NCBI RefSeq assembly: GCF_000151205.2
Contig: NC_016051.1
Location: forward strand, 1,054,001-1,118,000
Direction: 5' to 3'
DNA: 64,000 nucleotides
Origin: Thermococcus sp. AM4
GTDB taxonomy: Archaea; Methanobacteriota_B; Thermococci; Thermococcales; Thermococcaceae
Positions 1 through 64,000 of this stretch are shown one piece after another. Made by a program: the position numbers and the translations under genes. Positions within the stretch are counted from its first letter, which is position 1. Each line of letters starts with the position of its first letter. The notes beneath the pieces are model-generated. The model did not search any database. It saw only the letters and a list, made by a program, of their open reading frames with translations, and was not told the origin of the DNA.

Positions 1-312
1 CACGAACTTCTCGACGACGTCGTCCTGATAATGCCTGTAACCGACGACGTTCTGACCCCTCAGCAGCATTTGGAGCTTCGTCTTCCTTATGTGCTCCCTG
101 AGGAGCCTTAACCTCTCCCAGGGGTCTTCCTTGAGATAGCGTATGCAGACGTCGAAGGTGGCCCCGCCCCAAACCTCCATCGAGTAGAAGCCTATTTTGT
201 CCATTGTCTCCGCTACCTTAAGCATATCCTCCGTCGTCATCCTCGTCGCTATGAGCGACTGATGAGCGTCACGGAAAGTCGTGTCTATAATCTCAACCCT
301 CGCCAACTCCAT
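1..312 (-). CDS. HMGL-like carboxyltransferase (oxaloacetate decarboxylase alpha / pyruvate carboxylase B type), N-terminal part
   Basis: The first 104 residues are present; the rest lies beyond the left edge. They show the opening of the biotin-dependent carboxyltransferase TIM barrel: [12 protein letters not shown] (metal site and active-site start), then [23 protein letters not shown] and LQMLLRGQN. Family members move a carboxyl group between a biotinyl partner and pyruvate, oxaloacetate or a related acid. The ATG at 312 follows GGGAGGTG; a shorter protein starting at the later VEIIDTT is less likely. A biotin-protein ligase lies 1 kb to the right, so the two may be functionally linked. 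The exact substrate cannot be told from this fragment. Confidence 0.85.
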
Positions 313-391
313 CACCTCCCGTGTCCAGAAAAGTACACGGCCTTAAAAGCCTTACGACAGAAAAAGAAGAAGAGTTAGACAATCGCCGAAA

Positions 392-1237
392 TCAGAGCAG
401 GCCCTCTGCCTTCGCCGCCTCCTCAGGGTCCTCGTTCCTGTGGACTACCCTGAGAAGGGCCTTTATGAAGGGCTCCGGGTTCTCGCGCTGGAAGATGTTC
501 CTTCCGACGACCGCTCCAGAGCCACCGGCCTCTATGACCTCCCACACGAGCTTGAGGAAATCAACGGGGTTTTCCGTCTTCGCTCCTCCGCTAAGGAGAA
601 CGGGAACGCCAGCTGCTGCATCGACGACCTTTGCAAAGGTCTCCTTTGAGCCGGTCCAGTAGGTCTTTATCATGTCCGCACCGCTCTCTGCTGCAGCTCT
701 CGCACCGTACATGACGACGCGGTAGTCCTCTTTCTTTCCGTACTTTTCGTTGATGTACGGGCCCCTTGGATAGGCGAACTGCACAACCGGGAAGCCGAGG
801 TCGTGGGCGTAGCTCGCTATCTCCGCGAACTGACGCATCATGACGTCCTCCTGAGGTGAACCCCAGTAGACGGTCGCCGCTATCGCGTCGGCGCCGAGCT
901 TCACGGCATCCTCAACGAAGCCGAGCTGGCTCTGGAGGAGCTGTTCCTCCTTGGGGCGGAGATTGGTCTTACTGGTGAGCTTTATCATCAAACCGACGTT
1001 GGGCTTGACCTCATCGCCGGCGATCCTCGCGATTCCGGGGAGCATCATCACGCCGTCTATCCCGGCCCTGACAACCTTGCGGAGGATTATCCTCGGGTTA
1101 ACGTGCTCCCAGTGCTCCTCAAAATCGGTCGGTCCGTGCTCGAAGCCGTGGTCCATCGCGAAGATTAGGGCCCTTCCGTCCCTTCTAAAAAACCGCCGGA
1201 GTCTCCTCCGGATACCAACGCTCTGGTAGGGATCCAT
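392..1237 (-). CDS. fba: Archaeal class I fructose-1,6-bisphosphate aldolase (DhnA/FbaB type)
   Basis: A cytosolic aldolase that interconverts fructose-1,6-bisphosphate with DHAP and glyceraldehyde-3-phosphate in the modified Embden-Meyerhof pathway. The 281-residue length is usual for Thermococcales. Visible family features are [11 protein letters not shown] near residue 27, the Schiff-base lysine in DMIKTYWTG (about residue 191), LSGG and VVGRNIFQR near the end. Start choice: GTG 1246, ATG 1243 and ATG 1237 are all in frame. GGTGAT at 1242-1247 is best spaced for ATG 1237, giving MDPYQSVG as in relatives. A TGM operator overlaps the leader, and a TATA-like CCTTAAATC lies about 25-30 bp upstream of the expected transcription start. 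Confidence 0.95.
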
Positions 1238-1240
1238 TTG

Positions 1241-1257
1241 CATCACCGTGAGTGATA
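1241..1257 (-). promoter_or_regulatory. TGM operator (Tgr/TrmBL1 site) at fba
   Basis: On the gene strand it reads TATCAC-TCACG-GTGATG, one mismatch from the Thermococcales glycolytic motif TATCAC-N5-GTGATA. It lies downstream of the TATA-like element and overlaps the ribosome binding site and the alternative start codons. Downstream placement is the arrangement known for glycolytic genes repressed by Tgr/TrmBL1 without maltooligosaccharides. The repression here is inferred. Confidence 0.75.
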
Positions 1258-1324
1258 TATTGATTTGAGGGATTTAAGGTTTTCCCCGGAAACGGTTTAA
1301 AGGGTTTCGACGAGTGATGAATGG

Positions 1325-2047
1325 GTGTTCGACGTGAGGTGGAACGTGATAAGGCTCACGGAGGTCGGTTCTACCAACGATTACGCAAGGGAGATCGCGG
1401 AGGACGTGCCGGAAGGCACCGTTGTCGTAGCGAGGAGGCAGAGGTCCGGAAAGGGGCGAAAGGGGAGGAAATGGGCCTCCCCCGAAGGTGGCCTCTGGAT
1501 GACGGCGATTCTGAAGCCGAGATCCAACCCGGAGCACCTGCCCAAGCTCGTTTTCGTTGGTGCATTGGCGGTACTCGACACGCTTCACGAATACGGGATC
1601 AGGGGCGAGCTGAAGTGGCCGAACGACGTCCTCGTTAATGGCAGGAAGATAGCCGGAATCCTGAGCGAGTGCAGGTTCGGCCGCTTCGCCCTCATAGGTA
1701 TCGGACTCAACGCGAACAACGAGATTCCCGATGAACTCAAGGAGAGCGCGGTTTCGATGGGGGAAATCCTGGGAAGGAACGTCGATCTGGAGGAACTGCT
1801 GGAGAAACTTCTGAGAAACCTGTCACGCTGGTACGGTCTGTTCAGGAGCGGAAGACACGGGGAGATACTGAAGGCCGTAAGGAACAGGAGTGCCGTGCTC
1901 GGGAAGAGGGTAAGGATCATCGAAGAAGGAAAGGTGATCGCCGAGGGAACCGCGGTGGATATAGACGAATCCGGGGCACTGATGGTCGAGGGGGCGGAAG
2001 GCACCGTCAGGGTTCTCTACGGAGACGTGTCCCTGCGCTTCGGATAG
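1325..2047 (+). CDS. birA: Biotin--[acetyl-CoA-carboxylase] ligase (monofunctional BPL, no DNA-binding domain)
   Basis: Activates biotin to biotinyl-AMP and attaches it to a lysine of a biotin carboxyl carrier protein. The 240 residues show GSTNDYA, the biotinyl-AMP loop GKGRKGRKWASPEGGL (about 40-56), LKWPNDVLVNGRKIAGIL and a C-terminal SH3-like end finishing VLYGDVSLRF. There is no helix-turn-helix, so it is the short BPL form and not a repressor. The frame begins with GTG 1325 (MFDVRWNV); GTG 1334 (MRWNV) is possible, and neither has a strong ribosome binding site. It is divergent from fba and near a biotin-dependent carboxyltransferase gene, a plausible client pathway. Confidence 0.93.
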   Translation: MFDVRWNVIRLTEVGSTNDYAREIAEDVPEGTVVVARRQRSGKGRKGRKWASPEGGLWMTAILKPRSNPEHLPKLVFVGALAVLDTLHEYGIRGELKWPNDVLVNGRKIAGILSECRFGRFALIGIGLNANNEIPDELKESAVSMGEILGRNVDLEELLEKLLRNLSRWYGLFRSGRHGEILKAVRNRSAVLGKRVRIIEEGKVIAEGTAVDIDESGALMVEGAEGTVRVLYGDVSLRFG

Positions 2048-2145
2048 TTTTTGTCTTTTTGACGAAAATTTTGTGGAAAACTTAAAGACTGTTCTTGTCA
2101 CCTATTGAGTTTGGGCTATTCATCAAATAGGCCCGGGGGATGATC

Positions 2146-3426
2146 ATGGGAATGCTGAGGAGGTATCTAGACTACCCGGTTCTGTGGAAGATACTCTACG
2201 GTTTGATTCTTGGTGCCATCTTTGGACTGGTCGCTGGCCACTTCGGCTGGACCGACTTCGTGGCAACGTACATCAAGCCCTTCGGTGACCTGTTCGTCAG
2301 GCTGCTGAAGATGCTCGTGATGCCGATCATACTGGCATCGCTCGTCGTCGGTGCGGCCAGCATAAGCCCCGCCCGCCTCGGTCGCGTCGGCCTCAAGATA
2401 ATACTCTACTACCTCGCAACCTCAGCGATGGCGGTGTTCTTCGGCCTCATCGTCGGCAGGCTCTTCAACGTTGGAGCGAACGTCCACCTCGGCTCGGGAA
2501 CGGGCAAGGCCATCGAGGCTAAAAGCCCCTCCCTCGTCCAGACGCTCCTCAACATAGTGCCCACCAACCCGTTCGCCTCACTGACCAGCGGAGCGGTTCT
2601 CCAGGTAATCTTCTTCGCCATAATCCTGGGAATAGCGATAACCTACCTCATGAACAGGCGGGAGGAGCGCGTTAGAAAGTCGGCGGAAACCCTTCTCCGG
2701 GTCTTCGACGGCCTGGCCGAGGCTATGTACCTCATCGTCGGCGGCGTCATGCAGTACGCGCCGATAGGCGTCTTCGCGCTGATAGCCTACGTGATGGCCA
2801 GGGAAGGTCTGAAGGTCGTCGGCCCGCTCACCAAAGTGGTCGTTGCGGTTTACCTCGGCCTCTTCCTGCAGATCGTCATAACGTACTTCATCCTGCTCAA
2901 GATCTTCGGCATCGACCCGCTCAAGTTCATCAAGAAGGCCAAAGATGCCATGCTCACCGCCTTCGTCACGAGGAGCTCGAGCGGGACCCTGCCCGTCACG
3001 ATGCGCGTCGCCGACGAGGAGATGGGCGTTGACAGGGGAATTTACTCCTTCACCCTTCCGTTAGGTGCCACGATAAACATGGACGGAACCGCGCTCTATC
3101 AGGGGGTAACTGTTCTCTTCGTCGCCAACGCCATCGGCCACCCGCTCACGCTGAGCCAGCAGCTGATAGTGGTTCTTACAGCGGTGCTCGCCTCGATAGG
3201 AACTGCCGGTGTTCCCGGTGCCGGAGCGATAATGCTCGCGATGGTCCTCCAGAGCGTCGGCCTCGACCTCAGCCCCGGAAGCCCCGTTGCCTTAGCTTAT
3301 GCAATGATACTCGGCATCGACGCGATACTCGACATGGGCAGGACGATGGTTAACGTCACCGGCGACCTGACCGGGACGGTGATAGTTGCCAAGACCGAGG
3401 GGGAGCTCGACGAGAGCAGGTGGTAG
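2146..3426 (+). CDS. Dicarboxylate/amino acid:cation symporter (DAACS family, GltPh/GltTk type)
   Basis: A Na+-coupled membrane symporter, probably for aspartate or glutamate, very similar to the structurally studied GltTk/GltPh. Visible are the hydrophobic segments of eight TM helices and two re-entrant hairpins. The HP1 tip SSSGTLP is near residue 275, the unwound TM7 motif NMDGT near 310, and the TM8 substrate motif [14 protein letters not shown] near the end, including the Asp, Arg and Asn that contact substrate and sodium. The conserved TM8 Arg supports acidic amino acid transport. In-frame ATGs occur at 2140, 2146 and 2152; GGGGGATGATC favours 2146. A T-rich tract (from about 3438) follows the stop. 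Confidence 0.95.
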
Positions 3427-3516
3427 CTCCCCACTAATTCTTTTTTGGATAAAGTTAAATACCCCCACCGGAACGGTAGTTAGTGGTCTTCAAGACCCAC
3501 TCAAGGAGGTATTGGA

Positions 3517-4953
3517 ATGGACAGACGACTGCTTGGAGTTCTTTTGATTGGAATACTCCTCATCCCCCTCGCGGGAGTCTCCGCGGAAGGGACGAATGAA
3601 AACGCGTTCGTTCAGGATTACACCTTCTACATCCAGCTTGACAAGAACGGTAACGCCAACATAACGCTCATCACCGTCTGGAAAGGGCCCAAGGATAAGA
3701 TACACGAGCTCATAGAGAAGCTCCTCAACCAGACCAACGGGAGCGTCGAGAACGCCACCAAGCTCTACGCCCAGCAGATGCTCCAGGGCTACATTCAGGG
3801 ACTGGGGGAGTCGGGCCTCAGAACCGAGAACCAGACGATAGAGGTCAAGGGCATCAGGGAGGGCAACAACATAACGGTGATATTCCGGGCAAAGGCCGAA
3901 GGTGTTGCGAAGTACTACTCCCACGGCAACTTCTGGGAGGTTCTTATCGACCCGACGAGGGGCTACTCTCACATCGCGTCTCCCGACATAAGCTACCCGT
4001 ACAGGGTGATACTCCACAACAAGTTCGTCATCGAGCTGCCGCCGAACGCGACACTACTCTCGTACCCCCTCCCGTACAGGAGGACGTACAACCAGAGCTA
4101 CTTTGAGGTCACCCCCAAGGTGGAGGGCAACAAGGTCATCGTCGAGTCGGTTATAGACCTCGAGCCATACCTCAAGGTTGAGGGCTACCAGTGGCTCTTC
4201 GGCGACTACAAGGGCTTCTCCATAACCTACCAGACGCCATACAGGGGCCAGGAGGAGTACCCGAGGAGCGTCCTCAACGAGAACGTCACCGTTGAAGTCC
4301 TCAAGAACGGCACCGTCGTGCTGACCCTCAGGGACGAGTACGTTGAGCCGAGGAACGCGGTTCTGGCCCAGAAGATCCAGATCCTCCAGTACGGCGTCAG
4401 GAACTTTGAGCAGGCCCTGCTGAAGAACTACGTCCAGATGTTCAAGAACATGGGCGCCGACGTTCTCGGGGCCGGTGTGAACGTGAAGAACGTTAACACA
4501 ACGGGACCGCTCCTCGTTGAGGCGAGGTTCATCCTCAACAACTACACCAAGCTGGAAAACGGCACCTACGTTCTCCACCTCGACCCGACGATGGGGCTGA
4601 TGAGCAGGATCTACCTGCGCTCAAACGCCGAGTTCAACTACACCTTCTTCGCGGAGGTCAAGCTCCCAGACGGGTGGAAGTTCGTTGCCTACCCCAACTC
4701 AACAACCCGGGACATACACGGGAACACCTTCAAACTGGACGTCAAGCTCGAAGGGAACAGGCTCCTGATAAAGGCGAACACGTACATCTACTACGGGGCA
4801 TCGGACGAGGACGTGCAGCACCTCCTTGAGGAGTTCAGCGGAATAGACGTAAAGTTCAAGCCCGGCAAGTCGAGCGGATGGAGCCTCTGCGGGCCGGGCG
4901 CGATAGCGGTTTTAGCGGTTGTTCCCCTCCTTTTTAGGAGAAGGAGGAACTGA
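3517..4953 (+). CDS. Secreted CGP-CTERM surface protein of unknown function
   Basis: A 478-residue exported protein. The N-terminus has a signal peptide (hydrophobic 5-21, likely cut after VSA). The C-terminus has the Thermococcales sorting tail: SLCGPG, then a hydrophobic stretch, then RRRR. In CGP-CTERM proteins this tail is thought to be processed and lipid-anchored at the Cys. The body is rich in beta-strand-like segments and N-x-S/T sequons, which suits a glycosylated extracellular protein. I recognise no catalytic motif. ATG 3517 follows CAAGGAGGTATTGGA, a clear ribosome binding site, and a TATA-like GTTAAATAC lies upstream. A second CGP-CTERM gene follows at once. Confidence 0.85.
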   Translation: MDRRLLGVLLIGILLIPLAGVSAEGTNENAFVQDYTFYIQLDKNGNANITLITVWKGPKDKIHELIEKLLNQTNGSVENATKLYAQQMLQGYIQGLGESGLRTENQTIEVKGIREGNNITVIFRAKAEGVAKYYSHGNFWEVLIDPTRGYSHIASPDISYPYRVILHNKFVIELPPNATLLSYPLPYRRTYNQSYFEVTPKVEGNKVIVESVIDLEPYLKVEGYQWLFGDYKGFSITYQTPYRGQEEYPRSVLNENVTVEVLKNGTVVLTLRDEYVEPRNAVLAQKIQILQYGVRNFEQALLKNYVQMFKNMGADVLGAGVNVKNVNTTGPLLVEARFILNNYTKLENGTYVLHLDPTMGLMSRIYLRSNAEFNYTFFAEVKLPDGWKFVAYPNSTTRDIHGNTFKLDVKLEGNRLLIKANTYIYYGASDEDVQHLLEEFSGIDVKFKPGKSSGWSLCGPGAIAVLAVVPLLFRRRRN

Positions 4954-5026
4954 CCCGATCCCCTCTTTTTTTCAACAAATTTTTAAAGTCCACAACCAAT
5001 TGAAGTTGGAATACGCCCCGGGGGAG

Positions 5027-6166
5027 ATGCCTTTGAGAACCGTTACCCTCATAGTGGCGGTTCTGCTGGCGGGTCTTTTCCTTCTAAGCCCCGTAGCCGC
5101 GGTCAGCTCTCCGGGAAAGGCCAGCTTAGCCATAAAACCCGAAAAGCCCGTGGACGTTAAGGTCCTCAGAGAGGCCGTCTCTCTGCTGAGGGAGCGCATC
5201 AACCTGACGGGGATTTCCGATTTCCGGGTTGAACTGGAAGAGACCGGGGAAGGCCACCTCATCAGAATAAAAGCAGAGGACGTGACCCCGGAAGAAGTGG
5301 GGGCTATCAAAAGGATCGCCGAAAGCTTTGGAAGGCTTTACATCGAGTTCAACGGCGTCGTTGTGGGGAGGAGCGTTAACGTCACCGGTTACAGACTTGA
5401 ACCGAAGATGTGCCCCACCTGCTGGAGGGTTGATTTCACGGTCCCTCCGGAGGTCACGGCGAGGTTTAAGGAGGTGGCCTCTGGTAAGCTTGGGTGGCCG
5501 ACTGATATTTACCTCGACCCGCCGGTGAATTCGCTCCTCGTTGTTTCACCCAGGGTTTACCAGGAGATGAACTCTCAGGACTTCATGGGAGAACCGAAAA
5601 AGGGGACTCCAAAACCGCTCGTTGAAAGGCTCAAGGAGGCGTTCAACATTACGGTAATCGAGTACCAGAACCAGAGTGCTGGGGAGATCGTTGATAACGC
5701 CACGGCCTTGGGCAAGGATAAGATTATCCTCGCCGACGTGCCAGAAAAACTGTACACCGAGGTCAAAGGAACCCTCTCCTCCAGAAAGATTAACATCGAG
5801 GTTTCTTACTACGCCCTTCAGACTGGAGAGGGCACCAAGAACTTCGTCAAGAGGATCCTCAACCTCTACGGGCCCTACGTCCTGAGGTTCGATCCCGCCG
5901 AAGATAGCACAACCCGGCTCACCATCAGCGGGGTCGGGAAGGACAGAAAAGCCACCCTCGAGGAGGCGAAGAAGCTGTACCTCGACTTCAAAATGGGATC
6001 CCTGCCCGTTACATTCCGGGTTGTGGATGTATCCCTCAGTTCAACTCCATCCGGAACGAGCACGAGCTCGGGCACAATGACGGCGAAGGTTGCCGATGAT
6101 TCAAAACAGTGCGGCCCCGCGTCAATAGTTCTCCTCGCCCTTCTCCCACTGATCAGAAGACGCTGA
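5027..6166 (+). CDS. Secreted CGP-CTERM surface protein of unknown function
   Basis: About 379 residues: signal peptide (hydrophobic residues 6-25), a mixed alpha/beta body, a Ser/Thr/Gly-rich linker, then KQCGP, a hydrophobic stretch and RRR, the CGP-CTERM tail. The body contains CPTCWR around residue 130, possibly a redox or metal CxxC. There are two repeat-like halves around VLREAVSLLRERINLTG and FVKRILNLYG, possibly a duplicated fold. Start is uncertain: ATG 5027 directly abuts GGGGGAG, so TTG 5033 (MRTVTLIV) may be the real start. The gene follows another CGP-CTERM gene in the same direction, with its own AT-rich promoter (TTTTTAAAG) in the gap. Confidence 0.8.
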   Translation: MPLRTVTLIVAVLLAGLFLLSPVAAVSSPGKASLAIKPEKPVDVKVLREAVSLLRERINLTGISDFRVELEETGEGHLIRIKAEDVTPEEVGAIKRIAESFGRLYIEFNGVVVGRSVNVTGYRLEPKMCPTCWRVDFTVPPEVTARFKEVASGKLGWPTDIYLDPPVNSLLVVSPRVYQEMNSQDFMGEPKKGTPKPLVERLKEAFNITVIEYQNQSAGEIVDNATALGKDKIILADVPEKLYTEVKGTLSSRKINIEVSYYALQTGEGTKNFVKRILNLYGPYVLRFDPAEDSTTRLTISGVGKDRKATLEEAKKLYLDFKMGSLPVTFRVVDVSLSSTPSGTSTSSGTMTAKVADDSKQCGPASIVLLALLPLIRRR

Positions 6167-6217
6167 GCCAGCAAACTTTATTTATTCCCTTCCCCCTATT
6201 CTTTCAGGGTGAAAATC

Positions 6218-6805
6218 ATGGGACTGCTTGAAGACAAGGCCCTCGTCGAGGCTGCGCTCTTCGTTTCTGGAAGGCCCCTAAGCCTGAAGGAGCTCTCAAA
6301 GGCCCTGGGAATAAAATCCCTCGACTACCTCGAAAAGCTCATCGAGCTCATAGCGGCGGAGTACGCCGAGAGGAAGAGCGCCATAGAGGTCGTAAGGGTT
6401 CTCGGGGATAAGTTCGTTATGCAGGTGAAGCAGGAGTACAGCCAGAGGGTTATCCACCTCATGCCGAGGCCCGACTTGAGGACGGGCGAGCTGAAGACCC
6501 TCGCGCTAATAGCTTATCTCCAGCCGATAGAGCAGAGCAAGATAGTAAAGTTGAGGGGAAGCCAGGCCTACGAGCACATAAAGAAGCTGATAGAGATGGG
6601 CCTCATCTACGCCGAGCCCTACGAGAGGACCAAGATCCTCGGAACAACGCAGAAGTTCGCCGAACTCTACGGCTTTCCCGAGAACGATCCAAACGTCATA
6701 AAGGAGGCCTTCAAGAGGGTCATCCACGCCGAGTACACCGACATCATTGAGAAGCTCGAGGGTGGCAAGAAAGAAAACGAAAAAGCCGAGGTTCAGAATT
6801 CCTGA
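6218..6805 (+). CDS. scpB: Segregation and condensation protein B (ScpB)
   Basis: Part of the SMC-ScpA-ScpB complex that compacts and separates chromosomes. The 195-residue protein has two winged-helix domains typical of ScpB: LVEAALFVSGRPLSLKEL at the N-terminus and LKTLALIAYLQPIEQSKIV, RGSQAYEHIKKLIEMGLI and LGTTQKFAELYGF in the second. The C-terminus is charged and probably flexible. The reading frame opens with GTG 6209, but GGGTGA is correctly spaced for ATG 6218. No scpA or smc gene lies nearby in this window. A TATA-like TTTATTTATTCC lies just upstream. Confidence 0.92.
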   Translation: MGLLEDKALVEAALFVSGRPLSLKELSKALGIKSLDYLEKLIELIAAEYAERKSAIEVVRVLGDKFVMQVKQEYSQRVIHLMPRPDLRTGELKTLALIAYLQPIEQSKIVKLRGSQAYEHIKKLIEMGLIYAEPYERTKILGTTQKFAELYGFPENDPNVIKEAFKRVIHAEYTDIIEKLEGGKKENEKAEVQNS

Positions 6806-6920
6806 GCCCCTCAGTATCTCTTTCTCCTTTAGAAGGCAGGAAAGCCCTTCTCTGCACCCGGGGAACCCTCAGAGAAAGGTTTAAATACCCAACCTGCCAA
6901 TTACCATTTAGGTGAGTTCT

Positions 6921-8000
6921 ATGGCGGTGCTCACAAAGGAGGCAATCCTTGAGCTCATCCGGTCCAAAACCGGAATGAGCGAGAGGGAGATAGACCTCAA
7001 GATAAGGGAGATAATGAAGCGCGAGGGCATTGGAGAGCATGCCGCTGCACTGCTCCTCGCTGAGGAGCTCGGCATAAACCTCGAAGGCGAGGAAGAGGCA
7101 CTCCACATAGCGGATCTCGTCCCGGGGATGAGCGGCGTCAACATAGTGGGCAGGGTCCTTAGGAAGTATCCACCGAGGGAGTACACCAGGAGGGACGGGA
7201 GCAGAGGGGTGGTGGCCAACCTGATAATCTACGACGCCACCGGCAAGGCGAGGCTCGTTCTCTGGGATTCGCAGGTCGGGAAGTACTACAACGAGATCAA
7301 CGTCGGAGACGTCGTCAAGGTCATAAACCCGAGCGTCAGGGAGGGCAGGAACGGGATAGAGCTCCACGTGAACTTCAGGAGCAGGGTCATAATCAACCCG
7401 AGCGACGATCCAAGGGTGGAGGAGATACCGCCCCTCGAGGAGGTCAGGAGCTACAACTACAGGCGCGTTAAGATTGCAGAGCTCGAAGGGGGAGAGCGCT
7501 TCGTTGAGCTCAGGGGAACCATCGCGAGGGTCTACCGCGTAACGGTTTACAACGCCTGTCCGCAGTGCAGGAGGAAAGTGGACTACGACCCGGCCACCGA
7601 GTCATGGGTGTGCATTGAACACGGCGAGGTTGAACCAGTGAAGATGACCGTCCTCGACTTCGGACTCGACGACGGAAGCGGTTACATCAGGGTGACGCTC
7701 TTCGGCGACGAGGCGGCGGATCTGCTCGGCGAGGATCCGGCCGTGATCGAGGAGATGCAGAAGGAACTGATCGATGCGGGGGCGACGCTGAAAGAAGCCG
7801 CCAGGAAGCTGGCCGAGGAGAAGTTCTACACGATACTCGGAAGGGAGATAGTCGTGAGGGGCAACGTCATCGACGACAAGTTCTTCGGGCTGATCCTCAA
7901 GGCCTTCACGTGGGACGACCTCGACTTCAAGCGCGAGATAGCGATGGAGAGGGCCCAGCTGAAGGAGGCCCTGAAGATGCTCGATGGCGGCGAGGGGTGA
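6921..8000 (+). CDS. rpa41: Replication protein A, large subunit (RPA41)
   Basis: The largest subunit of the Thermococcales heterotrimeric single-strand DNA binding complex, used in replication, repair and recombination. It has an N-terminal helical region, then an OB fold (VNIVGRVLRKYPPREY to INVGDVVKV, about 70-140), then a second OB-type region. That region carries a CxxC...CxxH zinc ribbon (NACPQCRRKVDY ... VCIEHGE) around residues 210-235. ATG 6921 follows GGTGA and lies after a TTTAAATACC TATA box at 6879-6888. It is the first gene of the rpa41-rpa14-rpa32 operon. Confidence 0.95.
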   Translation: MAVLTKEAILELIRSKTGMSEREIDLKIREIMKREGIGEHAAALLLAEELGINLEGEEEALHIADLVPGMSGVNIVGRVLRKYPPREYTRRDGSRGVVANLIIYDATGKARLVLWDSQVGKYYNEINVGDVVKVINPSVREGRNGIELHVNFRSRVIINPSDDPRVEEIPPLEEVRSYNYRRVKIAELEGGERFVELRGTIARVYRVTVYNACPQCRRKVDYDPATESWVCIEHGEVEPVKMTVLDFGLDDGSGYIRVTLFGDEAADLLGEDPAVIEEMQKELIDAGATLKEAARKLAEEKFYTILGREIVVRGNVIDDKFFGLILKAFTWDDLDFKREIAMERAQLKEALKMLDGGEG

Positions 8001-8005
8001 GGTAG

Positions 8006-8383
8006 ATGGAAGCCGAAACCCGTTTCAGGAGAAGAAAACCGGCCGTTGAGAGGAAGATAGCGGAAATAAGGGAGGACGACACGAGGGTTGCGCTCATCGG
8101 AAAGGCCTTCAAGGTGGACAAGATGGACTACACCTTCTGGCTCGACGACGGAACCGGGGTCATACTCATCGAAAGCGAGGACAACGTCCTGCCCGAGAAC
8201 GGCCAGCTCGTCAGGGTCATAGGCAGGGTCATCAGGGACGAGAGCGTCCACATCTACGGTGAGGTGATCCAGGACTTCACCGGCGTCGATCTGGAGGCCC
8301 TGGAGGAGATAAGGGAGCTCGAGAGGAAGTACCTCCCCAGGATAGAGGAGATGGCCACCTTCTTCGGGGGTGAGGAGGAATGA
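8006..8383 (+). CDS. rpa14: Replication protein A, small subunit (RPA14)
   Basis: A 125-residue single OB-fold protein, the middle gene of the RPA operon. It shows the OB pattern VALIGKAFKVDKMDYTFWLDDGTGVILIE and VRVIGRV, followed by an acidic C-terminal helix. The ATG lies five bases after the rpa41 stop with GAGGTAG as ribosome binding site. The stop overlaps the rpa32 start (ATGA), which implies translational coupling and fixed subunit ratio. Confidence 0.93.
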   Translation: MEAETRFRRRKPAVERKIAEIREDDTRVALIGKAFKVDKMDYTFWLDDGTGVILIESEDNVLPENGQLVRVIGRVIRDESVHIYGEVIQDFTGVDLEALEEIRELERKYLPRIEEMATFFGGEEE

Positions 8384-9180
8384 AGAAGAGACTCCCTGCT
8401 AGCAGGGTCTACCTCAAGGACGTCATCGATGGCTACTACGTCAAGAGCGACGGTGACCTCGAGCCCAACTACCTCATCACGAAGGACGCCAGAAAGGTCT
8501 ACCGCGTCAAGGTCGTCGCGACCGTGGTGAGGGAACCCTTCATAAGCGACGACGAAACCTACGGCAAGTTCCAGATCGACGATGGAACTGCGACGATATG
8601 GGTTCTCGCCTTCAGGGACAACACCCGCTTCGTGAAGCTCGTCAAGAAGGGTGACCTCGTTCAGGTCATCGGGAAAGTTGCTGAGTGGCGCGACGACAAG
8701 CAGATACTCGTCGAGGGCGTCGCCAAGGTTCACCCGAACATGATGGTGCTCCACCGCTTTGAGACCCTCAAGGAGAAGGCCGAGCACGTCCGCAAGGCGA
8801 GGATAGCCTTCGACATCTACGACCGCTACGGCATAACGGCCAAGGCCAAGGTCATCGCGAGGAACAAGGGTGTGAGCGAGGATCTCCTCATGACGATCGA
8901 CGAGCTCTACACCCTCATGCTCGAGCAGAGGAGCATGGAACTGGAGGAGGAGCTCTTCGAGGAGGAAGAGGAAAAGCCAGCAGAGAACCCGGAGCTCGAA
9001 AAGGCCAAGGAGGCAGTTATGAAGCTCCTCAGGGAGAAGGGCAAGCCCCTCTCGCACAAGTTCATAGTGAAGAAGCTCTCCAAGGAGTTCGACGAGGAGA
9101 TCGTAGAGGAGGCCATAACCAGACTCCTGGCGGAGGGAGAAATATACGAGCCGGAGACCGGCTACTACGAACCCCTCTGA
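8380..9180 (+). CDS. rpa32: Replication protein A, 32-kDa subunit (RPA32)
   Basis: The third RPA subunit, 266 residues. The OB fold spans about residues 40-120 (VYRVKVVATVV, FQIDDGTATIWVLAF, GDLVQVIGKV). An acidic, Glu-rich linker (ELEEELFEEEEE) leads to a C-terminal winged helix (AVMKLLREKGKPLSHKFIVKKLSKEF), which in other RPA32 proteins recruits partner proteins. It begins in the rpa14 stop (ATGA). Its stop lies five bases from the stop of the convergent gene on the other strand. Confidence 0.94.
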   Translation: MKKRLPASRVYLKDVIDGYYVKSDGDLEPNYLITKDARKVYRVKVVATVVREPFISDDETYGKFQIDDGTATIWVLAFRDNTRFVKLVKKGDLVQVIGKVAEWRDDKQILVEGVAKVHPNMMVLHRFETLKEKAEHVRKARIAFDIYDRYGITAKAKVIARNKGVSEDLLMTIDELYTLMLEQRSMELEEELFEEEEEKPAENPELEKAKEAVMKLLREKGKPLSHKFIVKKLSKEFDEEIVEEAITRLLAEGEIYEPETGYYEPL

Positions 9181-9184
9181 CCTT

Positions 9185-9565
9185 TCAATATTGTTCGCGC
9201 ATCGTCCTTATGACCGGATCGTGGATCAGCGTTGACGTTATGCTGTCGACCATCCTGAAGAACTCGTCCCTTCCCTTCTCAAGACCCATGTTCTCGATCC
9301 TTATGAGCCTGCACTCCCTTCCGAGGACCCACTTTCCGAGGATTATCTTCTCCCTTCCGTCCTTGACCGCGTCTATCCTCACGAGACCGTAGGGTATGTC
9401 GGCCGTCCACCAGTTGGCCTTGAAGGTAATCCTCCACCCCGCGCTCCTGATGACCTCTGCCAGCTTTTCCATAGTCTCGCCCGGCCCGTGGGGCGTCTTG
9501 AAGGTGACGACCGTCCAGAGGCCGTCTTCATCAAGCTTCCTAACGATCTCATCCCTAAACTCCAT
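9185..9565 (-). CDS. Conserved hypothetical protein (126 aa)
   Basis: I do not recognise a named family. The protein is small, mixed alpha/beta and soluble. It has WTVVTFKTPHGPGETMEKLAEVIRSAGWR near the N-terminus, a Trp-rich WWTADIPYG and a charged C-terminal helix. There is no signal peptide, membrane segment or metal motif. Codon use looks like the neighbours. It starts nine bases after the prenyltransferase stop at 9575, with GAGGTGATAGC before ATG 9565, so it is probably cotranscribed with that gene. Confidence 0.75.
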   Translation of the reverse strand: MEFRDEIVRKLDEDGLWTVVTFKTPHGPGETMEKLAEVIRSAGWRITFKANWWTADIPYGLVRIDAVKDGREKIILGKWVLGRECRLIRIENMGLEKGRDEFFRMVDSITSTLIHDPVIRTMREQY

Positions 9566-9574
9566 GCTATCACC

Positions 9575-10405
9575 TCACATCAAAGCGGCTATCAGGAAGG
9601 CGAAAACCGCAAGGAAAATGCTCGCCTTGAGCAATAACTGTGACCTGTGGGCGGTTTCCCTGTCCTGGCTCCTGAGGATCAGGTAAACCGCGTAAAGGAT
9701 TATCAGATCGACGGGAACCATGGCGTAGTAGCCGACGCCGACACCTGCCTTAACGGGGAGGAAAGAAGCTATCACCGTCGCGATCCCGAAAAGCGAGGCC
9801 ACGTAAGCGGCCTTTCTGCGGCCGATTAGTATGGGTAACGTTTTAGCGCCCTTCTTAAGGTCCCCCTCGACGTCCTCTATGTCCTTGACGATCTCCCTCG
9901 CAACGTTAACGAGAAAGGCACAAACCGCCAGCGTTCCAGCCAAACCGAACTTCCCCACCGCGATGGCACCGTAGAGGGGGGTGGCTCCTGTAAGGGCCGC
10001 AACCGCTAGGTTCCCTATGAACGGGAGGGGCTTGAGCTTCCAGGCGTAGAGGAACATCGTGACGTACGCGAGGAGCGCGAAGGCGAAGGCCTCAACCGAT
10101 ATCAGCAGGGCGGAGAGGAGTCCAAGGGCGAAGAGAAACATGGCGTACCAGAAGGCGGTTCTCCTGTCCATGGCGCCCCTCGGGAGGGGCCTCTCCGGGC
10201 GGTTTATCCTGTCGATCTCGTAGTCGAAGTAGTCGTTGATGGTGTTTCCTCCCGCACAGCCGAGGGCAACGACGAGGAACACGAGAAGGAGAACCCTCCA
10301 CCCGGGGAGGGAACCGAGTGCGACAATTGAACCCAGAACACCAACTAACCCGGCTAAAGTGCAGTTGTGGGGTCGGGTTATCTCCACGAAGGCCCTCAGC
10401 TCCAT
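9575..10405 (-). CDS. (S)-2,3-di-O-geranylgeranylglyceryl phosphate synthase (UbiA family)
   Basis: Adds the second geranylgeranyl chain to geranylgeranylglyceryl phosphate, giving the archaeal diether lipid precursor at the membrane. The 276-residue protein has the two Asp-rich UbiA motifs: NTINDYFDYEIDRINRPERPLPRG (about 50-75) and REIVKDIEDVEGDLKKGAKTLP (about 170-190). About eight hydrophobic TM helices surround them. The opening EITRPHNC is typical of the archaeal DGGGP synthase branch and not of ubiquinone or heme prenyltransferases. The frame opens with GTG 10414, but AGGTG is spaced for ATG 10405. The downstream 126-aa gene is probably in the same operon. Confidence 0.93.
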   Translation of the reverse strand: MELRAFVEITRPHNCTLAGLVGVLGSIVALGSLPGWRVLLLVFLVVALGCAGGNTINDYFDYEIDRINRPERPLPRGAMDRRTAFWYAMFLFALGLLSALLISVEAFAFALLAYVTMFLYAWKLKPLPFIGNLAVAALTGATPLYGAIAVGKFGLAGTLAVCAFLVNVAREIVKDIEDVEGDLKKGAKTLPILIGRRKAAYVASLFGIATVIASFLPVKAGVGVGYYAMVPVDLIILYAVYLILRSQDRETAHRSQLLLKASIFLAVFAFLIAALM

Positions 10406-10450
10406 TAGACGCACCTAACAAACCCTAACTGGAGAACTTAAAAAGGTTTG

Positions 10451-11539
10451 CTAAAGCTCCTCGCGCCTGAGGAGGGCGAGTTCTTCCCCCGTCTCCGTGA
10501 CCCTTATCCTTCCAAAACGGACCTCGACTGCCCGGGAGAGCTCGTCCTCGCCGAGGGGGGTCAGGACTTCGAGCAAACCCTCGCTGAGGCGGGGCCACTT
10601 GATGATGCCAAGGCCGAGGCAGAAGCCGAGCTCGTCTATGAAGCCGACCAGCAGGTTGCTCAGGGTCTCGAAGTCGATCGCCTTGATAACGGACCTGTTG
10701 TAGGGCCTCCTCCCCGAGTCGGCCTTAACGACGGTGTAGGTTTCCTTCCCCTTCCAGCCGGCCAGAACGATCCAGTCGTGAAGGCTCTCAAGGAGGTCTT
10801 TCTCCTCCCCCGTCAGGGGCCTTCCCGAGAACATCGACGTCCCCGAGACGCGCAGGACGGAGAGATCCACCATAAGGGGAGATGAGCCGGAGAAATATGC
10901 CCTCCACTTGGCGGTTCTTATAGCGCGTCTCTCCTCCTGGGAATGGGGCCTAACTTTGTCGCTCCTCCTCAGGAGAACCGTCTCGGTCAGCGGCGAGGAA
11001 ACCTCGATGAGTTCCTCTATTGCCCTTTCCCTCTCGCCGGTGGACTCTATGAAAACGGTCAGATCCGGCCGAACGGCCTCGATCTTGAGCCTCTTGAGCT
11101 CGAAACCGGGCCCGGTCACAAAGCCGGTCGTGTCTACGAGAACCACATCCGCGAGGGATTTCGCAACGTCGACGAGCCTCTTAACGCCAACGACGGTTTC
11201 ACCTATGTACTGGGCCGGAGTTGTTATTCCTATGAAGTAATGAAGGTAAGGCGCGAGTTCGGAGAGGCTGGGGAAATTCTCCTCGGCTATGCCGAGGCTT
11301 ATCGTTGCGGGGGGGAGTATGCCCTTCTGGCCGAGATCGCTGTCCACGATACCAACGCGGTATCCAAGGTTCACGAGCCCGTTGGCGACGAAGGTTAAGG
11401 ACGTCGTTTTACCGCTGTCCACGTCGCCGATGAACATTACCACAGGCCTCTCGAGGCCGGCTATCGTCTCCACGAGCTCAACCCTATCCTCGGGCACGTC
11501 GGTGGTGTAGATTGCCTTGTTTGAGCCCACGCCTTCCAT
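10451..11539 (-). CDS. Polynucleotide 5'-hydroxyl-kinase (archaeal Clp1/Grc3 type)
   Basis: Transfers the gamma-phosphate of ATP or GTP to 5'-OH ends of RNA or DNA; related to eukaryotic Clp1/Grc3. About 362 residues. Visible are the Walker A motif GDVDSGKTTS near residue 40, DSDLGQKG (Walker A' type, about 68-75) and the lid-containing central kinase domain with LVDTTGFVTGPG. A beta-rich C-terminal domain ends VRFGRIRVTETGEELALL. ATG 11539 sits after GGGGGGAGAGG; a longer frame upstream (to 11593) overlaps the TATA box CTTTTATAAGG at about 11568-11578 and is not used. Role: RNA end healing, probably in tRNA splicing or ribosome processing. Confidence 0.88.
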   Translation of the reverse strand: MEGVGSNKAIYTTDVPEDRVELVETIAGLERPVVMFIGDVDSGKTTSLTFVANGLVNLGYRVGIVDSDLGQKGILPPATISLGIAEENFPSLSELAPYLHYFIGITTPAQYIGETVVGVKRLVDVAKSLADVVLVDTTGFVTGPGFELKRLKIEAVRPDLTVFIESTGERERAIEELIEVSSPLTETVLLRRSDKVRPHSQEERRAIRTAKWRAYFSGSSPLMVDLSVLRVSGTSMFSGRPLTGEEKDLLESLHDWIVLAGWKGKETYTVVKADSGRRPYNRSVIKAIDFETLSNLLVGFIDELGFCLGLGIIKWPRLSEGLLEVLTPLGEDELSRAVEVRFGRIRVTETGEELALLRREEL

Positions 11540-11666
11540 CCTCTCCCCCCGCTGGAGTTGTGGGAAAGCCTTATAAAAGTCTCTGCCCCTCAAACTAGTG
11601 TTAGGTTTGACAAAATAAAACCAAAACCTCTAATTGAGTCAAGTTTCATGGATCGGAGGTGGAAAG

Positions 11667-12128
11667 ATGGAAAGGAATTCCCTAACGAGCAGACAGCTAA
11701 AGCTTCTCAAAAAACTCTACGAGGAGGGCAGGCCCCTGGAGGTTCATACTGTCGAGAAAACGCAGGACGAACTGGCGAGCGAGCTGGGCATAACGAGGCA
11801 GGCCCTGAGCAACCACCTCAAGGTCCTCAAGGAGCTCGGCTACATCAGGACCGGCAGGGGCTTCATAGACCTCACCGAGAAGGCCCTCGAACTCCTCGGG
11901 GAGAAGAAGGGGGACGTTTTCATCTTCGTCAGGATAGAGCCTACCAAGAGGAGGCAGGTGTACGAAAACGTGAGGAAGCTCAAGATAAAGAGGATCTACC
12001 GCGTCACCGGCGACATAGACCTCGTGATAGAGGCCGACAAGAGCAAGCTGGACGAGATTTTAGAGGAGATAGCGTCTCTCGACGGCGTGAAGGAGACGAT
12101 AACCCACGTCGTGCTCGAGGTTCTATGA
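11667..12128 (+). CDS. Winged-helix transcription regulator with Lrp/AsnC-type ligand domain
   Basis: A 153-residue regulator. The N-terminal winged helix is clear (TQDELASELGITRQALSNHLKVLKELGYI, about 33-62), and its spacing is closer to MarR/ArsR types than to classic Lrp. The C-terminal half (DVFIFVRIEPTKRRQVYENV ... IDLVIEADKSKLDEILEEI) is a RAM/AsnC effector domain that forms dimers. ATG 11667 follows GGAGGTGG. It is divergent from the RNA kinase. Its stop TGA (12126-12128) overlaps the 3' end of convergent engB. The target genes are unknown. Confidence 0.85.
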   Translation: MERNSLTSRQLKLLKKLYEEGRPLEVHTVEKTQDELASELGITRQALSNHLKVLKELGYIRTGRGFIDLTEKALELLGEKKGDVFIFVRIEPTKRRQVYENVRKLKIKRIYRVTGDIDLVIEADKSKLDEILEEIASLDGVKETITHVVLEVL

Positions 12129-12671
12129 CCTCATTTTCCTTTCCATGAGTCTCTTCAGCTCATCGAGGTTCTTTCCGAACTTGGCCGAGATCGGGACGAA
12201 GGTTTCCGGTATCTCGCCGAAGGGAACTCCGAACTTCTCGGCCAGATAGCCGATAACGGCCTGAACGTTCTTCACCCTGTCGATCTTGTTGACCGCAACC
12301 ACAGTGGGTATTTCGAGCTCCCGCAGGAACTGGAAGAACTCGACATCTATGGGTATCTCTCCCCTCTTTTCCCACCTCTCTATTATCTCGGGCGCGGCCT
12401 TTCCATCGACGACGAGAACCGCGAGCTCTATATCATCGGCGTTGTCCTCTATGAAGCGGACTATCTCGTCCTTGATCCTCTCCTGGACCTCCCGGGGAAG
12501 GCCACTCATAAAGCCAAAGCCGGGCATATCAACGATCCTCTTGTTGCGCCACACGACCTCAACGGGCTTCCTGGTCACACCGGGCCTCTTACCGCGCTTC
12601 ACCTTCTTTCCCGTGAGTCTGAAGATCAGGGTACTCTTACCGACGTTCGATCTCCCCACGAAGATTATCAT
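12123..12671 (-). CDS. engB: GTP-binding protein EngB (YsxC/YihA family)
   Basis: A TRAFAC-class GTPase tied to large ribosomal subunit assembly in bacteria, with an archaeal counterpart here. The 182-residue protein shows all G motifs: G1 GRSNVGKST, G2 region KRPGVTRKP, G3 DMPGFGF, G4 NKID and G5 SAK. The frame opens with GTG 12680, but GGAGGGTGA is well spaced for ATG 12671 (MIIFVGRSN), as in Pyrococcus homologues. The stop TAG at 12123-12125 abuts the stop of the convergent regulator gene, so the two coding regions overlap by six bases. Confidence 0.93.
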   Translation of the reverse strand: MIIFVGRSNVGKSTLIFRLTGKKVKRGKRPGVTRKPVEVVWRNKRIVDMPGFGFMSGLPREVQERIKDEIVRFIEDNADDIELAVLVVDGKAAPEIIERWEKRGEIPIDVEFFQFLRELEIPTVVAVNKIDRVKNVQAVIGYLAEKFGVPFGEIPETFVPISAKFGKNLDELKRLMERKMRS

Positions 12672-12762
12672 CTCGCTCACCCTCCGGGGCCTCGCTTCTT
12701 CCCTAATAAAACCTTGCGGAAAAGTTAAGTATCTTTAAAGCCCAATTCAAGCGGTGGTGATA

Positions 12763-13416
12763 ATGGTACCCTCAGGCGACCGGGCCAATCAGCTGATAAA
12801 CAAGTTCGTGATCTCCCTCACCACCGGAAGGATACTCGGCTACGTGACGGACATAAACGTGGAGGTTGAGGGAACCAAGTTCTACTTCATCCTCAAGATG
12901 AAGATCGTTGAGAACCTTGGAAAGGGGCAGGGCGTGTTCACGAACGAAACGAAGGTACGGATAGAGCCGAGCGACATCGTGAACGTCGGGCCTGACGTCA
13001 TCGTTCTAGGCGACGGCAAAGTCCCCCCTCTGAGGGAGATAGAACGCCTCTACCAGCTTCAGAGCGAATACGAAGAGGTGGTAAGCCAGCTCAGGGAGAA
13101 GGAGGCACTCCTAAAGAGCCTCAAGGAGGAGAACGCCCAGCTGAGGAGACAGCTCGACGAGGCCCAGAGGGAGATAAGACGCTGCGAGGTCATGAAGGAG
13201 GACTTCGAACACCTCAAGGAGCAGCTGATAAGGCAGGAGGGCCAGCTGGAGATGGCGAGGGAGTACATAAAGCTCCTCGAGGGAATAAGACACGACATAG
13301 ACCAGATGCGGGACCTTCTCGAAAAGCTCGTTGGAGAGGTCCTCGAAAACACCGTGAGGGGCGTAATAGACGAGGAACTGAACGCCAGAGGCCTCAAGAA
13401 GACCGGCTTCCTCTGA
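12763..13416 (+). CDS. Coiled-coil protein with PRC-barrel-like N-terminus, function unknown
   Basis: About 217 residues. The first 80 look like a small beta barrel (FVISLTTGRILGYVTDINVEVEG ... IVNVGPDVIVLGDG), similar in pattern to PRC-barrel domains. From about residue 85 to 190 there is a long heptad-rich coiled coil (LYQLQSEYEEVVSQLREKEALLKSLKEENAQLRRQL and on). The C-terminus is a short charged segment. The layout suggests an adaptor or oligomerising scaffold; this is inference. The frame opens with GTG; the ATG preceded by GGTGGTGATA is taken as start. It is divergent from engB, with a TATA-like CTTTAAAG in the gap. Confidence 0.78.
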   Translation: MVPSGDRANQLINKFVISLTTGRILGYVTDINVEVEGTKFYFILKMKIVENLGKGQGVFTNETKVRIEPSDIVNVGPDVIVLGDGKVPPLREIERLYQLQSEYEEVVSQLREKEALLKSLKEENAQLRRQLDEAQREIRRCEVMKEDFEHLKEQLIRQEGQLEMAREYIKLLEGIRHDIDQMRDLLEKLVGEVLENTVRGVIDEELNARGLKKTGFL

Positions 13417-13454
13417 TCGAAAGATTTTTTAAGATGCCGGAAAACCTCTCCCGG

Positions 13455-13542
13455 GCGGGGGTAGCCGAGCCTGGCCAAAGGCGCGGGATTTAGGGTCCCG
13501 TCCCGCAGGGGTTCCGGGGTTCAAATCCCCGCCCCCGCACCA
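13455..13542 (+). tRNA. tRNA-Leu (anticodon TAG)
   Basis: A full cloverleaf with 7-bp acceptor GCGGGGG/CCCCCGC, anticodon stem CGGGA/TCCCG with loop TTTAGGG (anticodon TAG), a long class II variable arm and T-loop TTCAAAT. The CCA end is encoded (13540-13542). There is no intron. It differs at only five positions from tRNA-Leu(GAG) at 50972. The downstream flank begins GAAACTTTT, as it does after tRNA-Leu(GAG). Confidence 0.97.
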
Positions 13543-13746
13543 GAAACTTTTCTCGAAAGATCTTCAATGGATTGGCATAACATCGAGTAATTTTCCGTTT
13601 TCCACTGCCTATCCGGAGCACCTTTTCTCAATTTCCCGGGCACCTTATGGTGAGAACATTGTCCTCCTTCGGCTTTTCACCCCACTTACCAACGAAGCGG
13701 GGCCGATTTTCATTATCGCCCGCCCCCAGCCCCCAATTTACCGAAA

Positions 13747-13757
13747 GCTTTATATAG
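13747..13757 (+). promoter_or_regulatory. TATA box of the histone gene
   Basis: GCTTTATATAG is a near-consensus thermococcal TATA box 50 bp upstream of the histone ATG, leaving a leader of about 25 nt with GGAGGTG. The 200 bases between the tRNA-Leu and this promoter hold no gene that I can support. Confidence 0.75.
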
Positions 13758-13806
13758 TTTCTATGGCCAAAAGAATACTGAAAAACCCTTTATGGAGGTG
13801 TGGGAA

Positions 13807-14010
13807 ATGGCCGAGTTGCCGATTGCCCCAATTGACAGACTTATAAGGAAGGCTGGCGCCGAGAGGGTCAGCGAGGAGGCCGCCAAGGTCCTCGCCGAGT
13901 ACCTCGAGGAGTACGCGATCGAGATCGCCAGGAAGGCCAACGAGTTCGCCAGGCACGCTGGCAGGAAGACCGTCAAGGCCGAGGACATCAAGCTCGCCAT
14001 CAGAACCTGA
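13807..14010 (+). CDS. Archaeal histone (HMf/HTk family)
   Basis: A 67-residue histone-fold protein that wraps DNA into archaeal nucleosome-like hypernucleosomes. The three helices are clear: [19 protein letters not shown], the long central helix [29 protein letters not shown] and [16 protein letters not shown], including the RKTV loop that contacts DNA. ATG 13807 follows GGAGGTGTGGGAA; an earlier in-frame ATG at 13792 is inside the ribosome binding site region. It is monocistronic with a strong TATA box. A T-rich stretch (GGCTTTTTT) directly after the stop looks like an archaeal terminator. Confidence 0.97.
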
Positions 14011-14028
14011 TGGCTTTTTTCTGGCTTT
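14011..14028 (+). terminator. T-rich terminator after the histone gene
   Basis: GGCTTTTTTCTGGCTTTTC follows the histone stop immediately. Thermococcal RNA polymerase terminates in such T tracts without needing a hairpin. Confidence 0.5.
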
Positions 14029-14082
14029 TCTACCCATTTCTGAACCGTTACCGTTTTAAGCCCCCTCTCCACGCTTTCGACC

Positions 14083-15357
14083 ATGCCGGAAATAGCGATC
14101 AGGATGACAAGGCGCAACCACAACGCCTTCGTCCACCTTCTCGGCGCCCTGGAGAGCCAGGGCTTTGATCTGAGCGGGCTTCTCATAACTAAGGACTTCA
14201 ACGAGATTCTGAAGGCAAGACCGAAGGTCGTCCTTTACTCCTTCTTCACGGAGGAGATATGGGGCGACCTCCCCCGGGAAGTCCGGCTTTTGAAGGAGAG
14301 GGGAGCGCTCCTCGTTGCCGGCGGCTACCACGCGATAGCGATGCCGAAGCACACGCTCAATGAACTGGGGTTTGACATAGCGGTCATCGGCGAGGGGGAG
14401 GAGGTGATCTACCGGCTTTTAACAACCCTAAAGGGGACGGGCTATCGGATAACCCCGGAGCTGGCAAACGTAACTGGTCTCGCCTTCTATCTAAACGGCG
14501 AGTTCACCTTTACCGGCTTCGCGAAGGTCGAGGACTTCTGGCGATTTCCGCCGTATCCGGAGAGCTTAAGGCTCATTTCGCCGATAGAGATAAGCAGGGG
14601 CTGCCCCTTCCGCTGCTACTACTGTCAAACCCCCTACATCAAGGGCTTCCGCATGAGGCACAGACCCATAGACCAGATTGTGAAGTACTCGAGGAGAATG
14701 AAGGACATGCGCTACATAACGCCCAACGCCTTCGCCTACGGTTCTCCTGGGGCTATACTCAAGCTCAACAAGCTCGAAGCTCTGCTCAAGGCCCTCCAGC
14801 ACCTCAGGAAAGAGGGGAGAAGGCTATTCTACGGAACGTTTCCGAGCGAAGTAAGGCCTGAATTCGTCCTTCCTGAGACGCTCGAGTTGCTCATTGACTA
14901 CGCGGACAATAGAAGACTTGCCATCGGGGCGCAGAGCGGGGACGACGCGATGCTGAAGGCCATGCACAGGCTCCACAGGGTTGAACACGTTCAGCGGGCC
15001 GTTGAGTACATGCTCGAGTACGGCTTCGAGCCGGTCGTTGACTTCATCGTCGGCCTGCCAAACGAGAGCGAGGAGAGCCAGAGAAAGAGCATCGAGCTTA
15101 TGAAGTGGATCATGCGTAAGGGCGGGAAGGTTCGCGCCCACTACTTCATGCCCCTGCCCGGAACCCCCTGGACGCGGTGCAGGCCCTCTCCCCTAAGTGA
15201 GGAGATGAAGAAGTTCTTGGGCAGGATGGCGGCAAAGGGCAAAATAGAGGGCTCGTGGGGGATTCAGATAGATCTCTCCAGGAGGCTCCAGAAGCTCATC
15301 GAGGAGTTCTACGAGGAACCGATGAGCTATCACGGGAAAATAAGAGAAAGCTGCTGA
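14083..15357 (+). CDS. B12-binding / radical SAM domain protein (archaeal TIGR04013-like)
   Basis: A 424-residue iron-sulfur enzyme. An N-terminal cobalamin-binding-like Rossmann region (about 1-130: VVLYSFFTEEIWGDLPREVRLLKERGALLVAGGYHA ... VIGEGEEVI) is followed by a radical SAM barrel with the cluster motif CPFRCYYC near residue 185. Other conserved parts are GAQSGDD (SAM binding), VDFIVGLPNE and a C-terminal HYFMPLPGTPW. The substrate is unknown; relatives act as methyltransferases or ring-modifying enzymes. It is convergent with the next gene, the two stops lying two bases apart. Confidence 0.85.
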   Translation: MPEIAIRMTRRNHNAFVHLLGALESQGFDLSGLLITKDFNEILKARPKVVLYSFFTEEIWGDLPREVRLLKERGALLVAGGYHAIAMPKHTLNELGFDIAVIGEGEEVIYRLLTTLKGTGYRITPELANVTGLAFYLNGEFTFTGFAKVEDFWRFPPYPESLRLISPIEISRGCPFRCYYCQTPYIKGFRMRHRPIDQIVKYSRRMKDMRYITPNAFAYGSPGAILKLNKLEALLKALQHLRKEGRRLFYGTFPSEVRPEFVLPETLELLIDYADNRRLAIGAQSGDDAMLKAMHRLHRVEHVQRAVEYMLEYGFEPVVDFIVGLPNESEESQRKSIELMKWIMRKGGKVRAHYFMPLPGTPWTRCRPSPLSEEMKKFLGRMAAKGKIEGSWGIQIDLSRRLQKLIEEFYEEPMSYHGKIRESC

Positions 15358-15358
15358 G

Positions 15359-17074
15359 CTATCTCCTCCTGAGCAGAGGTAGAAAGGCAAAGAGCGCTAT
15401 TATTCCCGGTCCGCAGATGCCGCCGCTTTTCGCGGGTTTTTTGGAGGACGTTGATGAAGTTCCTCCCTGCCGAACCGTTGAGGTTGTTATTGAGCTCGCT
15501 GTGGTAGATGCAGTGCTTTCAGAAGCTCCCGAAGACGTCGCGTTCCCACCCGATCTCTCCAGATAGGCCATTCCTTTTTCGAAGTCCACGTAGAGCACCA
15601 GCTCATCCCCCGGGTTTATAGGGGCTGTGGTGTTGAACTCCCGGAGCTTGAAGTCTCCCTGGATCTGGGGAGTAACCGAGATGTTGTAGGTGTCGGGAAG
15701 AACCGTCAGGTTGGAGCTGTGGTCTATTACGAAGTCGGCGGAGTAGTGTTTGCCCCTCAACTTCACAAAGGCACCAAAGCTCGGGATGATTACCTCGAGC
15801 CTCGCCCACGGGTAAATCCAAACGGTTTCAGGGGCCCACTCGCTTACCGTTCCGTTGCCGTCACGGACTTTCAGGAGGTCCTTTGCATTCCTCTCCTCTA
15901 CCTCCGGAGCTCCGAGGTTCTCGAGCTCGACGGGGGAGGACTCGATATCGCCGAGGGGCCGTATCATGTTGCCGTAGGGGAAGTTCGAGGGGAGGCTCAT
16001 CACGAGGAGTCTGTCGTAGTCACCCTGTTCTGAGCCGGGGATTAGATAGGTTCCGACAGCTAACACGCGATCGTCCAGCCAGACCGCGTTCGCAATGCTC
16101 TCCCCCGTGGTGTACGGGTAAAATGAGAGCTTTACGCCCCTTAGAGGCTCTCCATCCGGGCTCAGGAGGAGCAGTTCACCCTCGTCGGTCGTGATCGCAA
16201 GCCCTTCACTCGAAGCTGAGACTGAATAGATGTGAACCTTGAGGCGCCGGGCCCACTTAACGTTTCCCTCCCTATCCATCATGAAAACGATCGAACCAGC
16301 GGCACCGATGAGGCTCCCGTTGAAGCTCAAGAGTGTCTTAACGCTGAGCGCCCGGCTCGTTTCTTGAAGCTCAACGTCGCCCCCGCTCGAGAGCCGAACC
16401 AGCCAGAGCCTGGCCCTCTGAACGTCGCACTCGCCGGGTATGGCTATCCTTCCGAGGGCGAAGACCCTGTTCCCCAAGACGGTGACGCTGTTAAAGGCCG
16501 TGTAGTAGCCGTTCTCATAGGCTTTGACCCACACAGGGTTCCCACTGGCATCAAACTTAACGAGAAATGCCGAGGCAACAGTGCCGGTCCTGAACTCGAG
16601 CCCCTTGCTCAAGCCCCCAGCGTAAAGGCCGTCGTTTCCAACGGCTATCGATGATAGGAAATCGTCCTTGTCAGTCCCGATTATCTTCTGCCAGAGCATG
16701 CGGCCATCGGAGGAAAACGCAATTATAAAGCCGTCCTTCTTTGACCTCCCGTCTATTACGACCCCCGCAATGTAGAGTCTACCCCTGGAATCCACAGCCG
16801 CCCCTGTGATACCGTTCACATCTCCTCCCGCCTGCCACACCTTTGACCATTTTATGTTCCCATCGCGGTCGAGCTTCATCACAAAAACTCCCCACCTGCC
16901 AGAGGGAGTGTCGGTGGTGGTGCCGATCACAACGATGCCATCACCAAGGGGAAGGACGTACTCCCCGGATGCCCATTCACGACCGAGGTAGCCCCTGATC
17001 CAGCCGTCAAAATGGGCCCCGTAGACCTGACCCGCCAGGAAGATCAGCAGGAGGAGCGCCAAGGGGCGCCTCAT
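15359..17074 (-). CDS. CGP-CTERM surface protein with beta-propeller-like repeats
   Basis: A 571-residue exported protein. It has a signal peptide (MRRPLALLLLIFLAGQVYG), then about seven repeats of the pattern LDRDGNIKWSKVWQ / DSRGRLYIAG / DASGNPVWVKAY, like PQQ- or SBBP-type beta-propeller blades (residues about 30-370). A beta domain follows, then a Ser/Thr-rich stalk, and the tail GICGPG plus hydrophobic stretch plus RRR. The mucin-like stalk suggests glycosylated surface display. Start ATG 17074 follows GGGGGTGATCCC; a longer upstream frame is ruled out by signal peptide position. Function is unknown, probably binding or sensing outside the cell. Confidence 0.85.
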   Translation of the reverse strand: MRRPLALLLLIFLAGQVYGAHFDGWIRGYLGREWASGEYVLPLGDGIVVIGTTTDTPSGRWGVFVMKLDRDGNIKWSKVWQAGGDVNGITGAAVDSRGRLYIAGVVIDGRSKKDGFIIAFSSDGRMLWQKIIGTDKDDFLSSIAVGNDGLYAGGLSKGLEFRTGTVASAFLVKFDASGNPVWVKAYENGYYTAFNSVTVLGNRVFALGRIAIPGECDVQRARLWLVRLSSGGDVELQETSRALSVKTLLSFNGSLIGAAGSIVFMMDREGNVKWARRLKVHIYSVSASSEGLAITTDEGELLLLSPDGEPLRGVKLSFYPYTTGESIANAVWLDDRVLAVGTYLIPGSEQGDYDRLLVMSLPSNFPYGNMIRPLGDIESSPVELENLGAPEVEERNAKDLLKVRDGNGTVSEWAPETVWIYPWARLEVIIPSFGAFVKLRGKHYSADFVIDHSSNLTVLPDTYNISVTPQIQGDFKLREFNTTAPINPGDELVLYVDFEKGMAYLERSGGNATSSGASESTASTTASSITTSTVRQGGTSSTSSKKPAKSGGICGPGIIALFAFLPLLRRR

Positions 17075-17147
17075 GGGATCACCCCCACTGTTATAATGTT
17101 GTGTGGAAAGATTTATAACCCTTGAGATGTTCTTCCGGCGAGGCGGC

Positions 17148-17549
17148 ATGTACGCCGAAAACTATAAAAGATTCCTGGAGCTTATAGAGAAACTGCGAGA
17201 GTTTGAAGGTGCCCTCATCGTGGAGGGCCTGCGAGACGAGGTGGCTCTGAGGAATCTGGGGGTCAGAGCGGAGATAATAAGGCTATCACGCTTACCGCTC
17301 GCCGAAATCGCTCTCATCGCCTCACGTTACCGGGAAGTCATGATCCTTACCGACTTCGACAGAAAGGGTGAAGAGCTCGCTAGGAAGCTCGTTTCCTATC
17401 TCGAGGGCTACCCGTGCCGGGTGGACGCCGAGACGAGAAGGGAACTCAAGCGCATAGCAAGGAAGGACATCAAGGGCGTTGAGGACCTCTACGGCCTCTA
17501 TCTGAAGGTCGTCTCCGTTTCTGACCCCCGGTTGGAGGGGTTTCAATGA
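17148..17549 (+). CDS. TOPRIM domain protein (UPF0292 type)
   Basis: A 133-residue single-domain TOPRIM protein. The catalytic pattern is visible: the Glu in ALIVEGLRDEVALRNLG near residue 22 and DFDRKGEEL (DxD type) near residue 67. TOPRIM domains coordinate Mg2+ for phosphotransfer in primases, topoisomerases and RNase M5-like nucleases; the partner reaction here is unknown. The gene directly precedes and overlaps dnaG (ATGA), so a role with DnaG in RNA or DNA metabolism is likely but inferred. ATG 17148 fits the TATA box ATTTATAACC at 17110; an upstream in-frame GTG lies before the promoter. Confidence 0.85.
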   Translation: MYAENYKRFLELIEKLREFEGALIVEGLRDEVALRNLGVRAEIIRLSRLPLAEIALIASRYREVMILTDFDRKGEELARKLVSYLEGYPCRVDAETRRELKRIARKDIKGVEDLYGLYLKVVSVSDPRLEGFQ

Positions 17550-18898
17550 AGAGGAAGAAGCACGTCCTGCACCAGATTTTGTCCGAAAAGAGGAAGGCAG
17601 AAAGAATAAGGGGTGGTAACATGTCAGCCAAGGATGAATTTGGAACGACCAAGTATATTATCTACGCCGAGTTTGAAGCGAACGGTGTTGTTGAAAGGCC
17701 CGACGTCGTCGGTGCCATCTTCGGTCAAACTGAGGGTCTTCTCGGCGACGATCTCGACCTGAGGGAGCTCCAGAAGACCGGAAGGATAGGCAGGATTCGC
17801 GTTGAGGTTCACACCAAGGCCGGAAAGACCTACGGAACGATAACAGTCCCGTCGAGCCTCGACAGGGTTGAAACCGCCATTCTCGCGGCTGCCCTCGAAA
17901 CCATCGACCGCGTGGGTCCGGCAGAGGCCCACATAAAGGTCCTCCGCATAGAGGACGTCAGGGCGACCAAGAGGAAGTACATCATCGAGAGGGCCAAGGA
18001 GATACTCGAGACCCTCATGGAGGAGGAGATCCCCGAGACCCAGGAGCTCACCGAGGAGGTCAAGAAGGCAGTCAGGGCTAAGGAGCTCATCGAGTACGGG
18101 CCGGAGAAGCTTCCAGCCGGACCTCACGTCCCGTTCTCGGACTCGATCATCGTCGTTGAAGGCAGGGCCGATGTGCTCAACCTGCTCAAGCACGGCATAA
18201 AGAACGCCATAGCGGTCGAGGGGACCTCGATTCCTGAAACCATAATCAAGCTCAGCAAGGAGAGGATCGTTACCGCCTTCACCGACGGCGACCGCGGCGG
18301 CGAGCTCATCCTCAAGGAGCTCCTCCAGGTTGCCGATGTGGACTACGTTGCCCGCGCCCCGGAGGGGAAGGAGGTCGAGGAACTCACCAAGAAGGAGATA
18401 GTCAAGGCCCTGAGGAGCAAGATCCCGGCAGAGCAGGTCATCACCGAGATGTTCCACAAGGGCAAGAACTTCTACGAGATCCTGAAGGAAAAGGAGAAGA
18501 CCGCACCGGTCAAGGAGGTCAAGCCGGCACCGAAGCCCGAGCCAAAGCCTCAGCCCGTTGAGCAGAAGCCTAGGGAAGAGAGGATAATCCGGCCCATCCA
18601 GCAGGCAAAGAGCCCGGAGATAGAGAAGTTCGAGAAGTTCATAGAGCGCGTTAAGAAGGAGCAGACCGCCATACTCCTCGACGAGAACATGAACGTCATC
18701 GCCGAGATCCCGGTCAGGGACCTGCTCACGACCATCTCGAACAGGGACAACGTTTACGCCATCGTCTTCAACGGGATAATCACCCAGCGGCTCATAGACA
18801 TAGTCAGCGAGAACAACGTCCGCTACCTCGTTGGCGCGAGGAAGGCCAACGTCGTCAGAAGGCCCGTCAACCTCAAGATACTGACCTTCGCGGAGTGA
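17546..18898 (+). CDS. dnaG: DNA primase-like protein DnaG (archaeal, exosome-associated)
   Basis: In archaea DnaG mainly associates with the RNA exosome, where it helps bind poly(A)-rich RNA; bacterial-type priming activity is weak or absent. The 450-residue protein has an N-terminal archaeal helical region, a central TOPRIM domain (IIVVEGRADVLNLL near 203 and DGDRGGEL near 249), a Pro/Lys linker (KPAPKPEPKPQPVEQKP) and a C-terminal domain. Two starts are possible: ATG 17546, overlapping the TOPRIM gene stop and preceded by GGAGGGG, and ATG 17621 (MSAKDEFG), preceded by GGGTGGT. I use the first. Both have good ribosome binding sites, so two forms could exist. Confidence 0.93.
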   Translation: MKRKKHVLHQILSEKRKAERIRGGNMSAKDEFGTTKYIIYAEFEANGVVERPDVVGAIFGQTEGLLGDDLDLRELQKTGRIGRIRVEVHTKAGKTYGTITVPSSLDRVETAILAAALETIDRVGPAEAHIKVLRIEDVRATKRKYIIERAKEILETLMEEEIPETQELTEEVKKAVRAKELIEYGPEKLPAGPHVPFSDSIIVVEGRADVLNLLKHGIKNAIAVEGTSIPETIIKLSKERIVTAFTDGDRGGELILKELLQVADVDYVARAPEGKEVEELTKKEIVKALRSKIPAEQVITEMFHKGKNFYEILKEKEKTAPVKEVKPAPKPEPKPQPVEQKPREERIIRPIQQAKSPEIEKFEKFIERVKKEQTAILLDENMNVIAEIPVRDLLTTISNRDNVYAIVFNGIITQRLIDIVSENNVRYLVGARKANVVRRPVNLKILTFAE

Positions 18899-18948
18899 TT
18901 TTCCTTAACTTTATAACCCCTCCGCCTCTTCTTTTTCCGGTGATGTGA

Positions 18949-20664
18949 ATGGTGGAGCAGCTGATCTGGAAGTACGCGCTCATCAACGCCTACACCCACA
19001 AGGGAAAGGCGAACCCAAAAGCTGTTATCGGAAAGGTTCTCGGCGAGAACCCCGAGCTGAGACCAAAAGCCAGGGAGATAATCCCTCTCGTGAACGAGAT
19101 AGTCGAGAAGGTGAATAACCTCTCCCTTGAGGAGCAGGAGGCGAAGCTGAGGGAAATTTACCCCGAGTTCTTTGAGGAGAAGAAGGCCAAGAAGGAGGAG
19201 AAGAAGGGCCTTCCCCCGCTTCCCAAGGCGGAGAAGGGAAAGGTCGTCACTCGCTTCGCGCCCAACCCCGACGGTGCCTTCCACCTCGGAAACGCCCGCG
19301 CCGCTATTCTGAGCCACGAGTACGCGAGGATGTACGACGGCAAGTTCATACTCCGCTTCGACGACACCGACCCAAAGGTCAAGAGGCCGGAGCCGATTTT
19401 CTACGAGTGGATTAAAGAAGATTTGGAGTGGCTCGGCTTCAAGATTGACGAGATACACATAGCGAGCGACAGGCTCGAGATATACTACGACTACGCTGAA
19501 AAGCTGATAAGGATGGGCAAGGCCTACGTCTGCACCTGCCCGCCGGAGAAGTTCCGCGAACTGAGAGACAAGGGCATCGCCTGCCCCCACCGGGACGAGC
19601 CGGTTGAGGTTCAGCTTGAACGCTGGAGGAAGATGCTGGACGGAGAGTACAGGGAGGGCGAAGCGGTCGTCAGAATAAAGACCGACCTCAAGCATCCGAA
19701 TCCCGCCGTCAGGGACTGGCCCGCTTTGAGAATAATAGACAACCCCAACCACCCGAGGACGGGTGATAAATACCGCGTCTGGCCCCTCTACAACTTCGCA
19801 TCAGCGATAGACGACCACGAGCTTGGCGTTACGCACATCTTCCGCGGGCAGGAGCACGCCGAGAACGAGACGAGGCAGAGGTACGTTTACGAGTACCTCG
19901 GCTGGGAGTATCCAGTTACGGTGCACCACGGCAGGCTGAGCATCGAGGGCGTTATTCTCAGCAAGTCCAAGACGAGGAAGGGCATAGAGGAAGGTAAATA
20001 CCTCGGCTGGGACGACCCGAGGCTCGGAACGATTAGGGCCCTGAGGAGGCGCGGAATAAGGCCCGAGGCGATAAGGGAGCTAATCATCGAGGTTGGCCTG
20101 AAGAGGAGCGACACAACGGTAAGCTGGGACAACCTCGCGGCGATAAACAGGCGCATAATCGAGCCGATAGCTAACCGCTACTTCTTCGTCGCGGACCCGG
20201 TTCCGATGTGGATTGAGGGGGCCGAAGAGTTCGTGGCCGAGATTCCGCTCCACCCCGACCACCCCGAGAGGGGCGTTAGGAGACTCAAATTCGTCCCCGG
20301 AAAGCCGGTTTACGTCTCCAAGGACGACATGGAGCTCTTCAAGCCCGGCAACTTCGTTCGCCTTAAGGACCTTTTCAACGTCGAAATCCTTGAGGTGAGT
20401 GAAGAGGGCATCAAGGCGAGGTTCCACAGCGTTGACTATGAGGTGGCGAAAAAGAACAGGTGGAGGATGGTTCACTGGGTTACAGAGGGCAAGCCCTGCG
20501 AGGTCTGGGTTCCCGAGGGAGAGGAGCTAATCATCAGGGAGGGACTCCTTGAGGGCGACGCCGACGTTAAGGTCGACGACATAGTCCAGTTCGAGCGCTT
20601 CGGCTTCGTGAGAATAGACGAGGTAAAAGATGGAAAGGTCAGGGCGATTTTCGCCCACAAGTGA
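18949..20664 (+). CDS. gltX: Glutamyl-tRNA synthetase (class Ic, archaeal)
   Basis: Charges tRNA-Glu, and in archaea also forms Glu-tRNA-Gln for the GatDE amidotransferase. The 571-residue enzyme has an archaeal helical N-terminal extension (1-95) and the HIGH-like motif PNPDGAFHLGNARAA. It also carries FRFDDTDP-type DDTDPKVKRPE, FRGQEHAENETRQ, the KMSKS equivalent ILSKSKTRKGI and a C-terminal beta-barrel anticodon-binding domain of the GlnRS type, as expected in Archaea. ATG 18949 follows GGTGATGTGA. Its stop is one base from the stop of the convergent transporter gene. Confidence 0.96.
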   Translation: MVEQLIWKYALINAYTHKGKANPKAVIGKVLGENPELRPKAREIIPLVNEIVEKVNNLSLEEQEAKLREIYPEFFEEKKAKKEEKKGLPPLPKAEKGKVVTRFAPNPDGAFHLGNARAAILSHEYARMYDGKFILRFDDTDPKVKRPEPIFYEWIKEDLEWLGFKIDEIHIASDRLEIYYDYAEKLIRMGKAYVCTCPPEKFRELRDKGIACPHRDEPVEVQLERWRKMLDGEYREGEAVVRIKTDLKHPNPAVRDWPALRIIDNPNHPRTGDKYRVWPLYNFASAIDDHELGVTHIFRGQEHAENETRQRYVYEYLGWEYPVTVHHGRLSIEGVILSKSKTRKGIEEGKYLGWDDPRLGTIRALRRRGIRPEAIRELIIEVGLKRSDTTVSWDNLAAINRRIIEPIANRYFFVADPVPMWIEGAEEFVAEIPLHPDHPERGVRRLKFVPGKPVYVSKDDMELFKPGNFVRLKDLFNVEILEVSEEGIKARFHSVDYEVAKKNRWRMVHWVTEGKPCEVWVPEGEELIIREGLLEGDADVKVDDIVQFERFGFVRIDEVKDGKVRAIFAHK

Positions 20665-20665
20665 T

Positions 20666-21955
20666 TCACTCCGGTCCCTGGGGGACTATCTTTTCTCCCA
20701 TTATTCCCAGGAGGCCTATGAAGAGCGCGAGCACCACCGACGCGTAGTAGATGCCACCGAGCTTTATGTCGTAGTAGACCTGCGCTATGAAGCCCGCTAT
20801 AAAGAGTATCAGCGATATCAGGACGACGGCGACGTTGATCGTGCTGGGCTTCTCCTTGCCGATCATTATCGGGTAGGCCTCGAAGATCGACGTCAGGAGG
20901 AGAGAAGTCGTAACTGCCTTGAGGAACATGTCGGCAATGTTGGGCGGAGAGTCAAAGATTCCAATAACGGTAACTATGCCCATGAAGTAGAGGGCCGCCT
21001 TCGACCTGCCGAACTTCATCAGCGATTCTGTTATCTGAACCCCGATCTCAGCAGCCGGGAGGAGACTGGTGAGTCCGGCCATGAATATGGTCAACCCGAG
21101 GAACGCGAGCAGCATCGGGTGGTTTGAGAGTATCTTGGGCAGGTCACCCATGAGCGTTATCGCCTGCTCCTCACCACCGTTGGCGTATATGAGGAACTCC
21201 TCCGGCCGGTAGGGTGTGACAGCGTAGATGACGGCAAAGGTGGAGAGGAGGCCTATTATGAACTGGATGAAGACACCGGTTCCGATGATGAGCTTGGGGT
21301 TGAAGCGCTCGTTGATGAAGCTGCCGAGCATGAGGTAGAATCCGAAACCGAGGCCAACGCCGTAAATGGCACGCTCAGCGGCCGCACGGACCATCTCTAG
21401 GGATATCGGGTTCCTAGCGGTGAGCATGTTCTTCGCTATGCTCAGGTACATGGCGTTCTTGGGAACCTGGGTCTTGAAGAGGATCACTAGGACGGGAACG
21501 AGTATCACGAGGATGAAAGCTCCAATGGCCATTATCGTGAATGTCTTCTCCTTGGCGCGGGTTATGACGACGAGGATCAAGGCGATCATTATGAGCTTTG
21601 CAACGAGCCTTCCAACGGCCCCGGTTCCAAGGACTGGTGAGAGAAGCACGAGACCGGTGTTAGCGGTGTAGTACGATAGGAACATCACGCCAACCGCGAA
21701 GATCGCCAGTATCATTCCGGGTTTTCTCGAAACCTTCGTGTACAGTTCCGTGAAGTAGTAGCCGGACTTCATGACCCTCTCTGCCTCAAGAATGGCCAGG
21801 TACGTCAGTATGGCCAAAAAGATCACGTGCAGTATCAGTCCAGTCAGGCCGTACTTGAGCCACATCTGCGGAAACAGTCCTATCGTTCCTATGCCAGTCG
21901 CGAAACCAGCGACCAAAACCATCAGGTACAGGGTCCACTTTTTAATTTGATCCAT
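20666..21955 (-). CDS. Sodium-dependent transporter of the NSS/SNF family
   Basis: A 429-residue inner-membrane protein with about eleven or twelve hydrophobic segments. The LeuT-type pattern can be followed: a broken TM1 (GIGTIGLFPQMWLKYG, where family members have NVWRFPY), a TM6-like stretch YGVGLGFGFYLMLGSFI and a TM8-like FMAGLTSLLPAAEIGVQ. The family takes up amino acids or related amines with Na+. The TM1 motif departs from the usual NxWRFP, so substrate prediction is not safe. ATG 21955 follows GGGGGTGTTGAG. An inverted repeat lies about 75-120 bp upstream. Confidence 0.8.
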   Translation of the reverse strand: MDQIKKWTLYLMVLVAGFATGIGTIGLFPQMWLKYGLTGLILHVIFLAILTYLAILEAERVMKSGYYFTELYTKVSRKPGMILAIFAVGVMFLSYYTANTGLVLLSPVLGTGAVGRLVAKLIMIALILVVITRAKEKTFTIMAIGAFILVILVPVLVILFKTQVPKNAMYLSIAKNMLTARNPISLEMVRAAAERAIYGVGLGFGFYLMLGSFINERFNPKLIIGTGVFIQFIIGLLSTFAVIYAVTPYRPEEFLIYANGGEEQAITLMGDLPKILSNHPMLLAFLGLTIFMAGLTSLLPAAEIGVQITESLMKFGRSKAALYFMGIVTVIGIFDSPPNIADMFLKAVTTSLLLTSIFEAYPIMIGKEKPSTINVAVVLISLILFIAGFIAQVYYDIKLGGIYYASVVLALFIGLLGIMGEKIVPQGPE

Positions 21956-22029
21956 CTCAACACCCCCTGGAGATTTCTCAAACTTATGGGCCAGTTGAAC
22001 TTAAAATTCTTGCCGTTCTCATCGCACGA

Positions 22030-22076
22030 ATTGGGGAGTGCAGCAGAACAGTTTGTAACAGAACACTTCCCCCAAT
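22030..22076 (-). repeat. Inverted repeat with internal CAGAACA direct repeats upstream of the NSS transporter gene
   Basis: ATTGGGGAGTG (22030-22040) pairs imperfectly with CACTTCCCCCAAT (22064-22076). Between and across them CAGAACA occurs twice, 15 bp apart (22044 and 22059). It sits upstream of the transporter's TATA-like AATTTTAAG, so it could be an operator. A terminator-like role for malP is unlikely because it lies beyond that gene's stop by 50 bp, with no T tract. Confidence 0.4.
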
Positions 22077-22126
22077 AGGGGCAAAAGAGGGTAAAAAGGA
22101 TAACAAAAATTCGTTCACATGACTCC

Positions 22127-24607
22127 TCAGTCAAGGCCCCTCCACTTCACGAGGCCGAGCAGGAACCTGTGGGGCAGCTTCTCGTGATGCGGATGCACCC
22201 TGATCGCGTAGTGCCAGCAGGGATCGCCGAGGTGCCTCAGGGCACTCCCCTCGTAGGTGTAGACCCACTCGTCACCCTCACTCCTCGGATGCCTCAGCTC
22301 GACGATGTGGGGCTTTTCGATTTCATAGCCCCTGGCCCTGACCCCGTAGTAGAGCTCGACCTTTACGTCCTCCGGTGAGAGGCCGTCGAGGTAAATCCTG
22401 ACCGTCAATCTCTGCCCTTCAACCCGCGCGTCCCTTATCTCAACATTGTCCCAGGCTCCGGTAACCCGCTCCTTCCAGGCGGCTATCTCCTTGGCCCCCC
22501 TGTAGTTGTCCCTCGTCAGCCAGATGTAGTTGCTCATGGCCTTTGAGTAGAACTTGTCCATGTACTCCTTGACCATCCTGTGGGTGCTGAAGCGCGGGGC
22601 GATGCTCTTTATGCTCTCCTTCATCATGTAGATCCATCTGGAGCGGTTGCCGTAGTACGTCGGTACGACCTCGTCCTCGAGTAGGCGGTAGAGGCTCTCC
22701 GCGTCCTTGGGATCGTCCTCCTCGGTCTCCGGTTCCGTGCTCTCCTCACCTATGACCCAGCCGTTCTTGCCGTTGTAGCCCTCGACCCACCAGCCGTCGT
22801 AGATGCTCAGGTTCAGAACACCGTTCAGGCCGGCCTTCATCCCGCTCGTTCCGCTGGCTTCAAGGGGTCTGCGTGGGTTGTTGAGCCAGACGTCCACGCC
22901 GGCCACCATGAGCCTCGCGCTTCCCATGTCGTAGTTCTCGATGACGAAGATCTTCCCCCTGAATTCGGGCATTTTGCTGACCTCATAAACCCTCCTGAGA
23001 AAAGCCTTACCGCCTTCGTCCATCGGGTGGGCCTTTCCTCCGAAGACTATGTAGACCGGCCTCTCCGGGTCGTTCAGTATGCGCTTCAGCTTCTCCAGAT
23101 CGCTGAGTATCAGGGTGGCGCGCTTGTATGTGGCGAAGCGCCTCGCGAAGCCGATTATGAGGGCGTTCTCGTCCATAGCGGGAATCGGATCGTCCACGCC
23201 GAGCCTCTGGTTCCTCTCAATGGCCTTTCTCCGGAGGAGCTCTATGAACTGTCTCTTTGCCTCGAGGTGGGCCTCCCAGAGCTCCTCGTCCGGGATCCTC
23301 TCAACCGCGTACCAGATACCCTCTATGTTCGTGTGCTCGCGCCAGACCTTGCCGATGTAGCGGTCGAAGAGCTTCCTCATCTCGTTGTGCACCCACGTCA
23401 TCGTGTGCACGCCGTTGGTTATGCCCTCGATTGGTATCTCGTTCAGTGGAACCCCAGGCCAGAGGTTCTGCCACATCCGCTTGCTAACCTCCGCGTGCAG
23501 CTTGCTGACACCGTTCACGTAGCTCGACGTCCTGATCGCGAGCAGGGTCATGTTGAGCTGGTCGCCTTCCCTGCCGAGTTCGAGTAGTTCCTCCCTGCCC
23601 TCAAGGAATCCGGCGAGCCGTTTCCGAACCTCCTCAATCGGGAACCTGTCGTGGCCGGCCGGAACGGGCGTGTGCGTCGTGAAGACCGTCGTCCCCCTGA
23701 CAACGCTCAGAGCCTCGGTGAAGGTGAGGCCTTCATCCATGAGCCACGCGATCCTCTGGAGGTTTGCGAAGGCGGGATGACCCTCGTTGAGGTGGACGAC
23801 GCCGGGTTCTATTCCCAAAGCCTTCAGCAGTCTCATTCCGCCGATGCCGAGGAGGATTTCCTGCTTTATCCTCTTGTCCATCTCGGCGTTGTAGAGGTAG
23901 TCGCAGATGGTTCTGTCGTCTTTGCTGTTCTCGGGAACGTCGGTATCGAGGAGATAGATCTTCACCCTGCCGACCTGGACTTCAAAGGCCCTCGCGTAGA
24001 CCGTCCTGTCCCCTATGGGAACCTCTATTAGGAGCCTTTCCCCGTTCCTGTCGAGGACGGGCTTTATCGGCATCTCCTCAGGTCTGTACTCCGGGAAAAC
24101 CTCAATCTGGTTGCCGTTCTCGTCGATCTCCTGTCGGAAATAGCCGTGCTTATAGAGCAGGCCGACGGCTATGAATGGAAGCCCGAGATCGCTCGCGGTC
24201 TTGACGTGGTCTCCAGCCAAGATACCGAGCCCGCCGGAGTAAATCGGCAGGCTCTTGCTTATGCCGTACTCCATACACAGGTACACTATCGGCTTGTCCC
24301 ACTTGGGGTAGTTGGTCGAGAACCAGGTCGAGCTCGGGTTCATGTAGGCCTGAAACTGCTCCATAACGAGCTCGTAGAGGTTCATGAAATCGTCGTCCTT
24401 GACGAGCTCCCGGAAGCGCTCTCCCGGTGTGTCAAGGAGCAGTTTAACTGGATTTTTATAGCTCCTCCAGTGCTCCGGGTCTATGTACTCCCAGAGCTTC
24501 GTCGCACGTCTGTTCCAGCTCCACCAGTAGTTATAGGCGAGATCAACGAGTTCCCCGAGGGGGTAGGGGAGCTTTCTCCTTATTGAATCCGCAACGCTAC
24601 CGGCCAT
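22127..24607 (-). CDS. malP: Alpha-glucan (maltodextrin/glycogen) phosphorylase
   Basis: A PLP enzyme that phosphorolyses alpha-1,4-glucans to glucose-1-phosphate in the cytosol. It feeds sugar catabolism without spending ATP. The 826-residue length and sequence match the thermococcal MalP/AgpA group. Visible are MEYGISKSLPIYSGGLGILAGDH near 115, VVHLNEGHPAF, FTTHTPVPAGHD and the PLP motif EASGTSGMKAGLNGVLNLS, whose Lys binds the cofactor. The frame opens with GTG 24616; GGTGG is spaced for ATG 24607. A TGM operator lies between TATA (TTTTAAAGG, about 24652-24660) and the start, consistent with induction by maltooligosaccharides. Confidence 0.95.
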   Translation of the reverse strand: MAGSVADSIRRKLPYPLGELVDLAYNYWWSWNRRATKLWEYIDPEHWRSYKNPVKLLLDTPGERFRELVKDDDFMNLYELVMEQFQAYMNPSSTWFSTNYPKWDKPIVYLCMEYGISKSLPIYSGGLGILAGDHVKTASDLGLPFIAVGLLYKHGYFRQEIDENGNQIEVFPEYRPEEMPIKPVLDRNGERLLIEVPIGDRTVYARAFEVQVGRVKIYLLDTDVPENSKDDRTICDYLYNAEMDKRIKQEILLGIGGMRLLKALGIEPGVVHLNEGHPAFANLQRIAWLMDEGLTFTEALSVVRGTTVFTTHTPVPAGHDRFPIEEVRKRLAGFLEGREELLELGREGDQLNMTLLAIRTSSYVNGVSKLHAEVSKRMWQNLWPGVPLNEIPIEGITNGVHTMTWVHNEMRKLFDRYIGKVWREHTNIEGIWYAVERIPDEELWEAHLEAKRQFIELLRRKAIERNQRLGVDDPIPAMDENALIIGFARRFATYKRATLILSDLEKLKRILNDPERPVYIVFGGKAHPMDEGGKAFLRRVYEVSKMPEFRGKIFVIENYDMGSARLMVAGVDVWLNNPRRPLEASGTSGMKAGLNGVLNLSIYDGWWVEGYNGKNGWVIGEESTEPETEEDDPKDAESLYRLLEDEVVPTYYGNRSRWIYMMKESIKSIAPRFSTHRMVKEYMDKFYSKAMSNYIWLTRDNYRGAKEIAAWKERVTGAWDNVEIRDARVEGQRLTVRIYLDGLSPEDVKVELYYGVRARGYEIEKPHIVELRHPRSEGDEWVYTYEGSALRHLGDPCWHYAIRVHPHHEKLPHRFLLGLVKWRGLD

Positions 24608-24620
24608 GGCAACCACCGTG

Positions 24621-24637
24621 TATCATCCTTGGTGATA
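24621..24637 (-). promoter_or_regulatory. TGM operator (Tgr/TrmBL1 site) at malP
   Basis: On the gene strand TATCAC-CAAGG-ATGATA, one mismatch from TATCAC-N5-GTGATA. It lies about 15 bp downstream of the TATA element and just before the ribosome binding site, as in repressed glycolytic and glucan-degrading promoters. Function is inferred from motif and position. Confidence 0.8.
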
Positions 24638-24700
24638 CTAAGCTGTTCCGACCTTTAAAACCCTGCCGCTCGGCGTTCGACGAAAAGGGAAGAAAAAACG

Positions 24701-26578
24701 TCAGGAACCCTCGAAGGCAAAGGGACTGATGTAGTCCCCGTACTTCTCCCTGGCCTCAAGGAGCCTCTTCCGCTCCTCCTCAAGAACCCGGAAGAGCTCC
24801 TCGGGGACTTCCTTAACCTTCTCGCGGTATATTTTCTCGATGCGCTCAATCTTCGCGAGCAGTTCCGGAACCCTTATCGTGAACTGCTTCTCGTAGGCTT
24901 CCCTGCTGTAGTCCTTGTTGAGAACCTCCTTGAAGAGCCTTGCCAAGTCCTCGTACTTCGGGATGTAGCCTATCGGCGTCTCGATTGCATCGACGTCGCC
25001 ATGAACTCTTAACTCCATCCACTTGAGCCAGACGGCTTTGTCGAGCTTGTGGTTGAGCCAGTTGCCGTTCTCGTCGCGGAGGAAGTAGTTGACGGCGAAT
25101 ATCTTCGGCGTTTTCCTCAGCTTCTCGCCGAACCTCAGGTAGTTCTCGATGTACTCGCCGAGCGGGACGCTCATGAAGTCGAGTATGGCCATCGGGTTGA
25201 AGGCTCTAACCCCTTCCTTTCCAAGCGTCGCCGCCGTTGTCTCGCTCTCAAGCGATGCCCCCATCGTTATTACTCCGTGCTTCCAGTCGAAGGCTTCCCT
25301 CACCGGGGGCCAGGTGTCCTTGTCCCTGCCACCGAAAATCATTCCGCCGACCTCGACTCCGCAGGGGTTGTGGAGCGCCTCAAGGTCGACGTTCGGGAAG
25401 TGCTCGAGCGAAACGGTGAAGCGCGCGTTCTTGTGGCTCGGCGGTATCTCGTTGCCCTCTTTGTCCGTCTTGCCCTTCCACCACTTTCCGCTGTGGTTCT
25501 CTCCCTCTTCCGGAATTTCAACGCCCATCTCGTTCCAGTAGGGCTTTCCGTCCTTAATGAGGACGTTCGAGAAGATTATCTCGACCGGTGAGTGCAGGAC
25601 CTTCCAGATTATCGGGTCATCCTCCGGATTGACGCCCTGGATTATGCCGAAAACGCCCTTCTCGACGTTGGCACCGCGGGCGACGCCGTTGACCGGGAGG
25701 ATGAAGGTCAAATCGTCTCCGACTATGTTCTCCCAGGGAATCATCGCCGTTGAGGTCTTACCGCACATGCTCGGATATGCGCCGGTGAAGTAGGTCTTCC
25801 TGCCGTTCGGACCGTTTACGCGCATCAGGAACATATGCTCGCTGAGCCAGCCCTCTTTAACGGCCTTCTGGATGGTGAGCCTGAAGGCGAGCTTCTTAAG
25901 GCCGATTGTATTTCCTCCGTACTGGGTGTTGACGGAGTAAACGGTATCGTCCACGAGGTCGATGTAAATCCTTCTCTTGTCCAAGTTCTTGCTGGTCTTC
26001 CTCTCGTCGAGCTCTCCCGCCGAGTGGACGAAGCGGAAGAACTTCGCGTTCCTTCCCAGCCTTTTGAACTCCTCGTAGCCCTTTCTGTAGAGTATGAACT
26101 CGGAGTGAGCGACGTAGGCCGAGTCGGTGAGCTGAACTGCCGGAATGGTGAATATGGAGTTCTTGGGCCCGAGAACGAAGAAGCAGATGAACAGCTCTTT
26201 TCCGCGCATGACGCCCCTCATGAGCTCCCTTATCTCCTTCAGGCCCTCGTCGCGGTCCTTGGTGTTGAGGAAGGGAATCTCCTTTCCACCGGGGACGAGG
26301 AGCTTGGTGTTGGCCTTGTCCCTCGCCTGGTCGTAGTAGTTGTCGTAGTGAACCGTGTGGTTCGGCGTTTCGAGCATCTTCTCTTCTCCATAGTAGAGGG
26401 CCTTCCAGCGGACGTAATGCTCGTCCTCTTCGCTGTCGGTGCAGACGAAAACCTTGCTCGGCTCGAGCCACTCAATCCACTCCGCCAAAAAAGCGTGAAG
26501 CTCGGGGTTGTCTATCGCCTTAACCTTCTCGAACTGTTCTTCGGGGAGGAGTTCCTTGAGCTTATCGAGAGCCTCCAT
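24701..26578 (-). CDS. pckA: Phosphoenolpyruvate carboxykinase (GTP)
   Basis: Converts oxaloacetate and GTP to PEP, or runs in the reverse direction, linking C4 acids to gluconeogenesis. The 625-residue enzyme is the GTP type. Visible are YPSMCGKTSTAM (kinase P-loop with the reactive Cys), GDDLTFILPVNG (metal/nucleotide region) and EIPPSHKNARFT. GGRDKDTWPPVREAFDWKHG and FLRDENGNWLNHKLDKAVWLKW also match. ATG 26578 follows a strong GGGGGAGGAGG. The gene shares its upstream region with the degenerate phosphohexomutase gene. No TGM lies immediately upstream of its own TATA; the nearest is about 130 bp from the ATG. Confidence 0.96.
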   Translation of the reverse strand: MEALDKLKELLPEEQFEKVKAIDNPELHAFLAEWIEWLEPSKVFVCTDSEEDEHYVRWKALYYGEEKMLETPNHTVHYDNYYDQARDKANTKLLVPGGKEIPFLNTKDRDEGLKEIRELMRGVMRGKELFICFFVLGPKNSIFTIPAVQLTDSAYVAHSEFILYRKGYEEFKRLGRNAKFFRFVHSAGELDERKTSKNLDKRRIYIDLVDDTVYSVNTQYGGNTIGLKKLAFRLTIQKAVKEGWLSEHMFLMRVNGPNGRKTYFTGAYPSMCGKTSTAMIPWENIVGDDLTFILPVNGVARGANVEKGVFGIIQGVNPEDDPIIWKVLHSPVEIIFSNVLIKDGKPYWNEMGVEIPEEGENHSGKWWKGKTDKEGNEIPPSHKNARFTVSLEHFPNVDLEALHNPCGVEVGGMIFGGRDKDTWPPVREAFDWKHGVITMGASLESETTAATLGKEGVRAFNPMAILDFMSVPLGEYIENYLRFGEKLRKTPKIFAVNYFLRDENGNWLNHKLDKAVWLKWMELRVHGDVDAIETPIGYIPKYEDLARLFKEVLNKDYSREAYEKQFTIRVPELLAKIERIEKIYREKVKEVPEELFRVLEEERKRLLEAREKYGDYISPFAFEGS

Positions 26579-26710
26579 TTTTACCGCCTCCTCCCCCTCT
26601 TGGTCGATGTATTAAAATAGTTTGCCGGCGAAGTTAAGTACTCCGAAGAATATTTAAGGACATCAGCCAACAGGTTTTACTGTACTGGCCAGGGAAACCT
26701 TGAAAAGCTG

Positions 26711-26727
26711 TAACACTCACGGTGATA
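26711..26727 (+). promoter_or_regulatory. TGM-like operator in the pckA / phosphohexomutase-like divergent region
   Basis: TAACAC-TCACG-GTGATA differs from the Tgr/TrmBL1 consensus at one base and has the same TCACG spacer as the fba site. It ends 14 bp before the GTG start of the + strand gene and overlaps its probable leader; a TATA-like ATATTTAAGG lies at 26648-26657. Which of the two divergent genes it controls cannot be decided from sequence. Confidence 0.6.
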
Positions 26728-26741
26728 CAGGAGGTGGTATC

Positions 26742-27449
26742 GTGGAGCTTTATTATTCCGAGAAGTTCAACCCGGAGGAGCTGGCTCTTCTCGGGAGGGC
26801 CATAGGAACCGTCGCCCACGGAACGACGATAGTCGGAAGGGACGGGAGAGCGCTCTCGAGGTACGGTAAGAGGGCTATGGTTGTCGGCATAGTGAGCACT
26901 GGATCGACCATAATGGACGTTCGCCTCATACCCCTCATAGCTCTCAAGGACTTCGCCCACAAGAAGGGCCTTCCGCTGGCGTACGTTTACTACTATCGCG
27001 GGGTGCGCGTCGAGGTTAGCGGTCTCGACGTCGACGAGATAAAGACGATCCTCGACAGCAGGAGCTTCATCGAGGCCCATCCTAGCGACATCGGGGCCAC
27101 CGTGTACTACCCCAACGCCCTCGACGACTTCATGAACGACCTTCTCAAAAAGTACAGGTTCAAACTGGATAAAAGGGTTCTCGTGGATGCTATGAACACG
27201 CCGGCGGTTCTCTTCTTCCCGAGGCTCTCGGAGGCCCTCGGCATGGAGGTCGACATAATAAACGACATGATGACCAGCTACCTGCCCCCCAAACCGAAGG
27301 AGGTGTTCCTTCACAAGCTGAGGAAGGAGAACTACGACCTTGGCCTGAGGTTCCGGCCCGATGGGATCGTCGAGGTGCACGCTAACGGGGAAGAGCTCGA
27401 GTTCGGCAGCATGTGGACTCTCCTGGAGCACCTGAAGAAGAACCTTTGA
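26742..27449 (+). CDS. Short, degenerate alpha-D-phosphohexomutase-like protein
   Basis: About 235 residues that align by pattern with the first domains of phosphomannomutase/phosphoglucomutase. GRDGRALSRYGKRAMVVGIVSTGSTIMDV matches the GRDTR region, and a later LVDAMNTPAVLFFPRLSEALGMEVD matches the VDxxNG domain II start. The phosphoserine loop TASHNP is missing (YVYYYRG instead). The metal loop DGDxDR is replaced by FRPDGIVEV, and the C-terminal domain is absent. A mutase reaction is therefore unlikely; a binding or regulatory role is inferred. GTG 26742 follows GGAGGTGGT. It is divergent from pckA and followed by tmk. Confidence 0.75.
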   Translation: MELYYSEKFNPEELALLGRAIGTVAHGTTIVGRDGRALSRYGKRAMVVGIVSTGSTIMDVRLIPLIALKDFAHKKGLPLAYVYYYRGVRVEVSGLDVDEIKTILDSRSFIEAHPSDIGATVYYPNALDDFMNDLLKKYRFKLDKRVLVDAMNTPAVLFFPRLSEALGMEVDIINDMMTSYLPPKPKEVFLHKLRKENYDLGLRFRPDGIVEVHANGEELEFGSMWTLLEHLKKNL

Positions 27450-27518
27450 GTTTTTCCCTCCATGACAACCATTAAAAACCACTCCCCCCACTTACTCCAG
27501 GTTCTGGAGGTGAAAGCG

Positions 27519-28145
27519 GTGGGTATATTCGTGGTCATCGAGGGCATCGATGGCGCCGGTAAGTCAACGCAGGCAAAGCTGCTCGCGAAGTGGTTTGAAA
27601 GGAAAGGTTACGAGGTCGTGCTCACCAAGGAACCAACGGACACTGCCTTTGGAAAGCTGATAAGGAAGCTCGTTCTCACTGGCGGACGGGAGGGTATAAT
27701 CGACGGGGCTCGAATAAGCCATGAGGCGGAGGCCCTGCTCTTCGCGGCGGATAGGGCCGAACACGTTCACAAACTGATAAGGCCCGCTTTGGAATCGGGA
27801 AAGGTCGTCATCTCCGACCGTTACTTCTACTCATCACTCGCCTACCAGTGGGCGAGGGGGCTCGACCTCCAGTGGCTTATAGACCTCAACAGGTTCGCCG
27901 TTCGGCCGGATCTCGTGGTTCTCCTCGACCTCCCGGTTAAGGAGAGCATGAGGAGGATAAACGGGAGGAGCATTAAGACCGAGTTCGACAAAATACTGGA
28001 ACTTCAGAAAAAGGTCAGGGAGAACTACCTCAAGCTGGCGGAGATGTTTCCGGAGATAAGGATCGTGAACGCCCAGAACAGCATCGAGGACATTCACAGG
28101 GACATAGTGGGCCTCGTTGAGCAGGAGATCCTCTCGGGGATCTAG
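27519..28145 (+). CDS. tmk: Thymidylate kinase (dTMP kinase)
   Basis: Phosphorylates dTMP to dTDP in dTTP synthesis. The 208-residue enzyme shows the P-loop [14 protein letters not shown] near the start, [10 protein letters not shown] (the dTMP-side Arg loop is altered), [16 protein letters not shown] (DRY motif) and [15 protein letters not shown] (lid region). The start is GTG 27519, preceded by GGAGGTGA; a longer frame from 27462 has no ribosome binding site. It follows the phosphohexomutase-like gene by 70 bp. Confidence 0.94.
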
Positions 28146-28250
28146 ACTCAAGGAGGCAGGCAAGAGCGCTTAAACTGTACATGTCCCCTGCAGTTCGATT
28201 TATTTTTGGCGCTCTCTGGTGTCTTTTGTGGAGTGAAACAATAACCAGGC

Positions 28251-28279
28251 AAGCTTTTGGGAAAAAGCTTGACCAAAAG
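28251..28279 (+). repeat. Dispersed repeat A (copy 1), palindromic AAGCTTTT core
   Basis: AAGCTTTT-GGGA-AAAAGCTT forms an 8-bp stem and is followed by GACCAAAAG. Nearly the same sequence occurs in inverse orientation at 51332-51359 (one base shorter), and a partial copy at 51635-51654. Confidence 0.8.
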
Positions 28280-28390
28280 TGTCAAACCTTCACAAGGGGC
28301 AAGGATAGAGTGCATGCCTTTCCAAGTGATCCGTTGGTTTTTGGGTTTGTTTTAATAAGGGCTCTTGGGAAAGGGGTTTAAACTTGAAAC

Positions 28391-28405
28391 GCGCCCGAAG
28401 GGCGC
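28391..28405. repeat. Short perfect hairpin in the gap
   Basis: GCGCCC-GAA-GGGCGC, a 6-bp GC stem with a 3-base loop. It stands alone in the gap; no function is assigned. Confidence 0.5.
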
Positions 28406-28482
28406 TAATGGAAAAACACGCTCGAGAACGGCGAGTTTGAGAGCAAACCCACTCGAAAATGAACCCGTCTAAAAGCATGCCC

Positions 28483-28514
28483 ACTTTGATGAAACTTTTC
28501 ACCAGAAAAGTTTC
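28483..28514 (-). repeat. Dispersed repeat B (copy 1), hairpin downstream of tRNA-Gly
   Basis: Read in the tRNA direction: GAAACTTTT, a short loop, then AAAAGTTTC followed by ATCAAAGT. The stem is 9 bp. It starts 33 bases after the tRNA-Gly CCA. The same unit lies directly after tRNA-Leu(GAG) at 51061, in the same orientation relative to the tRNA. Confidence 0.8.
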
Positions 28515-28546
28515 TCCGCCAGCGCTTGCGCAAGCAAGGGCTGTTG

Positions 28547-28624
28547 TGGTGCGGTGGCCGGGATTTGAACCCGGGTCACCGGCTTGGAAGGCCGGTGTCC
28601 TAGACCAGGCTAGACTACCACCGC
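28547..28624 (-). tRNA. tRNA-Gly (anticodon TCC)
   Basis: Acceptor stem GCGGTGG/CCACCGC, anticodon stem CCGGC/GCCGG with loop CTTCCAA (anticodon TCC), and T-arm with TTCAAAT. CCA is encoded at 28547-28549 on the complement. No intron. It is transcribed away from the rpo operon. Confidence 0.97.
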
Positions 28625-28803
28625 GCGGCCCTGCGCGATGTTAGTACCGGACGAGCATTTAAAAAGTTTACGCGTGAGGGGAGCCCCTCCCCGAAGGCTT
28701 CGCTGAACATTTCTGTGCGCCAAAAGCCTGAAAAGCGCAGGGAATTATTCTTAAACTTTTCGTAAGTTCTATAAACCTCCTCCCGCAGTCTAATCACGAA
28801 AAG

Positions 28804-28812
28804 CTTATATAG
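28804..28812 (+). promoter_or_regulatory. TATA box of the RNA polymerase operon
   Basis: CTTATATAG inside GAAAAGCTTATATAGGTG is a strong thermococcal TATA box. Transcription should start about 25 bp downstream, giving a leader of about 35-40 nt before the rpoH GTG. Confidence 0.75.
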
Positions 28813-28876
28813 GTGAACCGGAAGGCGATGGGTGTGGCGGTCATTCTTGTAAAAAACTATAAGGGGGCATTTCTCG

Positions 28877-29125
28877 GTGGCGGGGAAAAAAGAGTTTAGC
28901 GTGTTTATGCACGAGCTGGTTCCCGAGCACAGGGTTATCAGCGAGGAGGAGAAGGAGGAGCTCCTCAGAAGGTATCGCATTAGGCTCTCCCAGCTTCCGC
29001 AGATCAAGGCGTCTGATCCTGCGGTCGTTGAGCTCGGCGCAAAGCCTGGAGACGTTATAGAAATCAAAAGAAAAAGCCCGACGGCCGGAGTTTACCTCTA
29101 CTACCGGCTGGTCGTGGAAGACTGA
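28877..29125 (+). CDS. rpoH: DNA-directed RNA polymerase subunit H (RpoH/Rpb5)
   Basis: The archaeal Rpb5 C-terminal equivalent, 82 residues, part of the jaw of RNA polymerase. The typical sequence [31 protein letters not shown] and [25 protein letters not shown] is complete. The GTG start is preceded by GGGGG about 10 bases upstream. First gene of the rpoH-B-A1-A2-rpl30e-nusA-rps12-rps7 operon. Confidence 0.97.
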
Positions 29126-29140
29126 TTCTGAGGTGGGATC

Positions 29141-32100
29141 ATGAGCGCGAGAGGAGTTACTGTGGTTGATGTCACTCCCGACGATCTCTGGATTGTTATG
29201 GAGTCGTACTGGAAGGAAAAGGGTCTCGTCAGACAGCACCTCGATTCTTACAACGCCTTCATCGAGCACGGCCTTCAGGAGGTCATAAACGAGTTCGGCG
29301 GCGTCAAACCGGACATCCCCAACTTCGAGGTGAAGTTCGGAAAGATACGCCTCGGCGAGCCGATCTTCCAGGAGGCCCAGGGGCAGAGGAGACCCCTTTA
29401 CCCGATGGACGCGAGGATAAGAAACCTCACATACTCCGCCCCGCTGTTCCTTGAGCTGATTCCCGTTGTAAACGGCATAGAGCAGGAACCCGTTGAGGTC
29501 CGCATTGGAGAACTCCCCCTCATGCTGAAGTCAAAAGCCTGCAGGCTCTACGGCCTCAGCGACGAGGAGTTAATTGAGCTCGGCGAGGACCCGAAGGACC
29601 CGGGAGGATACTTCATCATCAACGGTTCGGAGAGGGTTATCGTTTCTATCGAGGATTTGGCTCCGAACAAGACCCTCGTTGAGAGGGACGAGAGGCAGAA
29701 CAAGGTGGTTGCCAAGGTCTTCTCGTACAGGCACGGTTACAGGGCCCTGATAACGGTCGAGAGCAGAAAGGACGGCATCCTTTACGTTTCTATCCCGAAC
29801 GTTCCAAAGCCGGTCAAGTTCGTCTACGTGATGCGCGCCCTCGGTCTCCTCAGCGATAAGGAGATCGTCGAGGCCATAAGCGAGGACCCGAGGATCCAGC
29901 AGGTTCTCTTCAACAACCTCGAGGACGCGAGCGACATAAGAACGCAGGAGGAAGCCCTTGACTTCATTGGAAGGCTCTCCCTGCCGGGCCAGCCGAAGGA
30001 GTACCGGCTAAGGAGGGCCGAGCACATCATAGACAACAACCTCCTCCCGCACATGGGCGTTGAGCCAGAGAACAGGAAGGCCAAAGCCTACTACCTCGGC
30101 ATGATGGCCCTCAAGGTCCTCGAACTGGCCCTCGGCCTGCGCGGTGAGGACGACAAGGATCACTACGCCAACAAGAGGCTTAAGCTGGCTGGAGACCTCC
30201 TCAAGGACCTCTTCCGCGTCGCCTTCGGACAGCTCGTCAAGGACATGCAGTACCAGATGACGAAGACGTACCAGAGGAAGGGCGAGCGCTACACCTTCGA
30301 GAACATCCAGCGCTTCGTGAGGAACTCGGTCAGACCGGACGTTCTGAGCGAGAGAATTGAGCACGCCTTAGCCACCGGCTCCTGGCCGGGCGGAAGAACC
30401 GGTGTGAGCCAGCTTTTGGATAGGACAAACTACATCTCGACCCTCTCGCACCTCAGGCGCGTAACTTCACCGCTCAGCAGAGACCAGCCCCACTTCGAGG
30501 CGAGAGATCTGCACGGAACCCACTGGGGCAGGATCTGTCCCACCGAGACGCCGGAAGGCCCGAACTGTGGTCTGGTTAAGAACTTGGCTTTGATGGCCCA
30601 GATAACCACCGGAATTCCCGAGGAGGAAGTCAGGGAGTACCTCCTCAAGCTCGGCGTCGTTCCGATAGAGGAGAGAAGACCCTCACCCGGACTTTACCGT
30701 GTCTACCTCAACGGAGTTCTCATAGGGACGATAGAGGACGGAAAAGCCCTCGTCCAGACCATAAGGTCCGACAGAAGGGCAGGAAAGATAAGCGACGTGA
30801 TCAACGTCGCCATCTATGAGGAGGAGGACGTGAGGGAAATATACGTCAACAGCGACGACGGCAGGGTTAGGAGACCCCTGATCATAGTGGAAAACGGCAA
30901 ACCAAAGCTCACCCGCGAGCACGTCGAGGCGATAAAGAACGGTCAGCTCGAGTGGAGCGACCTGATAAGGATGGGCGTTATTGAGTACCTCGACGCTGAG
31001 GAAGAGGAGAACGCCTACGTGGCAACCTGGCCCTGGGAGGTAACTGAAGAGCACACCCACCTCGAGCTCATGCCGGCCGCGATACTCGGAATACCGGCTT
31101 CGCTCGTTCCATACCCGGAGCACAACGCGGCCCCGCGTAACACCTACGGCGCTGGTATGGCCAAGCAGAGCCTCGGTCTCGGCTGGGCCAACTTCAGGAT
31201 TAGAGTTGACACCCGCGGTCACCTCATGCACTATCCCCAGGTTCCGCTCGTCAACTCGCGCATAATGAAAGCCGTCGGTTTCGAGGAGAGGCCGGCCGGC
31301 CAGAACTTCGTCGTTGCGGTGCTCAGCTATCAGGGCTACAACATGGAGGATGCAATCATAATAAACAAGGCCTCAATCGAGCGCGGTCTCGCGAGGTCGA
31401 CGTTCTTCAGGACGTACGAGGCCGAGGAGAAGAGATATCTCGGCGGTCAGATGGACCGCTTTGAAAAGCCCGACCCGACGATCAAGGGCTACCTCGGCGA
31501 CAGGTACTACCGCAACCTCGACGAGGACGGCATAATCTTCCCAGAGTCAAAGGTCGAAGGAAAGGACGTTCTCGTCGGCAGAACTTCACCTCCGAGGTTC
31601 CTTGAGGAGCAGAGCGGCCTCGGGGGAATAGCCCTCCAGGAGAGAAGGGAAACCAGCGTCGCGGTGAGGCCGAGCGAGAAGGGTATAGTCGACAAGGTCA
31701 TAATAACCGAGACCGGCGACGGAACCAAGCTCGTCAAGGTTACCGTTAGGGACCTGCGCATTCCGGAACTGGGTGACAAGTTCGCATCAAGGCACGGACA
31801 GAAGGGTGTTATCGGTTTGATCGTCCCGCAGGAGGACATGCCCTGGACTGAGAACGGAATAGTGCCCGATCTGATAGTGAACCCGCACGGTATTCCGAGC
31901 CGTATGACCGTCGGACAGCTCATAGAGGCCATAGGCGGAAAGGTCGCCTCACTCAAGGGAAGGCGCGTTGACGGAACCGCTTTCATCGGTGAGCCAGAGG
32001 AGAGGCTCAGGAAGGAGCTCGAAGAGCTCGGTTTCAAGCACACCGGCAGGGAGGTCATGTACGACGGCATAACCGGAAGGAGACTTGAGGCGGACATATT

Positions 32101-32509
32101 CGTCGGCGTTATCTACTACCAGAGGCTCCACCACATGGTTGCCGACAAGATGCACGCGCGCTCAAGGGGTCCGGTTCAGGTTCTCACCAAGCAGCCGACC
32201 GAGGGAAGGGCTCGCGAAGGCGGTCTCAGGTTCGGTGAGATGGAGCGTGACGTCCTCGTCGGGCACGGCGCTGCGATGCTGCTCATCGAGAGGTTGCTTG
32301 AAGAGAGCGACAAAACGGAGGTATGGGTCTGCGAGAACTGCGGCCATATAGCCCTTGAGGACAAGCGTCGCGGCAAGGTCTACTGCCCGGTCTGCGGTGA
32401 GGAGGAGAGGATAAGCAAGGTCGAGATGAGCTACGCGTTTAAACTGCTCCTCGACGAGCTGAAGGCGATGGTTATTAGGCCCTCCCTCAGGTTGAAGGAT
32501 AGGGTGTGA
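29141..32509 (+). CDS. rpoB: DNA-directed RNA polymerase subunit B (RpoB, unsplit)
   Basis: The second-largest catalytic subunit, 1122 residues, as one polypeptide as in Thermococcales (not split into B' and B''). Landmarks are [47 protein letters not shown] (switch and active-centre lysines), [16 protein letters not shown] and a C-terminal zinc ribbon CENCGH ... CPVCGEE. No intein is present. ATG 29141 follows GAGGTGGGATC. The stop overlaps the next gene region (TGATGG). Confidence 0.98.
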
Positions 32510-32514
32510 TGGCC

Positions 32515-35232
32515 ATGCAGTCCATGAAGAAGGTTATCGGTAGTATCGAGTTCGGAATACTCTCACCTCAGGAAATCAGGAAGATGAGCGCGGCCGAGAT
32601 AACCGTTCCAGATACATACGACGATGACGGTTATCCGATTGAAGGCGGCCTCATGGACAAGAGACTTGGCGTCATCGATCCCGGCCTCAGGTGCGAGACC
32701 TGCGGGGCAAGGGCCGGCGAGTGCCCGGGACACTTCGGCCACATCGAGCTCGCGAGACCGGTCGTCCACGTCGGCTTTGCCAAAACGATCCAGAGGGTTC
32801 TTGAGAGCACCTGCCGCGAGTGCGGCAGGATAAAGCTCACCGACGAGGAGATAGAGGAATACATGAAGAAGTTCGAGGTGATCGGCGACAGGAAGAAGGA
32901 CAAGGACCGGCTCATCAAGGAGATCCACAAGAAGGCCAAGGAGAGGATGGTCTGCCCGCACTGTGGAGCGCCACAGTTCCCGATCAAGTTCGAGAGGCCG
33001 ACCATCTACTACGAGCTCAGGCGCGACGAGGAGGGCAACGAGTACAAGCACAGGATGATGCCCAGCGAGATAAGGGACAGGCTTGAGAGGATCCCGGATA
33101 AGGACCTGCCGCTCCTCGGCCTCCACCCCGAGAAAAGCAGGCCCGAGTGGATGATCCTAACCGTTCTCCCGGTTCCGCCCGTTACGATGAGGCCCTCGAT
33201 CACGCTCGAAAGCGGCATCAGAGCCGAGGACGACTTAACCCACAAGCTGGTCGACATAATCCGTATCAACAACAGGCTCAAGAGCAACATCGAGGCAGGA
33301 GCGCCGCAGCTCATCATTGAGGACCTCTGGGACCTCCTCCAGTACCACGTCACCACCTACATCAACAACGAGACCTCCGGAGTTCCCCCGGCAAAGCACA
33401 AGAGCGGAAGACCCCTCAAGACCCTCGCCCAGAGGCTCAAGGGTAAGGAGGGCCGCTTTAGAGGAAACCTCAGCGGTAAGCGCGTCAACTTCTCTGCCCG
33501 TACCGTTATCAGCCCAGACCCGATGATAAGCATCAACGAGGTCGGCGTTCCCCTCGCGATAGCGATGGAGCTCACCGTTCCCGAAAAGGTCACGGAGTTC
33601 AACTTCGAGAAGCTCAGGCAGAGGGTCCTCAACGGCCCGGAGAAGTATCCCGGAGCAAACTACGTCATCGATCCCGAAGGCAGGAGAATCCGTCTCATGG
33701 AGAACAACCTCGAGATAATAGCCGAAAGACTTGACATAGGCTGGACCGTTGAGAGACACCTTGAAGACGGTGACATAGTCCTCTTCAACAGACAGCCTTC
33801 ACTCCACAGGATGAGCATAATGGCCCACCGCGTTCGCGTCATGCCCTACAAGACCTTCCGCCTCAATTTGCCCGTCTGCCCGCCCTACAACGCCGATTTC
33901 GACGGTGACGAGATGAACCTGCACGTGCCCCAGACCGAGGAGGCGCAGGCGGAAGCGAAGATCCTCATGGAGGTCCAGAACCACATAATCTCGCCGCGTT
34001 ACGGAGGGCCGCTCATCGCTGGAATTCAGGACCACATCTCCGGCGGTTATTTGCTCACCCGTGAGGGGGCGTACTTCACGCGCTCAGAGGTCGAGCAGAT
34101 GCTCACCTTCGCCGGTGTTGACGTGGACGAGCTTCCAGAGCCCGATAAGGTGGAGAACGGCGTCGAGCTCTGGAGCGGAAAGACGATATTCTCGCTCCTC
34201 CTGCCCGACGATCTCACCATCTGGTACCGCAACAAGCTCTGCGACGAGCCCGAGCGCTGTGAGGCCCTTGAGAAGCTCATAGAGGAGAAGCTCGTTCCCG
34301 ATCCGGAGGAGGTTAGAAAGCTCGCCTACGACGGTTTCGTCTACATCCAGAACGGAAAGCTCCTCAGCGGTGCGATAGACAAGAAGGCCTACGGTAGGGA
34401 GGACGGAAAGCTCCTCGACCTCATAGTGAGGGAGTACGGCGTCGAGAGGGCCAGGCAGTTCCTCGACCAGGTTACCAAGCTGACGATATGGGTCATAACC
34501 CACAAGGGCTTCACCACAGCCATAGACGACGAGGACCTGCCGCAGGAGGCCCTGGACAGGATCAAGGAGATAATCCGCGAGGCGGAGGAGAGGGTTCAGA
34601 GGCTCATCGAAGCCTACAAGCGCGGCGAACTCGAACCTCTCCCGGGCAAGACCCTCGAGGAGACCCTCGAGAGCAAGATAATGGCCGTCTTGGCGGAGGC
34701 ACGTGACAACGCAGGTAAGGTCGCAGAGAGATACCTCGGTATGAACAACCACGCCGTCATAATGGCCAAGACGGGAGCGAGGGGTAAGATACTCAACATC
34801 ACCCAGATGGCGGCGATGCTTGGCCAGCAGTCAATCCGTGGTAAGAGACTCTACCGCGGCTACCGCGGAAGGGTTTTAACTCACTTCAAGCCAGGAGATT
34901 TGGGGGCGAGAGCGAGGGGCTTCGTCGTGAACTCGTACAAGAGCGGTCTCACTCCGCAGGAGTACTTCTTCCACGCCATGGGTGGTAGAGAGGGACTGGT
35001 TGACACAGCGGTCAGGACGGCTCAGAGCGGTTACATGCAGAGGAGGCTAATCAACGCCCTCCAGGACCTCAAGGTCGACTACGACGGAACCGTTAGAGAC
35101 CCGACCGGAATCATCGTCCAGTTCCGCTATGGAGAGGACGGCGTTGATCCCATGAGGAGCTGGCAGGGCAGGACGATCGACGTGGACAGGATAATCGTTA
35201 GAAACCTGCTCAAATCGAGGAGCGGGAGGTGA
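32515..35232 (+). CDS. rpoA1: DNA-directed RNA polymerase subunit A' (RpoA1)
   Basis: The N-terminal part of the largest subunit, about 905 residues. It has the clamp zinc motifs CETCGARAGECPGHFGHIEL and CRECGR ... CPHCGA, the rudder/lid region GRFRGNLSGKRVNFSARTVISPDP, and the catalytic Mg motif YNADFDGDEMNLHVP. The bridge-helix-associated GLTPQEYFFHAMGGREGLVDTAVRTAQSGYMQRRL lies near the end. Candidate starts are GTG 32506, ATG 32509 and ATG 32515; the last (MQSMKKVIG) fits GGGTGTGAT and known homologues. No intein. Confidence 0.97.
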   Translation: MQSMKKVIGSIEFGILSPQEIRKMSAAEITVPDTYDDDGYPIEGGLMDKRLGVIDPGLRCETCGARAGECPGHFGHIELARPVVHVGFAKTIQRVLESTCRECGRIKLTDEEIEEYMKKFEVIGDRKKDKDRLIKEIHKKAKERMVCPHCGAPQFPIKFERPTIYYELRRDEEGNEYKHRMMPSEIRDRLERIPDKDLPLLGLHPEKSRPEWMILTVLPVPPVTMRPSITLESGIRAEDDLTHKLVDIIRINNRLKSNIEAGAPQLIIEDLWDLLQYHVTTYINNETSGVPPAKHKSGRPLKTLAQRLKGKEGRFRGNLSGKRVNFSARTVISPDPMISINEVGVPLAIAMELTVPEKVTEFNFEKLRQRVLNGPEKYPGANYVIDPEGRRIRLMENNLEIIAERLDIGWTVERHLEDGDIVLFNRQPSLHRMSIMAHRVRVMPYKTFRLNLPVCPPYNADFDGDEMNLHVPQTEEAQAEAKILMEVQNHIISPRYGGPLIAGIQDHISGGYLLTREGAYFTRSEVEQMLTFAGVDVDELPEPDKVENGVELWSGKTIFSLLLPDDLTIWYRNKLCDEPERCEALEKLIEEKLVPDPEEVRKLAYDGFVYIQNGKLLSGAIDKKAYGREDGKLLDLIVREYGVERARQFLDQVTKLTIWVITHKGFTTAIDDEDLPQEALDRIKEIIREAEERVQRLIEAYKRGELEPLPGKTLEETLESKIMAVLAEARDNAGKVAERYLGMNNHAVIMAKTGARGKILNITQMAAMLGQQSIRGKRLYRGYRGRVLTHFKPGDLGARARGFVVNSYKSGLTPQEYFFHAMGGREGLVDTAVRTAQSGYMQRRLINALQDLKVDYDGTVRDPTGIIVQFRYGEDGVDPMRSWQGRTIDVDRIIVRNLLKSRSGR

Positions 35233-35237
35233 TTGGC

Positions 35238-36413
35238 ATGGTTGCCGCGAAGACGATTAAAACCCTCGTCTGGAAGTCCGAGCTTCCCGATAACATCAAG
35301 GAGGAGCTCTACAACAAGCTCATCGAGTACAACAAGAAGTACAAGCTCAAGAAGGCAGAGGTCGAGGCGATCATCGAAGATGCCGTTAACGAGTACAAGA
35401 GGGCACTCGTAGAGCCTGGAGAGCCGATAGGAACGGTCGCAGCTCAATCGATAGGCGAGCCCTCAACCCAGATGACCCTCAACACCTTCCACTACGCCGG
35501 TGTCGCCGAGATAAACGTCACCCTCGGTCTGCCGAGGATCATCGAGATAGTCGATGCGAGGAAGAATCCATCCACCCCCGTCATGACGGTTTTCCTCGAC
35601 GAGGATCACAGGCACGACCTCGAGAAGGCGAGGGAAGTCGCGAGGAGAATAGAGGGAACCACGATAGAGAACCTCGCGAGGGAGATGAGCATAGACATCC
35701 TCAACTTCGAGTTCATCGTTGAGCTCGACCCCGAGAGGCTTGAGAAAAGCGGGCTTGACATGGAGAGGATCCTCAAGAAGCTCTCCGGCTCGTTCAAGAG
35801 CGCCGAGTTCGAGGCGGACGGATACTCGCTCATAGTGAGGCCAAAGAAGGTAACGAAGCTCTCAGACCTCAGAAAGCTCGCCGAAAAGGTTAAAAAGCAC
35901 CGCCTTAAAGGCCTGTCTGGCGTCGGAAAGACCATCATAAGAAAGGAAGGCGACGAGTACGTCATCTACACCGAGGGCTCGAACTTCAAGCAGGTGCTCA
36001 AGGTTCCGGGCGTTGACCCAACGAGGACGAGGACGAACAACATCTGGGAAATCGCGGACGTACTCGGCATAGAGGCCGCTCGCAATGCTATCATCGAGGA
36101 AATCGTCAACACGATGCGCGAGCAGGGTCTCGAGGTCGACATCAGGCACATAATGCTCGTCGCCGACATGATGACGCTCGACGGGGTTATAAGGCCGATA
36201 GGAAGGCACGGAATAGTCGGCGAGAAGTCGAGCGTCCTGGCGAGGGCGGCCTTCGAGATCACAACGCAGCACCTGTTCGAGGCCGCCGAGAGGGGAGAGG
36301 TCGATCCGCTCAACGGTGTCGTTGAGAACGTGCTCATCGGCCAGCCCGTGCCAGTCGGTACGGGAATCGTTAGGCTGACAATGAGTCTCCCCCTGAGACC
36401 GCAAAGGGAGTAG
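35238..36413 (+). CDS. rpoA2: DNA-directed RNA polymerase subunit A'' (RpoA2)
   Basis: The C-terminal part of the largest subunit, 391 residues, split from A' as in all archaea. It carries the trigger-loop segment GEPIGTVAAQSIGEPSTQMTLNTFHYAGVAE near residue 65 and the jaw/cleft C-terminal part VADMMTLDGVIRPIGRHGI. It starts at ATG 35238 with GGGAGGTGATTGGC spanning the rpoA1 stop. No intein, although this subunit carries inteins in some other archaea. Confidence 0.97.
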   Translation: MVAAKTIKTLVWKSELPDNIKEELYNKLIEYNKKYKLKKAEVEAIIEDAVNEYKRALVEPGEPIGTVAAQSIGEPSTQMTLNTFHYAGVAEINVTLGLPRIIEIVDARKNPSTPVMTVFLDEDHRHDLEKAREVARRIEGTTIENLAREMSIDILNFEFIVELDPERLEKSGLDMERILKKLSGSFKSAEFEADGYSLIVRPKKVTKLSDLRKLAEKVKKHRLKGLSGVGKTIIRKEGDEYVIYTEGSNFKQVLKVPGVDPTRTRTNNIWEIADVLGIEAARNAIIEEIVNTMREQGLEVDIRHIMLVADMMTLDGVIRPIGRHGIVGEKSSVLARAAFEITTQHLFEAAERGEVDPLNGVVENVLIGQPVPVGTGIVRLTMSLPLRPQRE

Positions 36414-36426
36414 GGAGGTGTAGTTG

Positions 36427-37172
<746 letters not shown>

Positions 37173-37182
37173 GGTGATGATC

Positions 37183-37626
37183 ATGGCTGGAAAGAAGGCC
37201 CCGTATGGTGAATTCGCCGGCAGGAAGCTCAAGCTCAAGAGGAAGAAGTTCCGCTGGAGCGACATCCGCTACAAGAGAAGGGTTCTCAGGCTCAAAGAGA
37301 AGAGCGACCCGCTCGAGGGAGCCCCGCAGGCGAAGGGAATAGTCCTCGAGAAGATCGCCGTTGAGGCAAAGCAGCCGAACTCGGCCATGCGTAAGGCCGT
37401 TAGGGTTCAGCTCATCAAGAACGGTAAGGTCGTCACCGCCTTCACCCCGGGTGACGGTGCCATAAACCACATCGACGAGCACGACGAGGTCATCATCGAG
37501 GGAATCGGTGGTCCTAAGGGCGGTTCGATGGGTGACATTCCGGGAATCAGGTACAAGGTCGTCAAGGTCAACAGGGTTTCCCTTAAGGAGCTCGTCAAGG
37601 GCAGGAAGGAGAAGCCGAGGAGGTGA
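37183..37626 (+). CDS. rps12: Ribosomal protein S12
   Basis: The 147-residue decoding-centre protein of the small subunit. Conserved parts are [31 protein letters not shown] and [27 protein letters not shown] (PNSAxRK and the second decoding loop). GAGGTGATGATC precedes ATG 37183, overruling the GTG at 37174. Confidence 0.97.
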
Positions 37627-37631
37627 AGCGA

Positions 37632-38279
37632 ATGGCCAAGGCAATCACAGAGCGCTTTTTCATTCCGAAGGAGCTCAAGGTCATGGGCAGGTGGAGCGTT
37701 GAGGACGTTACCGTCAACGACCCCTCCCTGAGGCCCTACATAGCCCTCGAACCGAGGATCCTCCCCCACAGCCACGGCAGGCACGCCAAGAAGCCCTTCG
37801 GCAAGGCCCAGGTTCACATCGTTGAGAGGCTCATCAACAAGGTCATGAGGAGCGGTGCCAGCCACTACAAGGCCGGCGGTCACTTCATGAGGCGCGAGCA
37901 CCGCTCGATAATGAGCAAGAAGATGAAAGCTTACGAGGTCGTCAAGGAGGCATTCATGATTATCGAGCGCAGGACCAAGCAGAACCCCATTCAGGTCCTC
38001 ATAAGGGCCATCGAGAACTCCGCCCCGAGGGAGGACACCACCACCATCGCCTTCGGTGGAATCCGCTACCACATGGCCGTTGACGTCTCCCCGCTCAGGA
38101 GGCTCGACATAGCTTTGAAGAACATCGCCCTCGGCGCGAGCATAAAGTGCTACCGCAACAAGACAACTTTCGCCCAGGCTCTTGCCGAGGAGATAATCGC
38201 CGCCGCCAACAGGGACCCGAAGAGCTTCGCCTACAGCAAGAAGGAAGAAATCGAGAGGATCGCCCAGTCCTCCCGCTGA
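37632..38279 (+). CDS. rps7: Ribosomal protein S7
   Basis: A 215-residue S7, the primary binder of the 16S rRNA 3' domain. Recognisable are [56 protein letters not shown] and [30 protein letters not shown]. The ATG at 37632 follows GAGGTGAAGCGA. Last gene of the operon; the next genes are an accessory toxin-antitoxin pair, so tuf does not follow here. Confidence 0.97.
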
Positions 38280-38381
38280 GGGCTGGAGCTTTTCTCACAA
38301 TTCCCACTATTTTCTGCTTTCTTGTGTGTTTGTCGGAAGGTTTTTATGCTTGAGAGGTAAGACTATTTTGGTGAATGTAAG

Positions 38382-38633
38382 ATGACAACTGTAAGAGTTT
38401 CTTCAAAAGGTCAGATAGTCTTACCCAAAGCCATTCGCGAAAAGTTCGGCATCAAAGAGGGCGACGAGCTTGAGGTTCTTGACTTTGGGAACGAGATAGT
38501 TATAGTTCCTGTGAAGAAGGACATTGAACTCATGGGAATACTGAAGTCTGACAAGCCGCTCAAGGAAATAATGAGAGAAGTAAGGGCCGAGGAAGAAGAG
38601 CTGGAGGCCAGAAAATGGAAGTTGAGAGAGTAG
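38382..38633 (+). CDS. AbrB-type antitoxin (VapB)
   Basis: An 83-residue antitoxin. It has an N-terminal swapped-hairpin AbrB DNA-binding domain (VRVSSKGQIVLPKAIREKFGIKEGDELEV, residues 4-32) and a C-terminal toxin-binding tail rich in Glu/Arg. It binds its own promoter with the toxin. Its last 19 bases overlap the vapC start, the classic TA arrangement. The short sequence GTAAGA occurs three times around the start (38358, 38376, 38390) and might be an operator. Promoter: GGTTTTTATGC at 38338. Confidence 0.9.
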   Translation: MTTVRVSSKGQIVLPKAIREKFGIKEGDELEVLDFGNEIVIVPVKKDIELMGILKSDKPLKEIMREVRAEEEELEARKWKLRE

Positions 38634-39019
38634 TGCTCGACAGCTACGCTATCCTTGCCTATCTCCTTCACGAGAGAGGTGCGGAACGAGTCAGGGATTT
38701 ACTAAGAAAAGCCGAAAGGGGGGAAGTGGAGGTCTATATGAACGTTGTAAACCTCGGTGAAGTTTATTACATCGTAGCACGCAGAAAGGGAGTTGATATC
38801 GCAGATTTTATTATAGCCAATTTGTTGAAAAGCCCGATTTTATTTGTTCACGTTGATGAGCGTCTTTCCCTCATTGCGGGCAGGATAAAGGCCTTTCACA
38901 AGTTGAGTTATGCGGATGCTTTTGCCGCAGCTACCGCGATAGATCTCGACGCTGTTCTTTTGACCGGAGACGACGAGTTCAAGAGCGTTGAGGATAAGGT
39001 CAAGATTGAGTGGCTTTGA
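38615..39019 (+). CDS. PIN-domain toxin ribonuclease (VapC)
   Basis: A 134-residue PIN endoribonuclease. The four acidic metal ligands are visible: D in VLDSYAILAYL (about 9), E in NLGEVYYIV, D in LSYADAFAAATA and D in LTGDDEFKSV. Such toxins cleave tRNA or rRNA when the antitoxin is lost. It starts inside the antitoxin gene. A CCCTTC-GGGA-GAAGGG hairpin follows 20 bp after the stop. Confidence 0.9.
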   Translation: MEVERVVLDSYAILAYLLHERGAERVRDLLRKAERGEVEVYMNVVNLGEVYYIVARRKGVDIADFIIANLLKSPILFVHVDERLSLIAGRIKAFHKLSYADAFAAATAIDLDAVLLTGDDEFKSVEDKVKIEWL

Positions 39020-39039
39020 CCTTTTCTCCAGATATTATA

Positions 39040-39055
39040 CCCTTCGGGAGAAGGG
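39040..39055 (+). terminator. Hairpin after vapC
   Basis: CCCTTC-GGGA-GAAGGG, a 6-bp stem. It includes the first of three GGAGAAGGGAAAT repeats (39047-39059). A terminator role is a guess; there is no T tract behind it. Confidence 0.35.
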
Positions 39056-39075
39056 AAATCTATAAGTACCCGGAG

Positions 39076-39091
39076 GGAGAAGGGAAATGGA
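39076..39091 (+). repeat. GGAGAAGGGAAATGGA repeat, copy 1
   Basis: Identical to 40120-40135, and similarity continues a little further (TGTCATTA versus CTGCCATTA). It includes the start codon of the membrane protein gene. A shorter copy lies at 39047-39059. Confidence 0.7.
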
Positions 39092-39497
39092 TGTCATTAC
39101 TGCCCTTGGAGTGTATTCTGCCATTGGCATCATGATTGGAAGTTATGATGTAATAGTTGGCCTCTTTGAGCCAGAGCGAAAGATTGAAGACTACGAAACT
39201 GCAAAAGAAATTCAGGCTCAAAAGGACAACCTCATCAAGGGCATACTCTTCACGTCGCTCGTGACTTTGCCCTCATTCTCCTTCTGGGTTTCTTTTGGCC
39301 CTGTTCTTTCTGAAGACTATGCTAACAGTACTTGGGCCCAGCTACTTTTCTTTGTATTCTTCCTCGGTGCTTGGGCGAGGCTAATATATAAGCTGTATCT
39401 CTGGAAAAGGCTCGGTGACATGTATAAGGAAATACTTCTCCAAAAGGCCATTGCCAAGGGCGTAGAACTCGGAATGAAAAAGGCAAAGGAGGGCTAA
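39087..39497 (+). CDS. Small membrane protein, unknown
   Basis: 136 residues with three hydrophobic segments: 5-27 (ALGVYSAIGIMIGSYDVIVGLF), about 50-75 (ILFTSLVTLPSFSFWVSFG) and 83-104 (AQLLFFVFFLGAWARLIYKLYLW). A charged C-terminal helix follows. I recognise no family. It is more AT-rich than the core genes, lies between two toxin-antitoxin pairs, and its stop overlaps the stop of the convergent vapC. The ATG lies in the repeat unit, with GGAGGGAGAAGGG acting as ribosome binding site. Confidence 0.65.
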   Translation: MDVITALGVYSAIGIMIGSYDVIVGLFEPERKIEDYETAKEIQAQKDNLIKGILFTSLVTLPSFSFWVSFGPVLSEDYANSTWAQLLFFVFFLGAWARLIYKLYLWKRLGDMYKEILLQKAIAKGVELGMKKAKEG

Positions 39498-39898
39498 CTC
39501 CTCTCATCAACCTTCTCAAAGGGGTTGTATATCCTCAGTCCCTCAATCTTCTCAAAGTCTTTAACGTTCCTCGTAACAAGGGTTAAATTGTGAACGAGCG
39601 CCGTCGCCGCTATAACCGCATCGGGGAGCTTTATGCTCACCTTCCGCCTGAGCTCAATGGCAACGTCTGCTATCTCGTCAGTGAGGGGTATGATGTTGGC
39701 AAAGCTTATGAATTCCTTCGACTTCTCAAAGCCCTCCGGAGTGTGCCCCTTCCAGCCGAGGAACTCTATCTTCGTGATTATGGAAATATTAAAGCTCTTT
39801 CTGAGTATTTCCTCAACCTTCGAGAGCTCTTCCTCTGGAATTGCGTCCGCAAGGTAGTAGATGAGAATGTTGGTGTCAATCAAAAATCCCTCTCCCAT
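39494..39898 (-). CDS. PIN-domain toxin ribonuclease (second VapC)
   Basis: A 134-residue PIN protein: FLIDTNILIYYLAD (D8), TKIEFLGW (E about 44), KLPDAVIAATALVHN (D) and LVTRNVKDFEKI near the end, as in standard VapC. It belongs to a different VapC branch from the one at 38615. It begins within the last 19 bases of the upstream antitoxin gene. Confidence 0.9.
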   Translation of the reverse strand: MGEGFLIDTNILIYYLADAIPEEELSKVEEILRKSFNISIITKIEFLGWKGHTPEGFEKSKEFISFANIIPLTDEIADVAIELRRKVSIKLPDAVIAATALVHNLTLVTRNVKDFEKIEGLRIYNPFEKVDERS

Positions 39899-40068
39899 TC
39901 TTCCCTCAGCTCCCTGAGGCTCTCCCCAAGGTTTTTCTTTTCCCTGTAAATTCCGCGGTACTTCGATGGCTCAAAGAACTCGGCCTTAATCTTCTCCCAG
40001 AGTTCAGGAGGAATTATAACGCCCTTAATCTTCCCGTGCTCGTCGTAAATGTACTCAACACCCTCCAT
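39880..40068 (-). CDS. Putative antitoxin of the second VapBC pair
   Basis: A 62-residue charged protein (MEGVEYIYDEHGKIKGVIIPPELWEKI ... LRELREEWERDF). The opening resembles the Phd/RelB-like antitoxin pattern 'xxxxDexGkpkaVliPxexWexi' common beside archaeal VapC genes. The C-terminal helix is the probable toxin contact. It overlaps vapC by 19 bp, the same overlap as in the first pair. Confidence 0.8.
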   Translation of the reverse strand: MEGVEYIYDEHGKIKGVIIPPELWEKIKAEFFEPSKYRGIYREKKNLGESLRELREEWERDF

Positions 40069-40119
40069 ACCTACACCGGAAGAAGTTTTGTTCCACGCAT
40101 ATTTAATCCCTTCGCTTCA

Positions 40120-40135
40120 GGAGAAGGGAAATGGA
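40120..40135 (+). repeat. GGAGAAGGGAAATGGA repeat, copy 2
   Basis: Matches 39076-39091 exactly. CCCTTC upstream (40109-40114) can pair with GAAGGG, as at 39040. The two copies flank the membrane protein gene and the second VapBC pair. Confidence 0.7.
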
Positions 40136-40203
40136 CTGCCATTAATTGGTTTGTGTGATGAAATTCTGTCCCTCATCTAATGGACGAGGCTTTCGGGGAA
40201 AAT

Positions 40204-40944
40204 TCAATCGTCCCACTTACAGTTGCTAAACCTCACCCTGAATGAGTCCCTATCTTTATCGATTCTCGGTGAAAATCTGGCGTAATAGCTGTCGTAGGCG
40301 AAGTCGTCGAAGACCATTCGGCCGCCACCTCTCACCTGCAGGGGCGTTCCTTTCCCAGTAACCTCAACTCTCAGCACTCCGCCGTTTCTGGGTAAAAATC
40401 TGAACCCCCTAATAACGCCCCGGAATGGTCTCACTGTGATAGCACTCTCCCAGAAGTCCAGAAGCACAGGCGAGAGCCGACCCTTTATTTTTATGAACTC
40501 ACCCCGTTTGAAAATAATCTCCCCTGTGAGTTGCTTCTCGATGGGAACGTACATGAGCGACTCACGTCCCGCCCTACAAAGCCGACAGCGGACTGGAAAA
40601 TTTATCACTGCCCTGGAGAGAACCCCAAAGTCCACAACCAGGTAAACCACTCCCCAGTAGGTTTCCTCCCCATCATCGCACGGCACTTCCCGCCCTGCTT
40701 CAGGTGTTATAGTCCGTGCGTATCCGCCGAGAATTCTGGCGACTGCTCTATACGTTCCCTCATCGTCCAGGGGCTCGATTAAAGGGGTGGCATTCTTTAG
40801 AACTTCCACTTTGTCTATGGTGGTCTCGATAGCAGGTTCTACCTCAATCTCCTGCCCTATCCTGAACACTTCAAAGGGGTCCCTCAGGCCACCAGAGGTT
40901 ATGTCCGAAAGCGTTGTATCGTCAATGTAGAGGTTTAGCTCCAT
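40204..40944 (-). CDS. Hypothetical protein (246 aa)
   Basis: No family recognised. Predicted soluble and beta-rich (VEVLKNATPLIEPLDDEGTYRAVARILGGYART, VRPFRGVIRGFRFLPRNGGVLRVEVTGKGTPL). It has one CRLCRAG and an isolated Cys near the C-terminus (SNCKWDD). There is no signal peptide. It lies in the accessory region downstream of the phosphodiesterase-family gene. Ribosome binding site GGTGGCGCAGAC precedes ATG 40944. Confidence 0.65.
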   Translation of the reverse strand: MELNLYIDDTTLSDITSGGLRDPFEVFRIGQEIEVEPAIETTIDKVEVLKNATPLIEPLDDEGTYRAVARILGGYARTITPEAGREVPCDDGEETYWGVVYLVVDFGVLSRAVINFPVRCRLCRAGRESLMYVPIEKQLTGEIIFKRGEFIKIKGRLSPVLLDFWESAITVRPFRGVIRGFRFLPRNGGVLRVEVTGKGTPLQVRGGGRMVFDDFAYDSYYARFSPRIDKDRDSFRVRFSNCKWDD

Positions 40945-40973
40945 GTCTGCGCCACCGATTTCAATTATATCAA

Positions 40974-42092
40974 TTATATCAGACTCTCCCCCACCATGTT
41001 TCCCGGCTTCTCAACTCCGAAGAACTTCAGAACCGTCGGCGCTATGTCCATGAGGCTCGACTCGTCGAGCTTAACCTCCTCAAACCCCCAGAGAATCAGC
41101 GGGACCTTCATCACAGGCTCGTTCATCGAGCCGTGCATGCCCTTGACCCAGTGGCTTGCCCCCTTTATCCCCTTGCACATCCTGTGGGAGCAGAACCAGT
41201 AGCCGGGTTTGGCAGAGACTATCAGCTCCCCGCTGTTCGGGCTGTTGAGATGAGGTAGGTCCTCGCGGAAGAAGACGGCCTTAACTCCCGGCGCCCTCCT
41301 CAGGACTTCAAAGGCTTCCTCGGCCTCGTTTGGGTTTCTCAGATAAACGTGAACGCCTCCGCCGGAGGAAACGCGGAGCGTTTCAATCCCGTGCTTTCTC
41401 AAATAGACCTTTAAGTTCACCCACGTGTGAACCTCCTCCTGCCCGTGGTCGGCGAAGATTATAAAAGCGTACTCGTCCTTGAGGCGCTCCCAGAGGGTTC
41501 TGACCGCGGTATCAACCGTCTCAACGGCCTTTAGAGAGCCTTCACTCAACGGCCCGTGGTCGTGGCTCATTCCATCTATCGAGGCGAAGTGAACGAGCAG
41601 CAAATCCGGTTTGCACTCCTCATATAGGTAAAGGGCCGAGTTTAGAACCCACACGTCTTTCCTCCAGTCACGCCCGTGCTGTCTGTACATCTTGTCGCTC
41701 GCAAAGAACGGCGGAAAAATCCTCACGTCGGTTCCGCTGAAGGGGGGCATCGTGTAGCCCGAAACGCTCGCCGTTCTAACCCCCCTCTGGCGGAGCAGGT
41801 CAACGATTGTTGGGGCCTTTATGACCTTGTGGGGATTGAAGGCAACCTCGTAGTCGTAGAAGTTCACCTTTCTGTCGGTTAGCCTGTCGTAGTAGCCGTT
41901 CTCAACGACGCCGTGGTCCCTCGGCCAGACCCCGGTCATCACGCTCGTGTGCACTAAATCCGTCAGCGTCGGGAAGATGGAATCCACAACGGCGAAGCTC
42001 CCGGTTTCAGCCAACTCGCTCAGGAACGGCATGTGCTTGAGGTTGTAAACCCCGTTTCCGTCGAGGCTTATGAGGGCGAGCTTTTTTCTCAT
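40974..42092 (-). CDS. Alkaline phosphatase superfamily protein (type I phosphodiesterase/nucleotide pyrophosphatase-like)
   Basis: A 372-residue metal-dependent hydrolase. Metal and nucleophile signatures are LISLDGNGVYNLKHMPFL (first Asp), FPTLTDLVHTSVMTGVWPRDHGVVENGYYDR (the catalytic Thr region), HFASIDGMSHDHGP and FADHGQEE. A late GMHGS supplies the last His. The superfamily hydrolyses phosphomono- or diesters; the substrate is unknown. There is no signal peptide, so it is cytosolic. The start ATG 42092 lacks a ribosome binding site and sits about 25 bp after AAAGTTTAAATTT, suggesting a leaderless message. Confidence 0.85.
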   Translation of the reverse strand: MRKKLALISLDGNGVYNLKHMPFLSELAETGSFAVVDSIFPTLTDLVHTSVMTGVWPRDHGVVENGYYDRLTDRKVNFYDYEVAFNPHKVIKAPTIVDLLRQRGVRTASVSGYTMPPFSGTDVRIFPPFFASDKMYRQHGRDWRKDVWVLNSALYLYEECKPDLLLVHFASIDGMSHDHGPLSEGSLKAVETVDTAVRTLWERLKDEYAFIIFADHGQEEVHTWVNLKVYLRKHGIETLRVSSGGGVHVYLRNPNEAEEAFEVLRRAPGVKAVFFREDLPHLNSPNSGELIVSAKPGYWFCSHRMCKGIKGASHWVKGMHGSMNEPVMKVPLILWGFEEVKLDESSLMDIAPTVLKFFGVEKPGNMVGESLI

Positions 42093-42127
42093 GACGTCCA
42101 ATTACATTGGGGAAATTTAAACTTTGT

Positions 42128-42898
42128 CTATTGGGAATTCTTGTTGAGAACTCCTTGAATGAAAGCTACTAAAATGTCTCCGGATATTGGGGTTGTGTAA
42201 TCGTCTGAAGAACCCAATTGAAGGCTAAATTTTGTAAATCCATCAAAATATAGTGGCTTCTCTCTTCCCTCCTTTCCAATCAAGAGGCCGTCCCTGTGAG
42301 GAGTTAATGATACTAATTTTTTATACGGAATTGTGAGGGTCCGCTTTTGTCCGACAAATACTATCCTAGAATTCGTCACAACGAATGAACCAACGTCTAC
42401 TAGGTCTATTTTTTCAAATTTATATGGTACCGATGTGCCTCCACCTATATAAACCCCTTTTGCAACTCTAAATCCCCCTCCTCCATAGTTGCGAATGGTA
42501 TAACGCCGGGGTTCGTAGAATGAGATATCCGGAAGTCCAAGATATATAATTTCGTTTTTCTTTGGGATGATTGGGGCAGAAACAACAAGTTTAGCATCAT
42601 CCAAAAATTCCCCAGACTGCAATGACTCTATGAGCACCTTATGGAATAGGTGCTGGGAAATTACTCTATTCCACTCTTCAATAGTCCTGGGTTTATTGGG
42701 AATTTCGGCAAGATATGAGTAATTATTTGCATCAAACCAATTTAGTTTGTATCTCTTTCCAAGCACTTTCTCAAATCTCGTGCCACAATAAGGACACTCA
42801 AGTATCTTTATCTTCCTTTTTAAAATAGACCCTATTATCTTGTATTTCTCTTCAAGTGTAGCCTTTTGACAGACGGGACAGGGGTAACTTTCTTCCAT
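42128..42898 (-). CDS. Zinc-ribbon-containing hypothetical protein (256 aa), likely acquired
   Basis: It opens with a CxxC...CxxC zinc ribbon (YPCPVCQK at 5-12 and ECPYCGT near 37). A long alpha/beta region follows, ending in a PH-like or SHOCT-like beta segment (FVVTNSRIVFVGQKRTLTIPYKKLVSLTPHRDGLLIGK), a pattern seen in proteins that detect lipids or serve as adaptors. The base composition is visibly AT-richer than the neighbours, and its upstream side borders the TnpB element. Start: ATG 42898 with GGGTGAT; ATG 42904 is possible. Function is unknown. Confidence 0.65.
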   Translation of the reverse strand: MEESYPCPVCQKATLEEKYKIIGSILKRKIKILECPYCGTRFEKVLGKRYKLNWFDANNYSYLAEIPNKPRTIEEWNRVISQHLFHKVLIESLQSGEFLDDAKLVVSAPIIPKKNEIIYLGLPDISFYEPRRYTIRNYGGGGFRVAKGVYIGGGTSVPYKFEKIDLVDVGSFVVTNSRIVFVGQKRTLTIPYKKLVSLTPHRDGLLIGKEGREKPLYFDGFTKFSLQLGSSDDYTTPISGDILVAFIQGVLNKNSQ

Positions 42899-43059
42899 TA
42901 ACATCACCCAGTAGGTATGTTGACCGGTCTTAAATAAACATTTAGGATACCAAAGCTGTGGTGTCAGTCCTGACTTTTTTCTTTTATAAGCTGAGGGGTC
43001 ACTCTGGGTCAGAAAACATGCGCCGAAAGGCTTATGAATTTGACCATATTAACACTAAT

Positions 43060-43088
43060 GGCATTGATTAATGGGGGTTCTTAATGCC
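43060..43088 (+). repeat. Left-end hairpin of the TnpB element
   Basis: GGCATT pairs with AATGCC around a 17-base loop. TnpA-type transposases recognise such subterminal hairpins. TTGAT, a frequent target/TAM-like pentamer in this family, occurs within the loop boundary at 43064. Confidence 0.5.
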
Positions 43089-43178
43089 AGTGAAAAATAC
43101 GGAAAATTCGGGAGCCTTGAGGTGGCTGTAACTAAAACTATGAAACTTTAGATTAAAAGAAGCTGGAAGTGAGAAGCA

Positions 43179-44501
43179 ATGAAGCGGTCGGTAACAGTAA
43201 GACTCCAGCCCTCAAAGGAGCAGGAGAAAATCCTTTTTGAGTTGGCTTACTCCACCGCAGTAGTCTGGAACAAACTCAATTACAAACGCTTAAGACAGTT
43301 CAAAGAATTCGGCAAAATCGATTTTAATGGAACGGAAAAAGAGGCTTATCATGAGTTCAAAAACTGGATTGGTGGTTCAACGGTTCAACAATTAGCCCGA
43401 AAGAACGCTGAAGCGTGGCGTTCATTCTTCTCGCTTAACAGGAAGAAAAAGAATGGCGAACTTCCCGAATGGTTCAAGCCAAGACCACCAAAATTCATTA
43501 GAGAGAAGAACAGGCGGAAACTCTTCATAATTCCTCTCAGGAACGACCAGTATCAGGTTAAGGGAAATGTTCTCGAATTGAGAAGACTTGGTAAGTTCGG
43601 AAAACTCAAAATCCAGTTCAAAGGAAGAATACACTTGAAGGGGAAACAGGGACGCTTGGAAATCACTTACGACTCCGTTAAACGGAAGTGGTATGCCCAC
43701 GTAAGCCTCACAGTCGAGGAAAGACTTGAAAGTGAGGAATGGGTTGCACTCTCAAGAACTCCTAAGGGAGACCTCTCAGCTGGCATCGACCTTGGAGTAA
43801 ACAACCTGATGGCCATCTACGTTGAGAATGGAGAGAGCTTCCTCGTGAATGGAAGGCCGCTCAAAAGCATTGACTTTTACTGGAGAAGAAAAATCGCCGA
43901 GTATCAGTCAAAACTCAACAAGTCTGGAGCTAAAACTAGTAGAAAACTCAAGAAAATGCACGATAAAGCGAAACTTCAGACTGAACATTACATTAACACG
44001 GCAGTTAGACAAACGGTTAGGAAACTCTATGAGTTGGGTGTTTCTAAGATTGTGATTGGTTACCCAAAGGGAATAGCTCGGAACTCTAACAAGGGCAAAA
44101 AGCAAAACTTCCTCCTCTCCCATGTCTGGCGGTTTAATTATGCTATCAAACGCTTGACGGAAGTTGCGGAAGAGTATGGTATTCAAGTCGTGCTTGTTAA
44201 TGAGGCTTTCACTTCTCAATCCTGCCCTCTCTGTGGCCAACGCCACTCTAACGGGAGGATTTTTAGAGGTTTATTCAAGTGCCACAGGGAGGGCGTTGTA
44301 ATGAATGCAGATTTGGTGGGGGCTTTTAACATTTTGAAGAAGGTAGTGAAAACCATAACCCCGAGCCTCCCGGCTTTATCGGGAGGTAGGGGTAATCGGG
44401 GGAAGGCCCTCCCGGAGGGGTTCGAAGAACCCGCTCTAACGGGTTCCCTAGTGAAAACCCCTCAAACCTCCCCACCAACGGCGAGGGTTCCAACAGTTTA
44501 A
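43179..44501 (+). CDS. tnpB: TnpB RNA-guided endonuclease (OrfB family)
   Basis: 440 residues. An N-terminal helix-turn-helix/WED part (MKRSVTVRLQPSKEQEKILFELAYSTAVVWNKLN) precedes a RuvC nuclease with an apparently complete triad: D204 in GIDLGVNN, E342 in NEAFTSQ and D378 in NADLVGAFN. The zinc ribbon has C349, C352 and C368, but the fourth ligand position (371) is Glu (CHREG). The last 45 residues (after ILKK) are non-conserved and overlie GC-rich RNA hairpins. TnpB uses a right-end RNA to cut DNA beside a TAM, helping the element persist. ATG 43179 has a weak GTGAGAAG site. Confidence 0.9.
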   Translation: MKRSVTVRLQPSKEQEKILFELAYSTAVVWNKLNYKRLRQFKEFGKIDFNGTEKEAYHEFKNWIGGSTVQQLARKNAEAWRSFFSLNRKKKNGELPEWFKPRPPKFIREKNRRKLFIIPLRNDQYQVKGNVLELRRLGKFGKLKIQFKGRIHLKGKQGRLEITYDSVKRKWYAHVSLTVEERLESEEWVALSRTPKGDLSAGIDLGVNNLMAIYVENGESFLVNGRPLKSIDFYWRRKIAEYQSKLNKSGAKTSRKLKKMHDKAKLQTEHYINTAVRQTVRKLYELGVSKIVIGYPKGIARNSNKGKKQNFLLSHVWRFNYAIKRLTEVAEEYGIQVVLVNEAFTSQSCPLCGQRHSNGRIFRGLFKCHREGVVMNADLVGAFNILKKVVKTITPSLPALSGGRGNRGKALPEGFEEPALTGSLVKTPQTSPPTARVPTV

Positions 44502-44570
44502 TCCCTTGCCATTGACGGGGAGGAGGTCAGGTGCACTCATCACCGCTCGGTGGGATGGAGCGGTCATCAT
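44366..44570 (+). ncRNA. Candidate omega RNA (right-end guide RNA scaffold) of TnpB
   Basis: The tnpB 3' end and the following 70 bp contain stacked hairpins. They are CCTCCCG/CGGGAGG (44366-44386), a CCCTCC/GGAGGGG hairpin (about 44408-44420), GAACCCG/CGGGTTC (44427-44446) and the right-end ACCGCTC/GAGCGGT (44542-44564). Omega RNAs of IS200/IS605 elements come from this position and end at the right boundary, with the flanking host DNA supplying the guide. Start and end are approximate. Confidence 0.55.
44542..44564 (+). repeat. Right-end hairpin of the TnpB element
   Basis: ACCGCTC-GGTGGGATG-GAGCGGT, a perfect 7-bp stem, 16 bp before the nre stop codon. Confidence 0.65.
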
Positions 44571-44580
44571 TCACCGGGCT

Positions 44581-45831
44581 TCATTGGTCAAGGCGGTATA
44601 AATTTCTTCCGAGCCACTCATCTAGGGTCTTCTGCCTCGCGAGGCTTCCTAAGATGTAGCTCCTCTTGAGGTACTCCTCGAAGGGGTGCTCAAGCCTTCT
44701 CCGTATCGCGTCGAGTGCCTCGTTGAGAGTCTCGAAGTGGCCGATTTGATTGTTTAAAGCTTTCTTCACGCCGAGGCGAATCTGCCAGACGCCAACCGGG
44801 GCGTAGTACTCGGGCGTAACTTCCCTGAAGACAACAACCCTCGCCTGCCTCCTTCTCGCCCTGAGGGCCTCCAAAACGCTCAAGCGGGCGGCGTGATAGG
44901 CTCCAGCAGTTTCCTTGACGTACTCCTTCCTCCCGCGGAAGTCCTCGTAGTCGTGAATCACGCTCGGCCTCTCGCTACCGAAGAGCGACCCCTTGAGCCA
45001 GACCTCCAAAAGCTCGAAGGCGTAAGACTGGGGCATCAGCAGAACGGCGTAGCGGTTGCCGAGGAAGCGGTAGAAGTAGACCTCGTAGTCGTTTATCTCC
45101 GGGTAGTGCAGAATCTCGCGCCTCAGGTTCTTGCCTATGGTATCTTGAACCGCTGTGATGCTCCACCGCGTCGGGACGAGCTTCCTCTCAATTCCAAGTA
45201 GTCCAGCGGAGAGGAGCCTTATGATGTAGTATTCATCGAAGCCCCAGTCGTAGAGGCGCATTATGGCCTGCTCAGCCCTCAGCTCGTCGCTCACCACGTA
45301 GTCGGTTCTCCTCGGGATTTTCGGGTTCTCGGTCAGCTCGAAGTCGAGGAGTTCCGCTTTGGGCCCGATGGGCGGGGCAAACTCGCTCGGCAGAACCTTG
45401 AGCACCGGCTTTTTCTTCAGCAGAATCTCACTGTCCACCGGTTTTATTGACATCGCCAGCTCCTGGACTTCGCTCAGAATTCTCCCGCTCTTCCTTACGT
45501 TCACATCGGCCTTCGTCTCGCCCATGACCAAAAGCGAGCGGTAGTAGAGTATGTCGCGAATCGTCTTGTTCTCCCACTTGAGGGGGCTGTCGAGGTGGCT
45601 GGTGTTGCCCTCTATCGGGGGAACGAGCGGGCCGATTCGAACCTTTGGGTAGCCGTACTCACCGACGAATAGGCTCGGCGGGGAGGAGCCGAAGAGGTGG
45701 CGCTTGTTGAGCTTCTGCTCGACAGTTCGGGCTACCCTAAAGCGCTCGAGAATCGGACAGGTTGGCCTCCCGCAGAGGAGCTTCCGGCCCTTGCAGACCG
45801 CGCAGAGCTTTGAGTTGAAGAGCTCGACCAT
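44581..45831 (-). CDS. nre: DNA repair protein NreA/NreB
   Basis: An archaeal repair factor linked to DNA-damage tolerance and PCNA. 416 residues: an N-terminal zinc motif CAVCKGRKLLCGRPTCPI (8-25), a conserved central Nre domain (FVGEYGYPKVRIGPLVPP, ILYYRSLLVMGET, RRTDYVVSDELRAEQAIMRLYDWGFDEYYI) and a C-terminal PCNA-interacting QKTLDEWLG near residue 402. The TnpB element lies directly beyond the stop, but the PIP box and the end of the protein look complete. ATG 45831 has little ribosome binding site; GATATAAAAACC (about 45907-45918) is the TATA box. Confidence 0.9.
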   Translation of the reverse strand: MVELFNSKLCAVCKGRKLLCGRPTCPILERFRVARTVEQKLNKRHLFGSSPPSLFVGEYGYPKVRIGPLVPPIEGNTSHLDSPLKWENKTIRDILYYRSLLVMGETKADVNVRKSGRILSEVQELAMSIKPVDSEILLKKKPVLKVLPSEFAPPIGPKAELLDFELTENPKIPRRTDYVVSDELRAEQAIMRLYDWGFDEYYIIRLLSAGLLGIERKLVPTRWSITAVQDTIGKNLRREILHYPEINDYEVYFYRFLGNRYAVLLMPQSYAFELLEVWLKGSLFGSERPSVIHDYEDFRGRKEYVKETAGAYHAARLSVLEALRARRRQARVVVFREVTPEYYAPVGVWQIRLGVKKALNNQIGHFETLNEALDAIRRRLEHPFEEYLKRSYILGSLARQKTLDEWLGRNLYRLDQ

Positions 45832-45990
45832 CGTGATTGGTTCGTCCGATCACGTTTTAGCCTTTTCCTTCGAAGCCGTTCCGGAAACAAGGGTTCGAAG
45901 TTCATGGTTTTTATATCCCGATTAGTACTACACCGGAGTTAAATCCATTCGCTTAACTTTTGTTCCCATGCACATGAGAGCGTTTTCCTA

Positions 45991-46001
45991 AACTTTTATA
46001 T
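45991..46001 (+). promoter_or_regulatory. TATA box of aor
   Basis: AACTTTTATATAC is a strong TATA box about 35-45 bp upstream of the AOR start codon. Confidence 0.7.
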
Positions 46002-46024
46002 ACGACAATGTACTTAGTTGTCGT
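46002..46024 (+). promoter_or_regulatory. Palindromic operator candidate at the aor transcription start
   Basis: ACGACAA-N9-TTGTCGT is a perfect 7-bp inverted repeat, 16-bp centre to centre. It lies immediately downstream of the TATA box, covering the expected start of transcription and ending 11 bp before ATG. A repressor bound here would block initiation. It does not match TGM or the SurR half-site spacing that I know. Confidence 0.55.
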
Positions 46025-46035
46025 GAGGTGCTTCT

Positions 46036-47853
46036 ATGTACGGGAACTGGGGTAAGTTTCTGCGCGTGAACCTCTCCACGGGAGAGGTCAAGGTTGAGGA
46101 GTACGACGAGGAGCTGGCCAAGAAGTGGGTCGGCAGCAGGGGACTGGCGATATACTACCTCCTAAGGGACATGGACCCGAAGGTCGATCCGCTGAGCCCG
46201 GAGAACATCATGGTGATAACACCCGGCCCGCTGAGCGGAACCAGCGCGCCGACCGGCGGCAGGTACAACGTCGTCACGAAGAGCCCGGCGACGGGATTCA
46301 TAACAATGGCCAACTCAGGAGGCTACTTCGGCGCCGAACTCAAGTTTGCCGGATGGGACGGGATCATAATCGAAGGAAAGGCCGAGAGCCCGGTTTACAT
46401 CTACATAAAGGACGAAAATGTCGAGATCAGGGACGCCTCACACCTGTGGGGCAAGGTCGTGAGTGAGACCGAGGAGACGCTGAGGAAAGAAATCGGTAGC
46501 AAGAAGATCAGAATCCTGAGCATAGGCCCGGCCGGAGAGAACCTCGTCAAGTTCGCGGCCATAATGAACGACGGCCACAGGGCGGCGGGCAGGGGCGGCG
46601 TCGGTGCCGTCATGGGAAGCAAGAACCTCAAGGCAATAGTTGCCGAGGGAAGCAAGAGGGTCCCCATAGCGGACAAGCAGAAGTTCATGCTCACCGTCAG
46701 GGAGAAGATAAACAAGCTCAAGAACGACCCTGTCGCAGGCGGCGGCCTGCCCAACTACGGAACCGCGGTTCTCGTGAACATCATCAACGAGAACGGACTC
46801 TACCCGACGAGGAACTTCCAGACCGGTGTCTTCGAGCACGCCTACGAGCAGAGCGGTGAGGCGATGGCCAAGAAGTACCTCATAAGGAACCAGCCGTGCT
46901 ACGCCTGTCCGATAGGCTGTGGAAGGGTTAACAAGCTGCCAACCGTTGGCGTTACCGAAGGCCCCGAGTACGAGAGCATATGGGCCCTCGGTGCAAACCT
47001 GGGCATAAACGACCTGGCGAGCATAATCGAGGCCAACCACCAGTGTGACGAGTTCGGCCTCGACACGATCTCAACCGGTGGAACTCTCGCTGCCGCCATG
47101 GAGCTCTACGAGAAGGGCTACCTAACCGACGACGACCTTGGCGACGCTCCGCCCTTCAGGTGGGGCAACACCGAGGTTCTGCACTACTACATCGAGAAGA
47201 TAGCGAAGAGAGAAGGACTTGGAGACAAACTCGCCGAGGGAAGCTACCGCTTCGCCGAGATGTACGGCCACCCGGAGTACTCGATGAGCGTCAAGAAGCT
47301 TGAGCTTCCCGCCTATGACCCGAGGGGAGCCGAGGGACACGGCCTCGGTTACGCGACCAACAACCGCGGTGGATGCCACATCAAGAACTACATGATAAGC
47401 CCCGAGATCTTAGGTTACCCGTACAAGATGGACCCGCACGACATAAGCGACGACAAGGTGAAGATGCTCATCCTCTTCCAGGACCTCAGCGCGCTCATAG
47501 ATGCGGCCGGCCTGTGCCTCTTCACGACCTTCGGACTCGGTGCGGACGACTACCGCGACATGCTCAACGCTGCTTTGGGCTGGGACTTCTCCACCGAGGA
47601 CTACCTCAAGGTCGGAGAGAGGATCTGGAACGCGGAGAGGATCTTCAACCTCAAGGCCGGCCTCGACCCGCTCAAGGACGACACCCTGCCGAAGAGGTTC
47701 CTAGAGGAGCCGATGCCGGAGGGTCCGAACAAGGGCCACGTCGTTCGCCTGAAGGAGATGCTGCCGAGATACTACGCGCTCCGCGGCTGGACCGAGGACG
47801 GAAGGGTCCCGCCCGAGAAGGCGGAAGAGCTCGGCATCAAGGAGTTCCTCTGA
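46036..47853 (+). CDS. aor: Tungsten-containing aldehyde:ferredoxin oxidoreductase
   Basis: Oxidises aldehydes (for example those from amino acid or peptide breakdown) to carboxylic acids and reduces ferredoxin. The 605-residue length equals that of P. furiosus AOR. [4Fe-4S] ligands are C288, C291, C295 (CYACPIGC) and C494 (AAGLCLF). Tungstopterin-binding regions are SGTSAPTGGRYNVVTKSP, NSGGYFGAELKFAG, AGRGGVGAVMGSKNLKA and DPRGAEGHGLGYATNNRGGCH. It is followed by a MoaD-like gene and a radical SAM maturase, which fits cofactor supply and assembly in one transcription unit. Confidence 0.97.
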   Translation: MYGNWGKFLRVNLSTGEVKVEEYDEELAKKWVGSRGLAIYYLLRDMDPKVDPLSPENIMVITPGPLSGTSAPTGGRYNVVTKSPATGFITMANSGGYFGAELKFAGWDGIIIEGKAESPVYIYIKDENVEIRDASHLWGKVVSETEETLRKEIGSKKIRILSIGPAGENLVKFAAIMNDGHRAAGRGGVGAVMGSKNLKAIVAEGSKRVPIADKQKFMLTVREKINKLKNDPVAGGGLPNYGTAVLVNIINENGLYPTRNFQTGVFEHAYEQSGEAMAKKYLIRNQPCYACPIGCGRVNKLPTVGVTEGPEYESIWALGANLGINDLASIIEANHQCDEFGLDTISTGGTLAAAMELYEKGYLTDDDLGDAPPFRWGNTEVLHYYIEKIAKREGLGDKLAEGSYRFAEMYGHPEYSMSVKKLELPAYDPRGAEGHGLGYATNNRGGCHIKNYMISPEILGYPYKMDPHDISDDKVKMLILFQDLSALIDAAGLCLFTTFGLGADDYRDMLNAALGWDFSTEDYLKVGERIWNAERIFNLKAGLDPLKDDTLPKRFLEEPMPEGPNKGHVVRLKEMLPRYYALRGWTEDGRVPPEKAEELGIKEFL

Positions 47854-47920
47854 TTTTCCCATTTTTGTCCAGCAATTTTTTAATAGCCTCGCGCTGAGGA
47901 ACTTGTTCAGGTGGTATTGT

Positions 47921-48172
47921 ATGGTAAAAGTCAAGGTATTCGCGACTCTTATCGACATCGTCGGGAAACGAATGCTCGAAATCGAGGGCGTTAAAACCGT
48001 TGGGGAACTGCTGGATGAACTCGACCGGCGGTTTCCGGGGGTCAAAAAGGAGCTCGAAGATGGCTACCTGATTCTCGTGAACGGAAAGAACATCGAGCAC
48101 CTCCAGGGGCTTGAGACGCCGATCAAGGACGACGATACCGTCAGCGTTTTCCCGCCGGCGGGGGGCGGTTGA
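47921..48172 (+). CDS. MoaD/ThiS-like ubiquitin-fold protein
   Basis: An 83-residue beta-grasp protein with the C-terminal tail FPPAGGG; the di-Gly end is the site of adenylation/thiocarboxylation in MoaD and SAMP proteins. It could supply sulfur for the pyranopterin dithiolene of the tungsten cofactor. A protein-modifier (SAMP-like) role is the alternative. Location between aor and the radical SAM maturase favours the cofactor role. ATG 47921 follows CAGGTGG. Its stop lies two bases before the next start. Confidence 0.85.
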   Translation: MVKVKVFATLIDIVGKRMLEIEGVKTVGELLDELDRRFPGVKKELEDGYLILVNGKNIEHLQGLETPIKDDDTVSVFPPAGGG

Positions 48173-48173
48173 A

Positions 48174-49319
48174 GTGGCGAGGGAAGTCGGTAAGGAGTAC
48201 ACCTTCACGCTGTGGGACGGGAAGGTCATAGTCAGACCAAAGCTCGATATGAAGTACCTGTACATAGAGGTAACCAGCAGGTGCAACCTGAAGTGCGAGA
48301 TGTGCTTCAAGCAGTACTGGGAGGACGAAGAGGGCGACATGGACTGGGAGCTCTTCCTCAAGATACTCAACGACGCGGAGGAGTTTCCGGAGCTCAGGAT
48401 GGTCTACCTCGGGGGAATAGGTGAGCCCTCGGTTCACCCCCGCTTCATGGACATGGTCCGGGAAGTTAAGAGGAGGGGCTTTGCCCTCGGAATGAGCACG
48501 AACGGAACACTGCTGACGGACAAAATGCTCCGGGAGTTCGCGGAGCTCGGGGTTGAGCTGATCTACTTTTCCATGGACACCGTGCCAACGGCCCAGAACG
48601 CGATAACCCTCGGGCACATCGCCGCGGCCGTTACCGCGGACAAGATAAGGAAGCTCGTGAAATACCGGGAAGAGACCGGGACGCACAGGCCGAGCATAGG
48701 GGTCGAGGTGGTCGTCACCAAGGAGAACTACATGGAGCTGCCGGAGCTCGCGCGCTATCTCCTCGATCTCGGCGTCGATTCGATGCTGGTTTCGAACCTC
48801 CTTCCACTGACGGAGGAGCAAACCAAGGACATAGTCTACGATGGGAGCGTTGACATGAAGCCGATCCTCGACGAGCTGTACAGGATCGCCCACAACGGCC
48901 TCTCCATAAAGCTGCCGTACTTTGAGCTGAAAACCGAGAGGCAGTGCGATTTTGACGAGAACAACGTGGCGGTCGTCAGATGGGACGGGGAGGTTGCGCC
49001 CTGCTACCGCTTCCTCCACAGCTATTACGAGTATATCTTCGGCAGGAAAAAGAAGGTGAACGCCTACTCCTTCGGAAACGTGAGGGAGAAGAGCCTTGCG
49101 GAGATCTGGACGAGCGAGAGGTACACGTGGTTCCGCTTTACGATGAAGAACTACATGTACCCATCCTGCACCGACTGCCCCCTCGTAGATGCCTGTGACT
49201 TCGTGAAGACGACTGACATCGATTGCTGGGGCAACGAGCCGAGCTGTGCAGACTGCCTCTGGTCGAGGCGGATCGTGCAGTGCCCCATTCCCCAGTACAA
49301 CTTCGGGAAGTTCTATTAG
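48174..49319 (+). CDS. Radical SAM/SPASM protein (tungsten oxidoreductase maturase type)
   Basis: A 381-residue enzyme with cluster motif CNLKCEMC (about residue 36). It has SAM-binding GGIGEPSVHP and a Cys-rich C-terminal SPASM-like region (CYRFLHS, CTDCPLVDACD, CWGNEPSCADC, CPIPQYNF) that would hold auxiliary 4Fe-4S clusters. This family is encoded beside AOR-type tungsten enzymes in Thermococcales (the 'cmo' gene of Pyrococcus); its reaction is not established. GTG 48174 is taken as start just after the MoaD stop; the longer upstream frame runs through the MoaD gene. Confidence 0.87.
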   Translation: MAREVGKEYTFTLWDGKVIVRPKLDMKYLYIEVTSRCNLKCEMCFKQYWEDEEGDMDWELFLKILNDAEEFPELRMVYLGGIGEPSVHPRFMDMVREVKRRGFALGMSTNGTLLTDKMLREFAELGVELIYFSMDTVPTAQNAITLGHIAAAVTADKIRKLVKYREETGTHRPSIGVEVVVTKENYMELPELARYLLDLGVDSMLVSNLLPLTEEQTKDIVYDGSVDMKPILDELYRIAHNGLSIKLPYFELKTERQCDFDENNVAVVRWDGEVAPCYRFLHSYYEYIFGRKKKVNAYSFGNVREKSLAEIWTSERYTWFRFTMKNYMYPSCTDCPLVDACDFVKTTDIDCWGNEPSCADCLWSRRIVQCPIPQYNFGKFY

Positions 49320-49362
49320 CAAAAAGCTTAAAAACCCCCGATTGCTCATATACCTCGGGCGT

Positions 49363-49448
49363 GCCGCGGTAGCCTAGCCTGGTAGGGCGCCGGCCTGCTA
49401 AGCCGGTGGGCGGTGCCCACCGGGGTTCAAATCCCCGCCGCGGCGCCA
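49363..49448 (+). tRNA. tRNA-Ser (anticodon GCT)
   Basis: Class II tRNA. Acceptor GCCGCGG/CCGCGGC, anticodon stem GCCGG/CCGGT-type with loop CTGCTAA (anticodon GCT), long variable arm GGGCGGTGCCC, T-loop TTCAAAT, discriminator G, encoded CCA at 49446-49448. AT-rich promoter (GCTTAAAAACC) at 49326. Confidence 0.97.
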
Positions 49449-49466
49449 AATTTTCTCGGGTTCAAT

Positions 49467-49541
49467 GCCGGGATAGCCTAGAGGCGAGGCGAGGGACTGC
49501 AGATCCCTTCCACCCGGGTTCAAATCCCGGTCCCGGCTCCA
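49467..49541 (+). tRNA. tRNA-Cys (anticodon GCA)
   Basis: Acceptor GCCGGGA/TCCCGGC, anticodon stem GGGA/TCCC with loop CTGCAGA (anticodon GCA), discriminator U, encoded CCA. It lies 18 bp after tRNA-Ser and is probably cotranscribed with it. It converges on the DEAD-box gene. Confidence 0.97.
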
Positions 49542-49547
49542 CCCTTT

Positions 49548-50726
49548 TCAGAACCTTCTCCTTCCCCATCTCCGCCGGTATTCCCTCTCAAGGTCTTCAT
49601 CCCTGAAGCGCTTGGGAATTCTCTCGCTCAGGTGGGATCTCCTCACTTCAACCCTCGCTTTCCTCGCTATGCCCCTGAACCTTCCGATTTCACCGGGTTC
49701 GAGGAAGGTAATGGCCTTTCCCCTCTTCCCCATCCTGCCCGTTCTTCCTATTCTGTGAATGTACTGCTCCGGGTTCATTGGAAGGGAGTAGTTTATCACG
49801 TGGCTTATCTCCCTGACGTCGAGGCCCCTCGCGGCAACATCCGTGGCAACGAGAACGTTGATCTTCCCCTCCTTAAAGCGGTTGAAGGTTCTCTCCCTCG
49901 CGGCCTGGCTCATGTCCCCGTTGAGGGCATCGGCCCTGAAACCGTCCCTCCTCAGCCTCTCGCTCAGTTCCCGGGTCTCCCTCTTGGTGTGGCAGAAGAT
50001 TATGCCGTAAAACCCTTCCTCAAGAACCTCTTTCAGCTTCTCGTACTTTCTCGCGGGAAGGACTTCCACGTACTCCTGATCGACCATCTCGGGCACTATC
50101 TCGTCCCTGCTCACGAGAACGACTTCGGGGTTCCGCATGTACTTCTTTGCCAGGAGGAGAATCCCCATCGGCATCGTCGCCGAGAACATGAGGATCCTCT
50201 TCTCCTCGGGTGCGCGCCTCATTATCTCCTCGATGTCATCAACGAAACCCATGTCGAGCATTCTATCAGCCTCGTCAAGCACGAAGAACCTCACCGAGCT
50301 GAGGTCCAGAGTGCCCCTGTTCAGGTGATCGAGCACCCTACCGGGCGTTCCGACGACCACGTGAACGCCCCTCTCGAGGGCCCTTATCTGCGGCCCTATC
50401 GGCTGGCCGCCGTAGATGGCGTAGACGTAAACCCTCTTCTTCCCGCGGAGGCTTTTGATCTCGTCCGCAACCTGGAGGGCAAGCTCCCTCGTGGGGGTGA
50501 GTATTATCGCCTGCACTGTTTTCTCCTTCGGATCGATTGCCTCGATTATAGGGAGTGCAAAGGCGGCAGTTTTGCCGGTTCCCGTCTGAGACTGACCGAT
50601 TATATCAACGTCGCCCTCAAGAAGACGGGGGATTACTTCCCTCTGGATGTCGGTTGGGGTTTCAAAACCCTTCCTTTTAACGGCCTCTAAACTTGATTCT
50701 GACAAGCCCAATTCTTCAAAACTCAT
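49548..50726 (-). CDS. DEAD-box RNA helicase
   Basis: A 392-residue ATP-dependent RNA helicase, similar in size to thermococcal DeaD, probably a cold-inducible RNA chaperone. All motifs are present: Q-motif FEELGLSESSLEAVKRKGFETPTDIQ, I QTGTGKT, Ia PTRELA, GG, TPGR, II DEAD, III SAT, IV IIFCHTKRE, V ATDVAARGLD, VI HRIGRTGRMGKRG. The C-terminus is short and Arg-rich (RRRWGRRRF). ATG 50726 with AAGGAG. No TATA box is visible in the 70 bp between it and the same-strand tRNA-Lys, so it may share that transcript. Confidence 0.95.
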   Translation of the reverse strand: MSFEELGLSESSLEAVKRKGFETPTDIQREVIPRLLEGDVDIIGQSQTGTGKTAAFALPIIEAIDPKEKTVQAIILTPTRELALQVADEIKSLRGKKRVYVYAIYGGQPIGPQIRALERGVHVVVGTPGRVLDHLNRGTLDLSSVRFFVLDEADRMLDMGFVDDIEEIMRRAPEEKRILMFSATMPMGILLLAKKYMRNPEVVLVSRDEIVPEMVDQEYVEVLPARKYEKLKEVLEEGFYGIIFCHTKRETRELSERLRRDGFRADALNGDMSQAARERTFNRFKEGKINVLVATDVAARGLDVREISHVINYSLPMNPEQYIHRIGRTGRMGKRGKAITFLEPGEIGRFRGIARKARVEVRRSHLSERIPKRFRDEDLEREYRRRWGRRRF

Positions 50727-50796
50727 CTTTACAAACTCCTTACTTTGCTCAGACGCACTCCTTCTCAGGCGGAACGCGTCGAGAAGAAACGCGATC

Positions 50797-50874
50797 TGGC
50801 GGGCCGGGGGGGATTCGAACCCCCGACCTGCGGATTAAGAGTCCGCCGCTCTAACCAGGCTAAGCTACCGGCCC
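50797..50874 (-). tRNA. tRNA-Lys (anticodon CTT)
   Basis: Acceptor GGGCCGG/CCGGCCC, anticodon stem CGGA/TCCG with loop CTCTTAA (anticodon CTT), T-arm GGGGG TTCGAAT CCCCC, discriminator G, CCA encoded at 50797-50799 on the complement. No intron. Confidence 0.97.
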
Positions 50875-50971
50875 TCAACCCGAAACCATAGACGGGAGTT
50901 GATTTATAAATTTTTTGGTGTCGTCCGAGGGAAAACTTTATAAATCCTCCTCGAGCCTTATAATTGGCAAC

Positions 50972-51059
50972 GCGGGGGTTGCCGAGCCTGGTCAAAGGCG
51001 CGGGATTGAGGGTCCCGTCCCGTAGGGGTTCCGGGGTTCAAATCCCCGCCCCCGCACCA
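50972..51059 (+). tRNA. tRNA-Leu (anticodon GAG)
   Basis: Class II tRNA with the same acceptor, T-arm and almost the same variable arm as tRNA-Leu(TAG) at 13455; loop TTGAGGG gives anticodon GAG. Encoded CCA at 51057-51059. TATA-like CTTTATAAATCC at 50936-50947. Followed at once by repeat B. Confidence 0.97.
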
Positions 51060-51060
51060 G

Positions 51061-51101
51061 AAACTTTTGCCAAGCAAAAGTTTCATCAAAGTTCGTGATT
51101 C
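51061..51101 (+). repeat. Dispersed repeat B (copy 2), hairpin abutting tRNA-Leu(GAG)
   Basis: GAAACTTTTG-CCAAG-CAAAAGTTTC, then ATCAAAGTTCGTGATT. It begins two bases after the tRNA CCA. An inverse copy lies at 51591-51630. Confidence 0.8.
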
Positions 51102-51331
51102 TCTTTTGAAAAAGCCTATTCTTTGAGTGGATTTCCTCCTGAGTTGCTCGTTTGGAGTGAATTCCTTTAGGGGCACCTTTTAAAGGGATTCAAGTGTTTT
51201 TGAGCTCCTTCGGAGCGCGGTTTTAGTAGAACCCGCGCGTAAAAAGCCTTAACCTAGTGAATTCAAACTTCAAATGGCGGACTTGATTTTGAAATCCCCT
51301 TACAAAGGAAGCTTTAACGAGAAATCACGAG

Positions 51332-51359
51332 CTTTTGGTCAAGCTTTTCCCAAAAGCTT
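51332..51359 (-). repeat. Dispersed repeat A (copy 2)
   Basis: The reverse complement reads AAGCTTTTGGGAAAAGCTT followed by GACCAAAAG, matching 28251-28279 except for one A. Confidence 0.8.
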
Positions 51360-51590
51360 CAGCGCTGGCGGAAGATGATGTGCTTTTTTTAAAAGTGCAA
51401 GTTTTAGTATGGGTTTCTTTTTGACTGCTCTTTGGGAGGGTTTTACTCCATAAACGGCGTCCAAAAGAAGCGTCCCAACGGAGCGCGATAAAAAGTAAAC
51501 CCGAGTGAGAAAGCTCCCAAAATCCGGGAATTCACACTCTAAAAGGGCCGTTAAAAGCGCAAACACTCCAAAAGAAGCCCTCGGTAAAGG

Positions 51591-51630
51591 AATCACCAAC
51601 TTTGATGAAACTTTGCATGGCAAAGTTTCC
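51591..51630 (-). repeat. Dispersed repeat B (copy 3), inverse orientation
   Basis: The reverse complement reads GAAACTTTG-CCATG-CAAAGTTTC, then ATCAAAGTTGGTGATT, matching copy 2 over about 40 bases with a few changes that keep the stem paired. It ends about 75 bp before the DUF89 gene. Confidence 0.8.
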
Positions 51631-51634
51631 TTGG

Positions 51635-51654
51635 TTAAGCTTTCCCAAAAGCTT
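51635..51654 (-). repeat. Dispersed repeat A (partial copy 3)
   Basis: TTAAGCTTTCCCAAAAGCTT, the palindromic core of repeat A with one base lost from a stem arm. Confidence 0.6.
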
Positions 51655-51703
51655 CCTGCGAAAGCAATTTAAGTTTCGGAACTATGGGAACAGGGGTGAT
51701 AGA

Positions 51704-52552
51704 ATGAAGGTTCACTACGAGTGCTTCTCCTGCATAGCCACTCAATGCCAGAGGATCGTTGAGATGGGGACGGATGACCTGAGCGTTAGAAGGAAGGGCG
51801 TCCTCAGAGCGGCGAAGGCGATAGCGAAGATGGACGAGAGCTCCGTACCAGCGATAATCGGGAGCGAGGTTTTCCTTGAGGTTTACCTCGCCATCGGGAA
51901 CGACGACCCCTTCCGTGAGTACAAGGAGCTCTCGAACAGCCTGGCCGAGAGGGTCGCATCGGACTTGGAGAAAAAGCAGCCGGATCTGAAGACAGCCCTA
52001 AAGCTCGCCATAATCGGCAACATAATCGATTTCGCCGTTGGATACACCCCGGAGGAGATAGAGCGTGACGTCGAGGAACACCTCCGGGAGGAACTATACG
52101 TGGATCACTCGGAGGAGCTCTTCAAAGCCCTGGAATCGGCCAAGGTTCTGCTGTACATCACGGACAACTGCGGCGAGATATACTTCGACAGGCTTTTCCT
52201 CAGGAAGATAAAAGAGGAGTTTCCACACCTTGATATCTACGTTGCGGGCAAGGAGGGACCGATAATAAACGACGCCACTGTTGAGGACCTCAAACGGGCC
52301 GGTCTGGATGAAGTCGGGAAAGTTATCTCAACAGGGACGAGAATCGTCGGTGTGCCCTTCGGCATGATCTCAGAGGAGTTCACGGAGGTCTTCGAGAGGG
52401 CCGACGTGATAATAGCCAAGGGGCAGGGAAACTTCGAGACCCTCAGTGAGAGGAAAGATAGGAGGGTGTTCTACCTTCTGAAGGCCAAGTGCAGGCCGAT
52501 AGCGAGGGAATTGGGGGTTCCACAGGGTTCTCTGCTCTGCGTCAGGGGCTGA
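51704..52552 (+). CDS. DUF89/ARMT1-like damage-control phosphatase
   Basis: A 282-residue metal-dependent phosphatase of the DUF89 family, thought to dephosphorylate damaged or overflow sugar phosphates and phosphometabolites. Signatures are an N-terminal Cys cluster CFSCIATQCQRI, LLYITDNCGEIYFDRLFL (the DNxGE metal site) and IAKGQGNFETLSE, which are diagnostic. ATG 51704 follows GGGGTGATAGA; the frame extends upstream through repeats and is not credible there. It is convergent with the ATPase gene, the coding ends overlapping by 11 bp. Confidence 0.9.
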   Translation: MKVHYECFSCIATQCQRIVEMGTDDLSVRRKGVLRAAKAIAKMDESSVPAIIGSEVFLEVYLAIGNDDPFREYKELSNSLAERVASDLEKKQPDLKTALKLAIIGNIIDFAVGYTPEEIERDVEEHLREELYVDHSEELFKALESAKVLLYITDNCGEIYFDRLFLRKIKEEFPHLDIYVAGKEGPIINDATVEDLKRAGLDEVGKVISTGTRIVGVPFGMISEEFTEVFERADVIIAKGQGNFETLSERKDRRVFYLLKAKCRPIARELGVPQGSLLCVRG

Positions 52553-53630
52553 AGGCGAATTCCAGCACGGGATCCGCTATGTGGTAGGTAATGTTCCTGC
52601 CGCGGATCCGTTTCTCTACAAACGAGGCCTTGAGGAGCGCTTCAATAAGTCGGGCAAGGGTTGCGTCCGTTATCTCTCTGCGTTCCACCCTTTCGAGTTC
52701 CCTCTTTATCCCGCTCCACGTGTTTCTTCCACGGGCTATTGCACGAAGAATCGTCAGATACCTCCTTCTCGCCAGAGGCCTTTTCTCGAGGAAGCGTTCA
52801 AGCTCTCTCAGGGCCATCTTAGACGCCTCCGCAAGGACCCTTTCCACGGTCTCCCTGTTCGGTTCTTTCCCGAGGGACATCACCCCGAACTTAACGAGCC
52901 ACCCGACTATCCCGTCAAGCCTGTCCACGGCATATTCGAGAACGTCCTCCTCTGGCTCAATCCCGACCTGTTCAAAGCCTTTGTGCAGAAAATCGAGGCT
53001 TTTCTCCCTCGAAAAGCGGGAAAGTTCTACCTCGCGGTAGATTCGTCCATAGAGGGGAGCATCGGGGTTTTCAGTGCCGACGAAATCGTATAGAAGTCCA
53101 ACCTCACTCCCCGTAAGCACAAAGCTCGTTTCACCATAGTCGTAAAAGTGGGCTATGAGTGAGGCAAGCTCTTTCCCCGCCGGTCCCCTGATCTCCTGAA
53201 CCTCATCAAACGCTATTACAAACCCCTCGCTCTCAAGGGCCGAGATCACAGAATACAGGGTTTCAGGGTTTTTCCAAGAAAGAGAAACGCCAACACCGGA
53301 AATCCTCACTCCGTTTATGAGCTGCATCCTGTTTTTCAACCTCTTAAGGACAGGAGCGTTTTTCGAAATGTACTCATTTAGGGCCGCCTGAAAGCGGAGA
53401 TAAAGCTCGCGTCGCGAGTTGGGATTAACGCCCCTCATATCAACTATGATGTGGGGGAACTCTGACTCGTTTAGAGCCACCCGCAGGAGAGAAGTCTTTC
53501 CAAGCCGGCGTATCCCCTTTATCAGAATTAACGGTTCCCGCGAAGTCAGGGCGTCCAGGAGTTCCTTAAGTTCCTTCTCCCTGTCATAAAGGTCCTCCCT
53601 CCTGACCTTTGGTCGTTCGTCAAAATACAA
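52542..53630 (-). CDS. Archaeal ATPase (AAA/STAND-like, PF01637 type) with C-terminal winged helix
   Basis: A 362-residue P-loop ATPase of a family expanded in Thermococcales. It opens MYFDERPKVRREDLYDREKE, the standard family start. Walker A GIRRLGKTSL is near 39-48, Walker B FVIAFDEVQ near 150, sensor FVLTGSE, and a winged-helix end (TWSGIKRELERVERREITDATLARLIEALLKASFVEK). Its role is unknown; relatives may be regulatory or mobile-element linked. The start is TTG 53630 with GGGGTGGT. An upstream GTG (53657) lies in the promoter palindromes and is rejected. Two tandem palindromes cover its promoter. Confidence 0.85.
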   Translation of the reverse strand: MYFDERPKVRREDLYDREKELKELLDALTSREPLILIKGIRRLGKTSLLRVALNESEFPHIIVDMRGVNPNSRRELYLRFQAALNEYISKNAPVLKRLKNRMQLINGVRISGVGVSLSWKNPETLYSVISALESEGFVIAFDEVQEIRGPAGKELASLIAHFYDYGETSFVLTGSEVGLLYDFVGTENPDAPLYGRIYREVELSRFSREKSLDFLHKGFEQVGIEPEEDVLEYAVDRLDGIVGWLVKFGVMSLGKEPNRETVERVLAEASKMALRELERFLEKRPLARRRYLTILRAIARGRNTWSGIKRELERVERREITDATLARLIEALLKASFVEKRIRGRNITYHIADPVLEFAFSP

Positions 53631-53666
53631 ACTACCACCCCGATAGTATACTATCACCCCGATAGT
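53631..53666 (-). promoter_or_regulatory. Tandem 17-bp palindromic operators at the ATPase gene start
   Basis: On the + strand, ACTACCACCCCGATAGT (53631-53647) and ACTATCACCCCGATAGT (53650-53666). The second is a 6-bp palindrome ACTATC-ACCCC-GATAGT and the first has one mismatch. Their 19-bp spacing puts them roughly on one DNA face. They reach from the TATA-like CTTTTAAC to the ribosome binding site, so binding would shut off initiation. The regulator is unknown. Confidence 0.7.
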
Positions 53667-53675
53667 TAAAAGCGT

Positions 53676-54821
53676 TTAGGTCGGCCGCTTCTCTTCCTCA
53701 GGAAACCTCCAGTTTTTCGTGATCTTAACCACGTTCCTGATAAGCGCCCTCTCCCCTCGGTTTCTCTCGATCAGCTTTTCGAGGAAGGAAACCAGCTCGT
53801 CGTAGGTTTTTCTCTCGACCGGGAAAGGCACGCGGTCCTTTCCGCCAACGGCGTATGTGAACTTGAAGGGATCGATCGGATGTGTCACCCTGTCCTTCCA
53901 GCTTGGCTTTACCTCGTAGACCAGCTCTGCCACGAGCGAAAGGGCCCTGAGCGTGCTCGGCCCGAGCCCCTTAATGAGGAGGAACTCCTCGTAGTTTCCG
54001 ACGCTCATATCTCTGGCAAATTCGAGGGCTCTTCTGTTGAGTTCCAGCTTTCCAAGGCTCTCGTAGCGCTTTAAAATCGCCCTCTCGTCAGGGTCCCTGG
54101 GGCGGTAGTAGACCAGCGGACGGTAGCCCTTCGCGATGGCCCTTACCGTCTCAAATTCGCGTTCAATTCTCTCGGGCCTCTCGCTTACGATGTCGAGAAG
54201 GGTCTTCTGGAACTCTCTGGATTGGCTGGAGACCGTGTTAAGGGCTATCTCGGCTTTGACGCCGGCTATCGCCTTGTGGGGGTCGAGGGTGAAGGTTTCG
54301 GCGTCAAACCAGTGGTAACGCCTCGCGAGTTTGGCTTTCTCGTTCATCCCCTGCTGTATCACCGCCCAGTTGCCCTCTTCATCGAGGAAGAAGGCGTGGT
54401 GGTAGAGCTGGTAGCCCGTCTGGAAGGCAACGGTGTCGACTTTAGCGACGAGCCGGGACGTTCTGATGTAGGGCTCTGGATCAAGGTCGTAAAGTTCCGC
54501 TATGGTTTTCAGCTCCTCCGGCGTTCTTCTGCTCGCCTTCCCCTTCCCTCCGGCGACCTTAACGCCGAGTTCCTCATGCGAGAGGGCTTCCTTTATCATG
54601 CCCACCGTTACCGTTGTCGAGCCCGAGGAGTCCCAGTCCATGCCGATGAGGTTGTTGAAGGCCTGAAACCAGATCGGGTCGGAGAGCCTCTCAAGTAAGC
54701 CCCTCGTGCCGTACTCGTCAACGGCGAGGATCAGGACTAATCTCGTCAGCTTCCTCATTCTCTGGGCGAGCCACGCGGGGACGTGGCCACCGTGGAGGGG
54801 CAGCTCCGCAACGTTCCTCAT
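53676..54821 (-). CDS. DUF763 domain protein
   Basis: A 381-residue conserved protein of unknown biochemical role, matching the DUF763 pattern. It opens ELPLHGGHVPAWLAQRMRKL and shows DPIWFQAFNNLIGMDWDSSGSTTV, YDLDPEPYIRTSRLVAKVD, GYQLYHHAFFLDEEGNWAVIQQGMN and ARRYHWFD. A helix-hairpin-helix-like LLIKGLGPSTLRALSLVAELVYE (about 285-305) suggests DNA binding. DUF763 genes are often found near repair functions, which is the only clue. ATG 54821 has GGAAGGATG upstream. Confidence 0.85.
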   Translation of the reverse strand: MRNVAELPLHGGHVPAWLAQRMRKLTRLVLILAVDEYGTRGLLERLSDPIWFQAFNNLIGMDWDSSGSTTVTVGMIKEALSHEELGVKVAGGKGKASRRTPEELKTIAELYDLDPEPYIRTSRLVAKVDTVAFQTGYQLYHHAFFLDEEGNWAVIQQGMNEKAKLARRYHWFDAETFTLDPHKAIAGVKAEIALNTVSSQSREFQKTLLDIVSERPERIEREFETVRAIAKGYRPLVYYRPRDPDERAILKRYESLGKLELNRRALEFARDMSVGNYEEFLLIKGLGPSTLRALSLVAELVYEVKPSWKDRVTHPIDPFKFTYAVGGKDRVPFPVERKTYDELVSFLEKLIERNRGERALIRNVVKITKNWRFPEEEKRPT

Positions 54822-54990
54822 CCTTCCTTAATACTCGCTCAGGAGTTTTAACGGTTGCCTCGCAGGATCTTCGCACAGTCCACCAAAAAGTGCAGATCTC
54901 CCGGAAAAAGGTAGTCAAATGGAAAGGAAAGCCTTTTTATCCCTCGCTTCGATATCGATCTGCAGGTTTTGATCTCACGGAGGGTTGGAG

Positions 54991-55719
54991 ATGGGAGTTG
55001 AAAAGGTACCAAAGTACGACATACCGACCGTTAAGGTGGACTACGTTTTTATCGAGCTCGACAAGATGAAGCCTCACGAGCAGCTCGTTCAGAAGGAGCT
55101 CGAGGACTTCATCGAGAGCGTCACCGGCTCAGGTATCTTCTGGAAGCCGATGCTCCTCGCGAAGATTCCGGGAACGGACGAGTACCTTATCGTTGACGGC
55201 CACCACCGCTGGGCCGGCCTTCAGAAGCTCGGCGCGAAGAGGGCTCCTTCAGTCATACTCGACTACTTCAGCGACGACGTTAAAGTCTACACCTGGTACC
55301 CGGCCTTCAAGGGCGACCTCAACGAGGTCATTGAGAGACTCAAGAAGGAGGGCCTTGAGGTCGTTGAGGACCCGGAGGCAGAGGAGAAGGCCGAGCGCGG
55401 GGAGATTGCCTTCGCCATAGTCGGCGAGAAGAGCTTCGCAATCCCTGGCTCGCTGGAGGAGCAGAAGAAGGTCAGTAAGGTTCTCGACGAGATGAACCAG
55501 GAGGGCAGGATAGAGCTCATCTACTACGGCCTCAAGGAGGACGCGAGGGAGGACATGGCCAAGGGCGAGATTGACTACGTCTTCATCAGAAAGGCCCCGA
55601 CCAAGGAGGACGTCATGGAGCTCGTCAAGCGCGGGGAAGTCTTCTCACCGAAGACAACCAGGCACGTGCTTCCCTTCAACCCGGACAAGATCGACGTCAA
55701 GCTTGAAGAGCTGTTCTGA
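54991..55719 (+). CDS. serK: ADP-dependent L-serine kinase (SerK)
   Basis: Phosphorylates free L-serine with ADP to O-phosphoserine for cysteine synthesis, as described for T. kodakarensis TK0378. The 242-residue ParB/sulfiredoxin-like fold is nearly identical. It has KPHEQL with the catalytic Glu at position 30, the phosphate-binding DGHHRWAGLQKLGA (about 71-84), VILDYFSDDVKVYTWYPAF and the conserved end TTRHVLPFNPDKIDV. ATG 54991 follows GGAGGGTTGGAG (an in-frame ATG at 54985 overlaps this site). TATA box CTTTTTATCC at 54930. It is often mislabelled as chromosome partitioning ParB. Confidence 0.95.
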   Translation: MGVEKVPKYDIPTVKVDYVFIELDKMKPHEQLVQKELEDFIESVTGSGIFWKPMLLAKIPGTDEYLIVDGHHRWAGLQKLGAKRAPSVILDYFSDDVKVYTWYPAFKGDLNEVIERLKKEGLEVVEDPEAEEKAERGEIAFAIVGEKSFAIPGSLEEQKKVSKVLDEMNQEGRIELIYYGLKEDAREDMAKGEIDYVFIRKAPTKEDVMELVKRGEVFSPKTTRHVLPFNPDKIDVKLEELF

Positions 55720-55883
55720 AAGTTTTTAAGTTCCGCCCCTTTCTTTCTTTGCCCGATGACGAAGGATTAACCGGCTGATAAGTGATGACATCGGCCTTGA
55801 CCGAGGGCCTGCATGTGCACCTACATAGCCACTTACAAAAAAGGTACTTATATCCAGAGGCCCTACTCACAGCGGGGAAAAGC

Positions 55884-56336
55884 ATGGTCGTGAAGGCACT
55901 CGCCTCGATGCTCATTCAGGCATGGGCCGGCAACTCCTACTCTCCCCCCCTCCGGAGTCTCGGCTACTTCAACATAGTCGGCTCCCGGGAGGCCGTTAGG
56001 GAGGGAAGCGTTCTTCTCGTAACCCGGCCGGGGAGAGATGTGCCTCCGGGATGGAAAGCCCTTTTCGTGAGCACGGTCCCCGGCTTCATAGGCCCCCGGG
56101 AGCTCCCGAAACTCCTCCACAGCATAATAGGGGAACTGAAGAAGAACCCCGGGACTGCGGTCGTCCTCGAGTGCCCGGAGTACCTGGTTCTCCACAACGG
56201 GTTCAGAAGCTTTCTCAGGTTTTTAAACGCCCTTCGAGACCACGTGATGCTCACCGGAGGGAGGCTTTACCTCATCACCGACCCCTCGGTCTGGAGGGAG
56301 AGGGAGTTCGCGCTCCTCCGCCGGATGGAGGGTTGA
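55884..56336 (+). CDS. DUF835-like protein
   Basis: A 150-residue protein whose body fits the archaeal DUF835 pattern: LLVTRPGRDVPPGWKALFVSTV, VVLECPEYLVLHNGFRSFLRFLNALRDHVMLTGGRLYLITDPSVW. DUF835 domains are found with membrane or signalling parts; this one is stand-alone. Its function is unknown. ATG 55884 suits the TATA box ACTTATATCC at 55846-55855; the frame extends upstream across that promoter. It overlaps a convergent gene by 62 bp. Confidence 0.75.
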   Translation: MVVKALASMLIQAWAGNSYSPPLRSLGYFNIVGSREAVREGSVLLVTRPGRDVPPGWKALFVSTVPGFIGPRELPKLLHSIIGELKKNPGTAVVLECPEYLVLHNGFRSFLRFLNALRDHVMLTGGRLYLITDPSVWREREFALLRRMEG

Positions 56337-56622
56337 GCCACCTGTCCAGTTTGAGTGGATTTCTCCTTATGTCCTTGAGTGTCGAGACGTAGAGCCGCCT
56401 TCCATCGATCGAACGCTTTATCCTGAGCTCCCCAGCGCTTTCGAGGAACCGCATTGCGTCCCTAATCAAGTCCGGGCGTATTCCGCTCGACTTCAGGGTC
56501 TCCCAGAAGGGTTCCCTATCTGCGTATCTGGAGGCCTTCTTCACGATTGCCCAGGCCACCTGGATCCTCCGCTCACCCCTCGCCACCCGGTAAGCCTTCA
56601 GTAGGGCCCTAAGAGTTTCCAT
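56275..56622 (-). CDS. Small winged-helix-like hypothetical protein (115 aa)
   Basis: The first about 95 residues look like a real folded protein: METLRALLKAYRVARGERRIQVAWAIVKKA, RPDLIRDAMRFLESAGELRIKRSIDGRRLYVST, with a winged-helix-like helix-helix-strand pattern. The final 20 residues are Pro/Arg-rich and overlap the end of the DUF835 gene, so either a recent C-terminal extension or a translation shadow. Without it about 270 bases here would be empty. ATG 56622 has GAGGG 9 bases upstream. Confidence 0.55.
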   Translation of the reverse strand: METLRALLKAYRVARGERRIQVAWAIVKKASRYADREPFWETLKSSGIRPDLIRDAMRFLESAGELRIKRSIDGRRLYVSTLKDIRRNPLKLDRWLNPPSGGGARTPSPSRPRGR

Positions 56623-56719
56623 CCGCGTCCCTCATAGGGCTATCGGAGACAACGTATAAAACCGTTTCCCGGATGCAATGTTTTTAAACTCCTGGGAGTA
56701 TATAGATCGGGCGATGATA

Positions 56720-58078
56720 ATGAGAACCAGAACCCTAAGACCCCTAGCCCTCACCCTTCTCGTTCTCATGTTCCTTCCAGCGGTGCTCGCGTCGCCCAAT
56801 CAGAAGACCGTCTACGTGGCCAAGTTCGAGGGCGTGATCACGAGCTACTCGGTGGATCAGTTCTCGCGGTACATCGAAATAGCGGAGAAAAACAACGCCG
56901 AGGCCCTGATCATCGAGATCGACACGCCCGGCGGAAGCGGCCAGGCCATGCAGGAGATAATCCAGAGGATCAAGGAATCGACCGTCCCGGTGATAATATA
57001 CGTTTACCCGCCGGGCGCTATAGCGGCCTCGGCCGGAACCTACATAGCCCTGGGCTCCCACCTCATAGCGATGGCCCCCTCAACGAGCATAGGCGCCTGC
57101 GAACCGATCCTCGGTTACGCCTCCAACGGGAGCATAATCAGGGCCCCCGCGAAGATAAGGAACTTCTACATAGCCTACATCAAGAGCCTGGCCGAGGCGA
57201 GCGGGAGGAACGTAACCGCCGCTGAGAAGTTCATAACGGAGGATCTGAGCCTTACCCCGGAGGAGGCCCTTAAGGCCCACGTTATCGAGGTCATAGCCGA
57301 TGACGTGCCCGATCTGCTTAAAAAGGCCAACGGAATGAAGACCAAAATCCCGGTGAAGGGAAAGGGCTACGTAACGCTCAACTTCACCAACGTCAGGGTC
57401 GTGACGATAGGGCCTTCCTTCAAGGACGAGGTCGTGAGGTACATCTCGGACCCGACGATAGCCTACGTCCTCATCAACATCGGAATCCTCGGGCTTATCT
57501 TCGGCTTCCTCACGCCCGGATGGCACGTCCCAGAAACTGTGGGTGCGATACTCCTCGTTCTCGGCATCATAGGCCTCGGCTACTTCGGCTACAACGCCGC
57601 TGGGCTGGTGCTCATAATCCTCGCGGTGATATTCTTCATAGCGGAGGCACTGACGCCGACCTTTGGCCTGTTTACGGTGGCAGGGGCGATAACCATGATA
57701 CTTGGAGGAATACTGCTGTTCGGCGGCGGAAACGAGTACCTCATACAGCGCTCGACGTTCTCCACCCTCCGGGCGGTCATAATCGCAATAGCGGTTCTGC
57801 TGGCATTGTTCTTTGCCTTCGGAGTTAGTGCAGTGATAAAGGACAGGAAGAGGAAGGCCCAGACCGGAAAGGAGGAACTGCTCGGGGAAGTCGGCCGCGT
57901 CGTTCAGGAGCTCAACCCCGAGGGGATGATAAAGATCCGGGGTGAACTCTGGAAGGCCGAGAGCAAGACCGGAGAGAGGATAGGAGTTGGGGAAAAGGTT
58001 AGGGTTGTGGAAGTCAGGGGATTGACCCTCATCGTTGTCCGCGAGGGGAACGCCCCCGATGATAGGAAGGAGGTGTGA
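56720..58078 (+). CDS. nfeD: NfeD membrane serine protease (ClpP-class, PH1510 type)
   Basis: A 452-residue membrane protease that cleaves the C-terminal hydrophobic part of its stomatin partner. It has a signal/TM segment (8-24) and a protease domain with a Ser-Lys dyad: S104 in AASAGTY and K145 in APAKIRNFY, matching S97/K138 of P. horikoshii 1510. Four or five TM helices (about 255-390) and a C-terminal NfeD OB domain (LLGEVGRVVQELNPEGMIKIRGELWKA) follow. In-frame ATGs at 56714 and 56720; the latter (MRTRTL) fits homologues. The message is probably leaderless (TATA GTTTTTAAACTC at 56683). Confidence 0.95.
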   Translation: MRTRTLRPLALTLLVLMFLPAVLASPNQKTVYVAKFEGVITSYSVDQFSRYIEIAEKNNAEALIIEIDTPGGSGQAMQEIIQRIKESTVPVIIYVYPPGAIAASAGTYIALGSHLIAMAPSTSIGACEPILGYASNGSIIRAPAKIRNFYIAYIKSLAEASGRNVTAAEKFITEDLSLTPEEALKAHVIEVIADDVPDLLKKANGMKTKIPVKGKGYVTLNFTNVRVVTIGPSFKDEVVRYISDPTIAYVLINIGILGLIFGFLTPGWHVPETVGAILLVLGIIGLGYFGYNAAGLVLIILAVIFFIAEALTPTFGLFTVAGAITMILGGILLFGGGNEYLIQRSTFSTLRAVIIAIAVLLALFFAFGVSAVIKDRKRKAQTGKEELLGEVGRVVQELNPEGMIKIRGELWKAESKTGERIGVGEKVRVVEVRGLTLIVVREGNAPDDRKEV

Positions 58079-58081
58079 AGG

Positions 58082-58885
58082 ATGGCAAGTTTGGGGACCA
58101 TAATTCTTGGAACGATTTTGCTTTTTGTTTTGATAGTACTGGCCAGCGCCATAAAGATAGTCAAGGAGTACGAGAGGGCCGTTATATTCCGTCTCGGTAG
58201 GGTCGTCGGTGCCAGGGGACCGGGACTGTTCTTCATAATCCCGATTTTCGAAAAGGCCGTCATAGTCGACCTCAGGACGAGGGTCCTCGACGTTCCGGTC
58301 CAGGAGACCATAACCAAGGACAACGTTCCGGTTAAGGTGAACGCGGTCGTGTACTTCAGGGTCGTCGATCCGGTGAAGGCCGTTACCCAGGTTGCCAACT
58401 ACATCGTCGCGACGAGCCAGATCGCCCAGACAACGCTGAGGAGCGTCATCGGCCAGGCCCACCTAGACGAGCTGCTCAGCGAGAGGGATAAACTGAACAT
58501 GGAGCTCCAGAAGATCATCGACGAGGCGACCGATCCCTGGGGAATCAAGGTAACGACCGTTGAGATAAAGGACGTGGAACTGCCCGCCGGAATGCAGAGG
58601 GCCATGGCAAAGCAGGCGGAGGCGGAGAGGGAGAGAAGGGCCAGGATCACCCTGGCGGAAGCCGAGAGACAGGCAGCCGAAAAGCTCCGCGAGGCGGCGC
58701 AGATAATAAGCGAACACCCCATGGCGCTCCAGCTCAGAACGCTCCAGACGATAAGCGACGTGGCCAGCGACAAGAGCAACGTCATAGTTCTGCCGCTTCC
58801 GATGGAGATGCTCAAGCTCTTCAAGAGCTTCGCCGATGCCGGAGAGGCCGTGAAGAAGATGGCCGAGAAGAAGGCCTCCGAGTGA
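58082..58885 (+). CDS. Stomatin-like SPFH protein (PH1511 type)
   Basis: A 267-residue membrane protein: one N-terminal TM helix (6-24), then the SPFH/Band 7 domain ([45 protein letters not shown] on through [14 protein letters not shown]). A coiled coil follows ([32 protein letters not shown]), and then a hydrophobic C-terminal patch [12 protein letters not shown], the known NfeD protease target in PH1511. It starts three bases after the nfeD stop, so the two are cotranscribed and form a protease-substrate pair. Confidence 0.95.
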
Positions 58886-58957
58886 GGCCAACTTTTTTAA
58901 ACTCTTTTCTGTCAATTCCAGCGAATTTCAGTGGAAAATTTATACAGGTGTGTTGCC

Positions 58958-59527
58958 ATGACCGAGGCTAAGGCTTCCTTGATCGATAAAATGCTTGAGT
59001 CCGGAGCGGTTCTCTTCGGCCACTTCGTGCTGTCCTCGGGGAAGGAGAGCGATTACTACATCAACGTCAAGAAGGTCGTAACCGATCCGGAGGCCCTGGA
59101 GACGATAGCTGAGCTGATTAGGGCCCTCACCGGGGAGAAGGGAATCGTCTTTGACCGCGTCGCCGGCCCGGAGCTTGGAGCGGTTCCGATAGCGACTGCA
59201 GTGTCTCTCAGGACGAGAAAGCCCCTCGTCATAGTCAGGAAAAAGCCCAAAGGCCACGGCACGGGAAGCCAGGTCGAGGGGGATATTGAGGAGGGGGACA
59301 AAATCCTTTTGGTCGAAGACGTGACGACCACGGGGGGAAGCGTTCTTCGGGCCGCGGAAGTCCTTGAGTCCCTCGGAGCGAGAATAGCGGCCATAGCGGT
59401 TGTGGTTGACAGGGAAGAGGGGGCTGAGGAGAGGATAACCTCGAAGGGCTACGCATTTCTGCCGATAATCAGGGTTTCGGAGATCCTTGAAAGAAAAGAA
59501 ACGGTCAAAGGGCAGGAGTCGGATTAG
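58958..59527 (+). CDS. pyrE: Orotate phosphoribosyltransferase
   Basis: Forms OMP from orotate and PRPP in pyrimidine synthesis. 189 residues with GHFVLSSGKESDYYINVKK, AGPELGAVPIATAVSL, VRKKPKGHGTG (the flexible catalytic loop) and the PRPP motif ILLVEDVTTTGGSVL. ATG 58958 follows CAGGTGTGTTGCC. AAAATTTATAC (58934-58944) just upstream is a TATA-like element, so the leader is very short. Confidence 0.95.
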   Translation: MTEAKASLIDKMLESGAVLFGHFVLSSGKESDYYINVKKVVTDPEALETIAELIRALTGEKGIVFDRVAGPELGAVPIATAVSLRTRKPLVIVRKKPKGHGTGSQVEGDIEEGDKILLVEDVTTTGGSVLRAAEVLESLGARIAAIAVVVDREEGAEERITSKGYAFLPIIRVSEILERKETVKGQESD

Positions 59528-59536
59528 AGGGAGGGA

Positions 59537-59752
59537 TTAAACGTAGTCCTCAAGGGTTTTGGCCTTCACCATGATGTTTGCCTTTTCCCGGCCGTAGAAC
59601 ACCTCAACCAGGCCGTCGGACTCAAGTTTCTTCACCGTTGAGAGAAGTGCCGGCATCGGGGTTTCGAGTTCCGAACTCAGGTGCTGGAGGGCAACGGCCC
59701 TCTTTTTCGTTGCCAGAACCTTGTAAACGAAATCCTTGCTCCTGCCGAGCAT
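59537..59752 (-). CDS. Small winged-helix DNA-binding protein
   Basis: A 71-residue single winged helix: FVYKVLATKKRAVALQHLSSELETPMPALLSTVKKLESDGLVEVFYGREKANIMVKAKTLEDYV, with recognition helix PMPALLSTVKKLESDGL. Likely a local repressor or activator, or a nucleoid-type factor. The frame could start at 59806, but that crosses the TATA box (AAGTTTATTTATG, about 59785-59797); ATG 59752 is preferred. Targets unknown. Confidence 0.75.
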   Translation of the reverse strand: MLGRSKDFVYKVLATKKRAVALQHLSSELETPMPALLSTVKKLESDGLVEVFYGREKANIMVKAKTLEDYV

Positions 59753-59863
59753 GGGAAGAGCACCGATAATAGTTATCGCTCTACATAAATAAACTTTACT
59801 GGACAAAAATCGTCACCGCGACGGGCCAAGGGTTTATAAACCAAAACCCGGTAGAGGGCTTCA

Positions 59864-61120
59864 ATGGCGATCGAGGGAACCGTTAGGAAGCTCAACGAGG
59901 ACGGTTTAGGAGTTGTGAAGACCGGGCGGAGGAGAATCCTCGTCCCGTTCTCGGCCCCTGGGGACAGGGTTAGGATCGAGAAAACGCGAAAGAAGAAAAG
60001 AAAACTCATAGCTGAGCGGTTTGAGGTCATCGAACCCTCCCCGATGAGGAAAGAACCCGAATGCAGGTACTTTGGAAGGTGCGGCGGCTGCCTGCTCCAG
60101 CATCTGGACTACGGGGACCAGCTCGAGTTCAAGAAGTCCAAGCTCAGCTCGATTCTAAACGAAAACGTCGATGTTATCCCTTCACCAAAGATATTTGGCC
60201 ATAGAAACAGGATTGATGTTGTCATTTCGACAAAAGGGATAGGCTTTAGGCGGTACGGCACCTGGTGGGACGTCGTGGACATCGAGTGGTGCCCTGTCTT
60301 CGGCCGCTCCTCGAAGAGGGTTTTGAAGTCCCTCCGCGAGTTCATCGAGGATCATGACGTGAGCCTCTACGAGATCGGAAAAAACGAGGGGTTTCTGAGG
60401 TACATCGTGATCCGGGAGGGCAAGTTCACGGGGGAGCTCATGGTGAACCTCGTGACGGCCCCGGGGAAGCTTCCCGAGGACTTTCCCGAGTACTTCGCAT
60501 ACGCGGATTCACTCTACTGGAGCGTTAACAGGACGCCCAGCGACGTTTCCTACGGTGAGATCGAGCGATTCTGGGGCGGCGAATTCATACGGGAGGAGCT
60601 CGACGGAACCCTTTACCTGATCCACCCGAACAGCTTCTTCCAGACCAACAGCTACGGGGCCGTTGAGCTGCTGCGCGAGGTGGCAAAGAGGGTCGATGGG
60701 GAGAGGGTTCTTGACCTTTATTCCGGCGTCGGAACGTTCGGCGTTTACCTGGCGAAGAGGGGCTTTAGAGTTGAGGGCATCGAGATCAATCCCTTCGCGG
60801 TCAAAATGGCCAACAGAAACGCCGAGCTGAACGGAGTAAACGCGAGTTTCCGGGTCGGTGCCGACAGGGACGTCGAAAGTCTGAGGGCGTACGACACCGT
60901 TATCGTCGATCCACCCAGGGCGGGTTTGCACCCGAAACTCGTTGAGAGACTGGTCCAAAACGGGCCCGAGCAGCTGGTCTACGTCTCGTGCAATCCCAAA
61001 ACCCTCGCCCGGGACCTCGATAAACTTAAGAGGGTTTACACCGTAAGTGATATAATAGGTCTCGACATGTTTCCACACACACCCCACGTCGAGGCGGTGG
61101 TCGAGTTAAAACGTCAGTGA
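59864..61120 (+). CDS. TrmA/RumA family m5U RNA methyltransferase
   Basis: A 418-residue SAM-dependent C5-uridine methyltransferase. It has a TRAM-like N-terminal domain (MAIEGTVRKLNEDGLGVVKTG), a 4Fe-4S cysteine set (CRYFGRCGGCLLQH), and a Rossmann methyltransferase domain with VLDLYSGVGTFGVYLAKRG, VEGIEINPFAV, VIVDPPRAGLHP. The catalytic cysteine lies in YVSCNPKTLARDL. Thermococcales have two such genes, one for tRNA U54 and one for 23S rRNA; sequence alone does not settle which this is. TATA box GTTTATAAACC at 59830. Confidence 0.9.
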   Translation: MAIEGTVRKLNEDGLGVVKTGRRRILVPFSAPGDRVRIEKTRKKKRKLIAERFEVIEPSPMRKEPECRYFGRCGGCLLQHLDYGDQLEFKKSKLSSILNENVDVIPSPKIFGHRNRIDVVISTKGIGFRRYGTWWDVVDIEWCPVFGRSSKRVLKSLREFIEDHDVSLYEIGKNEGFLRYIVIREGKFTGELMVNLVTAPGKLPEDFPEYFAYADSLYWSVNRTPSDVSYGEIERFWGGEFIREELDGTLYLIHPNSFFQTNSYGAVELLREVAKRVDGERVLDLYSGVGTFGVYLAKRGFRVEGIEINPFAVKMANRNAELNGVNASFRVGADRDVESLRAYDTVIVDPPRAGLHPKLVERLVQNGPEQLVYVSCNPKTLARDLDKLKRVYTVSDIIGLDMFPHTPHVEAVVELKRQ

Positions 61121-61190
61121 TTCAATTGAAGAACCGCTAAGTTAATAAATCATAACGTCCTAGTTCGATATTAGGTAGGAGGTGGAAAAG

Positions 61191-61616
61191 TTGCTGGATG
61201 AGAGGGACATGGTAATAATCGAGATGCTTACCAAGGACGCGAGGACGCCCTTCACCGAGATCGCCAAAGTGCTGGGAATAAGCGAGACGGCCGTCAGGAA
61301 GCGCGTAAGGGCCCTTGAGGAGGCAGGCGTTATAAAGCAGTACACCATCGTCATCGATCCATCAAAGCTCGGCTACAACCTCGTGAGCCTAACCGGGATC
61401 GACACGCTCCCGGAGAAGATATTCGAAGTCGCCAGCAAGCTCAAGGAGTTCGATTTCGTGAGGAACGTCTACCTCACGAGCGGCGACCACATGATAATGG
61501 CCGAGATATGGGCCAAGGACGGCAACGATCTCTCGGACATCATATCGAACAAGATCGGAAAGATCGACGGCGTCATCAAGGTCTGCCCGGCGATAATCCT
61601 CGAGCGGCTGAAATGA
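61191..61616 (+). CDS. Lrp/AsnC family transcription regulator (feast/famine type)
   Basis: A 141-residue FFRP regulator. It has a winged HTH ([46 protein letters not shown]) and a RAM domain ([47 protein letters not shown]) that binds amino acids and assembles octamers. The start is TTG 61191, properly spaced from GGAGGTGG; the GTG at 61182 lies inside that ribosome binding site. Divergent partners are absent, so autoregulation is the only target that can be suggested. Confidence 0.92.
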
Positions 61617-61650
61617 TCTTTTCATTTTTCTTTCAAAACAAAGAAGAGAA

Positions 61651-62625
61651 TCAGCCCAGGGCCGCTTCTGGAACGGCACCGTAGGTGAAGAGTTTCTCAA
61701 GCTGTTTGCCCGACACGCTCAGGTCTATGAACACGAAGTTATCGGACGTTGAAATCTTGATGCTCCGCAGGATCTCAACGATGGGGGAGTTCGCCTGCTG
61801 GGAGAACTTGAGGTCGAGAAGCGAGACAAAGCCCCTCAACTGTTTTGCCAGGCTGGAGGCGTCTGCTGAACTGTCGGTCTCAAGGGCCAGCTTGAAGGAG
61901 TATGTATCGCCAGTCAGGGTGAGCTTAAAGGCGCCGTACCTGATGCTCTCCTCAACGCTTCCGAGGGAAATCGGCGTAATTTCCTTGGATTCACGCTCCG
62001 GCGCAGTGAGGTTCATAAGCTCCCGAAAGTCGTAGACAACCACCAGGTTTCCCGAGCCGACCTTCTCAACGATCCCACTGTACTGCTTGGCCCACTTCCC
62101 GTGGCCGTTTATCAGATCGATCATTTCCTCGATCGTGACCCTATCCCCAACGATGATGTAGCTGTCGCTGACGGCAACCCCCCAGTTCTCGCGATCGAAG
62201 TATTCATCGACGCCCATGTAAGTGGTGTGGGAGACCGTCTCGTTGAGGCTCTCAATCTTTTTCCTGACCTTCTCAACGTCCACGCTCCCCTCGACGTATA
62301 CCGCCATCTTCGGCCGCTGGTTCCCCTCGTCGTAGCCCCTCACAACGAAAATCGCCCTGGACAGCGTCGCGATGTCAACGCCCGTCTCGTTCAGAACGTT
62401 CTCCCTCAAAGACTCGTACTTTGGATAGAGGCTGATGTTCTTCATGAGCTCCTCAAAGGCGGCCTCTTTTACCGTGTTCATGTCAAAAACGCCCGCCACC
62501 ACGGCATCAGAGGGAACCAGCTCAAGCCAGCTCTTCTCCCTGCTCCCGCCGATACAGCCGCTGGAAGCGATTCCCGCAACAAGAACAAAGAGAACGATCA
62601 CCGCGTAGATTGTTCTGCCCCTCAT
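61651..62625 (-). CDS. Predicted surface lipoprotein, unknown function
   Basis: 324 residues with a bacterial-type lipobox signal peptide (hydrophobic 7-20, then ASSGC, Cys near 24), so it is probably anchored to the outer face of the membrane by lipid on the Cys. The body is alpha/beta with a repeating layout (DMNTVKEAAFEELMKNI, VSVDVEKVRKKIESLNET, LTLTGDTYSFKLALETD) resembling DUF3352-like lipoproteins. No catalytic residues stand out. GGGGTGACCCC precedes ATG 62625. Confidence 0.8.
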   Translation of the reverse strand: MRGRTIYAVIVLFVLVAGIASSGCIGGSREKSWLELVPSDAVVAGVFDMNTVKEAAFEELMKNISLYPKYESLRENVLNETGVDIATLSRAIFVVRGYDEGNQRPKMAVYVEGSVDVEKVRKKIESLNETVSHTTYMGVDEYFDRENWGVAVSDSYIIVGDRVTIEEMIDLINGHGKWAKQYSGIVEKVGSGNLVVVYDFRELMNLTAPERESKEITPISLGSVEESIRYGAFKLTLTGDTYSFKLALETDSSADASSLAKQLRGFVSLLDLKFSQQANSPIVEILRSIKISTSDNFVFIDLSVSGKQLEKLFTYGAVPEAALG

Positions 62626-62741
62626 GGGGTCACCCCAAAGAACGTTGGGCCGCTTCGTATTTATACCTTTTCCACGGGGGTTAGAAAGAAAGGTTCATAA
62701 GCGAGGAAGCCGATGATCCCTGACTCAAGAGGGGTGATATC

Positions 62742-63950
62742 GTGAAGGTTGGTGTCGTCTTCGGGATTAGCGAGCTGGCCGATCCCAGGGCATTCGAGAA
62801 GAAGGCCTCGGAATTCCTCAGCCGTCTCGCGGGGGAGCACGAGGTAATGGGCGGCCTCTTCGTATCGACCAAGTCCGACTTCAGGAGGCTCAAGGAGGAA
62901 GTTGACTTCAACGAGGCGGACGTGCTCGTGCTCTACCCCTTAACAGGGGGAACCGAAAACGGGCTCAAAGAGTTCGCCGTTTACAGGAAACCCGTCATAA
63001 TTTACGGTGATCCCTTCAACAACTCGATAGCGGCTGGCATTGAGCTGAGGGAGTACTTCAGGGAAAGGCTCATTCCGGCCACCCTCGTTAAGGAGGAAGA
63101 CGAGCTGAAGGCGGCTTTGCTTGGATACGAAGACTCGGCCGAGCTCTTTGAGAGGTTTCTGAGGGCGCGCCTTGGCCTGATCGGCAGGGTATCCCCGTGG
63201 CTCATCAACGAGCGCTTCGAGCTCCCCTACGTCCACGTAAGCCTGAAGAAGTTCTACGAGTACTATGAAGCCATCAGCGACGAGGAGGGCCTTAGAACAA
63301 TAGAGGGGATCATTGAGAAGGCCCGCGAGATAAAGGAACCGGGCAGGAAATCCCTCGCCAAGGCGGGACGGGTTTACCTTGCCCTCAAAAAGATCGTCGA
63401 GGACTACCGGCTGGACGGCTTCACGATCGGCTGCTTTGACCTCATTGGAAAGATAGGAACGACGCCCTGTTTGGCATTAGCGATGTTCAACACCGAGGGA
63501 ATCCCCGCGGCCTGCGAGGGCGAGCTGAACTCACTCCTCGGCATGCTCATCGTCAGGCGGTTCTTCGACAGACCGGCCTTCATGGGCAACGTGGCGGACT
63601 ACGGTGATGACTACGTTATCCTGGCCCACTGCACGGCCCCCCTCCTCGGGGAATACATCCTGAGAACTCACTTTGAGAGCGGAACCGGAGTCGGAGTCGC
63701 CGTGGAGATGCCGAAGGGGAAGGCCTCGCTCCTGAAGGTGCGTGGAAGAAAGGCCATAGTTGCCGGCGTCGAGGTGGTCGGAACGGAGAGGAGCGAGAGC
63801 CGGTGCAGGACGCAGGTCAGGCTTAGGGTTGAAGAGGCCAAGGACTTCGTGGACGGAACGATAGGAAACCACCACCTCCTAGCATACGTGGACAGCGAGG
63901 AGCTTGCAGACCTGCTGAGCGAACTCGGCTTCGAGGTCATGCTCTATTAG
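62742..63950 (+). CDS. L-fucose/arabinose isomerase-like protein (COG2407)
   Basis: 402 residues matching the archaeal fucose isomerase-related family. The N-terminal Rossmann-like half includes ADVLVLYPLTGGTENGLKEFAVYRKPVIIYGDP. The C-terminal half has the metal-binding pattern GCFDLIGKIGTTPCLALAMFNTEGIPAACEGELNSLLGMLI, FMGNVADYGDDYVILAHCTAP and GNHHLLAYV. Family members isomerise aldose/ketose sugars using Mn2+ or Mg2+ bound by Glu/Asp/His; the substrate here is unknown. The GTG at 62742 follows GAGGGGTGATATC. No sugar operon partner lies beside it. The 50 bases after it hold no feature. Confidence 0.82.
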   Translation: MKVGVVFGISELADPRAFEKKASEFLSRLAGEHEVMGGLFVSTKSDFRRLKEEVDFNEADVLVLYPLTGGTENGLKEFAVYRKPVIIYGDPFNNSIAAGIELREYFRERLIPATLVKEEDELKAALLGYEDSAELFERFLRARLGLIGRVSPWLINERFELPYVHVSLKKFYEYYEAISDEEGLRTIEGIIEKAREIKEPGRKSLAKAGRVYLALKKIVEDYRLDGFTIGCFDLIGKIGTTPCLALAMFNTEGIPAACEGELNSLLGMLIVRRFFDRPAFMGNVADYGDDYVILAHCTAPLLGEYILRTHFESGTGVGVAVEMPKGKASLLKVRGRKAIVAGVEVVGTERSESRCRTQVRLRVEEAKDFVDGTIGNHHLLAYVDSEELADLLSELGFEVMLY

Positions 63951-64000
63951 CTTTTCTTTCTGTCCACCCTTCCAAGGGAAATGGAAAAGCAGAAAAGGGA

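Follow-up and report, generated by a model that had tools for sequence, protein, structure and literature searches.

We propose that pPMM, a two-domain phosphohexomutase homologue of the Thermococcales, is a non-catalytic partner or regulator of a sugar-nucleotide enzyme, which would first have been a sugar-1-phosphate nucleotidyltransferase (NT) and, in the lineage of the genome studied here, another target; we put the probability of this reading at roughly 0.42. pPMM is repeatedly paired with the NT, has lost catalysis and keeps a conserved cleft, which together suggest a partner that controls or stabilises such an enzyme without catalysis of its own, and because pPMM has been kept under strong selection after the NT was lost, its role would be non-enzymatic and probably regulatory.

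The gene and its neighbours

The pPMM gene lies at 26742..27449 on the + strand of the window, by which we mean the whole stretch of 64,000 nucleotides that was analysed, taken from a closed Thermococcus genome of 2.086 Mb. Its 235 codons run from a GTG start to a TGA stop and are preceded by a ribosome-binding site read from the sequence (GGAGGTG, 26730..26736, +); an RBS-like sequence also precedes the start codon in the orthologues. The divergent neighbour is pckA (24701..26578, −; Pfam PF00821/PF17297), which encodes a GTP-dependent PEP carboxykinase, and the downstream neighbour is the thymidylate kinase gene tmk (27519..28145, +; start codon read from the sequence). Between tmk and an rpoB-like ORF there is a tRNA-Gly (TCC) at 28547–28624 on the − strand. 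Terminators and sigma-70-like matches predicted near the pPMM gene occurred at chance level only.

While tmk lies downstream of pPMM in all 103 loci, the position next to pckA, which a preliminary description of this DNA had pointed out, is correct for the window and clade-specific as direct adjacency, being limited to part of the genus Thermococcus (genome G024, locus L055, has the same arrangement as the window). Elsewhere in Thermococcus the NT gene sits between pckA and pPMM, and at several other pPMM loci pckA is not near.

Domain I of the protein was recognised by Pfam (PF02878, 25.7 bits against a cutoff of 22.5, E = 1e-5); domain II fell below the Pfam cutoff (E = 0.07). The best NCBIfam match was TIGR03990 (archaeal GlmM; E = 5.6e-17, about 377 bits under the equivalog cutoff), and the closest solved relative was the Thermococcus phosphopentomutase 9ix8 (E = 1.8e-11). 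Three full-length mutase paralogues, with every motif intact, are encoded in the same genome.

A mutase fold without catalytic segments

We built an AF2 model of pPMM from 57 orthologues (pLDDT 87.9, pTM 0.83) and compared it with the PDB using Foldseek. All of the top matches were PMM/PGM/GlmM structures (probability 1.00, query TM about 0.7–0.77); the assignment of the protein as a phosphohexomutase homologue therefore holds, and structure prediction returned no unrelated fold. On this model, pPMM has the fold of the first two domains (I and II) of alpha-D-phosphohexomutases (PMM/PGM family). With PMM/PGM and GlmM (COG1109; nearest solved 9ix8, and P. horikoshii PMM/PGM 1wqa) it has in common the domain I–II fold, the GRDGR segment, previously noticed as a GRDxR-like start, and scattered structural Gly, Pro and Asp residues. 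Part of the model was also matched by PDB 2eiu, a single chain of some 115 aa from Aquifex (AQ1627) named "putative protein", which is perhaps another stand-alone mutase piece.

The differences from these enzymes (235 versus about 455 aa) lie in the catalytic segments. The protein was aligned against eleven full-length mutase homologues and twelve pPMM orthologues were checked for motifs; SHNP, DGDxDR and S(G/N)TEP were found in none of the twelve, in agreement with the earlier observation that TASHNP and DGDxDR are missing and that the protein stops after about 235 residues. That earlier list did not mention that the N-terminal FGTxGIRG segment is lost as well; in mutases this segment holds an Arg in contact with phosphate. 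The serine loop (TASHNP) is replaced by a short YVYYYxGVR hairpin and the metal loop (DGDxDR) by GLRFRPDG, and both domain III, with the sugar loop, and domain IV, with the phosphate loop RxSGTEP, are absent; instead of the four-domain architecture of about 450 aa, all 103 loci encode a protein of 233–243 aa. Without these segments and domains, mutase chemistry of the known type is not possible. Sensing of hexose phosphates in the manner of a mutase is likewise unlikely with the segments that hold them (N-terminal Arg and the Ser, metal, sugar and phosphate loops) all gone, which weighs against the sugar-phosphate sensor that had been suggested for this protein.

Rashid 2004 is reportedly the primary source on TK1404, a T. 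kodakarensis protein annotated as a phosphomannomutase (COG1109), and is cited in PMC11940775 for its lack of PGM/PMM activity. By locus order TK1404 is the T. kodakarensis orthologue of pPMM, since the adjacent TK1405 is PEP carboxykinase (PMC3561251). A 2025 paper, in its passages on the four COG1109 genes of that species (TK1108, TK1404, TK1777 and TK2185), identifies TK1777 as phosphopentomutase and assigns PGM and PMM activity, among TK1108, TK1404 and TK2185, to TK1108 only (PMC11940775). The inactivity of one PMM homologue of T. kodakarensis was already known from these passages, and the loss of catalytic segments described here agrees with the inactivity that they report for TK1404; the passages on TK1404 make no mention of truncation, operon history or conservation. 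In the literature searched, outside which most subscription papers fell, we found neither the two-domain truncation with its order-wide conservation, nor the NT operon with repeated NT loss and pPMM kept, nor the parallel to fused bacterial proteins described below, and searches under the presumed locus tags of the Pyrococcus and T. kodakarensis neighbours gave no matches. pPMM carries the annotation phosphomannomutase, which it cannot be, so metabolic pathway models for Thermococcus and Pyrococcus may include a non-existent mutase.

Retention and selection across Thermococcales

Orthologues of pPMM (68–98% identity) were found in 93 of 94 Thermococcales genomes, among them every one of the 74 with a completeness of 90% or more; the sole genome without one is a draft, 73% complete. 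In 21 other genomes of the phylum, no match to the family profile passed 1e-12. The gene is intact at all 103 loci read, 81 of its 235 positions are invariant among 88 distinct sequences, and dN/dS (NG86) is about 0.06, with 0.013 for the closest pair, values that are rough because many pairs approach saturation at synonymous sites. The claim that the gene is retained is thus borne out, and the purifying selection proposed as a check on it was found, the gene being neither absent nor broken in close relatives. A functionless mutase remnant in the course of decay, which half the usual length and lost catalytic motifs might suggest, is ruled out as a pseudogene by intact orthologues in 93 of 94 genomes, the low dN/dS and the 81 invariant columns, and we give this reading practically no credence.

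In the loops following the core strands, on the side that holds the active site in mutases, 64% of positions are invariant, compared to 26–32% elsewhere, and 52 of the 81 invariant residues differ from the residues usual in active mutases. From this combination, the cleft seems to be conserved for something other than mutase function. One such function would be that of a new enzyme with a re-modelled cleft, built on lineage-specific invariants such as R40, K43, R61, Y81, Y83, Y84, K184 and R203; several of the 52 atypical residues are indeed charged or aromatic and lie in these loops, but we consider a new enzyme very unlikely in a protein that has neither a metal-binding cluster nor a clear nucleophile and retains two of the four domains.

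The operon nucleotidyltransferase and its repeated loss

At 70 of the 103 loci, a gene for an NT of the left-handed-beta-helix type (about 361 aa) lies directly upstream of pPMM on the same strand, ending 10–14 bp before its start codon. When whole genomes of the order were searched, this NT turned up in 66 of 94 Thermococcales genomes, representing all six genera, and in none of the 94 was it found away from the pPMM gene, save for contig-end fragments and one decayed copy. Its nearest models were mannose-1-phosphate guanylyltransferase and related nucleotidyltransferases, none of them above cutoff. Weak similarity of the NT to glucose-1-phosphate thymidylyltransferase models, taken with the invariable presence of tmk downstream, would fit a role of pPMM in a dTDP-sugar or nucleotide-linked unit with tmk, but the mannose-1-phosphate guanylyltransferase model scores better, no model passes its cutoff, and a housekeeping gene can be no more than a passive neighbour, which makes such a unit highly improbable.

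The identity of the operon partner also bears on the suggestion, made in the preliminary description, that pPMM is a subunit for an active mutase. A subunit or modulator of a mutase encoded elsewhere, for instance a PGM/PMM (TK1108-like) or the phosphopentomutase, would be in keeping with the three full-length paralogues in the genome, with the fact that pPMM scores best to Thermococcus phosphopentomutase, and with the finding that PF0588, listed as a phospho-sugar mutase, is a TrmBL1 target as well (PMC4706686). Against this, at none of the loci read is pPMM linked to a mutase gene; since its widespread partner is the NT, the subunit idea is more plausible for the NT than for an active mutase, for which we judge it quite unlikely.

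The window genome has no NT orthologue (the best match is a paralogue, 33% identical), and its clade has lost the NT with pPMM intact. Five further Thermococcus genomes, two of them single-contig, carry the wreckage of an NT gene in place upstream of pPMM (loci L035, L056, L028, L033 and L010/L062) at differing stages of erosion, and pPMM is intact in every genome in which the NT is decayed or gone. The dN/dS of pPMM was 0.060 in pairs with the NT, compared to 0.062 in NT-less pairs of the pckA clade and 0.083 across all NT-less genomes, and 110 pPMM columns were invariant in NT-bearing subsamples of 29, versus 98 in the 29 NT-less sequences. As selection on pPMM is unrelaxed after NT loss, the NT cannot be its only partner, and the role of pPMM outlives this NT. 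We also considered whether a lineage-specific paralogue had taken the place of the lost NT and rejected this, because the closest paralogue is nearly universal in Thermococcales. Being universal and having outlived its operon partner several times, pPMM offers a clean genetic case for the study of pseudoenzyme function.

A predicted TrmBL1/Tgr site between pckA and pPMM

The sugar-regulator site mentioned in the preliminary description was recovered as a Thermococcales glycolytic motif (TGM), a predicted TrmBL1/Tgr-type site with the consensus TATCAC-N5-GTGATA; the sequence TAACACTCACGGTGATA at 26711..26727 (no strand assigned) has 11 of the 12 consensus bases. It lies downstream of the TATA-like element of pPMM (ATATTTAA, 26650..26657, +), which was read from the sequence and is aligned in relatives, and about 91 bp upstream of the TATA-like element of pckA (26610..26620, −; TATTAAAATAG on the + strand), which is conserved in the footprint alignment. 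TGM-like sites with at most one mismatch occur three times in the window, where 0.02 would be expected, and in the 19 NT-less loci with pckA close by, the TGM stands at −31 to −37 amid otherwise diverged sequence. TrmBL1 of P. furiosus acts as a repressor when its site lies downstream of the TATA box and as an activator when the site lies upstream, and two promoters can share a site (PMC4706686). By the same rule, the predicted site at 26711–26727 would act in gluconeogenesis as a repressing site for pPMM and an activating one for pckA. Immediately before malP, the gene for alpha-glucan phosphorylase (22127–24616, −), there is a second TGM-like site (TATCATCCTTGGTGATA, 24621–24637, one mismatch), and with predicted sites before malP and between pckA and pPMM, all three genes may be under TrmBL1/Tgr control. 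The third, CATCACCGTGAGTGATA, is at 1241–1257 and also has one mismatch.

A ligand sensor, whose cleft binds a sugar phosphate or sugar nucleotide and which reports to another protein, might also account for the TrmBL1-type site that precedes the gene in one clade, for the linkage of pPMM to sugar metabolism genes and for the strongly conserved loops that come after the core strands. We regard this as unlikely: every mutase segment that contacts a hexose phosphate is missing, and pPMM has neither an effector domain nor a DNA-binding domain.

Proposed role

Under our preferred explanation, a non-catalytic partner or regulator, pPMM would have started out as, or been for a long time, a partner or regulatory subunit of the NT of the same operon, working by protein contact and/or through a ligand in its re-modelled inter-domain cleft rather than by phosphate transfer. 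In the window's lineage, where the NT is gone, pPMM is kept under the same constraint behind a TrmBL1/Tgr-type site, and as that predicted site is placed for repression in gluconeogenesis, pPMM should be made during growth on sugars. Its target there would probably be another sugar-nucleotide or sugar-phosphate enzyme. One possible alternative is the conserved nucleotidyltransferase at G000:C1:392105, a choice that is a guess, because that gene is nearly universal in the order and unlinked to pPMM. Against this explanation, selection is unrelaxed after NT loss, the tree does not group pPMM with the fused bacterial modules described below, and by profile scores it is nearer to active archaeal mutases. 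Contact with a protein partner, the cleft ligand and the direction of regulation are things that we infer.

Fused bacterial proteins and other parallels

A search of plasmid records with the NT retrieved bacterial proteins of 832–845 aa, from Streptomyces, Nonomuraea and Sulfuricurvum, in which an NT is followed by a full-length mutase-like module. We sampled five of them (L123:2501-5038, L124:2501-4999, L125:2501-5017, L127:349-2853 and L128:349-2847); four carry a database annotation, in each case solely "sugar phosphate nucleotidyltransferase". Their mutase-like modules lack SHNP, DGDxDR and SGTEP, so that, as in Thermococcales, a related NT is paired with a mutase-like module devoid of the Ser and metal motifs; the bacterial module is fused, full-length and has a recognisable domain III, whereas pPMM is a separate gene of two domains. 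Among these five proteins, most modules share with pPMM the metal-loop motif R(F/L)xPxG, and all have R40, unlike active mutases, resemblances that could reflect common descent of pPMM and the fused modules.

Only the loop motif favours placing pPMM in one clade with the fused modules, a placement that HMM scores, profile comparison and tree do not support. By HMM scores and profile comparison, pPMM is nearer to active archaeal mutases than to the fused modules; in the mutase tree it sits on a long branch, with weak deep support, and is not placed with them; and in the NT tree no well-supported grouping joined the Thermococcales NT with the fused NTs. For this reason we regard the fused proteins as a parallel case, which indicates that the pairing of NT and mutase-like module recurs, and not as proof of family membership.

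The broader proposition, that pPMM is an order-wide pseudo-mutase regulator, an NT subunit re-used after repeated NT loss, and that the same pairing constitutes the fused control module of bacteria, strikes us as rather doubtful. If it were true, the pairing of NT and dead mutase would be a general but undescribed control module, fused in bacteria, and if the NT pairing is functional, it suggests what the dead mutase module may do in the fused nucleotidyltransferases of bacteria. By analogy only, a dead homologue that regulates a sugar nucleotidyltransferase has a counterpart in GMPPA/GMPPB, in which a dead regulatory subunit serves GDP-mannose pyrophosphorylase (chains 7d72); the dead subunit there is an NT homologue, whereas pPMM is a mutase homologue.
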